Part shown: in pieces, positions 1 through 39,082 of the stretch | How positions within the stretch are numbered: position 1 is the stretch's first letter | Layout: each line of letters starts with the position of its first letter | Assembly: GCA_949295065.1 (NCBI GenBank) | Contig: CASFJQ010000041.1 | Span: 1-39,082, forward strand | DNA: 39,082 bases | Source: an uncultured Parabacteroides sp. | Lineage (GTDB): Bacteria > Bacteroidota > Bacteroidia > Bacteroidales > Tannerellaceae | Reading direction: 5' to 3' | Notes under the pieces: model-generated | Seen by the model: the letters and a program-made list of their open reading frames with translations, nothing else | What the model was told of the DNA's origin: nothing | Databases searched by the model: none | Made by a program: the position numbers and the translations under genes

Positions 1-105
1 CGTTCCCTCTTTAACCAAAGAATAAACCATATCTGTCTTATCAACATATACAAAACCGTCTTCTATCAGCCGGTCGAAACTTTGGATGCCTATTGGGTAC
101 TTCAT
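1..105 (-). CDS. AAA-ATPase-like / PD-(D/E)XK nuclease family protein, N-terminal fragment
   Basis: Only the first 35 codons lie in the window; the gene runs off the left edge. Reading leftward from an ATG at 105-103 gives MKYPIGIQSFDRLIEDGFVY followed by VDKTDMVYSLVKEGT. The pattern K-Y-P-x-G-x-Q-x-F near the start, followed by Y-V-D-K-T, is characteristic of the large Bacteroidetes family annotated as AAA-ATPase-like with a C-terminal PD-(D/E)XK nuclease domain (DUF1703-type), present in many copies per genome with unknown role. The family call rests on recognising this N-terminus; the ATPase motifs and nuclease residues are outside the window, so it cannot be told whether the gene is intact. 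Confidence 0.8.
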   Translation of the reverse strand, partial: MKYPIGIQSFDRLIEDGFVYVDKTDMVYSLVKEGT

Positions 106-232
106 TATCGGGATAAATTTATGTTTTGCTATGTAACAAAGTTAGTAAAAGATAATTGCAGAGGCAAATGAATACATGGTTTTCATTAATTCAAGTTTTT
201 CTAATAATCCTATGTAAAGTAACTGATATTTT

Positions 233-292
233 CCTTGTCAACTTGTCTCTGTAGCCTTGTTAACTTTCAGGTTGAGTAACTTGCTAAACTTA
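233..292. repeat. Spacer repeat, CCTTGTCAAC type, long variant
   Basis: Contains CCTTGTCAACTTGTC, then a variant of the 20-mer CCTTGTATCTGAAGCCTTGT, then GTTAACTTTC and GTTGAGTAACTTGCTAAACTT. The last ~45 bases are a near copy of 23750-23800 (a handful of mismatches), where they form one arm of a long inverted repeat. Here the opposite arm is not obvious. It is the only copy of this longer form near the left edge. Confidence 0.75.
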
Positions 293-639
293 ATCAGCGA
301 AATATCATTTTGTCAATTTGACATTATGACAAATTAACTACCCTGAGATTCCGTTATTTCAGAGCAAACTACAAATATTCCAAAACGATGGCATTCTCAT
401 GAATTTAAGGAAATACATATTGACAGAGTTTCTTATATAAAACTTACAAAATATATTATTCATTGCAATGATTTTCAACTCCAATATCAAAGAGTAAAAG
501 AAAAACAAAGATTACATATCAAAATATCTTTCCCGGGACAATCGTATATTTTCTTCTTCCTGAAGAAAAATCTCGGTTTTCAGGTCCATTTTTTCACCAA
601 AAATCTACTTTTTGAACTCACTAAAGCATTTGTTAAAAA

Positions 640-743
640 TTTGATTGTAATGACTTGAGGTAATCATTGTGAAGAGTGTCCCGAATCATTACAATAACTT
701 GGTGTAATGATTGAGATAACTTACCCAAATCATTGCAATGATT
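640..743. repeat. 22-bp-phased palindrome array I (word AATCATT-NN-AATGACT)
   Basis: Five 16-base near-palindromes start at 640, 662, 684, 706 and 728, exactly 22 bases apart: TTTGATTGTAATGACT, AATCATTGTGAAGAGT, AATCATTACAATAACT, AATGATTGAGATAACT and AATCATTGCAATGATT. The arms are similar, the central dinucleotide varies (GT, GT, AC, GA, GC), and the 6-base linkers vary. The last unit is a perfect palindrome. A related single palindrome lies at 460-471. The array is about 290 bases upstream of the GH92 start. Function unknown; repeated operators on one face of the helix would fit the spacing. Confidence 0.8.
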
Positions 744-1029
744 TTCTGAAATGATAGAAAAAGAAGAGAAAAATCAATTTTTCAGAATCAAAATACACGA
801 ATCACGAGTTAGCAGAAAGTCTGTTATTTTCAATTAATGATACTAAAACAGCGAAATATATGAAATTTTGACAATGTAAATATAATGTGTCATCATTAAA
901 ACTTAACAAGTTAAATGACTTGAATCACACGAAACTTCAATTTCATAAGATAGTCCAACCACATAATAAAAAACAACCATCCTTCCTGGTAATTTTTTCC
1001 GTTATTTTGCATAAAAACACAACAATATC

Positions 1030-4000
1030 ATGAATAAACGAATAGCCTCTTTATTATTAGCTACAGCATTCTGTTCGCAACCTATATCTGCCGAACAGAT
1101 ATGGACTATAGGAAACAACGACAACAGCGCCAAAGGATTCGCATTGGCTCCGGACAAATACAAGGATTATCTGGCACATGATTTTGGATATGAAGACAGG
1201 TATTTCCTTATTGGACATTCTGATACAGAAAAAGACTTTCCTTATATCATTCCCGGACCATCCGACGGATGGGGCGGCACAGGAGGAACTTCCGGCTGGC
1301 GTACGCACGAAACAACCATACTTTTCGGAATAGAAAAAATGCCATCTTCGTCGGAACAGTGGAAACTGGTTATCGACGTTCTGGATAATGCAGTTGTATT
1401 ACCTCCACTTTTGAAGGTTACCGTGAACGGAGAAATGTGGAAATTCCAATTGCCAAAAGGTAAAAACAAAAACTCTATAACAGGTGATTTATCCGGCACT
1501 ACTGAAAACAGAATTGAAATTCCTGTTAATCCGGAATGCCTGCACGAAGGAGGAAACGAGATACGTCTGTCTGTCCTTCAAGGTTCGTGGATTATGTTCG
1601 ACCAGGTAATGCTTGAAGGTCCGTCCGGTGTTTCTCTTGTAAAGCCTGGAAAAGCTTTTGTGCGTAACGTAAAAGCAGCAGAATACGAGTTGAAAGACAA
1701 CGGAAACAGCGTTCAGCCTTTACTTGTCGATGTTGAAGAGCTTTCAGGCAGACCAAATCTTGAAGTTGAGCTTGACGGTAAAAAGATTTTCTCACAACGC
1801 CTGGATACTGCACGATATATCCTGGAAGCTCCAATGCCGGCAGTTAAAGCAGACAAGAAAAGCTACTATGTGGTGAAAGCTGACGGAAAAGTTATTGCCA
1901 AAGGCTCAGTGACCCGTTCTCAGAAACCGGAACAGACCCTTGCCGACTATGTTGACACACGCATAGGAACAGGACACTCACGCTGGATGATTGCACCGGG
2001 ACCATGGATGCCTTTCAGTATGGTTAAGCTCAGTCCGGACAACCAGAACAGCGGATGGCAGAGCGGATACCAACCAACGTTTGAAAATATCGGTTGCTTC
2101 AGCCATATTCACGAATGGACTTTGGGAGGATTAGGCCTGATGCCTACAAACGGCAAGCTAGTTATTCAGGAAGGAGATGAAGCAGATCCGGATTCCGGAT
2201 ACCGTTCACGTATTGACAAACGCACGGAAAAAGCCGGTATCGGATATTATGCGATAAATCTTGAGGACTATGATATCAAGGCAGAACTGACTGCCACAAC
2301 CAGATGCGGTTTCCAAAGATATACATTCCCGACAGACCGCGAAGGAGCACGTATCCTTGTGGATTTACACATCCCGACAGAATATGATTATCAGCTTCGC
2401 GAAGTTGAGCTGCGCCGTGTCAACGATTACAGAATCGAGGGCGTAAGTCATCAGTTGTCGAAATACGTTTGGAGTGATGATGCCGACCAGGACTATAAGC
2501 TTCATTTTGTTCTTGAATTTGACCAGCCTATCGCAGATATGGGAATTTGGGCAGATGGAGAAGTCAGACGCGACACCATCCTTAAAGCTAAAGACCTGAA
2601 AGATGCAGGAGCATATCTGCAATTCGATGTCAAGAATAATCCTGTAGTTCAGGTTCGTTCGGGCATTTCTCTGGTTAGTATTGAGAATGCCAGTCTGAAC
2701 CTTGAGACAGAAATAACACGACCATTCGGTTGGAATTTCGAAGCTGTCAAAAAAAATCAGCTGGATGTATGGAACGACATTTTCGGACGTGTTCAGATAA
2801 ATACAGCAGACAGTCAGGAAAAGACCCGTTTCTACAACAATATGTATCGAGCCCTTTGTAGCCGTAATACCTGGAGCGACGTAAACGGTGAATGGATTTC
2901 GACAGATAAGAAGGTTCGCCGCCTGGCTAATTCTGACGATATGGCTTTGGGTTGTGATGCTTTTTGGAATACATTCTGGAATCTTAACCAGTTCTGGAAT
3001 CTTGTCACTCCGGAATGGAGCAAACGATGGGTAAACTCACAGCTTGCCATGTATGATGCCAATGGATGGCTGGCTAAAGGCCCTGCTGGTATGAATTATA
3101 TCCCTGTAATGGTTGCAGAACATGAAATTCCTCTCATCGTTGGTGCATACCAGATGGGAATACGCGACTTTGACACAGACAAGGCGCTCGAAGCTATGTT
3201 GAAAATGCAAAGTACTCCATCACAAAAAGTATTTGACGGATATGCAGGAAACCGAGATTTGAAAACTTATCTGGAACATGGTTACGTTCCGTCTGACCAG
3301 GGACGTTTCTCCAATTCTCTTGAATATTCTTACGATGACTGGACTGTAGGACAGTTTGCGAAAGCTCTTGGCAAGGATGACATCTACAAGAAATTCAACG
3401 AACGCGGTTACTGGTGGAAAAACGTAATAGAGCGCAAATCAGGTTTTGCCGTTCTGAAAGACAGCAAAGGTAAATGGGCAAAAGATTTCGACCCGTTCCG
3501 TTCAGGTGCAAACCAGCATTATGTTGAAGGTAATGCTTGGCAGCTTACATATTTTGTTCCACAGGATGTTCCGGCACTGGCTGATTATATGGGCAAGAAA
3601 CGCTTCATAGAACGTCTGGAATGGGGATTCCAAGCAAGCGAACCATGGCGCTACAATGCTCCAAACGACCAATATTGGGATTTCCCTGTAGTGCAGGGCA
3701 ACCAGCAGTCAATGCATTTCGCTTTCCTATTCAACTGGGTGGGCAAACCTTGGGAAACTCAGAAATGGAGCCGTTCAATCATCGACCGCTACTATGGTGC
3801 CGGTATTGCCAATGCTTATCTTGGCGATGAAGACCAGGGACAAATGAGTGCATGGTTCATCATGGCTGCGATAGGATTATTCCAAACAGACGGAGGATGT
3901 AACATTAATCCGGTTTATGAAATTGCAAGCCCGCTGTATGAAAAGACTGTTATCAGACTAGACAACCGTTATGGTCGTGGCGACAAATTCGTTATCGAAG

Positions 4001-4161
4001 CACGCAACGCTTCACGTCTGAACAAATATATTCAGTCTGCTACTCTCAACGGCAAGCCTCTGAATTCTTTCAAATTCCCGGCATCGGAATTGCTGAAAGG
4101 TGGAACCCTCGTACTTGAAATGGGCGATAAACCTAATAAGAAATGGGGTGTGGAAAAATAA
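1030..4161 (+). CDS. Secreted GH92 alpha-mannosidase with N-terminal PL4-type beta-sandwich domain
   Basis: Probable exported exo-alpha-mannosidase that trims alpha-linked mannose from host or fungal glycans. Residues 1-21 form a signal peptide. Residues ~23-197 (IWTIGNNDNSAKGFALAP, then SDTEKDFPYIIPGPSDG) match the carbohydrate-binding-like domain III of PL4 rhamnogalacturonan lyases, and ~305-1035 is GH92, opening with YVDTRIGTG (307-315). Expected catalytic regions are present: YVEGNAWQ with E833 as candidate general acid, and GDEDQGQMSAW with D933/D935 as candidate base. At 1043 residues it exceeds a bare GH92 (~750) because of the extra domain. No SusC/SusD pair is next to it, so it is not in a visible polysaccharide utilisation locus. 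Linkage specificity (1,2, 1,3 or other) cannot be read from sequence alone. Confidence 0.93.
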   Translation: MNKRIASLLLATAFCSQPISAEQIWTIGNNDNSAKGFALAPDKYKDYLAHDFGYEDRYFLIGHSDTEKDFPYIIPGPSDGWGGTGGTSGWRTHETTILFGIEKMPSSSEQWKLVIDVLDNAVVLPPLLKVTVNGEMWKFQLPKGKNKNSITGDLSGTTENRIEIPVNPECLHEGGNEIRLSVLQGSWIMFDQVMLEGPSGVSLVKPGKAFVRNVKAAEYELKDNGNSVQPLLVDVEELSGRPNLEVELDGKKIFSQRLDTARYILEAPMPAVKADKKSYYVVKADGKVIAKGSVTRSQKPEQTLADYVDTRIGTGHSRWMIAPGPWMPFSMVKLSPDNQNSGWQSGYQPTFENIGCFSHIHEWTLGGLGLMPTNGKLVIQEGDEADPDSGYRSRIDKRTEKAGIGYYAINLEDYDIKAELTATTRCGFQRYTFPTDREGARILVDLHIPTEYDYQLREVELRRVNDYRIEGVSHQLSKYVWSDDADQDYKLHFVLEFDQPIADMGIWADGEVRRDTILKAKDLKDAGAYLQFDVKNNPVVQVRSGISLVSIENASLNLETEITRPFGWNFEAVKKNQLDVWNDIFGRVQINTADSQEKTRFYNNMYRALCSRNTWSDVNGEWISTDKKVRRLANSDDMALGCDAFWNTFWNLNQFWNLVTPEWSKRWVNSQLAMYDANGWLAKGPAGMNYIPVMVAEHEIPLIVGAYQMGIRDFDTDKALEAMLKMQSTPSQKVFDGYAGNRDLKTYLEHGYVPSDQGRFSNSLEYSYDDWTVGQFAKALGKDDIYKKFNERGYWWKNVIERKSGFAVLKDSKGKWAKDFDPFRSGANQHYVEGNAWQLTYFVPQDVPALADYMGKKRFIERLEWGFQASEPWRYNAPNDQYWDFPVVQGNQQSMHFAFLFNWVGKPWETQKWSRSIIDRYYGAGIANAYLGDEDQGQMSAWFIMAAIGLFQTDGGCNINPVYEIASPLYEKTVIRLDNRYGRGDKFVIEARNASRLNKYIQSATLNGKPLNSFKFPASELLKGGTLVLEMGDKPNKKWGVEK

Positions 4162-4242
4162 ATCTACAAACAGAAAGAATAGATAATAGCTGACATCATA
4201 ACCGTGAAGTCTTTAATGGATTAAAAGATTTGTTTGGTTAAC

Positions 4243-4280
4243 AAAAAACCTTCCGGAGAAATTTTTCCGGAAGGTTTTTT
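4243..4280. terminator. Bidirectional rho-independent terminator
   Basis: CCTTCCGGA at 4249-4257 pairs with TCCGGAAGG at 4266-4274, flanked by six A on the left and six T on the right, so it can end transcription in both directions. It sits between the converging GH92 gene and mtnA. Confidence 0.9.
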
Positions 4281-4330
4281 ATAAAACAATTATTGCAATT
4301 TCAACATTGCTATCTTTTTTCAACACATTA

Positions 4331-5431
4331 CTACATTAAATCCACATTTTTGAAAACTCCTTTCTCCGTTACATATGCAGTGACAAGAGATGCAGGAGTA
4401 ACATCGAAAGCAGGATTATAAACCTTTACATTTTCGGGAGCCATACGGTGAATGTAATGCATTTCGGTTACTTCAGATGCAGAACGCTGTTCTATAATAA
4501 TATCATTTCCCGTAGGTGTATCTTTATCGAACGTGCTGCTAGGTCCAAGGACATAGAACGGGATGCCGTAGTGATGTGCCAGAACCGCAAGTCCGCAAGT
4601 TCCAATTTTGTTTGCGACATCGCCATTTGCAGCTATTCGGTCAAAGCCAACCATTACCATATCAACCATTCCACGGCTCATCAATGATGCAGCCATATTA
4701 TCGCAGGATAATGTCGTATCAACCCCAAATCTCATCAACTCGTAGGCGGTAAGACGTGCGCCTTGTAACAACGGGCGTGTTTCGTCTGCATATACTTTAG
4801 GATTCAAACCCATAGCCTGAGCCAGATAGATTGGAGCAAGAGCTGTTCCATAGCGTGACACCGCAAGATGACCAGCATTGCAATGTGTTAGTATCCGGCT
4901 TCCTTCTGAAATCAAATCTACTCCATGCGAAGCTATTTGCCTGCACATTTCTATATCTTCGTCCTTGATTTTAATAGCCTCAGATAACAAACAAGATTTC
5001 AATTCAAAAGAATCTGTCTCTGAAAGAATTTCCTTACCTGCTATATACTGATTGAAACAATCTGTCATCCTGTTGAGTGCCCACGAAAGATTAACGGCAG
5101 TTGGGCGACTAGCTCTAATTCTGTCAGCCAACGCCATAAATTCTTCTTTCAGAAGAGACACAGAAGAAACTGACAATAAAGTACGCACAAAACAAACATA
5201 CAATCCTGCTGCTGCGGCAACTCCAATTGCTGGAGCTCCTCTGACCTTCAATCGTACAATTGCATCTATCAGCTCTTTTTCATCTTCAATTTTAAGGAAA
5301 ATCTCCCGTTCCGGAAGTTGAGTTTGGTCAAGGATTACAAGGCAATCTTCTTTCTCATTTAACACCACAACATCAGGCAAAGAGAAAGTTTGCTCCAGTT
5401 TGTCCAGGCCTATTTGTTTAGGGGATATCAT
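4331..5431 (-). CDS. mtnA: S-methyl-5-thioribose-1-phosphate isomerase
   Basis: Converts methylthioribose-1-phosphate to methylthioribulose-1-phosphate in cytoplasmic methionine salvage. The 366-residue length is normal for MtnA. Family landmarks are seen: VRGAPAIG (63-70), the active-site cysteine in LTHCNAGH (C184), and the catalytic aspartate in GFDRIAANGD (D264), followed by NKIGTCGLAVLAHHYGIPFYV. These separate MtnA from the related eIF2B-like proteins and ribose-1,5-bisphosphate isomerases, though a ribose-1,5-bisphosphate role is not strictly excluded. No other methionine-salvage gene is in the window. The start codon is preceded, 9 bases upstream, by 11 perfect copies of an 8-bp repeat and no Shine-Dalgarno sequence. 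Confidence 0.92.
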   Translation of the reverse strand: MISPKQIGLDKLEQTFSLPDVVVLNEKEDCLVILDQTQLPEREIFLKIEDEKELIDAIVRLKVRGAPAIGVAAAAGLYVCFVRTLLSVSSVSLLKEEFMALADRIRASRPTAVNLSWALNRMTDCFNQYIAGKEILSETDSFELKSCLLSEAIKIKDEDIEMCRQIASHGVDLISEGSRILTHCNAGHLAVSRYGTALAPIYLAQAMGLNPKVYADETRPLLQGARLTAYELMRFGVDTTLSCDNMAASLMSRGMVDMVMVGFDRIAANGDVANKIGTCGLAVLAHHYGIPFYVLGPSSTFDKDTPTGNDIIIEQRSASEVTEMHYIHRMAPENVKVYNPAFDVTPASLVTAYVTEKGVFKNVDLM

Positions 5432-5440
5432 AGATATAAG

Positions 5441-5530
5441 TTTTTGAGTTTTTGAGTTTTTGAGTTTTTGAGTTTTTGAGTTTTTGAGTTTTTGAGTTTT
5501 TGAGTTTTTGAGTTTTTGAGTTTTTGAGTT
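5441..5530. repeat. Microsatellite: 11 perfect copies of an 8-bp unit upstream of mtnA
   Basis: TTTTTGAG is repeated 11 times without error (5441-5528), plus TT. In the mtnA sense this is CTCAAAAA, the same word found in one or two copies directly before several other start codons in the window (17580-17605, 19130-19150, 22085-22111). It fills most of the 109-base gap between the GH3-family stop and the mtnA start. A perfect tandem array of this size is expected to change copy number by slippage. Confidence 0.97.
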
Positions 5531-5540
5531 TACAAATTTT

Positions 5541-7055
5541 TCAAATCTCGTTATTCATTTTCAGCATTTCTTCCAGAATAATGCGGTTATTGCTCAGACG
5601 CGGGATTTTATGCTGTCCGCCTTCTTTCCCTTTCATTTTGAGCCAGTCATAGAAGCAATTCTTACGTGCAGGAATGACTTCTAAAGGCTGAAGTGATATT
5701 TCCTTATATCGCTTCGCCTCATAATCTGAATTTACCTCCTGAAGTTTAAGGTCAAGTATATGGGCAAATTCAGCCAATGACTCAGGTTGCCTGTCAAATT
5801 CAATCAGCCACTGATGACGGCCTTTTGCATTGTTTAGAAGGAACAGAGGGGCCACGGTATAATCAGTAATGACTGCACCAGTAAGCTTACAGGCTTCGGC
5901 CAGAGCCTTATCGGCATTATGTACCATAAGTTCTTCGCCAAAGGCATTTATGAAATGTTTTGTTCTGCCGGAGATTACAAATTTATATGGATTTGTGGAA
6001 GTAAAGCATACTGTATCACCAATCTCATATCTCCACAGGCCACCAGGAGTTGAGATAAGCATTGCATAATTTTTACCGGTTTCCACCGCTTCAAGAGGCA
6101 ATACGGTCGGATTATCATTCTCCAATTCATTGAGCGGAATGAACTCGTAATATATTCCATAATCGAGCATAAGCAGAAGTGAGGCATCATTCGGGTCGTC
6201 CTGAATGCCAAAGAAACCTTCGGAAGCATTATAAGTTTCCATATAATGCATCTTGTCCGATGGAATAAGCGACTTATACTGTTCACGATAAGGATTGAAA
6301 CTTATTCCTCCATGGAAGAATACTTCGAGATTGGGCCATACATCCGTCAGATATTCCGCACCTGCTTTTTTCATCACAGCCTTGATAAGCACAAGCATCC
6401 AGGAAGGAACACCGGATATATTGGTAACATTCTTATTATACGTATTTTCAACAATGGATTTTATTTTACTTTCCCATTCATCCATCAGGATTATCTTCTT
6501 TTCTGGAACACGGACAATCTCAACCAGCGGATTAAGGTTCTGCAAAAGAACAGCAGAGAGGTCGCCACAATGAATATCCTTATTCAGAGGCGACGAACTG
6601 TGACTGCCACCAAGAATCAGCCCTTTCCCTTGAAAAAAACGGCTTTGCGGATTATTACGCAAATATAATGCGACAGTGTCAAAACCGCCCCGATAATGAG
6701 TTTTCTTAAGAACTTCAGATGTAACCGGAAGGAATTTACTTTTATCACTTGTTGTGCCGCTACTTTTGGCAAACCATTTTACGTGAGTAGGCCAGATAAT
6801 ATTACTCTCACCATTAAGCATACGCTTTATATCGGCCTTCAGAGAATCGTAAGTTTGTACGGGAATACGGCAAAAATCATTATGCGAATGAATTGTGTTG
6901 AAGGCATATTTTTTGCCCCATTCTGTTTTCTCAGCAGTTTTCAGAAGATATTTCAACTGCAAATCCTGCAGTTCATGAGCATGACTATAGTATTTTTCAA
7001 CAGCCTTCTGGCGAGAATGGAAAAATACGGAAATACTTTTTGTTAATAAATCCAT
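5541..7055 (-). CDS. GH3-family (auxin-responsive promoter-like) adenylate-forming enzyme
   Basis: Member of the GH3 acyl-acid amido synthetase family, first known from plants, where it conjugates amino acids to acids such as auxin through an acyl-adenylate. Bacterial homologues are common in Bacteroidetes; their substrate is unknown to me. Seen in the 504 residues: the ATP-binding serine/threonine loop FAKSSGTTSDKSKFLPVT (~95-112), SGVPSWM in the middle, and the motif GGLWRYEIGDTVCFTS with the conserved YEIGD, followed by a small C-terminal domain ending around KIPRLSNNR. No signal peptide, so cytoplasmic. It lies upstream of mtnA in the same direction, but the microsatellite between them makes co-transcription uncertain. 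Confidence 0.88.
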   Translation of the reverse strand: MDLLTKSISVFFHSRQKAVEKYYSHAHELQDLQLKYLLKTAEKTEWGKKYAFNTIHSHNDFCRIPVQTYDSLKADIKRMLNGESNIIWPTHVKWFAKSSGTTSDKSKFLPVTSEVLKKTHYRGGFDTVALYLRNNPQSRFFQGKGLILGGSHSSSPLNKDIHCGDLSAVLLQNLNPLVEIVRVPEKKIILMDEWESKIKSIVENTYNKNVTNISGVPSWMLVLIKAVMKKAGAEYLTDVWPNLEVFFHGGISFNPYREQYKSLIPSDKMHYMETYNASEGFFGIQDDPNDASLLLMLDYGIYYEFIPLNELENDNPTVLPLEAVETGKNYAMLISTPGGLWRYEIGDTVCFTSTNPYKFVISGRTKHFINAFGEELMVHNADKALAEACKLTGAVITDYTVAPLFLLNNAKGRHQWLIEFDRQPESLAEFAHILDLKLQEVNSDYEAKRYKEISLQPLEVIPARKNCFYDWLKMKGKEGGQHKIPRLSNNRIILEEMLKMNNEI

Positions 7056-7112
7056 TGCCTATTTTTGCTGATAATGATATTAGATTACGCAAATGTATGC
7101 AAACTTACGGAT

Positions 7113-7167
7113 ATAAAAAAGGAGGCAATATGTCAAAAGCATGAAATCCCGACATATTACCTCCTTT
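7113..7167 (-). terminator. Rho-independent terminator after rnc
   Basis: AAAGGAGG (7118-7125) pairs with CCTCCTTT (7160-7167) and AATATGTC (7127-7134) with GACATATT (7151-7158), with one mismatch between the blocks and a 16-base loop. Read leftward, the stem is followed by a run of T (7115-7120). It closes the acpP-fabF-rnc unit. Confidence 0.88.
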
Positions 7168-7175
7168 ATTTTTGT

Positions 7176-8102
7176 TTACTTTTCCACAGATTCCTGTTGT
7201 GTCTGCAGAGATGTATTTTCTTGTTCCAATTCTTCTGTCTGAATCTCAGTCTGAGCCGGCTGTTCGTCTGAAACAACAGGTTCGCTACAGCTCACTTCAG
7301 AACTATTTTCGGCAGCACGAGCTTCTTTTTTCTTTTTCTTTATATCATTTACAAGCTGCTGGAATTCTTTATCCGTACGCAGCTTTTTCAAAGCCATTTG
7401 TGCAGCGTTCTGATGAGATTCTTTCTTTGTATATCCTATTCCGATACCCATTTGTATTTCGCCCTCAAGAATTATAGAAGTCTGAAAAACCGGGTTTCCG
7501 TCATTATCGTTGAATGATTCAATAATACTGAAATCAACGGACAATTTGTTTTTCTGTCCCCATTCTATAAGGTGCGACTTGAAGTTCATTTCCTTCTTTG
7601 CTATATTATCAAGGTCGATATATTTCCTGATGATAATCTTACTTATGAAGTCAAAAGCAGCATAATAGCCGTGATCCAGATAAACAGCACCAATAAGTGC
7701 TTCCAAGGCATTTCCGTATATATAATTATTGTGAGTACTTACCTTGGTAGCATATTTCACCATCTTATCAAGACCAAGCTCGAGGGCTATATGGTTCAAT
7801 GTCTCACGCTTCACTATCTTTGAACGCGTGTTAGTAAGATAACCTTCCTTTTTATTAGGGAAATGAACATAGACAATATCTGCGACTATGGCATCCAGAA
7901 TTGCATCACCCAGGAATTCCAAACGTTCGTTGTTAAGTGATTTTCCATTCTCGTCCTCGACAGACGAAGATCTGTGAAGAAAGGCCTGCTCGTAAATCTT
8001 GATATCGTCCGGGTAATAACCGGTAATCTTATAAATAGACAAATAAGGCTCCTTACCTTTATTCTTAAGGAGCCTTATTTTCTTGTATAATTGTGATAAC
8101 AC
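7176..8102 (-). CDS. rnc: Ribonuclease III
   Basis: Cleaves double-stranded RNA in rRNA and mRNA processing. The RNase III signature NERLEFLGDAILD is at 58-70 and the second acidic site (NALEALIGAVY, E134) is intact. A double-stranded RNA-binding domain spans ~173-243, with the usual KKESHQNAAQMALKKL end. After it comes a 60-residue charged, glutamate/glutamine-rich tail (KKKKKEARAAENSSEV onwards) beyond the usual family length. The start is GTG at 8102-8100, one base after the fabF stop codon, which argues for translational coupling. No ATG that preserves the RNase domain is available downstream. Confidence 0.95.
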   Translation of the reverse strand: MLSQLYKKIRLLKNKGKEPYLSIYKITGYYPDDIKIYEQAFLHRSSSVEDENGKSLNNERLEFLGDAILDAIVADIVYVHFPNKKEGYLTNTRSKIVKRETLNHIALELGLDKMVKYATKVSTHNNYIYGNALEALIGAVYLDHGYYAAFDFISKIIIRKYIDLDNIAKKEMNFKSHLIEWGQKNKLSVDFSIIESFNDNDGNPVFQTSIILEGEIQMGIGIGYTKKESHQNAAQMALKKLRTDKEFQQLVNDIKKKKKEARAAENSSEVSCSEPVVSDEQPAQTEIQTEELEQENTSLQTQQESVEK

Positions 8103-8103
8103 G

Positions 8104-9369
8104 TTACTTCACAAATTTTTTAACGATAACAGTAGCATTGTGACCACCGAAACCGAATGTATTTGAAAGAGCTGCATTGACAGTACGTTTCTGAGCCTTA
8201 TTGAAAGTAAAGTTCAAATTGTAGTCAATTTCAGGATCTTCATCGCCTTCAGCATGGTTGATTGTTGGAGGAACGATATCTTCCTTAACAGCCATTACAC
8301 TGATAATAGCTTCCAAAGCACCTGCAGCACCAAGCAAATGGCCTGTCATAGACTTTGTTGAGCTGATATTAAGTTTATATGCATGCTCGCCAAATACTTC
8401 CTTGATTGCCTTAGCTTCAGAGATATCACCTACTGGTGTTGAAGTTCCGTGAACATTGATATAGTCAATGTCTTCAGGTTTCATTTCCGCATCTTCCAAA
8501 GCGTTAGTCATTGTCAAGCGTGCACCAAGACCTTCCGGATGAGTTGCTGTCAAGTGATAAGCATCAGCTGACATACCTGCACCTGCAACTTCAGCATAGA
8601 TTTTAGCGCCACGAGCCAAAGCATGTTCCAATTCTTCAAGCACAAGGCAAGCAGAACCTTCACCCATAACGAAACCGTCGCGGCTTGCGCTGAACGGACG
8701 AGATGCTGTTTCCGGAGAATCGTTGCGAGTTGACAATGCATTCATTGAGTTGAATCCGCCAACACCTGCAGCAGCAATAGCTGCTTCAGAACCACCAGTT
8801 ACAATTACATTAGCTTTGCCCAAGCGAATATAGTTGAACGCATCAGCAATAGCATTTGTTGAAGATGCACAAGCTGAAACAGTGGCAAAGTTAGGACCAC
8901 GGAAACCATACATCATAGAGATATGACCGGCTGCGATATCTGCAATCATCTTAGGGATGAAGAAAGGATTAAACTTAGGACCGATTGTGTCTTTAGTCTG
9001 GGCGTAGCCCATTACTTCATCTTCGAATGTTTTGATACCACCAATACCGGCAGCGAAGATAACACCTATGCGGTTTTTGTCTTCGTTGTCCAAGTCCATC
9101 GCTGCATCATCAATTGCTTGTTTAGCTGCACCGATGGCCAACAAACTATAACGATCACATTTGCGTGCTTCCTTACGGTCAACATACAATGTTGAATCGA
9201 AGTTCTTCACTTCGCATGCAAACTGTGTCTTAAACTTACTTGCGTCAAAATGAGTAATAGGTCCTGCACCGCTTTTACCATTAATAATACCCTCCCAGGT
9301 TTCTGCGAGGGTATTACCAAGAGGAGAAATAGCACCAAGACCTGTTACTACTACTCTTTTTAATTCCAT
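8104..9369 (-). CDS. fabF: 3-oxoacyl-[acyl-carrier-protein] synthase II
   Basis: Condensing enzyme of type II fatty acid elongation: extends acyl-ACP with malonyl-ACP. The Cys-His-His triad is visible: C167 in VSACASSTNAIADA, H307 in NVHGTSTPVGD and H344 in STKSMTGHLLGAAG, with K339 in the last motif. The 421-residue length is typical. It is directly downstream of acpP (25-base gap) and upstream of rnc, an arrangement common in Bacteroidales and other bacteria. Confidence 0.97.
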   Translation of the reverse strand: MELKRVVVTGLGAISPLGNTLAETWEGIINGKSGAGPITHFDASKFKTQFACEVKNFDSTLYVDRKEARKCDRYSLLAIGAAKQAIDDAAMDLDNEDKNRIGVIFAAGIGGIKTFEDEVMGYAQTKDTIGPKFNPFFIPKMIADIAAGHISMMYGFRGPNFATVSACASSTNAIADAFNYIRLGKANVIVTGGSEAAIAAAGVGGFNSMNALSTRNDSPETASRPFSASRDGFVMGEGSACLVLEELEHALARGAKIYAEVAGAGMSADAYHLTATHPEGLGARLTMTNALEDAEMKPEDIDYINVHGTSTPVGDISEAKAIKEVFGEHAYKLNISSTKSMTGHLLGAAGALEAIISVMAVKEDIVPPTINHAEGDEDPEIDYNLNFTFNKAQKRTVNAALSNTFGFGGHNATVIVKKFVK

Positions 9370-9394
9370 ACCTTTTTTTTATAAAAGGGGTTGA

Positions 9395-9631
9395 TTACTT
9401 CGCGTTAGCTTCGATATAAGCGATAGCGTCGCCTACTGTTGTAATCTTTTCTGCTTGATCATCAGGAATTGAGATACCGAATTCTTTTTCGAATTCCATA
9501 ATCAATTCTACTGTATCAAGAGAGTCTGCTCCTAAATCGTTAGTAAAGCTTGCTTCGTTAGTAACTTCAGATTCTTCTACACTTAATTTATCAACGATGA
9601 TAGCTTTTACTTTAGATGCAACTTCAGACAT
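9395..9631 (-). CDS. acpP: Acyl carrier protein
   Basis: Small acidic carrier that holds growing acyl chains on a phosphopantetheine arm. The attachment site is S37 in [17 protein letters not shown]. At 78 residues it has normal length. It is the first gene of the acpP-fabF-rnc unit and has a good promoter candidate about 50-85 bases upstream. Confidence 0.98.
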
Positions 9632-9682
9632 AACTTTTTAATTTAGATTAATAATATGAATTTACTTTTTTATTTTTCACTG

Positions 9683-9715
9683 CAAAGAAACGAATTTTTT
9701 ATGTAACAATACAAA
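9683..9715 (-). promoter_or_regulatory. Candidate promoter of acpP-fabF-rnc
   Basis: Read leftward: TTTG (9715-9712), 21 bases, then TTTCTTTG (9690-9683), close to the Bacteroidetes -33 TTG / -7 TAnnTTTG pattern with one deviation. The position suits a leader of ~45 bases before acpP. In the same 259-base spacer, TGCACA and TGTGCA form a small hairpin between two copies of ATTAAAATGCT-like sequence (9723-9776) after pdxB. Confidence 0.5.
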
Positions 9716-9890
9716 TTTACTACATTAAAAATGCTGATTATTGCACATTTTTTCTTTTCTTGTGCATTAAAATGCTCCAAATTACGCCCAATTTCTAACT
9801 ATTTAACATTTATATCAGTAACAAATTGAATAAACATACCTCAAATATCATATATATGCATAGAAAATGTGGCAGATGATTCACGCGTTT

Positions 9891-11000
9891 TCAGCAGGAA
9901 AATCCAAGATTCCGGAGTTGTTTTTTTTCTTCCTCCCGGGCATTTACCGCTTTATAAGCAAGGAGTTCGCGAGGATGTTTGTAGTTTGTACGGAACTGCT
10001 CAAAATCCTCCGGTTTCCATCGTAATTCACTGTCTATATTTTCCGGATTGAAACAGCTTAGGACTGCCTGCTCAACACGGTGACTGTCACCAAAATTATT
10101 CATATCTATTACATCATTCGCCGGAGCTGGAGGAACCACGTCTTTCAATTTATCAAATCTTATATCAAAATATTTCTCAATATTCATCAAACAAGCACGT
10201 GTTCCATTAGCCTTTCCATCAGCTGAGAAACCTGCAATATGAGGAGTTGCTATGTCACAAAGAGAAAGTAATTCCCGATTTATTGTTGGTTCGTTTTCCC
10301 AACAATCCAATATCAGACGACTGATTTTTCCTTCCTTAACGGCTTTGAGCAATGCTTCGGTGTCGTGAACTGCACCACGGCAGCTATTTACCAGCCAAGG
10401 CTTTTTACGGAGTTTGTCAAAAAAGGAAGTATTGGCAAGATGCCATGTAGGATATTTCCCTTCTTTGGTCAATGGAACGTGCAAAGTTATTATATCAGAT
10501 TCCTCAGCAATAGTATCCAGAGAAACAAAACCGTCATTTCCCTCCTTTTCCTGGCGAGGCGGGTCATTACGAAGAACTTTCATTCCCATATGTCCTGCTA
10601 TTCTTTCAACTACACGGCCAACATGACCAACACCGACAATTCCCAAAGTCTTGCCCTTAAGTTCTTCGCCACTACGCAATGACACCGCAATCAAGGATGA
10701 AAGCACATAAAGCCCCACAGACTCTGCATTACAGCCCGGAGCATTGAACCATGTTATTCCTGCCTCATCGCAATAATGTATATCAATATGGTCAAAACCA
10801 ATTGTGGCCGTAGTTATAAGCTTAACTTTACTGCCTGTAAGTAATTCACGCGTACATTTATCTATACTACGAACTATAAGCGCATCGGCATCACTGACCT
10901 TTTCCGGTGTGAATTCCTTTGAATTTATATATTCTATATCAGCCACAGGCTCTGCTATTCCTTTAAGGAATGGCACTGTGTTATCGGCAATTATTTTCAT
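9891..11000 (-). CDS. pdxB: 4-phosphoerythronate dehydrogenase
   Basis: Oxidises 4-phospho-D-erythronate in the DXP-independent branch of pyridoxal phosphate synthesis. It belongs to the D-2-hydroxyacid dehydrogenases: nucleotide-binding loop GIVGVGHVGRVVERIAG (~120-136) and the catalytic set R208 (NSCRGAVHD), E237 (DCWENEP) and H254 (TPHIAGFS). Compared with other hydroxyacid dehydrogenases, the FDHIDI near 69-74, the NAPGCNAESVGLYVLSSL stretch and a C-terminal dimerisation region (~285-369) point to PdxB. The leader carries the CCTTGTCAAC-type spacer repeat. The 369-residue length is typical. Confidence 0.92.
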   Translation of the reverse strand: MKIIADNTVPFLKGIAEPVADIEYINSKEFTPEKVSDADALIVRSIDKCTRELLTGSKVKLITTATIGFDHIDIHYCDEAGITWFNAPGCNAESVGLYVLSSLIAVSLRSGEELKGKTLGIVGVGHVGRVVERIAGHMGMKVLRNDPPRQEKEGNDGFVSLDTIAEESDIITLHVPLTKEGKYPTWHLANTSFFDKLRKKPWLVNSCRGAVHDTEALLKAVKEGKISRLILDCWENEPTINRELLSLCDIATPHIAGFSADGKANGTRACLMNIEKYFDIRFDKLKDVVPPAPANDVIDMNNFGDSHRVEQAVLSCFNPENIDSELRWKPEDFEQFRTNYKHPRELLAYKAVNAREEEKKQLRNLGFSC

Positions 11001-11030
11001 TTTGAATCAGTTATTTATATTTATAATTTA

Positions 11031-11148
11031 GGGGACGAGTTGACAAGATGACGAGTTGACAAGGCTACAGGAAATAAGGGATATCTTCTTAACTACTTGA
11101 CTCCTTAACTACTTGACTCCTTAACTCCTCAACTTCTTGCCCCAACTC
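11031..11148. repeat. Modular spacer repeat between the MFS gene and pdxB
   Basis: Read in gene sense, the block after the MFS stop is GAGTTAAGGAGTCAAGTAGT repeated in variants, then TAGCCTTGTCAACTCGTC and CTTGTCAACTCGTCCCC, then an A/T-rich leader into pdxB. On the + strand the first part appears as repeated CTCCTTAACTACTTGACTCC. Same architecture as at 36707-36815. Confidence 0.85.
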
Positions 11149-12351
11149 CTATCCTCTCAACTTATTCTTCTCAAAATGCGGCCCAGCCTTGAATCGGAAA
11201 AACAGAATTGAAACTATCGTCAGACTTGCGCCAAACAGATATGCATATTCAAAGCCGCCCCACTGCTGCGCTATATGTCCGCCAATCATAAGTCCGGCAC
11301 CTGTACCCACATCCCAACTTGTAAGATATGTGGAAGTTGCAGTTCCTCTCTGATTATTCTGAGCCAGATTTACAAACAAAGTATTGAATGCCGGAAACAT
11401 TGTTCCGAATGCAATACCCTGCATCAAGGCTATGATTATATAAAAATAAGAGCTGAACATCATATTCCATCTTGCCAGAAGATGCAATGCGGAAAGGCAG
11501 AAAAATGTTCCGGCAGCAAGATACATGCCTAAAGTTATTACAAGAGTTATCCTTCCCTTATCCACTTGTTTCCCGGAAATAACACGCGATGTGGCAAGAC
11601 CTATCGCCATGAATGTAAAATACAATCCTGAATTTACGGTTATACCTATTTCCTCTGCATACATTGCCACATATGTAGAAGTCATTCCATATGGAATAGA
11701 TAAAAGGAGAAGTGATATTCCCGCCCATATTCCTTTCTTAAGGAAGAATCGGTCCAATGATATCGGCTCTCTTTTTACCGGAGCACGGTATGATGTCTTT
11801 ACCATATACGCCATTATCATACCCAAACTTCCGGACAATAAAGAGCAGGCAAATATAAAAGGATAAGAATATGTATTGTGCATAAACAGACCAATCATCG
11901 GTCCGAAACTCATTGCCATGTTGTTTGCCAGTCCGTAGTAACTGATTCCTTCTCCTCGTCTCGACGAAGGCAGAACATCAATGACCAGTGTATTTCCGGC
12001 AACAGTAACCATTCCGAATGCAATACCATGGATGATACGCAACGCGACAAACAATGTTATGGTGGTGGCAAGAATATATCCACCAAATACAGCAATAAAC
12101 ACAAGATAAGCAACAAGATAAAGAGGACGGCGCGAGAATGTATCCAGCAAATAACCGGAAAAAGGCCTGATGCACAGACACGCCACAGTATAACAGGACA
12201 ATATAAATCCTATCCAAGTCTTATCCGCCCCAAACTCTTCCTGCAAATAGAATGCCATAATCGGCATAATCAGGTAGAATGCAAAATACAACAGAAAATT
12301 CGCCGCCAGTATATAACAGAAATTCGGCGAAAGCATTTTATCCTTACCCAT
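11149..12351 (-). CDS. Major facilitator superfamily transporter
   Basis: Probable drug or metabolite exporter of the inner membrane. About twelve hydrophobic segments can be counted. The MFS loop motifs are seen as SGYLLDTFSRRPLYL (loop 2-3) and, in the second half, SGKQVDKGRITLV; LRIIHGIAFGMVTVAGNTL is a typical antiporter-like TM4-5. I chose the ATG at 12351-12349 (MGKDKMLSPNFCYILAANFLL) over the longer frame beginning at 12438, because the extra 29 residues are not membrane-like and their 5' end overlaps the 22-bp palindrome array. Substrate unknown. C-terminus ends KNKLRG at a TAG. Confidence 0.87.
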   Translation of the reverse strand: MGKDKMLSPNFCYILAANFLLYFAFYLIMPIMAFYLQEEFGADKTWIGFILSCYTVACLCIRPFSGYLLDTFSRRPLYLVAYLVFIAVFGGYILATTITLFVALRIIHGIAFGMVTVAGNTLVIDVLPSSRRGEGISYYGLANNMAMSFGPMIGLFMHNTYSYPFIFACSLLSGSLGMIMAYMVKTSYRAPVKREPISLDRFFLKKGIWAGISLLLLSIPYGMTSTYVAMYAEEIGITVNSGLYFTFMAIGLATSRVISGKQVDKGRITLVITLGMYLAAGTFFCLSALHLLARWNMMFSSYFYIIIALMQGIAFGTMFPAFNTLFVNLAQNNQRGTATSTYLTSWDVGTGAGLMIGGHIAQQWGGFEYAYLFGASLTIVSILFFRFKAGPHFEKNKLRG

Positions 12352-12408
12352 AGTATCTAAACATCGAAAACCTAAATCCTGTGCAAAAGTAAGATTAATG
12401 TCCCAACC

Positions 12409-12516
12409 TTTTCCATAGGCTTGGAAAAAGTTTTTCATGCGGGTGAAAATTCTTTTTCATGCCTGTGAAAATTTATTTTCATCCCTATGAAAAAAGTTTT
12501 TCAGCAATATAAAAAA
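12409..12516. repeat. 22-bp-phased palindrome array II (word TTTTCA-N6-TGAAAA)
   Basis: Five hairpin-type units have centres at 12418.5, 12440.5, 12462.5, 12484.5 and 12506.5, exactly 22 apart. Units are TTTTCC/GGAAAA, then TTTTCA/TGAAAA three times with centres TGCGGG, TGCCTG and TCCCTA, then TTTTCA with a degenerate arm TAAAAA. The first unit changes both arms together (CA to CC, TG to GG), so complementarity is kept. The array is immediately upstream of the MFS transporter, in the spacer after the ExoX-C-like gene. Confidence 0.88.
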
Positions 12517-12572
12517 GGCTGGAAATGCAAATACCTGAATAACAGAATTATGACGCATTGCCTATTTCATAC

Positions 12573-13424
12573 CTATTCCATCCTCACATAATTAAGCCGG
12601 GTGAAGCAAATGTTGTGACTTACATAAGTAGCAGCAATGCGTGCAGAAGCAATACCAAACACTTCGCCCGGAACATATTTCTTCTCCATTGCTGAAAGTT
12701 TGCCTGATTCATAACTGGGGAATTGGGCAGGAATACTGAAGACAACAAGATTGCCATCATGATCGACAGCCATTATTTTCTGGCGGACAAAGAACAAAGG
12801 AGTGTTTCCCTCAACTTTAGTCAAATATGGGTCATCTTCAGGATTTACTTTCAAGACCTTCACAAAAAGGTTTCTTACTTTATCTCCTTTCTTGCCCAAG
12901 AATTTACTGTTGCGATAAGGCTGGATACTTTTCTTCTTCATCCTGTCCATGTAAAAGAGCATATATGCCTGAGACATCTTCACCATACGTTCCTGCTTAG
13001 GAATACGTGCATTGAATTTACATCCAAGCCAATTGATATATGACGGGTCGATTCTCAATATCTCATATAAATAATGCCCTCTATATTTCCCGAACGATAT
13101 AAGGTCATCGCCGTGAGTCTGCATTCGTTTCTGGTTATAATCCACAAGGAATATACAACGTTCGGAATACCATAGTTCCGACGTCACGAAACGCATCGAA
13201 ATATAAAAATCCTCGCTCAACTCGCTGATGAACAAAACAGCCCTGCGTTCCAGCAAAGGTGTATAAATCCACAAACTATATTTGCTGTAACCTTCGTGCG
13301 GAAGCACAACCAGATAGCAGCCCACATCCTTGTAGGATTTCTTATTCCTGTTATAATTGTTGAGCTTGTCAAAAGCCTTTGTCATTTCGGCTTCTGACAG
13401 CCCAGGTATTCTCGGATTTGCCAT
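12573..13424 (-). CDS. Uncharacterised protein with ExoX C-terminal-like motif
   Basis: I do not recognise a characterised function. Residues ~111-133 (FGKYRGHYLYEIL, then DPSYINWLG) match the small domain found at the C-terminus of exodeoxyribonuclease X and some DnaQ-like exonucleases, where F-G-K-Y-x-G and Y-I-x-W-L are typical. No exonuclease catalytic domain is present. N-terminal ~100 residues and the C-terminal part (EGNTPLFFVRQKIMAVDHD) are unassigned. No signal peptide or membrane segment. It lies 56 bases downstream of cysK in the same direction and could be its last operon partner, but there is no functional link in sequence. Confidence 0.75.
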   Translation of the reverse strand: MANPRIPGLSEAEMTKAFDKLNNYNRNKKSYKDVGCYLVVLPHEGYSKYSLWIYTPLLERRAVLFISELSEDFYISMRFVTSELWYSERCIFLVDYNQKRMQTHGDDLISFGKYRGHYLYEILRIDPSYINWLGCKFNARIPKQERMVKMSQAYMLFYMDRMKKKSIQPYRNSKFLGKKGDKVRNLFVKVLKVNPEDDPYLTKVEGNTPLFFVRQKIMAVDHDGNLVVFSIPAQFPSYESGKLSAMEKKYVPGEVFGIASARIAATYVSHNICFTRLNYVRME

Positions 13425-13480
13425 AATGTTCAGATTTAAAAAGTTGACTAACTGACAAGTCCGTATATATGTTCATTTCC

Positions 13481-14407
13481 TCAGAACACGTCTGAAGACA
13501 AATATCTTTCTCCTGTATCAGGCAAAAGAACAACTATACGTTTTCCTTTATATTTCTCTTCTCTGCATACTTTCAGAGCTGCACTGACAGCCGCACCGGA
13601 GGAAATACCAACCAAAAGACCTTCAGTTCTGGCAAGCAGACGCATTGTTTCCATTGCCTCATCATCAGAAACGGTGATTATTCTGTCGGCAATTGTCGGA
13701 TCATATATTGAAGGAACAAATCCTGCGCCAATTCCCTGAATCTTATGAGCTCCGGCTTTTCCTCCTGACAATACCGGCGAAGATGCAGGTTCAACTCCAA
13801 TAATATTAATGTCTGGATTCATTGCTTTCAGAGCTCTTCCTGTTCCGGTAAGAGTTCCGCCTGTTCCCACACAAGCTATAAAGCAATCAATATTTCCAGC
13901 CGTATCTTCCCAAATTTCCTTTGCTGTCTGCTTATGTGCAGCAGGATTAGCCGGATTGTCGAACTGACTGAGAATAACAGAACCCGGGATAGATTTATTC
14001 AATTCTTCCGCCTTGTCAATCGCACCTTTCATTCCTAAATTTCCAGGCGTCAGAACCAATTCACCGCCATAGGCTTTCAATAACATTCTCCTTTCAATGC
14101 TCATAGTTTCCGGCATAGTGAGGATAAGTTTATAACCTCTGATTGCTGCAATCCAAGCCAGACCGACACCGGTGTTTCCACTTGTCGGCTCTATAATTGT
14201 TCCTCCAGGTTTCAATAAACCTTTCTTTTCGGCATCTTCAATCATTGAAAGCGCAGCGCGGTCTTTCACACTTCCTCCTGGATTGAAGTATTCTATTTTT
14301 ACCAACACTTCAGCTTCACTGCCTTCGTTGCCGAAAATATTGGACAGGCGCAACAATGGTGTGCTGCCTATAAGTTCTATGAGTGAGTTTTTTATGTTTC
14401 TTTCCAT
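13481..14407 (-). CDS. cysK: Cysteine synthase A (O-acetylserine sulfhydrylase)
   Basis: PLP enzyme that makes cysteine from O-acetylserine and sulfide. The PLP lysine is K48 in NPGGSVKDRAA; the substrate loop is TSGNTG (75-80); a glycine-rich phosphate-binding GTGGTLTGTGRALK follows in the second half. A 308-residue length with no CBS domain favours CysK over cystathionine beta-synthase. Serine acetyltransferase is directly upstream in the same direction, so the window holds the complete serine-to-cysteine pair, the two proteins known to form the cysteine synthase complex. Confidence 0.96.
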   Translation of the reverse strand: MERNIKNSLIELIGSTPLLRLSNIFGNEGSEAEVLVKIEYFNPGGSVKDRAALSMIEDAEKKGLLKPGGTIIEPTSGNTGVGLAWIAAIRGYKLILTMPETMSIERRMLLKAYGGELVLTPGNLGMKGAIDKAEELNKSIPGSVILSQFDNPANPAAHKQTAKEIWEDTAGNIDCFIACVGTGGTLTGTGRALKAMNPDINIIGVEPASSPVLSGGKAGAHKIQGIGAGFVPSIYDPTIADRIITVSDDEAMETMRLLARTEGLLVGISSGAAVSAALKVCREEKYKGKRIVVLLPDTGERYLSSDVF

Positions 14408-14422
14408 ATATTTTTACTTTAG

Positions 14423-14500
14423 ATACGAGGTGACGAGGTAACAAGGGGACAAGAAAATGGGATAAATAAAATCCTTGTCAACTCGTTAACTTGTCAACTC
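14423..14500. repeat. Modular spacer repeat between serine acetyltransferase and cysK
   Basis: Words GAGGTAACAAGGGGACAAG and CCTTGTCAACTCGTTAAC followed by CTTGTCAACTCC face each other across an AT-rich centre, so GACAAG and CTTGTC can form a hairpin. In gene sense the CCTTGTTACCTCGTCACC arm and an A-rich leader precede the cysK ATG. Confidence 0.8.
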
Positions 14501-14503
14501 CTC

Positions 14504-15397
14504 TTATTTTTTCTGCACAATCCTTTCTCCAGCCGCAACATTCTCCGTAACCCAAATGTTTCCTCCAATTGTTGCACCTTTTCCGATAGTAATTCTTCCA
14601 AGAATTGTTGCGTTGGAATAAACCGTAACTTCATCCTCAAGAATAGGATGACGTGGAATGCCTTTTATCGGATTCCCGTCCTCATCCAAAGGGAAGCTTT
14701 TAGCACCGAGAGTCACGCCCTGATATAGTTTCACATGATTACCTATTATACATGTTTCACCGATAACAACACCAGTTCCGTGGTCGATAGTGAAATGATG
14801 TCCTATTTCTGCTCCTGGATGAATATCTATTCCTGTTTCGGAATGCGCCATTTCAGTAATTATTCTTGGGATAAGCGGAACATGAAGCTTGTACAATTCA
14901 TGTGCAATGCGGTAGTTAGTTACCGCCCTTATTGCAGGATAGCAACAGATAATCTCGCCAAAGCAAGTTGCAGCCGGGTCACCAAAATAAGCAGCCTCAA
15001 CATCAGTTGCTAATATACGACGAATCTCCGGAAGTCTCGAAATAAAATCGGCAGCTATACGTGTAGCATTCTCACTGCAAGGAGATTCATGTGACAAACT
15101 CTCACAGTTTGCTGCGCCAAAGCACAGACCAGCCTGTATTTGTCCAGCAAGCATACGGAACACTTCCTCCACATTCACCCCGATATGATAATTAACCGTA
15201 CGGCTGTGGACCGACGATTTCCCGAAATATCCTGGAAAAAGGATTGCCCTTGACAGTTCCACAATCTTCGACAATGTTTTCCACGAAGGAATTGCCTCAC
15301 CGTCTTTCTGCTTATGAAACAGTCCGCGGTATGATTGTGGGTCGGAAAGAGCATCCACTGCATTATTTAATATAGATGTATAGTCTTTCTTTTCCAT
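14504..15397 (-). CDS. cysE: Serine O-acetyltransferase
   Basis: Acetylates serine with acetyl-CoA, the committed step before cysK. The C-terminal half is a left-handed beta-helix of hexapeptide repeats from about residue 188: DIHPGAEIGHHFTIDHGTGV, with catalytic D205-H206, then IGNHVKLYQGVTLGA and ILGRITIGKGATIGGN. The helical N-terminal domain is ~185 residues and overall length is 297, longer than enterobacterial CysE (~273) and like the form found in Bacteroidetes (often named EpsC/SatA). It ends IVQKK, without the long C-terminal tail ending in isoleucine that CysK recognises in E. coli, so complex formation is uncertain. Confidence 0.92.
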   Translation of the reverse strand: MEKKDYTSILNNAVDALSDPQSYRGLFHKQKDGEAIPSWKTLSKIVELSRAILFPGYFGKSSVHSRTVNYHIGVNVEEVFRMLAGQIQAGLCFGAANCESLSHESPCSENATRIAADFISRLPEIRRILATDVEAAYFGDPAATCFGEIICCYPAIRAVTNYRIAHELYKLHVPLIPRIITEMAHSETGIDIHPGAEIGHHFTIDHGTGVVIGETCIIGNHVKLYQGVTLGAKSFPLDEDGNPIKGIPRHPILEDEVTVYSNATILGRITIGKGATIGGNIWVTENVAAGERIVQKK

Positions 15398-15408
15398 AAA
15401 TAACTTTT

Positions 15409-15545
15409 TAGTTGACGAGTTTACAAGGATACAGAGACGAGAAAGTTTAGGGTTTAGGGTTTAGAGTTTAGAGTTGAAAGTTAAAAAACTACTTGACTCC
15501 TTGACTCCTTAACTCCTTGACTACTTAACTCCTCATATCCTCTTC
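15409..15545. repeat. Modular spacer repeat with TTTAGGG heptamers (divergent spacer)
   Basis: Holds TAGTTGACGAGTTTACAAGG near the serine acetyltransferase start, four tandem heptamers TTTAGGG, TTTAGGG, TTTAGAG, TTTAGAG (15446-15473), and then CTCCTTGACTCCTTAACTCC-type repeats up to 15536. The serine acetyltransferase and the exported protein gene diverge from this spacer. Confidence 0.8.
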
Positions 15546-15591
15546 TCCTTTCACAAAAATAAAAACTCCAACACATATCACAATCATTTTG

Positions 15592-15622
15592 TTTGCAAAA
15601 AACATCATATTTCATACTTTTG
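15592..15622 (+). promoter_or_regulatory. Promoter with consensus Bacteroidetes boxes
   Basis: TTTG at 15592-15595, a 19-base spacer and TACTTTTG at 15615-15622, a perfect match to TAnnTTTG. Transcription would start near 15628, leaving a leader of about 45 bases before the ATG at 15672. Confidence 0.75.
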
Positions 15623-15671
15623 TCCGTCTTTTCACAAAATATATTCAATCACTTAAGCTTACAACCATAAA

Positions 15672-16532
15672 ATGACAAAACATTTGCTTAAATACATTCT
15701 TCTGTTTACGTTTCTCACAGCCGTAATTCCGCTGAAGGCCGAAGGTTGGTGGGAGAAAATGGAATTCCTCAAATACACTCCAAGATATTTCGGAGCAAAT
15801 GCTTTCCCTATTCCTGAGATGATGGGTGCAGACCTTGGTTCGGAATGGGAAGTTGAAGTTCGCGGCGAATATCACACAATGCCCGGCGACAAGACAAAAG
15901 ACCTTTATGCACGTCTGTATATTCCAATCGTAAAAGGGCGAGCAGGTTTGTCGGTCAGCGGTGTGGTTCAGGAATGGTATAAAACTTCGGAAGCAGTGCG
16001 CGACGAGCGTTCAGCCGTAGAAACATCATCTCCAATTCCTTGTTTCGGTGATGTCATTGTAAACTGCTATTATCAGATTCTCCGTAACAAGAAATGGGTG
16101 GATATGGTTATAAGCGCCAATATCAAGACAGCAAGTGGAGGCAGACTTTGTGATGCCCGATTTACAGATGCAGCTTCATATTGGTTTGATTGTAATATCG
16201 GCCGTAATCTTTGGGAAGATGAATCGTGCAACGCATCATTCAGACTTCAGATGCTTGCCGGATTCTATTGCTGGATGACTAACGACACAAAACATCGCCA
16301 GGATGACGCTTTCTGTTATGGCGCAGGAGCAAGAGGAACATACAGGAATTTCCTTATGGATTGCGACGTTTCCGGATTCAACGGTTATCGCGGCGAAGGT
16401 GACAAGCCAATACAGCTAAGACTTAAACTGGAATACGAACTGAAAAAGAATGTGCTTTCCTTCAGATATAAACATGGAATAAGAGATATCTTGTATGATT
16501 CATATTCTATTGCTTATATCAGGAAATTCTGA
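15672..16532 (+). CDS. Exported protein of unknown function, probable outer-membrane beta-barrel
   Basis: Not recognised as a named family. The N-terminus MTKHLLKYILLFTFLTAVIP ending LKAEG is a clear signal peptide, cleaved near residue 23-24. The rest has many alternating-polarity strands (for example WEVEVRGEY, LRLKLEYEL, NVLSFRYKHGI) and ends in an aromatic residue (IRKF), as in outer-membrane barrels of ~260 residues. It has its own consensus promoter. The gene precedes the glycosyltransferase cluster in the same direction, but a 272-base repeat-filled gap separates them, so shared transcription is doubtful. Outer-membrane location is inference from composition. Confidence 0.7.
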   Translation: MTKHLLKYILLFTFLTAVIPLKAEGWWEKMEFLKYTPRYFGANAFPIPEMMGADLGSEWEVEVRGEYHTMPGDKTKDLYARLYIPIVKGRAGLSVSGVVQEWYKTSEAVRDERSAVETSSPIPCFGDVIVNCYYQILRNKKWVDMVISANIKTASGGRLCDARFTDAASYWFDCNIGRNLWEDESCNASFRLQMLAGFYCWMTNDTKHRQDDAFCYGAGARGTYRNFLMDCDVSGFNGYRGEGDKPIQLRLKLEYELKKNVLSFRYKHGIRDILYDSYSIAYIRKF

Positions 16533-16604
16533 TTCCGGCAAAAGCTCCAAAGATTCAAATTGCTTGAATGTGAACAAATAATATTGTACCTTTGGGACTT
16601 GTTC

Positions 16605-16793
16605 AAGTTGACGAGTTGACAAGGATTAAACACAGAGACACGGAGTTGAAAAGTTGAGAGTTTAGGGTTTAGAGTTAAATAAATATAGAAACTAATCACT
16701 ATTGACATCTAACTCCATTTACTCCCTTATAACTTCATATAACTCCCTTCTCCTTAACTCCTTGACTACTTGACTCCTCAACTCCTTTAAAAT
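16605..16793. repeat. Modular spacer repeat before the glycosyltransferase cluster
   Basis: Starts with AAGTTGACGAGTTGACAAGG, continues with ACACAGAGACACGGAGTTG and GAGTTTAGGGTTTAGAG, and ends with CTCCTTAACTCCTTGACTAC and TTGACTCCTCAACTCC before the start at 16805. It combines in one spacer several words that elsewhere occur separately. Confidence 0.8.
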
Positions 16794-16804
16794 TACTTTA
16801 TTGT

Positions 16805-17521
16805 ATGAAGAAGTTACATATTATCACTCCGGTAAAGGATTCCATTGAGTTGACTCTACAAACGGCAGAAGCTATCTTGGCATCTGACGTTTCCGTTCCA
16901 TATACATATTATATATATAATGACTTCAGCACCGAAGAGAATACCGCACGTCTGAAGGAAGCTTCCGAAAAGATGGGATTCACGCTGGTGAATCTTTCGG
17001 ATTTGACTACGCATCCGTCACCAAACTATCTGCTGGTTTTGCAGCGCTCACAAGAGCTTGCCAAAGCAGAAGAAGCCGGTCTGATGATTATCGAATCGGA
17101 TGTGGTGGTGCGTCCGGACACAATCCAAAAACTGTTTGACGGAGCAATGGAAAGAAAGGACTGCGGAATTGCCGCTTCCGTTACCGTTGATGAAAAAGGA
17201 GAAATCAATTATCCGTATCTTTTTGCCAAAGGAAAAGAGAATATGGTATTTGCCGAGAAAAAGCATCTAAGTTTCTGCTGTTCTCTCCTTACTTTGAACT
17301 TCCTCAACAAATTTGATTTCCATAATTTGGACCCGGAAAAGAACTGGCACGATGTGACAATCTCACACCGTTCGCTGAAAGAAGGATTCACAAACTATCT
17401 TTTCACCAATCTTCCTGTTTGGCACCGTCCGCACAGCAGTCGCCCGTGGAAACAGTTGAAATATACGAATCCTCTGAAATATTACTGGCTGAAGTTCACA
17501 AAAGGGCTGGATAAGATATAA
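16805..17521 (+). CDS. Glycosyltransferase family 2-like protein
   Basis: Probable sugar transferase for a surface glycan. It has a GT-A type nucleotide-sugar fold: the beta-strand HIITPVKDSIELTLQTAEAI, an N-D-F-S turn at 39-42, and the metal-site-like IIESDVVVRPD (E97-S98-D99). At 238 residues it is short, and the C-terminal WHRPHSSRPWKQLKYTNPLKYYWLKF is basic and aromatic, suggesting peripheral membrane contact. First of four glycosyltransferase genes. The linked sugar and acceptor cannot be deduced. Confidence 0.82.
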   Translation: MKKLHIITPVKDSIELTLQTAEAILASDVSVPYTYYIYNDFSTEENTARLKEASEKMGFTLVNLSDLTTHPSPNYLLVLQRSQELAKAEEAGLMIIESDVVVRPDTIQKLFDGAMERKDCGIAASVTVDEKGEINYPYLFAKGKENMVFAEKKHLSFCCSLLTLNFLNKFDFHNLDPEKNWHDVTISHRSLKEGFTNYLFTNLPVWHRPHSSRPWKQLKYTNPLKYYWLKFTKGLDKI

Positions 17522-17605
17522 TACAGAGACAAGGGAACAAGGCTACAGAAACAAGAGGCTTGCCTTGCCAACTAATAAACTTAAAAACTCAAAAACTCAA
17601 ATCAT
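17521..17605. repeat. Modular spacer repeat before the glycosyltransferase-kinase gene
   Basis: After the stop come GACAAGGGAACAAGGCTACAG, then GGCTTGCCTTGCCAAC, then the leader AAACTTAAAAACTCAAAAAC and TCAAATCATATG, where the last three bases are the start codon at 17606. Confidence 0.85.
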
Positions 17606-19054
17606 ATGTCTCCGATGGTTTCCGTGGTTATTCCGGTTTATAATATGGAAACGTTCCTTGCCGAAACGCTGGAATCTGTTTTGTCGTCGGTCTATCCTTC
17701 ATTTGAAGTTATCGTAATGGACGATGGCTCGAAGGACAATTCACTGGCAGTCGCACGCAGTTTTGCGGAAAAAGACAGCCGTGTGAAAGTGTTCACGCAG
17801 AAAAATGCAGGAGCTTGTGCTGCCCGAAACAATGCTATTTCAAAGGCAAACGGCATCTATATTCTTCCTGTGGATGCAGACAATTTGGTTGAGCCAACTT
17901 TTATAGGCGATGCTGCAGCAATACTGAAGGACAATCCTGAGGTTAAAGTTGTTGCGCCTCGCTCCGACTTCTTCGGTGCAAGAAGTGGAGAATGGAAATT
18001 ACCTCCTTTTTCGCTTAAGCTTATAGCAAGAAAAAACATAATGGACACTTGCGCTATGTATCGCAAATCCGACTGGGAAAGAATCGGAGGATATTGTGAG
18101 GAAATTATAGCGCGCGAAGACTGGGAATTCTGGATTTCCATGCTCAAAGACGGCGGCGAAGTCAGGAAACTTCCTTACATTGCTCTCCATTACAGAGTGC
18201 GCGAAGGCTCGAAACGAGTAACCGACAGAGCATTGAAGAAACACGTAATTGCTGTTCTCAACCGCAGGCATCCGGAGTTTTTCCACCGCTTCCTTGGCGG
18301 TCCGTTGCGTTACAGACGTACATGGTCACGTGTAATAAACTTCATATCCGGTATTTTCTCACCATCGAAAGTTTTTGTTTCTGAAGAGTTCAAAAGTCTT
18401 TCGCCTTGGATTTACAATCTTCCTCAATCGTTTGACAATGATGGAATATCAATATATAAAGGGAGAAATGAATTGCGGGAGAAAGAAACTCCTCAAGGCA
18501 CCATGATAGTTAAATCATACAAGCGTCCCCATTTCATCAACCGCATTGTATATGAATATTTCCGCTCGTCGAAGGCAGAAAGAGCTTATCAGTATGCAGA
18601 GCTGTTCCGCTCAAACGGAATTGGCTCGCCTCAACCCGTAGGTTTTATAACGAAAGGGAATTGCTGCCTGTTCGACAAAAGTTATTTCGTTTGCCTGAAA
18701 TCGGAATGTCCTTACACTTTCCGTGATTTCGCAAATAAATCATTTGAAAGGAAAAATGAGATACTGCAGGAAATAGGAAAAGTAACGGCACGTATGCACG
18801 AAGCCGGTTTGTATCACGAAGATTATTCTGCCGGAAATATTCTGTTCCGCGATGATTTGCCGGAAATAAAGATTGAGATAATCGACCTCAATCGCCTTAC
18901 TTTCGGAAAGGTGAATTTGGAAAAAGGCTGCAAGAACTTCGAACGTCTTCCAATGGACGAAGAAACCATACGTGTGATGATTGGTGCGTATGCAGAGGCT
19001 CGGGGCTTTGACAAAGAACAATGTATCAAGATAGTTAACAAGGGAACAAGTTAA
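17606..19054 (+). CDS. Bifunctional glycosyltransferase family 2 / Kdo-LPS-kinase-like fusion
   Basis: Two domains in one 482-residue chain. Residues 1-~230 are a GT2 transferase: VSVVIPVYNMETFLAETLES, DDGS (39-42), the metal site VDADN (89-93) and the acceptor-side REDWEFW (170-176). Residues ~280-475 look like a Kdo/heptose kinase (WaaP/KdkA/InaA-like protein-kinase fold): candidate ATP lysine K303 in IVKSYKRP, catalytic loop HEDYSAGNILF (H404, D406, N411) and metal-binding D427 in EIIDLNRL. All key kinase residues are present, so activity is plausible. Inference: it adds a sugar to, and phosphorylates, lipid A-core in the cytoplasm. The last six residues (VNKGTS) are coded by the spacer repeat. 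Confidence 0.88.
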   Translation: MSPMVSVVIPVYNMETFLAETLESVLSSVYPSFEVIVMDDGSKDNSLAVARSFAEKDSRVKVFTQKNAGACAARNNAISKANGIYILPVDADNLVEPTFIGDAAAILKDNPEVKVVAPRSDFFGARSGEWKLPPFSLKLIARKNIMDTCAMYRKSDWERIGGYCEEIIAREDWEFWISMLKDGGEVRKLPYIALHYRVREGSKRVTDRALKKHVIAVLNRRHPEFFHRFLGGPLRYRRTWSRVINFISGIFSPSKVFVSEEFKSLSPWIYNLPQSFDNDGISIYKGRNELREKETPQGTMIVKSYKRPHFINRIVYEYFRSSKAERAYQYAELFRSNGIGSPQPVGFITKGNCCLFDKSYFVCLKSECPYTFRDFANKSFERKNEILQEIGKVTARMHEAGLYHEDYSAGNILFRDDLPEIKIEIIDLNRLTFGKVNLEKGCKNFERLPMDEETIRVMIGAYAEARGFDKEQCIKIVNKGTS

Positions 19055-19150
19055 CAAGTTGACAAGGGAATAAGTATAAATACCTTGTATCTGAAGCCTT
19101 GTAAACTTGTCAACTAATAAACTTAAAAACTAATAAACTCAAAAACTAAA
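19034..19150. repeat. Modular spacer repeat, complete example
   Basis: Sense arm GTTAACAAGGGAACAAG, then GTTAACAAGTTGACAAGG (19034-19067); short AT-rich loop; antisense arm CCTTGTATCTGAAGCCTTGT, then AAACTTGTCAAC; leader of AAACTTAAAAACTAATAAAC and CTCAAAAACTAAAA up to the ATG at 19152. GTTGACAAG and CTTGTCAAC are exact complements, so the transcript can form an intercistronic hairpin. It begins inside the upstream coding sequence. Confidence 0.88.
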
Positions 19151-19151
19151 A

Positions 19152-19976
19152 ATGGAATCTTATCCTCTGGTTTCAGTTATAACAGTTTGTTTCAATGCCG
19201 AGAATTGCATAATTCCTACGATGGATTCTGTTCTGGCTCAAGACTATCCGAATCTGGAATATATATTGATTGACGGAGCATCCACCGACTCAACTTTGCA
19301 GCTTATACGCAGCAAGGAAAAGGATTTTGCCGACAGAAATATTCCGCTGGTCATAGTCAGCGAACCAGACAAAGGTATTTATGACGCAATGAACAAGGGG
19401 CTGAAACTGGCAAAAGGGAAATGGATAAATTTCATGAATGCCGGCGACAATTTCTATTCCGGAAATATTCTCTCCAGCTTTTTCTCCAACACGGATTATG
19501 GAGAAGCAAAGGTTGTTTACGGGAACACCGTTCTTGCCCTTGATTTCGGTGAAATAGAAATGCTTCCAAAACCGGTGGATTATCTCCGGAAAAAGATGTC
19601 GTTCTGCCATCAGTCCGTATTTGTGGACGGCGACTTGATGAGAAAGGAGAAGTTCGACACTTCGTTCCGTCTGGCAGCAGACTATGCCTTTTTCTACAGA
19701 TATTATATGCAAAGCGGCAAATTCCACTATGTTGAAAAGGTTGTGGCACGATTCGAATCCGAACAAGGCGCCTCATCAAAGAACCGCCTTCAGGTAAACA
19801 GAGAATATGCCCGCATACACGGTGTGGAAAACACTGCTAAATGGAAAATATGGTTTGCCTTCAAATGTCTGCGAGTACATCTGAAGGAAGCTCTCCACAG
19901 TATGATTCCGAAATCATATTTGGGTAAAATAAGGGAAAAGAATTATCGTCGTATTGTCAAAAACAGAAAGAGATGA
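19152..19976 (+). CDS. Glycosyltransferase family 2
   Basis: GT2 of the type seen in exopolysaccharide and colanic-acid clusters. Motifs: VSVITVCFNAENCIIPTMDS (7-26), LIDGASTDSTLQ with D41, EPDKGIYDAMNKGLKLAKG (71-89) and NAGDN (96-100) in the position of the metal-binding DxD. The C-terminal part is basic, with SFCHQSVFVDG and AADYAFFYRYY typical of the acceptor region. Stop overlaps the next start (ATGA at 19973-19976), so the two are almost certainly co-translated. Sugar specificity unknown. Confidence 0.9.
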   Translation: MESYPLVSVITVCFNAENCIIPTMDSVLAQDYPNLEYILIDGASTDSTLQLIRSKEKDFADRNIPLVIVSEPDKGIYDAMNKGLKLAKGKWINFMNAGDNFYSGNILSSFFSNTDYGEAKVVYGNTVLALDFGEIEMLPKPVDYLRKKMSFCHQSVFVDGDLMRKEKFDTSFRLAADYAFFYRYYMQSGKFHYVEKVVARFESEQGASSKNRLQVNREYARIHGVENTAKWKIWFAFKCLRVHLKEALHSMIPKSYLGKIREKNYRRIVKNRKR

Positions 19977-21067
19977 GCAAACAAACAGTACTTTTCGACC
20001 ATCAGACTTTCGAGATGCAGAAGTTTGGCGGTATTTCAAGATATTTCTTCGAATTAAGACAAAAACTGGATTGCAACGTGAAGCTCTCACTTGGCGTTAC
20101 AACAAACCATTATCTGAAAAGTTCCGGCAATTGTTCTGCTCTTTATCTTCCGGAAAGACCTTATAAATGGCTGAAAGGACCGATTAAAAAATATAATCTT
20201 TCCGTTAGCCAAAAAGAAATACGTAAAGGCGATTATGATATTTTCCATCCTACGTATTATAATCCTTATTTCCTGGACGTTCTGCCTAAAGGAAAGCCTT
20301 ATGTTATAACAGTTCATGATATGAATCACGAACTGTTCCCGCAATATTTCGGCAATGCCGACAAGATGACGGCTTGGAAAAAGGAAACCGTGAGTAATGC
20401 TTCGCGAATAATTGCAATCAGCCAACGCACAAAAGCTGACCTTATCAGATTCTTTGACGTTCCGGAAGAAAAAATCGACATAATATATCACGGAATTGCT
20501 CAGGAAATGATTCCATACAACGGACTCCGCCTTCCTGAGAAATATATATTATATGTAGGCGACCGCCACGGATATAAAAATTTCGCAATATTCTTCGAAG
20601 CCTTCTCGCGTCTGGCTCACGAAGATAAAGCTCTGCATCTTATCTGTACCGGAAAAGCCTGGAAGAAAGCAGAGATAAAGCTTTTCGAAGATTCAGGTTT
20701 GTCGGACAGAATAATGCATATACGGGCAAATGATTTCGAATTGGGACAACTTTATCAGCAGGCTCGCCTTTTTGTTTATCCTTCTCTTTATGAAGGTTTC
20801 GGCATTCCTATTCTGGAAGCTTATATCAACAAATGTCCCGTAGCACTGAGCAATGCCAGTTGTTTCCCGGAAGTTGCTGCCGAAGCCGGAGAATATTTCC
20901 AACCGGAAAATCCGGACTCAATATATCAGTCTATCAAAAGACTTTGCTCTGACGAAGAGCGCAGACAGGAACTAATCAACGCCGGATTGTTGCGCGTTCG
21001 CCTGTTCACTTGGGAAGAAACGGCAAGGAAGACATTGGAAACATATCGGAAAGTGATGAACAGATAA
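19973..21067 (+). CDS. Glycosyltransferase family 4
   Basis: GT-B retaining transferase. FGGISRYFFEL (18-28) is the glycine-rich N-terminal loop; YILYVGDRHGYKNF (191-204) opens the donor domain; the nucleotide-sugar motif is E274-GFGIPIL-E282 followed by CPVALSNASCFPEVAAEAG. It resembles mannosyltransferases of the WbaZ/MtfB kind, but that is only a family resemblance. Last gene of the cluster; no terminator with a T-tract is visible, only repeats. Confidence 0.9.
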   Translation: MSKQTVLFDHQTFEMQKFGGISRYFFELRQKLDCNVKLSLGVTTNHYLKSSGNCSALYLPERPYKWLKGPIKKYNLSVSQKEIRKGDYDIFHPTYYNPYFLDVLPKGKPYVITVHDMNHELFPQYFGNADKMTAWKKETVSNASRIIAISQRTKADLIRFFDVPEEKIDIIYHGIAQEMIPYNGLRLPEKYILYVGDRHGYKNFAIFFEAFSRLAHEDKALHLICTGKAWKKAEIKLFEDSGLSDRIMHIRANDFELGQLYQQARLFVYPSLYEGFGIPILEAYINKCPVALSNASCFPEVAAEAGEYFQPENPDSIYQSIKRLCSDEERRQELINAGLLRVRLFTWEETARKTLETYRKVMNR

Positions 21068-21070
21068 TAT

Positions 21071-21113
21071 TAGGTTGACAAGGCTTTAGATGCAAGTTGA
21101 CAAGGGATAAATT
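21071..21113. repeat. Spacer repeat after the glycosyltransferase cluster
   Basis: AGGTTGACAAGGCTTTAGAT followed by GCAAGTTGACAAGG: two sense-arm words directly after the GT4 stop. The matching antisense arm and leader are missing here; array III follows instead. Confidence 0.75.
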
Positions 21114-21144
21114 ATTATCTGTTTATTAAGATTAACCCAACTAG

Positions 21145-21233
21145 TTTCGCCACATCTGTGACCTAATCAAATCACACCCGTGACCTAATTTCGCCACAAC
21201 TGTGATTTAATCTTTCCACAGCTGTGGCGAAAA
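21145..21233. repeat. 22-bp-phased palindrome array III (word CCACA-NN-TGTGR)
   Basis: Four units with central dinucleotides at 21155, 21177, 21199 and 21221, exactly 22 apart: CGCCACATCTGTGACC, AATCACACCCGTGACC, CGCCACAACTGTGATT and TTCCACAGCTGTGGCG. The centre is TC, CC, AC and GC, while linkers keep the pattern cctaat / ttaatc. The whole array opens with TTTCGCCACA and closes with its reverse complement TGTGGCGAAA. It lies in the 562-base gap 21068-21629, which holds no gene and also contains a MITE-like element and the blaI-like promoter. Confidence 0.88.
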
Positions 21234-21298
21234 CAATTATTACTACTCTATTCAAAAGATATTAAAACAACGCAAAATAGAAATAAATACAATCACTA

Positions 21299-21437
21299 GT
21301 GTCCCGTTAAAAATCGCCTTATATTATTTATATTGCTATTATTCAATAAATTAAAAGCAAATATAAAATAAACGGATTTGAAATAAAGATTTCTTTGATT
21401 TCTTAAAAATGATATGAACGAATATTTAACGGGACAT
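21299..21437. mobile_element. Candidate MITE with 13-bp terminal inverted repeats
   Basis: GTGTCCCGTTAAA at 21299-21311 is matched in inverse by TTTAACGGGACAT at 21425-21437 (12 of 13). Both ends are flanked by the dinucleotide TA (21297-21298 and 21438-21439), as expected for a TA target duplication. The 139-base interior is AT-rich and codes for nothing. No transposase is nearby, so any movement would have needed one from elsewhere. A single copy is seen here, so mobility is inference. Confidence 0.5.
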
Positions 21438-21564
21438 TAATGAAATACAATATAAATCACAAAAACCAAACATTGCATAACTCCAATAAAGTTGCACCAT
21501 CAGAACTCTGCCAAATAAAATTCCAATAATATAATTCGCCCTTTTAAATTCTTTTAACCTTCTA

Positions 21565-21598
21565 TTTGCAGATTAATTACGAGATATGCGTAGATTTG
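21565..21598 (+). promoter_or_regulatory. Candidate promoter of the BlaI/BlaR1-like pair
   Basis: TTTG at 21565-21568 and TAGATTTG at 21591-21598 (perfect TAnnTTTG), separated by 22 bases, slightly longer than usual. Start of transcription would be near 21605, 25 bases before the ATG. An imperfect TACG-N7-CGTA dyad at 21579-21593 overlaps the -7 box and could be a repressor site. Confidence 0.55.
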
Positions 21599-21629
21599 CG
21601 ACAGTAAGAATCAATAAAAAAGAAAGAAT

Positions 21630-22037
21630 ATGGAAAAGCTCACTCCTCAAGAAGAAAAGGCAATGAAAATGATTTGGAAACTTGAAGCATGTTGCGTCAG
21701 AGATATACTGAACCTGTATGAAGATCCAAAACCACCATACACAACACTGGCTTCTGTGGTAAGAAATCTTGAGAAAAAGAAATACATAAAAGGAAGACAT
21801 ATTGGTAATGTTTATGAATATACTCCGGTTGTTCAGCAATCAGAATATAAAAGCAATTTCATAAGCTCGTTTGTTTCCGGATATTTCGGCAACTCATATA
21901 AAGATCTTGTTTCGTTCTTCGCAAAAGAAGAGAAAATCTCAAAAGAAGATTTGGACGAGATTATTAATATGATTGAGAAGGGAAAGGACGAATCCACGGT
22001 TGACAAGTTGACAAGGATACAAGGGAACAAGGGTTAA
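21630..22037 (+). CDS. BlaI/MecI/CopY family transcriptional repressor
   Basis: Winged-helix repressor that normally dimerises on a dyad and is released when a BlaR1-type membrane protease is activated. The N-terminus KLTPQEEKAMKMIWKLEACC with PPYTTLASVVRNLEKKKYIK (~54-73) is the family DNA-binding pattern, and residues ~85-123 form the helical dimerisation part. The partner gene lies 74 bases downstream. The natural end seems to be around KGKDEST; the last 12 residues, VDKLTRIQGNKG (124-135), are coded by the GTTGACAAG-type spacer repeat, so the C-terminus has been replaced or extended by repeat sequence. Confidence 0.9.
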   Translation: MEKLTPQEEKAMKMIWKLEACCVRDILNLYEDPKPPYTTLASVVRNLEKKKYIKGRHIGNVYEYTPVVQQSEYKSNFISSFVSGYFGNSYKDLVSFFAKEEKISKEDLDEIINMIEKGKDESTVDKLTRIQGNKG

Positions 22038-22111
22038 TTTCCCCTTGTATCTGAAGCCTTGTTCCCTCGTCAACTCATAAACTTACAAACTTATAAAACT
22101 CAAAAACTCAA
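21999..22111. repeat. Modular spacer repeat reaching into the repressor gene
   Basis: Sense arm GTTGACAAGTTGACAAGGAT, then ACAAGGGAACAAGG; antisense arm CCCCTTGTATC, then GAAGCCTTGTTCCC and TCGTCAAC; leader AAACTTACAAACTTATAAAA, then CTCAAAAACTCAA before the ATG at 22112. GATACAAGG/CCTTGTATC and AAGGGAACAAGG/CCTTGTTCCCT are exact complements, a strong potential hairpin that includes the upstream stop codon. Confidence 0.9.
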
Positions 22112-23641
22112 ATGCTTTATTACCTTAAAATAAATATTGCATTAGCCGTATTCTACATATTTTACCGGTTAATGTTTGAAAAAGACACATTCCTGGTGTG
22201 GAGACGGTTTTTGCTGATGTTTTTTCCGGTAATAGCCATTATCTTCCCACTGATAAGCATACAAAAATTCATCGAACCGGAATCATATATTGCCGGTTTG
22301 AGCGGATTTTACAGCCAGATTCTGCCGGAAATAGAAGTAAAGGCTGAACAGGTTGGAATCAACTGGGGAGAAATTGCCAGGCAATCGTTATATTTTGTAA
22401 TCGCAGCAGGATGGATTGCGTTGTCAGCCCGTTTCGTTTACAAATTTCTGTTTCTGATAAATTTGGCGCTGAAATGCCACAAAACGAATATCAATGATAC
22501 AGAAGTTTGTCTGCTCCCGTCATATTCCGGTCCGTTCTCGTTTTTCAACAAAATATTCATTTATCCGAAAGCTCATTCAGAAAATGAACTTGAAGAGATT
22601 CTGCTTCACGAAAAAGCACACGTCGCGCAATGTCATACAATCGATGTTCTGATAGCAGAAATAGTAACTATCATCTGTTGGATAAATCCTTTTGCATGGT
22701 TGCTGAAACGCGAGGTGAGAGACAACCTGGAATATCTGGCAGACCGCAAGGTGTTGCTCAGTGGAATTGACAGCAAAAGCTATCAATATCATCTTCTTGG
22801 TTTAAGTTATAATAAGGCTGCAGCTAACTTATATAATAGTTTTAATGTTTTATCTGTTAAAAATCGGATTATTATGATGAACAAAAAGCCTTCAAAAAGA
22901 ATCGAGAAAGCCAAACGTCTGTTGCTGCTTCCACTTATAGGATTTATGTTGTTGTTCAGTTATTGCAATTCTCCGCAATCGAAGCAAAACGAAACATCGG
23001 ATGAAGCGTCAAAAACAAAGGTCAAAGCATTTGTTGTTGACGATTCGGGAATTATTATGGGTGCTACGGTTGTAATCAAAGGAACAAATATCGGAACGAT
23101 ATCTGATTCGAATGGAGAATTCACTCTTGAAGCGTCAACTGACGATACTTTATCAATTGGTTTTCCTTCTTTCCAGTCTAGGGAAATTGCTGTAAAAGAT
23201 ATTCAGGATGGGATGAAAATCAGACTGGAAAATATTCCTGCCAAGGATACCTATGCCGGAATAACAGTTACAGAAAAAAACAGACAGGAGAACAGGAAAG
23301 TTGAGAACACTACGGAAGGCAGTAACAAAGTATTCACAGTAGTGGATGAAATGCCAGAATTTCCCGGAGGGCTTGACGGTCTTTTGAAATTCATCTCAGA
23401 AGAAATAAAATATCCGGTCGAAGCTCAGGAAAAAGGCATTCAGGGTAGAGTAATTCTTGCGATGGTGGTTGACAAGGAAGGAAGCATAAACAATGTTGAA
23501 GTTCTCCGTGGCGTCGACCCGTTATTGGACAAGGAAGCAATTCGCGTAATCGAGAGTATGCCTAAATGGAAACCTGGCAAACATGATGGACAAGTTGTCA
23601 ATGTAAGATATACTATTCCGGTACTATTCAAGCTCCAGTAA
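22112..23641 (+). CDS. BlaR1-like M56 metallopeptidase with carboxypeptidase-regulatory-like and TonB C-terminal domains
   Basis: Membrane sensor-protease expected to act with the preceding BlaI-like repressor. Four hydrophobic segments (~5-22, 34-50, 92-120, 181-197) surround the cytoplasmic zinc site HEKAH (166-170, HExxH) with candidate third ligand E207 in NLEYLADRKVL; a further membrane segment is at ~269-285. The outer part is not a penicillin-binding domain but a beta-sandwich regulatory-like domain (KVKAFVVDDSGIIMGATVVI, ~303-373) and a TonB C-terminal domain (~425-508, ending MPKWKPGKHDGQVVNVRYTI). This architecture is common in Bacteroidetes; the signal is unknown. Confidence 0.9.
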   Translation: MLYYLKINIALAVFYIFYRLMFEKDTFLVWRRFLLMFFPVIAIIFPLISIQKFIEPESYIAGLSGFYSQILPEIEVKAEQVGINWGEIARQSLYFVIAAGWIALSARFVYKFLFLINLALKCHKTNINDTEVCLLPSYSGPFSFFNKIFIYPKAHSENELEEILLHEKAHVAQCHTIDVLIAEIVTIICWINPFAWLLKREVRDNLEYLADRKVLLSGIDSKSYQYHLLGLSYNKAAANLYNSFNVLSVKNRIIMMNKKPSKRIEKAKRLLLLPLIGFMLLFSYCNSPQSKQNETSDEASKTKVKAFVVDDSGIIMGATVVIKGTNIGTISDSNGEFTLEASTDDTLSIGFPSFQSREIAVKDIQDGMKIRLENIPAKDTYAGITVTEKNRQENRKVENTTEGSNKVFTVVDEMPEFPGGLDGLLKFISEEIKYPVEAQEKGIQGRVILAMVVDKEGSINNVEVLRGVDPLLDKEAIRVIESMPKWKPGKHDGQVVNVRYTIPVLFKLQ

Positions 23642-23654
23642 CAAGCGTAAGATT

Positions 23655-23805
23655 ATAATTCAAGTTTCGCAAGCTCAACTTCCAGATAACAAGTTGACAA
23701 GATTTTGGATAATAATTCGTGAAAATACAGATGCCCTGACCTTGTCAACTTGTATCTGAAGCCTTGTTAACTTTTAAGTTGAGCAACTTGCGAAACTTGA
23801 ATTAT
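23655..23805. repeat. Long inverted repeat between converging genes
   Basis: ATAATTCAAGTTTCGCAAG (23655-23673) is the exact reverse complement of 23787-23805, and the next 8 bases CTCAACTT (23674-23681) pair with AAGTTGAG (23776-23783), leaving a 3-base bulge. Inside lie GTTGACAAG, CTTGTCAAC and the near 20-mer TGTATCTGAAGCCTTGTTAA. The right arm ends exactly at the uridine kinase-like stop codon. There is no T-tract, but it may serve as a bidirectional hairpin. Confidence 0.88.
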
Positions 23806-25473
23806 TTAATACTCAAACCTTCCTCCTCCGAGAAATTCCCTCAGCAGCGAAGTCTTAGGTATCTCAAATTCCGGAATACACTTAAAGTATTGCAGGAAGC
23901 GGCGAAGGCGATATGCTTCGGTATATGCCGGAGAAGATTCAGGAACTTCGTTCAGCACAGGCTCGACATAAGGGCGGAGAACAGCAAGCTCGTAAAGCAT
24001 CGCACTGTTAAGCATCGCATCTGCATTCTCCTGATAAGGGAAAATCCATTTATCCTCGCCACGGCGCACGCTCGGCCAGCGCAAGATGGTGTCTTCGGCA
24101 GAGTATCCGCGGAATTTGCTGTCACGCACAATACGTCGGATAAGACGGTTGTCGGTCGTAGGAATCCAGTTATGGTTGTCCAGCGAAATTGAGGTAAGAG
24201 CCGACACATAAACACGATATTTCAGATTATCCGGAATATGTGAAGTCAGCTCCGGATTCAAAGCGTGAATACCTTCAATCACAATTACCGAATTTTTCCT
24301 CAATTTCAGTTTCCTGCCTTTATACACACGCTTTCCCGTATTGAAATCGAACGACGGCAAATCAATCTCCTCTCCCGAAATAAGCCGGTTCAAATCACTG
24401 TTGAAATAATCAAGGTCGAGAGCGTAGATAGATTCGAAATCGTAATCTCCGTTTTCATCCTTCGGAGTATCTTCACGATTTACGAAATAATCATCCAGAG
24501 AAATTCCCACAGGACTGAGGCGGTTTGTGGCAAGCTGTATTTCCAATCGTTTGCAAGTTGTTGTCTTTCCTGAAGAAGACGGACCGGCAATAAGGACAAT
24601 GCGCACGCCATCGGCATACCTCTCGGCAATCTCATCGGCAATATGGGCAATCTGTTTTTCCTGCAAAGCTTCGGAAATCATAATCACTCCGGCTGCTTTT
24701 CCTTTTTTGATTGCCATATTAAGGTCACCGACATTACTCAAATCCAACGCATCCTGAAACAAAAGATGCTCCTTATATACATTCAGCATTTTATCCTGAC
24801 GGACAAAAGGCTCAAGTTCCATAGGATTTTTCCGGTTTGGAACACGCAGCAGGATTCCGCCTGAATAAGGCATAAGGTCGAACAGATGGATATATCCTGT
24901 AGATGGAGTAAGGCTTCCGTAGAAATAGTTTATATATCCGTCCAGGTCGTAATAGGTCGTATAGAGCATTCCCGTAGTTTCGATGAGCCTCGCCTTGTCC
25001 GGCATACCGTGCTCGTTGAAGAGAGTGATGGCGTCAGTGGTGTGAAGCGAGCGGCGGACGAAAGGAATATCGGCATTGATAATGTCCTGCATCCTGTCCT
25101 TTATACGTTTTATATCTTCCTCACTCACCGGCTTTTCGCCATTGTCGATAACACAGAAATAACCTTTCGACACGGCATGTTCCAGCTTAAGGCTCGCGTT
25201 TGGGAATATGTCGTGGACCGCCTTTGAGAATATATGGCAAAGAGAGCGGAGATAAGTTCTCATTCCGGACATACTTGTATAATCCACATACTCTATATCT
25301 TTCGGCTGCCAGCAACGGAAGGTGAGCGAGTGCGTGCAATTGTTGACTTGCGCGTTCATCGGACGATAACGCAATGGTGCGCCCACCGCCGTGTAGATAT
25401 CAGTCAGCGACGCTCCCATCGGTACTTCCTTGTAGGTGGAAGTGTTTTTGCAGTAAATTGTTATTGTAGGCAT
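23806..25473 (-). CDS. TGS-domain uridine kinase-like nucleoside kinase
   Basis: P-loop kinase of the uridine kinase/phosphoribulokinase superfamily with an N-terminal TGS-like and threonyl-tRNA-synthetase-second-additional-like region, an arrangement found in Bacteroidetes and Firmicutes. The start is ATG at 25473-25471 (MPTITIYCKN); the frame can be read further upstream only from a TTG inside repeat sequence. In the 555-residue protein, GPSSSGKTT is at 297-305, followed by SLDDYFVNREDTPKDENGDY and DFESIYALD. PRRG-like RRGEDKWIFPYQENAD is near the end. Substrate unproven; uridine/cytidine phosphorylation is the family assumption. Confidence 0.88.
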   Translation of the reverse strand: MPTITIYCKNTSTYKEVPMGASLTDIYTAVGAPLRYRPMNAQVNNCTHSLTFRCWQPKDIEYVDYTSMSGMRTYLRSLCHIFSKAVHDIFPNASLKLEHAVSKGYFCVIDNGEKPVSEEDIKRIKDRMQDIINADIPFVRRSLHTTDAITLFNEHGMPDKARLIETTGMLYTTYYDLDGYINYFYGSLTPSTGYIHLFDLMPYSGGILLRVPNRKNPMELEPFVRQDKMLNVYKEHLLFQDALDLSNVGDLNMAIKKGKAAGVIMISEALQEKQIAHIADEIAERYADGVRIVLIAGPSSSGKTTTCKRLEIQLATNRLSPVGISLDDYFVNREDTPKDENGDYDFESIYALDLDYFNSDLNRLISGEEIDLPSFDFNTGKRVYKGRKLKLRKNSVIVIEGIHALNPELTSHIPDNLKYRVYVSALTSISLDNHNWIPTTDNRLIRRIVRDSKFRGYSAEDTILRWPSVRRGEDKWIFPYQENADAMLNSAMLYELAVLRPYVEPVLNEVPESSPAYTEAYRLRRFLQYFKCIPEFEIPKTSLLREFLGGGRFEY

Positions 25474-25489
25474 GATTTGATTTTTTAAG

Positions 25490-25600
25490 TTTATAATTTG
25501 ACAAGAGAACAAGGCTTCAGATACAAGGGAAAAGAATCTCGTCTATTTGTTCCATAATTCCCTCGTCAACTTGCGCCCTTGTCACCTTGTTAACTTAATT
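25490..25600. repeat. Modular spacer repeat in a divergent promoter region
   Basis: On the + strand: TTGACAAGAGAACAAGGCTT and CAGATACAAGGG, then CCCTCGTCAACTTGCG and CCCTTGTCACCTTGTTAAC. Read leftward it gives CCTTGTATCTGAAGCCTTGT and CTCTTGTCAA, then an A-rich leader into the kinase ATG: the same order as in front of other genes. Confidence 0.85.
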
Positions 25601-25616
25601 TAATTTCGTATATTTG
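25587..25616 (+). promoter_or_regulatory. Promoter of the Na/Pi cotransporter gene
   Basis: TTG at 25587-25589, 19 bases, then TATATTTG at 25609-25616, a perfect -7 box. The -33 TTG is part of the spacer word CCTTGTTAAC, so the repeat supplies half of the promoter. Confidence 0.7.
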
Positions 25617-25670
25617 TCTCCCAAGTTAGGAATATTAATCGGATAATCAATCCACTTAAACTTTATTTTA

Positions 25671-27356
25671 ATGGAATATTCATTTTTCGACCTCCTGAAA
25701 TTATTGGGATCGTTAGCCTTCTTCCTTTATGGTATGAAGGTCATGAGTGAAGGATTGCAGAAATTTGCGGGCGACAGGCTCCGTAAAATTCTTACGGCAA
25801 TGACCACAAACAGAGTCACGGGAGTTTTAACGGGGTTACTGATAACCGCTCTGATTCAGTCCTCTTCCGCAACAACCGTTATGGTTGTAAGCTTTGTTAA
25901 TGCTGGTCTACTTACTCTTGGCCAATCTATTGGCGTTATCATGGGAGCAAACATCGGTACGACTGTTACCGCATGGATTATCTCTGCTCTAGGTTTCAAA
26001 GTAAACATTTCTGTGTTTGCGCTGCCGCTTCTGGCATTCGGTATTCCGCTTCTTTTCTCCAACAAAAGCTCCAGAAAATCTCTGGGTGAGATTATTTTCG
26101 GTTTCTCGTTCCTTTTCATGGGACTTGAAAGCCTTAAGACTTCCGCGCCGGACTTGAGTGCAAATCCTGATATGCTTGCTTTTGTGCAGAGCTTCGCAGA
26201 CATGGGATTCTTCTCAATCCTGATTTTCCTTTTAATCGGTACGATAATGACTGTCATTGTTCAGTCTTCTTCTGCAACAATGGCAATTACTCTTATACTT
26301 TGTGCAAACGGCTGGATTGACTATCAGCTTGGCATTGCGCTTGTTTTGGGTGAAAACATCGGAACAACAATCACTGCAAACATTGCGGCACTTACAGGTA
26401 ATACACAAGCTCGCCGTGCTGCACTGGCACACTTCCTGTTCAACGTATTCGGCGTTTGCTGGGTATTGTTGGTTTTCTATCCTTTCACTTCTCTTGTTTC
26501 TCTCATCGTAGAAAAGGGAATGCACGTAACAGATCCTGCAGTTGCTGTGCCTTTTAAACTTTCAGTGTTCCATACAAGTTTCAACATCTGTAATACTTTT
26601 ATCATGATATGGTTTGTAAATTACATCGAAAAAGCTGTATCATGGCTTATCAAACCTAAAGAAGATGAGGAAGAATACAGACTCAGATTCATCACTGGTG
26701 GTATGCTTTCAACATCTGAGCTTTCAGTTCTTCAGGCTCAGAAAGAAATCACTCTGTTTGCTGAACGTACCGGTAAAATGTTCAACATGGTAAAAGAGTT
26801 GTTCTATGAAAAGAACGAAGAAGCTTTCCTGAAAATATATAACCGTATCGAGAAATACGAGAATATCAGTGACCGAATGGAAATTGAAATCGCCAACTAC
26901 CTTACTGCGGTTTCTGAAGGTCGATTGAGCTCGGAAAGTAAAGAAGAAATACGAGTTATGCTTCGTGCAGTTTCTGAAATTGAAAGTATTGCCGACTCTT
27001 GTAACAACCTTGCAAGAAGCATCAAGAGAAGAAATGAACACAAGTCTTCTTTCACTCAGGAACAAAACGAACATATTGACAGAATGTTTGCTCTCGTTTC
27101 TCAGGCATTGGACAGAATGAATGTCTTAATCCACAAAACAGACCAAACTCACAGCGATATCAATCCTTCTTACAATATCGAAAACGAAATAAACAACTAT
27201 CGTTCTCAGTTGAAGGCTAAGAATATCGAAGATATCAACAACAAGCTTTACCAGTATCAGGACGGTGTTTACTACATGGATATGGTAAGCGAAAGTGAAA
27301 AGCTTGGCGACTATGTTCTGAACGTGGTTCAAGCTTTGGTTGAAAAGAAAATATAA
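25671..27356 (+). CDS. Na/phosphate cotransporter family protein with PhoU-like C-terminal domain
   Basis: Inner-membrane sodium-coupled phosphate transporter of the NptA/YjbB (SLC34-like) family. The hallmark inverted repeat is visible: QSSSATT (63-69) with GANIGTT (92-98), and QSSSAT (198-203) with GENIGTT (227-233). About eight or nine hydrophobic segments end near residue 325. The remaining ~230 residues are helical and PhoU-like (NISDRMEIEIANYL, SIADSCNNLARSIKRR), as in bacterial homologues of ~560 residues. The substrate is inferred from the family. Its 3' end overlaps the converging flippase gene by 28 bases. Confidence 0.92.
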   Translation: MEYSFFDLLKLLGSLAFFLYGMKVMSEGLQKFAGDRLRKILTAMTTNRVTGVLTGLLITALIQSSSATTVMVVSFVNAGLLTLGQSIGVIMGANIGTTVTAWIISALGFKVNISVFALPLLAFGIPLLFSNKSSRKSLGEIIFGFSFLFMGLESLKTSAPDLSANPDMLAFVQSFADMGFFSILIFLLIGTIMTVIVQSSSATMAITLILCANGWIDYQLGIALVLGENIGTTITANIAALTGNTQARRAALAHFLFNVFGVCWVLLVFYPFTSLVSLIVEKGMHVTDPAVAVPFKLSVFHTSFNICNTFIMIWFVNYIEKAVSWLIKPKEDEEEYRLRFITGGMLSTSELSVLQAQKEITLFAERTGKMFNMVKELFYEKNEEAFLKIYNRIEKYENISDRMEIEIANYLTAVSEGRLSSESKEEIRVMLRAVSEIESIADSCNNLARSIKRRNEHKSSFTQEQNEHIDRMFALVSQALDRMNVLIHKTDQTHSDINPSYNIENEINNYRSQLKAKNIEDINNKLYQYQDGVYYMDMVSESEKLGDYVLNVVQALVEKKI

Positions 27357-28528
27357 TTGCTTAGCGCCATCACGCTATAGCCGATTGAGGTAGCGGCTGC
27401 TCCTCCCATTACCCCCATTATGGGGACTAATACTAACCCTGACACAGCCGCCGCCGAAAGTCCGAGCAATGAGCTGATGGCGCTATATTTTACCATCCCG
27501 CCGGCTATGAAATACTGGCACAACACCGTGTTGCAAGCTGCTGCTACTATACCGGGAGCAAGACAACGTATCACCACGGCAATCCCTTCGAATTGCGGAC
27601 TGAATATGTATGCCGTAAACATCCACTCAGGGATAAGAAGAATAACTCCCATAAGAACAAATGTAGAGAAGAATGTCAGCTTCAAAAGTTTCATGGTGAC
27701 ACTCCGGCTATGAGATTTAGTCTCGCTCCTCGCCACCTCGCTGTTGGCAATATATCCAACGGCACGGCTTATATGCCATACGCTTTCGGATATGCGAGTC
27801 GCCCCATCTAGCAATCCCACAGCAGAAAGTCCAGCCCACGAGTTCACGAAGAAATAGCTCAGGCGAGTGGATATTGATTCCGCCATATTGTCCGCATTGC
27901 TCCATATCCCGTAAGTGAACATTCGGCGAAACACTTGCAGCCACGGCGCGCTCTTACCGTGTTCATCCATGAACGGCTTGTAGAGGCACGCAGCACTCAC
28001 AGCCAGTGCTGTAAGGTTGGAGACGTACAGCCCGACAATGTAATCATCCACCTCATGCGAACCAATTATATAATATATGAATAAAAGAACGAAGAAAAGG
28101 AACACGCTCTGAAGGAGGAACACCACGTTGAATGCCCCAACCTTGTCCTTTCCCAGCAGGAAGCGAGAGTTTGCCGCTACCAGCGAATTCAGAAGCGTTA
28201 GGACATATACTGCCACAGCATATTCTCCCGGCACCATACCCAAACGCGCCATCACCTCCGCCGACACCGCTGACACAACAGCTATCCACAGATACGACGG
28301 CAGCATTATCCCCCGCATCGTGTATTGCCGCATGAAATAAACAATAGTGCTGCCGCAGAACATGCTGTTAAACATCACAGCAAGATTCACCGACGCAACA
28401 ATTATACCTATCTGCCCCACACCTTCGGCACCCAGCAGCTTGGCGTTGATGATTATTATCGCGAAATTTATGGCAGCGGCAACGTAGCGCGCAACAACCG
28501 TCCAAAAAGTCTTCTTCAATAGTCCCAT
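27329..28528 (-). CDS. Wzx-like polysaccharide flippase / O-antigen translocase
   Basis: Multi-spanning membrane protein (about twelve hydrophobic segments) of the MOP exporter superfamily that moves lipid-linked oligosaccharides across the inner membrane. Start set at ATG 28528-28526 (MGLLKKTFWTVVARYVAAAI), typical of this family, rather than the longer frame from 28579, which would run through repeat sequence. The N-terminal LLGAEGVGQIGI is a family trait. It could serve the glycosyltransferase cluster at 16.8-21.1 kb, but it is 6 kb away and in the opposite direction. Base composition is clearly richer in G+C than most of the window. Confidence 0.85.
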   Translation of the reverse strand: MGLLKKTFWTVVARYVAAAINFAIIIINAKLLGAEGVGQIGIIVASVNLAVMFNSMFCGSTIVYFMRQYTMRGIMLPSYLWIAVVSAVSAEVMARLGMVPGEYAVAVYVLTLLNSLVAANSRFLLGKDKVGAFNVVFLLQSVFLFFVLLFIYYIIGSHEVDDYIVGLYVSNLTALAVSAACLYKPFMDEHGKSAPWLQVFRRMFTYGIWSNADNMAESISTRLSYFFVNSWAGLSAVGLLDGATRISESVWHISRAVGYIANSEVARSETKSHSRSVTMKLLKLTFFSTFVLMGVILLIPEWMFTAYIFSPQFEGIAVVIRCLAPGIVAAACNTVLCQYFIAGGMVKYSAISSLLGLSAAAVSGLVLVPIMGVMGGAAATSIGYSVMALSNYIFFSTKA

Positions 28529-28540
28529 GATTATCTTCCT

Positions 28541-28627
28541 TTTTTTCAACACAGAGTTTACAGAGTACAGAGTTTCCAAATCGAAAATTAAATCCTCCCT
28601 GCATCAGCAAACTCTGTGTTGAAAAAA
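28541..28627. repeat. Inverted repeat of the CACAGAG type
   Basis: TTTTTTCAACACAGAGTTT (28541-28559) and its exact reverse complement at 28609-28627 enclose 49 bases with further ACAGAG copies (ACAGAGTACAGAGTTTCC). It lies between the deacylase stop and the flippase start. Related sequence at 31029-31093 and at 16630-16650. Confidence 0.88.
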
Positions 28628-28648
28628 TACATTCTAAACCTAAGCAAC

Positions 28649-29695
28649 CTACAGTTTCAACCCGTCCAGCAAGCGCACATAAACCTCGATAGCCTCGCGA
28701 ATTTCCATCAGGCAGATATACTCATCCGCCGAATGAGAACGTGCCGAATCACCCGGTCCAATCTTCACCGATGGGAACGGCATCAGTGCCTGGTCACTCA
28801 GCGTGGGAGAACCAAAAGGTTCCAGTCCCATCATCACCGCACGGCACACGAAAGGATGCCCTAAATCCGTCCTCGAAGAGTTGAGTCTGAAGCTACGTGC
28901 CGTCACTTCGCATTCAACATTCTGCTTTATCAAGCCGTAAAGTTCCTCGTTAGAGTAACACTCATTAGAGCGCACGTCAACCACAAAGTCACAACGATCC
29001 GGCACCACGTTGTGCTGCGTACCGGAATTCACCACCGTCACGCTCATCTTCACTGAACCCAGGAAATCACTCTGCTTCGGGAATTGGTATGTAGCAAACC
29101 ATCCGATATCCTTCATCGCTTTGTAGATGGCGTTCACGCCCTCGTTGCGTGCGGCATGGCCCGCCTTGCCCCTTGCCACACAATCCAGCACCATCAGCCC
29201 CTTCTCCGCCACGGCAGGTCGCATCCCCGTCGGCTCGCCAACGACGGCAAACGCCACAGGTGGCAATTGCCTCAAGGCTGCCTCAACACCGTTCTTACCT
29301 GAAACCTCCTCCTCGCAAGAAGCAAGGAAAACAAGGTTGTATGGTTGCTCTCGTTCCACAAGGCGGCAGAAAGCAGAATAGAGCGAGACGACGCTAGCCC
29401 CCGCGTCGTTGCTTCCCAACCCGTAGAGGCGATCGTCGTCCGTCTCCTCGGGGGTGAACGGGTCGCGCGTCCAACCGGATACCGGCTTCACCGTGTCAAT
29501 ATGCGAATTAAGGAGAATTGTAGGCTTGCCTAAATCCAGGCCGCCAGCAGTAAGTATGATGTTGTTTCCCACCCGGGAAACATTATGTCCTTTTCCCCGC
29601 CATTCACTTTCCAGGAAATCGGCAACTCGCGCCTCGTCACGACTGAACGACGGGATGGAAATCATCCCTTTCAATAAATCCAATGCTGTGTACAT
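28649..29695 (-). CDS. M20-family deacylase (acetyl- or succinyl-ornithine deacetylase-like)
   Basis: Zinc hydrolase of the ArgE/DapE/peptidase M20 family, probably removing the acyl group from an N-acylated amino acid in the cytoplasm. Metal-site motifs: LLNSHIDTVKP (H65, D67) with GLGSNDAGAS, catalytic EE in LASCEEEVSGKNG, then VVGEPTGMRPAVAEKG, with a dimerisation domain around GKAGHAARNEGVNAI and a final metal-site region PGDSARSHSADEYI. The length, 348, is that of the short ArgE/LysK-like branch. Bacteroides use N-succinylornithine in arginine synthesis (known for the genus), so that substrate is possible; no other arg gene is here. G+C-rich compared with neighbours. Confidence 0.85.
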   Translation of the reverse strand: MYTALDLLKGMISIPSFSRDEARVADFLESEWRGKGHNVSRVGNNIILTAGGLDLGKPTILLNSHIDTVKPVSGWTRDPFTPEETDDDRLYGLGSNDAGASVVSLYSAFCRLVEREQPYNLVFLASCEEEVSGKNGVEAALRQLPPVAFAVVGEPTGMRPAVAEKGLMVLDCVARGKAGHAARNEGVNAIYKAMKDIGWFATYQFPKQSDFLGSVKMSVTVVNSGTQHNVVPDRCDFVVDVRSNECYSNEELYGLIKQNVECEVTARSFRLNSSRTDLGHPFVCRAVMMGLEPFGSPTLSDQALMPFPSVKIGPGDSARSHSADEYICLMEIREAIEVYVRLLDGLKL

Positions 29696-29726
29696 ATCTC
29701 TGATTGATATAGTTTGATGGTTATAC

Positions 29727-29757
29727 GGCAGGCATGCCTACCGCCGCAACAAAGATA
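29727..29757 (-). promoter_or_regulatory. Promoter -7 box and palindromic operator candidate for the deacylase gene
   Basis: Read leftward, TATCTTTG (29757-29750) matches TAnnTTTG. Just downstream, near the expected transcription start, is the 16-base palindrome GGCAGGCATGCCTACC (29727-29742) with one mismatched pair and a perfect core AGGCATGCCT. No clear -33 box. Confidence 0.5.
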
Positions 29758-29822
29758 CGACATCAAACGGCAACAACCATCACTGTGAGCATGGAATTAG
29801 GAGAATGAGCTAATATGAAAAT

Positions 29823-29858
29823 AAAAAACAAGCTGAGCATATACATAAAATACCCAGC
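29823..29858 (-). terminator. Rho-independent terminator after the cupin gene
   Basis: Read leftward, GCTGGGTAT (29858-29850) pairs with ATGCTCAGC (29840-29832), allowing G-T pairs, followed by TTGTTTTTT. Confidence 0.72.
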
Positions 29859-29885
29859 CTGCTTTATCAAGTAGTTGTATATATG

Positions 29886-30239
29886 TTAGATGATAATAGC
29901 ATCAGATGCTGTCATCTGCTGTAATGAACCTTCTTTAACCTGAATGCAAATATATGAGATTTCACACTCTTTGTCTGCAGATAACTGACGTTTAGCACTT
30001 GGTGACACACGAAGCCAATCACCAGCTTCCAATTTAACTATTTCACCATCTATCAACATCGCTCCTTTGCCACTTAATATACCATATATTTCTTCATTCT
30101 GCTTATGGCTGTGAACAAATGGAACAGAAACACCTGCCGGCATTTTATTTATTGAAACTTCTGCGCCAGTAAGACCTAATAGATCGTGTAACTCTACGCG
30201 TGGTTCATCCTGAACCTTAATTTTCTGGAAATTATTCAT
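29886..30239 (-). CDS. Cupin-domain protein
   Basis: Small single-domain cupin of 117 residues, function unknown. First cupin motif VPFVHSHKQNEEIYGILSG gives metal ligands H43, H45 and E49/E50. In the second motif the usual histidine is not seen (SPSAKRQL), so the metal site may be incomplete. Directly preceded (196-base gap) by an HxlR-type regulator in the same direction, suggesting regulation by it. A strong Shine-Dalgarno AGGAGG seven bases before the ATG is unusual here and, with the lower G+C than the genes on both sides, hints at acquisition from another phylum. Confidence 0.85.
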   Translation of the reverse strand: MNNFQKIKVQDEPRVELHDLLGLTGAEVSINKMPAGVSVPFVHSHKQNEEIYGILSGKGAMLIDGEIVKLEAGDWLRVSPSAKRQLSADKECEISYICIQVKEGSLQQMTASDAIII

Positions 30240-30246
30240 GATTTAT

Positions 30247-30293
30247 CCTCCTTACAAATTGTTTGTATTTTGTTTTTAAACCACACAAATGTA
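30247..30293 (-). promoter_or_regulatory. Promoter -7 box and strong ribosome binding site of the cupin gene
   Basis: Read leftward: TACATTTG (30293-30286, perfect TAnnTTTG), possible -33 TTG at 30317-30315, and AGGAGG (30252-30247) seven bases before the ATG. The other genes examined lack such a ribosome binding site. Confidence 0.65.
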
Positions 30294-30340
30294 AGGCTTT
30301 TCATATATCATATACAATATGTTTCCAAAACGTAAAGAAC

Positions 30341-30354
30341 TATCATTTATGATA
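30341..30354. promoter_or_regulatory. Candidate operator, perfect 14-bp palindrome
   Basis: TATCATTTATGATA lies about 50 bases upstream of the cupin -7 box. Read leftward its context is TTAGTATCATAAATGATA; a related AAGTATCAATAATAA precedes the HxlR gene start (30820-30836). A site for the HxlR-type protein at both places is a plausible inference. Confidence 0.4.
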
Positions 30355-30435
30355 CTAATATTTATTATCAGAAAAATATGGAAATTGATATTACGAATTA
30401 TTAAGTCTTTTCACAAGAAAAATACTTATATCAAA

Positions 30436-30807
30436 CTATGTATGTTGTGTTGCACTAACAGTCCTATCCCTCAAAATATCTTCCATATTATTTGCAGCCC
30501 AATCAATAAGAGGTTTCATCGCTTTCAGCATTTCTTCTCCACGAGGTGTTAATCTGTATTCTACACGAGGAGGCACTTCCGGATATGCTTTACGATCCAC
30601 TATTCCGTCTTCCTCAAGAGCTTTTAACGATAAAGAAAGCATTTTAGGTGTTGCGTCAGATATAGCGTGTTGCAATTCGGAAAAACGTAACGGAGATTTA
30701 AGCATCAGTTCTCTAAGTATAAGCATTGACCATTTATCACTAATTCGTGCCAGAACATTTCTTATAGGACATTCCGGATAGATAGCATTACTTGTATGTT
30801 TTGCCAT
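30436..30807 (-). CDS. HxlR-family winged-helix regulator
   Basis: DNA-binding regulator of 123 residues. The family pattern is clear: an N-terminal cysteine in CPIRNVLARISDKWSMLILREL (C13 may be redox- or electrophile-sensing as in related proteins), LRFSELQHAISDATPKMLSL as the recognition region, and VEYRLTPRGEEM in the wing. HxlR proteins usually control the adjacent gene; here that is the cupin downstream, with an AraC-family remnant upstream. AT-richer than the genes at 27.4-29.7 and 31.1-32.0 kb. Confidence 0.92.
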   Translation of the reverse strand: MAKHTSNAIYPECPIRNVLARISDKWSMLILRELMLKSPLRFSELQHAISDATPKMLSLSLKALEEDGIVDRKAYPEVPPRVEYRLTPRGEEMLKAMKPLIDWAANNMEDILRDRTVSATQHT

Positions 30808-30837
30808 AATATCTAATTATTATTGATACTTATTATA

Positions 30838-31020
30838 TCACATACTCTTCCTAATCCTCACAAACTTTTTCTGATAAGCAGAAGGAGTTTGTGAAGTTAC
30901 AGCTTTGAAACAACGGTCGAAATGCGCCATATTATCATATCCACATTCATAAGCAATCTAACAGACGGACATCGACATCATCTGTTTAAGCGACAGATTG
31001 GTAAGCTGTTAGGCAGTAAA
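30838..31020 (-). pseudogene. AraC-family regulator remnant (C-terminal part)
   Basis: Read leftward to the TGA at 30840-30838 the frame gives IAYECGYDNMAHFDRCFKAV, then TSQTPSAYQKKF, the second helix-turn-helix of AraC regulators. The same frame continues upstream (QLTNLSLKQMMSMSVC) but is broken by TAG just before IAYECGY and TAA before QLTNLS, both where glutamine codons CAG/CAA are plausible ancestors. Nothing of the N-terminal domain remains. Too short and broken to be functional. Confidence 0.82.
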
Positions 31021-31028
31021 TAAGACAC

Positions 31029-31093
31029 GGAAACAGAGTTTTTAAATTGAAAATAAAATTAAATTCTCTGTGTTTTCTGGGCCTCTGTGTTTT
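31029..31093. repeat. CACAGAG-type repeat before the ribF stop
   Basis: CGGAAACAGAGTTTTT, then TTCTCTGTGTTTTCTGGGCC and TCTGTGTTTTTTCAA: partial inverted repeat (AACAGAG / CTCTGTGTT) related to 28541-28627. Confidence 0.7.
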
Positions 31094-31094
31094 T

Positions 31095-32021
31095 TCAAAT
31101 CGTCATCAACTTCTCAACTGCCGCCCTGTCTTTCTCGAGCTGCGCCCTCAGCTCGTCGAGCGATGCGAAGCGATAGTCCCCCCTGATACGCGAGATAAAA
31201 GAGACAATGATGTCGTCACCATAAATATCTCCGGAAAAGCCGAGGATATTCACTTCGATAGAAACATTCTTCCCATTATTGACGGTCGGGCGGTCGCCTA
31301 TGTAGAGCATACCATTGTAGGTCTCGTCTTTCACTGAAACCTTCACAGCATACACACCGGCAGCGGGAACCAGCTTATGTACCTCATAAGGAAGGATATT
31401 TGCGGTGGGGAAACCGATTGTCCTACCAATCCTGTGCCCTTCTCCCACCCTTCCCCTTATCATATACGGGTAAGTCAGCATGGCGGCAGCTCTCTCCACA
31501 TCCCCATTGGCAAGCAAACGCCTGATGGCTGAGGAACTGACGGTCTCGCCCCGAGTCTCGAGGCATGAGGCGCGGACAACGTCCATCCCGCAGGCCTTGC
31601 CGTAGGCTACGTATTGCTCGAATCCGTCCTTGCGGTCGTGGCCGAAGCGGTGATCGTAGCCGATAAGCAGGGTGCGCACGTTCATCTTGCCCCACAGCAC
31701 TTTCTCTATGAAATCCTTAGCCGAAAGGCACGAAAGCTCGTAGGTGAAATCCAAGACAATACAGTAGTCGATGCCCGTCGAGCGGAGTAGCTCAATCTTC
31801 TCGTCATAGGAGCTTAACAGGGCAGGCTTGTAGTCTGTGTGTAGCACCATCCTCGGATGCACGGCAAAGGTGATTACGGCAGAGGCAATGTTTCTCCTCT
31901 CCGCCTCGTGCCTCAGCTCGGTAATCAGCGAGCGGTGGCCTGCATGCACGCCGTCGAAGAAGCCAATTGTGGCTGCGATGGCACTTTCCTTTATATCTCG
32001 TGTGTCAGTTATCAAAATCAT
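31095..32021 (-). CDS. ribF: Bifunctional riboflavin kinase / FAD synthetase
   Basis: Makes FMN then FAD from riboflavin. The N-terminal nucleotidyltransferase domain has GFFDGVHAGHRSLI (20-33, the HxGH-type site) and LLIGYDHRFGHDRKDG (~118-133); the C-terminal kinase domain has GEGHRIGRTIGFPTANI and later GVYAVKV. Normal length at 308. Its ATG overlaps the TGA of the SprE-like gene (32018-32021), so it is the last gene of that tightly packed leftward unit. Confidence 0.96.
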   Translation of the reverse strand: MILITDTRDIKESAIAATIGFFDGVHAGHRSLITELRHEAERRNIASAVITFAVHPRMVLHTDYKPALLSSYDEKIELLRSTGIDYCIVLDFTYELSCLSAKDFIEKVLWGKMNVRTLLIGYDHRFGHDRKDGFEQYVAYGKACGMDVVRASCLETRGETVSSSAIRRLLANGDVERAAAMLTYPYMIRGRVGEGHRIGRTIGFPTANILPYEVHKLVPAAGVYAVKVSVKDETYNGMLYIGDRPTVNNGKNVSIEVNILGFSGDIYGDDIIVSFISRIRGDYRFASLDELRAQLEKDRAAVEKLMTI

Positions 32022-35000
32022 TGTTGTTCGCTTTTTTGCTTGCGTTCACGTTCCTTTTCCTTAAGGGCTTCCTTGCGGGCACGTTCTTTTTCCTTAAGCT
32101 TCTTCTTATAGGCACGTTCTTTCTCCTTGCGTTCACGTGCAAGCTGTTTCATTCGTTCCTTATATTCGCGTTCCTTTTCCTTGCGAAGTTGCTCGCGGGC
32201 TTTCAGCTTTGCCTTGCGTTCGTCTTCCGCCTGCTTCAGTTTTGCCTTACGCTCTTTCTCGAGCTGTCGTTCCTTCTCCTTCTTCGCCTTGAGAAGGGCT
32301 TTCTCTTCTTCTTCCTGCTTCTTCTCCAGTTCAGCACGTTCTCTGGCAAGTCGTTCCTGGAGTTCTTTCTCAGCTTTCTGCTCTTCCTCGAAGGCTTTGC
32401 GAGCTTCCTCGCGGCGGGCTTCTTCAGCTTCCGCCTCGCGTTTACGGATTTCCTCGATGTCCTTTAGGGTAAGACCCTGATTTTCCTCTGCCGGAACCAC
32501 AGCAGGGCGATTCGCAGACTCAGGCAAAAGAAGCGGGATTACGGTATCCTCAGTTATCAGTACTTCCTCGTCAGGAACCTCAATGTGCAGGATTCGAGGC
32601 TTGACAGTTTCTGCCGGTGTTTCAGGCGATATTTCCTCGTTCTCGTATTCCAGAGTTTCAGATCTTATTATCTCTGTTTCCTTGCGAGCATTCCAACGTG
32701 CAGATATAGTATTTGCTTCCTCACTGAAATTTTTGCTAAAGAACAACATATATTCGTCCAATGTCTTACCGTGCATCAAGGTCTCATAGTTATCCTCAGA
32801 TATAGGCAGGGCTATTACTGCCTTGTCGAGTGCACTTGCGTAACCGTCCTTATCATATATCATACGGTAATACTGCAGAGCCTCGTCGAAGCTATAGAAA
32901 CCGCTTATATGGAGCATACCGACAGGTCCTTGCTCTTCGATAGTCACATCGAGCTCCTTCACCATGAAATTGGCAAAGTTGTATGCAGCTACGTTGAACA
33001 GAAGACGGTTCTTGTCCACCTCTCCGACAGAATAGACGAGCATCATGCGGTAAGGTGTGTTCTTCTCAGCGCTGAATGTCCTTGCAGAGTCGGCAGCGGA
33101 AAGCATGTCGCCTTCGGCTCCAAAGCGGAGATTCCATGTCATACCGGTGACTCCACCCTGTACCATTGCTCTTCCGCGGAGGACACCTTTCAGCATCTCG
33201 CCAGCAAGGTCAATCACATCAGCGTCCGGATATTTCTCAACCAAAGCCTTCAAGGCTGTCTTGAAGCCTTCGGCATCTCCTGTCTGCACATAAGTCAGGG
33301 CGTCGAGGAACATAAACTTTGGCATAAGTTTAGCCAAAGGATATTTCTCCTGCATATACTTGAAGTTCCGCCTTACAGTTTCCACGTCTGTAGCAAGATA
33401 GCGGTTATAGGTTGCTTCGTATAATGAATCCTGGACAACGTCCATCATCCTTATGTTGCGCTCGTAATTCGGGTCGGCTATGGCAACGGCATAATCGCTC
33501 TCAGGGAAGGCAGCGATAAGCTTCGCCTTATATTTCTCAGCCAGGGCTGCATCCTTAGTCCTCAAGGCAAGCAGGTAAAGCTGGTAATAACTTTCGAGCA
33601 GATGGGAGTTGTCGGGGAATCTTCTTTCAAGTTCCTCGAAACCTTCGATGGCAAGAGGCAAGTCTTCCAACTTGTCTTTATAAATCATTGCCATATTATA
33701 AAGCCCGTCGATAATTATGATGTTTGAAGCCTCCACGTCTTCCGGTGTCATCGGCAACTGTTGTAGATAGAACTCACGGCTCTTGGGGTCGTCGGCAGCC
33801 ACTGCAGACGAATCGGTAACAGCTGAACCTTCAGCAGCCTGCTCTTCACCATCAACAAGTTCTCCGTCCTCTGTATCCATCGGTTCATCAAATGTGGACA
33901 TTTGCTTGTTACGACGACGCCAGTCATCTTCCAAAGTTCTTCGTCCCCATTTTCTTTGGAACTGAGCTTTACCCTGCGACACAGTTTGTGTATTATAGAA
34001 ATAGAAAGTAGAGCCACTGCCAGCGACAGGGATGGTAACTGTCTGGGCTTCTGTTCCGGGACGGTCAATTCCGCTACCTTTGGCTTCCTGCTCGGCAAGA
34101 TAGGCTTCTTTCTCAGCAAGAGCCTTTGCTTCTTCCTCTTCTTTCTTTACTTTCTCAATTATTTTGTCGATTACGGCCAAACGCTCAGCCTCAGGCATAC
34201 GTGCCAAAGTCTGTAAACTATCCTGTAGCTGCACCGCTTCGGCATGGACGACAAGTTCATCCAATACGGCTGAAAGTTTAGATATACGATCGTAATCCTT
34301 ATATTCCTTACTTATTCCAGACAAGGCTCCGCTGAAGTTCGGCTGTGCCTTAATGTAATCTTTCATTTTGAAATAGAGGTCGCCAAGTCGAATCTGGCAG
34401 ATGGCTTTATCCATTCCGTTGCGCACGCTCTTCTCAACTCCAAGTTCATAATTCTTTATCGCGTTTGCAGTGTCTTGCCTTGAAATATAGACATTACCCA
34501 AAGCATAATACACCTGGTCAAGCAATTCTTTGTTTTTAGGATTTCGTGCCATACGCTCAAGCATTCGCACAACCTTACGGCTATCCGCGCCAACATATAC
34601 TTCTGTTTGTCTTATACGGGCAGCAAATTCCAAATCATACGGAGGATTAGAACGGGCAACTTCTCCAAAATATTTATATGCCTCCGCATTTCTTCCCAAC
34701 TCAGCATACATTTGACCAAGTAGATATTTCATACGGCTTTTCTGCAAACGGTTTTTCTCCGCCTTTATAGCTGTTTTCATATAAGGAATGGCTTCCTCAA
34801 AACTACCGTTCTTGATAAGATAATCTGCATATACCGTTTCGTAATATGGTCTCGTCTTGTCTGGAATTCCTCCTGTATTCAACTTTGTAAGAATATCTTC
34901 AGCTTCATACATCCATCCCATTTCCGAATAACAACGAGCCTGCCATAATCTGGATTCTGCAACTATTGTTTCATCAGTAGCATAATGACGCGAAATATAT

Positions 35001-35467
35001 GAGAATGTTGCAGAAGCTTGCAAGAAATCTCCATTATAGAACTGAGCTTCTCCTAGCATCATCCAGCAATTCTTAAGGAAAGGATTGTATTCTTCCTGTT
35101 CCTGTAGTTTACGCTGCTTTGGGTCATTGCGCCAACCCGATTTCTTTTTAGGTTTAGTCTTTATTGAATGAAGTTTGATCGCTTTATTGCTTTTCTCAAT
35201 TGCACGGTCGAACGGACCGCCTGGTTCTGCCTTGTCTTTAGGTAAAGCACTAACAGGATACATCAGAATCATTTCGGTATAGTTTTCCTGATAACCTGTC
35301 TGCTGTGCCTTCAGAGCTTCATCAAAAGAGACTTTACCGTTATAATAAATATTATAGCGTGATGTCAAAGCATGATAGAACCTGCAGGCAGCCGTATTCT
35401 TCTTTGTGGAACAACCTGCCACAATACAAAGAATAAGGAAAAACAATATGTAGCGAATACTTTTCAA
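32018..35467 (-). CDS. SprE/PorW-like TPR lipoprotein with long charged tail
   Basis: Exported lipoprotein: signal peptide and lipobox IVAGC with C19. The opening CSTKKNTAACRFYHALTSRY followed by NIYYNGKVSFDEAL is the signature of SprE/PorW proteins, which in type IX secretion species connect the motor or translocon to the outer membrane. Tetratricopeptide repeats run through ~120-700 (WQARCYSEMGWMYEAEDIL, KYLLGQMYAELGRNAEAYKY, DQVYYALGNVYISRQDTANA). Residues ~1010-1149 are almost only E, K, R, A and Q, a predicted long charged helix. At 1149 it is longer than SprE (~870) or PorW (~600). Start is TTG at 35467, overlapping the upstream TGA; the signal peptide decides it. No other type IX genes are visible. 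Confidence 0.85.
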   Translation of the reverse strand: MKSIRYILFFLILCIVAGCSTKKNTAACRFYHALTSRYNIYYNGKVSFDEALKAQQTGYQENYTEMILMYPVSALPKDKAEPGGPFDRAIEKSNKAIKLHSIKTKPKKKSGWRNDPKQRKLQEQEEYNPFLKNCWMMLGEAQFYNGDFLQASATFSYISRHYATDETIVAESRLWQARCYSEMGWMYEAEDILTKLNTGGIPDKTRPYYETVYADYLIKNGSFEEAIPYMKTAIKAEKNRLQKSRMKYLLGQMYAELGRNAEAYKYFGEVARSNPPYDLEFAARIRQTEVYVGADSRKVVRMLERMARNPKNKELLDQVYYALGNVYISRQDTANAIKNYELGVEKSVRNGMDKAICQIRLGDLYFKMKDYIKAQPNFSGALSGISKEYKDYDRISKLSAVLDELVVHAEAVQLQDSLQTLARMPEAERLAVIDKIIEKVKKEEEEAKALAEKEAYLAEQEAKGSGIDRPGTEAQTVTIPVAGSGSTFYFYNTQTVSQGKAQFQRKWGRRTLEDDWRRRNKQMSTFDEPMDTEDGELVDGEEQAAEGSAVTDSSAVAADDPKSREFYLQQLPMTPEDVEASNIIIIDGLYNMAMIYKDKLEDLPLAIEGFEELERRFPDNSHLLESYYQLYLLALRTKDAALAEKYKAKLIAAFPESDYAVAIADPNYERNIRMMDVVQDSLYEATYNRYLATDVETVRRNFKYMQEKYPLAKLMPKFMFLDALTYVQTGDAEGFKTALKALVEKYPDADVIDLAGEMLKGVLRGRAMVQGGVTGMTWNLRFGAEGDMLSAADSARTFSAEKNTPYRMMLVYSVGEVDKNRLLFNVAAYNFANFMVKELDVTIEEQGPVGMLHISGFYSFDEALQYYRMIYDKDGYASALDKAVIALPISEDNYETLMHGKTLDEYMLFFSKNFSEEANTISARWNARKETEIIRSETLEYENEEISPETPAETVKPRILHIEVPDEEVLITEDTVIPLLLPESANRPAVVPAEENQGLTLKDIEEIRKREAEAEEARREEARKAFEEEQKAEKELQERLARERAELEKKQEEEEKALLKAKKEKERQLEKERKAKLKQAEDERKAKLKAREQLRKEKEREYKERMKQLARERKEKERAYKKKLKEKERARKEALKEKERERKQKSEQQ

Positions 35468-36288
35468 ATGGACTTTCTGTTTGTTAATTTATTTAATGCA
35501 CCTTTTATTCCAGCCGAAACGAAGAACATCAATACATAAATCAGTATTATAAACGCACCAGATGGTACATTCATTGTGTAAGAGAGGCACAATCCTGCAA
35601 CAGAACCTAAAAAACCTATCAGAACACTGCCAATAGCTATCTTCTTAAAATCAGAACACCACATATTCATTATTGTCTGAGGTAATGTAAGCATACTCAT
35701 AAGAAGCATTATCCCAACCAGACGTATAGAAAGGACTATTGCCACAGCCACAATACACATCATCAGATATTCCAAGAATTTTACCGGAAGATTTACAGTA
35801 TGAGCAAAATCAGAATCAAACGCGACATACACAATTTCTCGCTGCCAAAATGCAAACATTATAAAGAGTAAAAGTGCAAAAGCTGCCAATGCTATAATAT
35901 CTCCGGACGTAACCATCAGAATATTTCCAAACAGATAGTTCGACATATCTGGTGCATATCCGGGAGACAATGATATAAATATTACTCCCAAAGCCATACC
36001 TAATGACCACACACCAGCTATTGCAGAGTCTTCTCTCAATCCTCTGGAGCGGCTCATCCATGCTACGCCTAAAGCTGACATCACCGCAAAAAACAAAGCT
36101 GATAATACTGGATTTATTCCAAGATAAAAACCTAATCCAAGTCCACCAAATGAAGCATGAGTTATTCCACCACTTATAAACACCAAACGTCGGGAAACAA
36201 TATATGTACCTACCAAACCACACACTATAGCTGTAAGCATACAACCAAGCAATGCATTACGGAAAAAAGCATATTCCAATAATTCCAT
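35464..36288 (-). CDS. Metal ABC transporter permease (ZnuB/MntB type)
   Basis: Membrane subunit of an ABC-3 family importer for zinc, manganese or iron. About eight hydrophobic segments; the family motif ISGGITHASFGGLGLGFYLG (~38-57) is present, as is GIMLLMSMLTLPQ in the second half. ATG 36288-36286 (MELLEYAFFRNALLGCMLTA) is chosen over a frame from 36309 that overlaps the preceding gene; this start is one base after that gene's stop. The ATPase and binding protein are not in the window, so they must be elsewhere. Confidence 0.9.
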   Translation of the reverse strand: MELLEYAFFRNALLGCMLTAIVCGLVGTYIVSRRLVFISGGITHASFGGLGLGFYLGINPVLSALFFAVMSALGVAWMSRSRGLREDSAIAGVWSLGMALGVIFISLSPGYAPDMSNYLFGNILMVTSGDIIALAAFALLLFIMFAFWQREIVYVAFDSDFAHTVNLPVKFLEYLMMCIVAVAIVLSIRLVGIMLLMSMLTLPQTIMNMWCSDFKKIAIGSVLIGFLGSVAGLCLSYTMNVPSGAFIILIYVLMFFVSAGIKGALNKLTNRKSI

Positions 36289-36289
36289 A

Positions 36290-36706
36290 TCAATGTCTCC
36301 TCTCGCCAACTATAAGGAAAGCTTCATCTTTAAGAGCATCCGGAAGATTTACATTTCTCAATTGCAAACTTCTTATCCAGCCAGCAACTTCTGTTTCCTG
36401 CAAAGTATAAAGTACTTCACGAAATTCTTCAACATCATCTTCGGAATATGCATCTCCCTCAAGACCTTTAAAACGGTCCAGTTCTTCATCATTATAATAT
36501 TCTATTCCTTTACTCACAGCTGCCAGAAGGCTGTCTTTCTCGCAAGTTTCGTGCTGACCACAGCATTCATCCGTCAGCTCTTGCGGCTCAGGGATTGAAT
36601 CTATTTCTCCACGTTCCAACATTCCCTGAAGCTTCTTGTTCCTTAAATAACCTATAATGGCAGAGACAACACCCAATACCAATAGACTTAATATTATATA
36701 TATCAT
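36290..36706 (-). CDS. Small membrane-anchored protein with CC-x2-H-x2-C motif, function unknown
   Basis: 138 residues with one N-terminal membrane segment (2-21). A short cysteine/histidine cluster, DECCGQHETCEKD (C48, C49, H52, C55), follows the membrane segment, then an acidic soluble domain with EYYNDEELDRFKGLEGDAYS and VAGWIRSLQLRNVNLPDAL. I do not recognise a characterised family. Direct coupling to the metal permease (one-base gap) and a potential metal-binding cluster suggest, as inference only, a role in metal uptake or its control. Its leader is a full copy of the modular spacer. Confidence 0.8.
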   Translation of the reverse strand: MIYIILSLLVLGVVSAIIGYLRNKKLQGMLERGEIDSIPEPQELTDECCGQHETCEKDSLLAAVSKGIEYYNDEELDRFKGLEGDAYSEDDVEEFREVLYTLQETEVAGWIRSLQLRNVNLPDALKDEAFLIVGERRH

Positions 36707-36815
36707 TTGAGTTTATGAGTTTTTAAGTTTATGAGTTTACTAGTTGACAAGGGGACAAGTTGACAAGGCTACACAAATAGCTGCTCCCACTTGACTTCTT
36801 AACTACTTAACTCCT
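36707..36815. repeat. Modular spacer repeat between aroA and the small membrane protein
   Basis: In gene sense: GGAGTTAAGTAGTTAAGAAG, TCAAGTGG, then TAGCCTTGTCAACTTGTC, CCCTTGTCAAC, and the leader AAACTCATAAACTTAAAAAC, TCATAAACTCAA touching the ATG at 36706. One of the clearest three-part examples. Confidence 0.88.
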
Positions 36816-36819
36816 TATT

Positions 36820-38052
36820 TCAAGCTTCCCTGACATCTATTCCCGCATCCATTAAATCATTCCAAAAAGCAGGATAGCTTTTCGATACAACACCAGGCTC
36901 ATCTATTATTATACCTTTTGACAATAATAAGGCAGCAGGAGCAAACGACATTGCCATTCTATGATCCTCATAAGTGCTGATTACCGGTATATCATCTGCA
37001 GCACATCTTTCGCCGGTCCACTCCAAAACTGAGTCATTATAATCATTCAAAACAAAGCCTAATTTCCTGCATTCATTCTTCAATGCAGTTATTCTGTCAG
37101 TTTCCTTTATCTTCAGACTCTGTAAACCACTGAAACGGAAAGGAACTCCTTTCATAACACTTGCCACAACAAAAGTCTGAGCCAAATCCGGAATATTTAC
37201 CAAATCAGCCTCCAGCATATCACATGATTTTCCAGAAGAAAGCAACTTAACTAGTGCGCCTTCTCCAAATTTCGTTTCAACACCTAATTGTTCAAACAGT
37301 TTTGCTCCGAACGAATCTCCTTGAAGACTATTTTCAAACAATCCGCACAATTCAATCTCTGATGATTCTGAGAAGGATTTTATTTCATACCAATATGATG
37401 CAGCACTCCAATCTGATTCCACAGTATATGGAACCGGATTATAATCCTGTGGTTTCACTTCTATAATATTATCTTTCCAGTCTGCAGAAACTCCAAAAGC
37501 CTCCATCATCTTCAAGGTAATATTAATATAAGGTTTGGAAATAATATCACCTTTCAGTTTCAATTTTAATCCATCCTTCATCAAAGGAGCGACCATAAGT
37601 AAGGCTGAAATATATTGAGAACTAACACTACCATCTAGTTCTATTTCTCCGCCATTCAATGCAGAACCATATATCTTCAAAGGAGGAAAACCTTCTTTCT
37701 CCAGATATTCTATTCTTGCTCCTACTGAATTCAAAGCATCAACCAAAATCCTGATTGGACGATTCTTCATTCTTTCAGAACCTGTCAATATCCATTCCCC
37801 TACAATTTTGGACAAAAAAGCTGTCATGAAGCGCATAGCTGTTCCTGCTGCCTTAATATCAAATGTCGAATCATTTGAGTTAAGAGCACGAACCATAACT
37901 TCCGTATCATCACAATCAGAAAGATTGCATATATCATAAGGGCTATAACTTAATGCATTCAATATTAACGCTCGGTTACTGATACTCTTTGATGCCGGCA
38001 GTTTTACCGATGCTTTAATTGGAGAACTAGAAGGAGTTATTAAATATTTCAT
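36820..38052 (-). CDS. aroA: 3-phosphoshikimate 1-carboxyvinyltransferase (EPSP synthase)
   Basis: Joins shikimate-3-phosphate with phosphoenolpyruvate in the chorismate pathway. Motifs: LPASKSISNRALIL with K22, AGTAMRFMTAFL (69-80), LTGSERMKNRPI, SVSSQYISALLM, the catalytic aspartate in NIPDLAQTFVVAS, KETDRITALKNECRKLG and EDHRMAMSFAPAAL. The 410-residue length fits a slightly short Bacteroidetes form. AGTAMRF departs from the usual GTAxRP (F for P), a position where substitutions affect glyphosate sensitivity in other enzymes; whether it does so here cannot be said. Confidence 0.95.
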   Translation of the reverse strand: MKYLITPSSSPIKASVKLPASKSISNRALILNALSYSPYDICNLSDCDDTEVMVRALNSNDSTFDIKAAGTAMRFMTAFLSKIVGEWILTGSERMKNRPIRILVDALNSVGARIEYLEKEGFPPLKIYGSALNGGEIELDGSVSSQYISALLMVAPLMKDGLKLKLKGDIISKPYINITLKMMEAFGVSADWKDNIIEVKPQDYNPVPYTVESDWSAASYWYEIKSFSESSEIELCGLFENSLQGDSFGAKLFEQLGVETKFGEGALVKLLSSGKSCDMLEADLVNIPDLAQTFVVASVMKGVPFRFSGLQSLKIKETDRITALKNECRKLGFVLNDYNDSVLEWTGERCAADDIPVISTYEDHRMAMSFAPAALLLSKGIIIDEPGVVSKSYPAFWNDLMDAGIDVREA

Positions 38053-38202
38053 TATACAGGTATTTAGTTCTTTTGTTCTAGAGCTTGTAAGTTTATAAGT
38101 TTGTACATTAGTTCAACTGAAAACTCTAAAACTTACAAACTGATAAACTCAACTACTTACGAATTATGATTGAGGGCAAAAATACTGAAAATTTAGCTCA
38201 AT
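38053..38202. repeat. Spacer with A-rich leader words and a small inverted repeat
   Basis: TTGTAAGTTT (38085-38094) pairs with AAACTTACAA (38129-38138). AAACTGATAAACTCAACTAC follows. It is a divergent form of the spacer family, lacking the GTTGACAAGG words, between the Imm17-like gene and aroA. Confidence 0.6.
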
Positions 38203-38415
38203 CTACCAATAAATCATACCTAAACAGCCACAAATTATCAGTAAAATACCCAAAAGCAAATAAAATATTCGCGCACCTTTTCGTCCAAACCAATTTACAA
38301 AGCTTTGCGCAGCACTAGTCCGAAAATACCAGTCTAAATTAAATAAGGCTGCTATCATAGAGAAGCAGCCTAATGCTATAAACAAAATAAATATAAAATA
38401 ATCTGTAGGATTCAT
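38203..38415 (-). CDS. Small membrane protein, Imm17-like
   Basis: 70 residues with two hydrophobic segments (~7-25 and ~48-68) flanking a short basic loop: LFNLDWYFRTSAAQSFVNWF, then GRKGARIFYLLLGILLIICG. This pattern of two helices and GRKGARIFY resembles small proteins annotated as immunity protein 17 in Bacteroidetes. No toxin is adjacent, so the immunity label is by resemblance only. It follows tsaE by 22 bases and may be co-transcribed with it. Confidence 0.72.
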   Translation of the reverse strand: MNPTDYFIFILFIALGCFSMIAALFNLDWYFRTSAAQSFVNWFGRKGARIFYLLLGILLIICGCLGMIYW

Positions 38416-38437
38416 TTTGTCTGTCTTATAATATCTT

Positions 38438-38857
38438 TTAATCCACGGTTACAGTTCGAGTTCCATCAGGATTCTCTGATATATTAACTTCGACCACGTC
38501 GCCAGGTAAAAGTTCTTCAATCTTTTCAGGCCATTCGATGAAACATAGAGCACCACTATAGAAATAATCTTCGGTTCCTATATCTTCGGCTTCACTCAAC
38601 TTATTGATTCTGTAGAAGTCAAAATGATATATTAATTCGCCAGTTTCTTCACTTCTATATTCGTTTACTATGGCAAACGTAGGACTGTTTATCACATCTT
38701 CCACACCTAATTCCTCGCAGATAGCTTTGATAAAGGTTGTTTTACCTGCGCCCATATTTCCGCGAAAAGCAAAAACAGTTCTATCGTCCATTGCTGCAAT
38801 GAATTCTTTCGCAGCTTCACGAATATTTTCTAAACTTGATATTTGGATTGTTTGCAT
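38438..38857 (-). CDS. tsaE: tRNA threonylcarbamoyladenosine biosynthesis ATPase
   Basis: ATPase that works with TsaB and TsaD to make t6A37 in tRNAs reading ANN codons. The P-loop GNMGAGKTT is at 33-41, followed by [10 protein letters not shown] (58-67), HFDFYR (78-83) and IEWPE (107-111), all family landmarks. Length 139 is normal. It is the first gene transcribed after the region upstream of the rRNA terminator. Confidence 0.96.
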
Positions 38858-38911
38858 AATTATATGTTTGGAATAATGTATTCTATTGCAATATATAAGA
38901 AATAATATTCA

Positions 38912-38919
38912 CAAAGGTA
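38912..38919 (-). promoter_or_regulatory. Candidate -7 box upstream of tsaE
   Basis: Read leftward TACCTTTG, a perfect TAnnTTTG, 54 bases before the tsaE ATG. No convincing -33 TTG at 19-21 bases. Confidence 0.45.
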
Positions 38920-38990
38920 GTATTTCTTTTTAAGAAATGATGATTGATTGATACTTCTTATCAAAGAATAACGGTTATAATCATATAAAC

Positions 38991-39022
38991 AAAAAAGACC
39001 CGATTCCTTTCGGAACCGAGTC
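38991..39022 (-). terminator. Rho-independent terminator of the rRNA operon
   Basis: Read leftward, GACTCGGTTCC pairs with GGAATCGGGTC around a GAAA tetraloop, followed by six T. It lies ~16 bases after the 5S 3' end and shields tsaE from rRNA read-through. Confidence 0.93.
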
Positions 39023-39037
39023 TCTTCACTTTCTAAA

Positions 39038-39082
39038 ACGGCGGCTACCTACTCTCCCACTTTTACGCAGTACCATCGGCGT
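39038..39082 (-). rRNA. rrf: 5S ribosomal RNA, 3' end
   Basis: Read leftward from the edge: ACGCCGATGGTACTGCGTAA, then AAGTGGGAGAGTAGGTAGCC and GCCG, the typical Bacteroidetes 5S 3' third. The gene is cut by the window edge; 23S and 16S would lie to the right. Confidence 0.95.

Follow-up and report, generated by a model that had tools for sequence, protein, structure and literature searches.

The row of hairpin words at 12409 of the window (the whole stretch of 39,082 nucleotides from an uncultured Parabacteroides sp. analysed here) is one instance of an array design found throughout the genus Parabacteroides, with words that differ between loci and between species. The array stood as it had been read earlier from the sequence, with one correction at the fifth unit, and the design proved to be far more general than that sequence-only reading had described. 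The explanation we lean to, tentatively and at not quite even confidence, is that these are putative docking arrays at the DNA level, serving dimeric proteins with several specificities, and that they have spread in part as MITE-like repeats.

Arrays in the window

The first array was examined by sequence and by a dyad scan, and consists of four dyad units followed by a long-loop end unit at 12409-12531 (Table 1). The dyad centres fall at 12418.5, 12440.5, 12462.5 and 12484.5, an exact 22-bp step, and the centre bases are different in each unit. Five words at this step had been claimed; units 1-4 keep it exactly, but the word at centre 12506.5 has the left arm TTTTCA with TAAAAA instead of TGAAAA on the right, and we read it from the letters as the left part of the end unit. 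The kept arms TTTTCA/TGAAAA with differing centres were confirmed for units 2-4, and so was the joint alteration of both arms in unit 1 (TTTTCC/GGAAAA). The two further spacers said to have the same design with other words do exist, both at lag 22.

The first array separates an MFS transporter gene from a gene whose product has an ExoX-like match at its C-terminus; both genes are on the minus strand. The MFS protein had five relatives among the named genomes, of which three were from Parabacteroides and 77% identical to it. Because these relatives align from codon 16-30 onward only, beginning near codon 30, the MFS gene probably starts at 12351 and not at 12438, and the array would therefore begin 57 bp upstream of the gene. 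It thus adjoins that gene, as had been stated, but probably does not sit on its start; nor is the position a telling clue, since the arrays are placed without regard to gene orientation. Of the 26 genus members in which the start of the MFS orthologue was located, 4 have arrays upstream of it, all of them with other words.

Table 1 Features of the window, related arrays and array words

Feature	Positions	Word or structure	Basis or context
First array, unit 1	12409-12428	TTTTCC-ATAGGCTT-GGAAAA, both arms changed	sequence, dyad scan
First array, unit 2	12432-12449	TTTTCA-TGCGGG-TGAAAA	sequence, dyad scan
First array, unit 3	12454-12471	TTTTCA-TGCCTG-TGAAAA	sequence
First array, unit 4	12476-12493	TTTTCA-TCCCTA-TGAAAA	sequence, dyad scan
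First array, long-loop end cap	12497-12531	TTTTTCAGC-AATATAAAAAA-GGCTGGAAATGCAA	sequence; cap motif one-sided in 20/21 arrays of this word
Second 22-bp dyad array	21141-21240	CCACAnCTGTGA	upstream of Penicillinase_R gene at 21630
Third 22-bp dyad array	about 683-770, limits by eye	ATTGCAATG	upstream of glycosyl hydrolase family 92 gene at 1030
Tandem octamer arrays	5439-5531, 11088-11138, 15488-15533, 16750-16787, 17577-17601, 19112-19152, 22072-22112, 36708-36745	AACTnAAA-like	
21-bp arrays	L247, L250, L254, L255, L256, around 1400-1480 or 1875-1940	ACTA..TAGT	upstream of BlaI/MecI-like genes, three genus members
Words in source genome		TTTTCATnnnnATGAAAA, AACTAAGnCTTAGTT (21 bp), CACCTAGGTG, TTCCGTATGTAATT, CATTGCAATG	
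Words in P. distasonis		TTCACnnnnGTGAA, AACACGTACGTGTT, CAACGGCTGTTG, GTGCCATnnnnGTGGCAC	
Words in other genus members		TTGACAATTGTCAA, GCCTGTCGATAATTGTC	

Separate from the dyad arrays, the window carries tandem arrays of octamers, such as AGTTTTTG repeated 11.6 times at 5439, and several of these extend as far as the next gene's start codon.

Occurrence across the genus

In unselected in-genus sequence, 20 of 370 spacers contained a repeat together with dyads at lags 21-23 (5, 12 and 3, respectively), compared with 5 spacers in all at the other 17 lags tested from 14 to 33. When lag-22 palindrome spacing was compared with shuffled spacers, as had been proposed for checking the first array, 20 first-order Markov shuffles gave 2 such arrays in all (0, 1 and 1 for lags 21, 22 and 23).

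The lag spectra agreed with this count. Spacers of the source genome (173 spacers, 43.9 kb) gave z values of 15.2, 6.6, 7.6 and 4.9 at lags 8, 16, 22 and 44, so that lag 22 was the strongest apart from lags 8 and 16, which are strong in this genome, where the octamer arrays occur. For P. distasonis (ten unselected samples, 68 spacers, 18.8 kb), z was 5.1 at lag 22, 3.4 at lag 21 and 5.3 at the short-range lag 4. Other genus members (18 samples, 129 spacers, 29.5 kb, after L158 and L159 were left out because they sat on contigs with array-like matches) had 42, 21 and 22 as the leading lags, with z of 7.1, 7.0 and 6.9. Outside the genus, no peak at 21 or 22 was observed in 20 samples, several of them short (110 spacers, 29.4 kb; z of -0.1 and 0.4), and dropping L181, L185, L186 and L195, which lay on pattern-match contigs, altered nothing. 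A first count of array places was not used; 50 of its 73 places were runs of N in L081, and outside the genus 13 of 15 were such runs in L188 and L191.

Over 118 distinct arrays, selected ones included, the number of units was three in 35, four in 58, five in 17, six in 6 and seven in 2, and the best period was 21 in 9, 22 in 92 and 23 in 17. The combination first remarked on within the window, one period and design but words particular to each locus, was hence found across the genus. Words may differ even in the same spacer: that of L070 holds a CAATATAC array in P. distasonis, a 22-bp AACACTATTGTT-type array in G025 and about one unit in G016, and that of L141 holds a TTCAC repeat in G025 and a CTGCA..TGCAG array of 22-23 bp in P. 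distasonis.

We also observed 23-bp arrays with ACAAnnTTGT dyads in a genome of another family of the same order (G052; L190:8232-8330 and 9648-9750). These two lay in the first 20 kb, and no further 23-bp array was found in 100 kb more.

Conservation of half-sites in place

G015 was taken as P. distasonis because in nine stretches it matches strain TSDC17.2-1.1 at 97.8-100%. (The records NZ_OY725749 to NZ_OY725834 of this strain are filed as plasmids; they carry ordinary chromosomal genes, among them bamA, secG and bioD, and are probably pieces of the chromosome.) Between G015 and its sister species G016, which are about 96% identical, eleven arrays could be aligned, all of them without indels. 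Positions 3-7 from the dyad had diverged at 16 of 430 sites (3.7%), the dyad-centre positions 0-1 at 34 of 172 (20%) and the flanks at 186 of 2090 (8.9%). Positions 2-7 were below the flanks (p=0.001) and the centre was above them (p=2e-5). From the dyad outward, the profile was 0.21, 0.19 and 0.10, then 0.035-0.047 at positions 3-7, then 0.15, 0.12 and 0.08, with flanks at 0.089. The conserved blocks are thus centred about 5.5 bp from each dyad, and therefore half-sites recur every 11 bp in alternately inverted orientation.

For this profile, flank windows with more than 7/22 mismatches or a gap were left out. Also omitted were L070 (cut down in G016), the second array of L086 (one unit gained), five sites without an array in G016 (L067, L073 first array, L076, L085 and L136 second array), L074, L083 and L084 (no usable anchor match) and L135 (not paired). 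A count on six pairs with cruder flanks gave 6/240 diverged sites in arms, 32/96 in loops and 178/1174 in flanks.

Low divergence of half-sites relative to flanks, without indels, is in favour of docking arrays, as are the recurrence of the same arms from unit to unit and from locus to locus, and the lag-specific signal across the genus. Furthermore, in the other P. distasonis strain, TSDC17.2-1.1, all 13 of 13 arrays were present with length kept and no indels, 9 of them identical over 92 bp. The period does not, then, vary freely between strains, which had been named as an outcome that would speak against the element. Some data fit docking less well. Three arrays compared with G025 agreed with the G016 profile at the centre (27/48 diverged), but less so in the arms (positions 2-7, 14/144, including 9/48 at positions 6-7; flank 91/572), and positions 8-10 had diverged at 23/72. 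In G016, one array had gained a 21-bp unit, one was reduced to about one unit and the five sites mentioned above had no array.

The arrays could instead be a mutational by-product, in which palindromic arrays stay perfect and tandem through slippage and hairpin-templated correction, and selection plays no part. Exact loop inversion was indeed seen in 3 of 43 aligned units, and units are gained and lost; the local array-making process that had been suggested is in this sense partly seen. Arms pooled over all families also agreed more within units (0.724) than between units (0.667), a value reached in 0 of 500 permutations, for which a plain half-site model has no need. However, such a process does not slow arm divergence below that of the flanks, and explains neither one period across different words nor the limitation to one genus in our samples, so that we consider it improbable as the whole account. 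The P. distasonis group, in which the TTCAC word is dominant, gave no support for a within-unit excess (0.766 vs 0.774; 0.730 vs 0.712; 0.712 vs 0.708). Since the agreement appears in the pooled families and not in this group, a hairpin or template-switch component in array evolution is likely. Selection on dyad symmetry or pairing, as originally proposed from unit 1, is supported for the dyads by the divergence profile; pairing beyond the half-sites is seen in the pooled families and not in the P. distasonis group.

One apparent loop conversion (L068/L090) had been considered as copying from unit 3; this was rejected, since the other strain has the G016 state and it was G015 that changed. Arrays were found at rearrangement edges in 4 of 7 array spacers against 8 of 34 control spacers (p=0.10), and in 9 of 17 when ten anchored loci were included (p=0.04, with controls that include far ends of the same indels); the association is suggestive only. 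Having clean orthologues, the arrays are also small natural records, many in number, of how loops invert and units are gained in palindromic DNA.

Placement relative to genes

Unselected in-genus sequence contained 22 arrays, 21 between genes and one in a small ORF. Their spacers were divergent in 7 cases, tandem in 11 and convergent in 3, and spacer length alone predicts 6.2, 12.2 and 2.6. This placement argues against a general role as leader, terminator or plain promoter operator; terminator or leader placement was ruled against by the lack of orientation preference, and the lack of preference for promoters also counts against docking. The neighbouring genes were mixed (25 proteins and 8 more), with Penicillinase_R alone recurring (two).

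A string of hairpins might also act as RNA, in leaders, in terminators or as a small RNA. Folding was stronger than in shuffles for both strands of the first window array (z of -4.7 and -3.5), for the second array (-7.2), for L072 (-11.4) and for L136 (-4.1), and by our own reading the array sits between a promoter-like box and the gene in L012 and L079. Any dyad array folds, however, and arrays follow spacer length in all three spacer types. No Rfam family matched any array at the gathering threshold (11 sources), and arms with standing mismatches are frequent in the TTCAC family. In tandem spacers, moreover, the cap described below points upstream in five cases and downstream in five (own tabulation). 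An element at the RNA level is therefore regarded as very improbable. As a separate observation, the Bacteroidetes FopS small RNA family of Rfam has a match at L075:1563-1635 in the genome of P. distasonis, at a distance of 3.7 kb from an array.

Word families and repeat copies

A two-unit pattern of the TTTTCA word had 35 matches in the source genome at up to 3 mismatches, compared with 1 for the reversed pattern; by our own count of the match list these form 23 loci. The pattern was present in 18 of 59 genomes, namely the source genome, 13 of 34 other genus members and 4 of 24 outside the genus. Matches numbered 1-35 per genome in 13 genus members and 1-2 in the four outside genomes, where all were at 3 mismatches. 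Among 21 arrays of the source genome read with flanks, 20 had the cap motif G[AG]AAAT[GA][CT]AA, or its complement, on the outer side of one end only, the left end in 8 and the right end in 12, never at both and never in reverse, against a background of 0.009 per 130 bp. The distance from cap to array shifts in steps of about 22 bp. Since the cap is one-sided, the TTTTCA family is a polar, capped element. Of its loop words in the source genome, 16/29 have their reverse complement within the same set.

This polarity, with one cap in either direction relative to genes, would be expected of non-autonomous mobile elements, MITE-like or REP/BIME-like, whose dyads are handled by a transposase or replication protein without host function and whose words are separate lineages. 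In G025, the TTCAC array indeed lies within a larger repeat of a few hundred bases with shared flanks in 19 of 20 fetched copies (L137-L155). When eight loci were compared with P. distasonis, a matching site without the repeat was found at four (L138, L140, L143 and L147; net 245-437 bp), with a 46-bp overlap at L143 that suggests target duplication; of the others, one had another array (L141) and three were alignable on one side only. Against mobility as the full explanation, half-sites are conserved in place between species, for which selfish copies have no need, and other arrays of the TTCAC word have unique flanks. No general terminal inverted repeat was found, inverted ends being seen by eye in one G025 copy. 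In addition, five of the six genomes with at least 16 matches lack a Y1 (RAYT-type) transposase: no PF01797 match was obtained in G000, G013, G015, G016 and G025, and the sixth, G020, had four, three of them with an in-frame stop. Taken on its own, the mobile explanation appears unlikely, more plausible though it is than the two alternatives above. As to carriage by phages, two exact word patterns had no match in viral contigs.

Comparison with known elements

BrickBuilt, REP/BIME and tandem operators were the closest known systems, and none of them fits fully. REP/BIME elements with a RAYT transposase are intergenic palindromes in alternating arrangement and many copies; the Parabacteroides arrays differ in their fixed 22-bp step, in having several words per genome and in the absence of a RAYT-type gene from five of the six array-rich genomes. 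Tandem repressor operators, such as the four hipBA operators bound by HipB and the BlaI/MecI operators, are rows of palindromes with fixed arms and a free centre. Our arrays are alike in all of these respects, and conserved half-sites, a free centre and fixed spacing were each found in the 11-array divergence profile; by contrast, most are not placed by gene orientation, they have many words and their spacing is common to the genus. Plasmid centromeres such as parC contain short rows of repeats of about 20 bp that are read on one helix face, whereas the present arrays occur at many chromosomal sites with several words.

The nearest published element, in the literature searched, is the BrickBuilt MITE of Porphyromonas gingivalis, as far as the accessible text of its report describes it (PMC4596501). 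It is intergenic, with a 23-nt tandem repeat, a leader and a tail, and has 19 copies in one strain; its direct repeats, of up to 22.8 units, consist of one word, and its 12-nt terminal inverted repeats are common to IS5-family elements. The likeness lies in the same order, the intergenic position, the similar repeat length and the presence of conserved and variable unit positions. In contrast to BrickBuilt, whose repeats are not reported as dyads in that text, the Parabacteroides arrays are not 23-nt direct-repeat minisatellites: their units are dyads, mostly about four in number and at period 22 in the majority of arrays, with many words and no general terminal repeat. The accessible portions of a P. 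gingivalis genome paper (PMC5771137) and of a paper on hairpin-cluster terminators (PMC8355165) describe no such arrays. The remark that the element has no name held in the literature searched, which yielded no description of such arrays and comprised mostly work outside subscription journals.

Proposed mode of binding

The element is an intergenic short run of dyad units, most often four, at 21-23 bp and mostly 22. Each unit is a pair of inverted half-sites, and successive half-sites, one helical turn (11 bp) apart, lie on one face of the DNA. The array may be occupied by a row of about four side-by-side dimers of a sequence-specific DNA-binding protein that contact the half-sites and not the central bases, because such a row would leave just these traces: half-sites that are conserved, a centre that is free and a step fixed at two turns. 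Different words would be the sites of different proteins, and many words per genome would then need many proteins, which counts against this reading. Word families would spread within a genome, partly in the form of MITE-like repeats or of polar elements with a cap, and within an array the central bases turn over partly by exact loop inversion. From these features we infer protein binding, the dimer state, cooperative binding and effects in the cell such as local nucleoprotein structure, repression or silencing. Among the options raised earlier, putative dimeric proteins of different specificities fit best; a protein that reads structure is the weaker one, since the arm sequence itself is conserved in place.

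If the arrays are bound by protein, they are ready-made affinity baits, each word being expected to pull down its own protein, so that an unrecognised level at which DNA is organised or regulated could be tested directly in a common gut genus. A further and rather doubtful possibility is that the element is defined by its architecture and not by its sequence, i.e., by some eight half-sites, each one turn from the next and opposite to it in orientation, with the word exchanged in the course of time, even within a single spacer, and the layout and number of units kept genus-wide. If true, a matching family of DNA-coating proteins, itself diversifying, would be implied, by which the DNA between genes is organised or silenced.

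Position directly upstream of regulated genes, as expected of operators, was not general among the arrays. It was found for the 21-bp ACTA..TAGT arrays: of 19 Penicillinase_R genes in six genomes, 5 have such an array immediately upstream, and this supports docking. On position, this class would be a plain operator and may serve as a model for array action, not as proof for the other arrays. Arrays of AACTAAG at three loci of the source genome resemble the ACTA..TAGT arrays.
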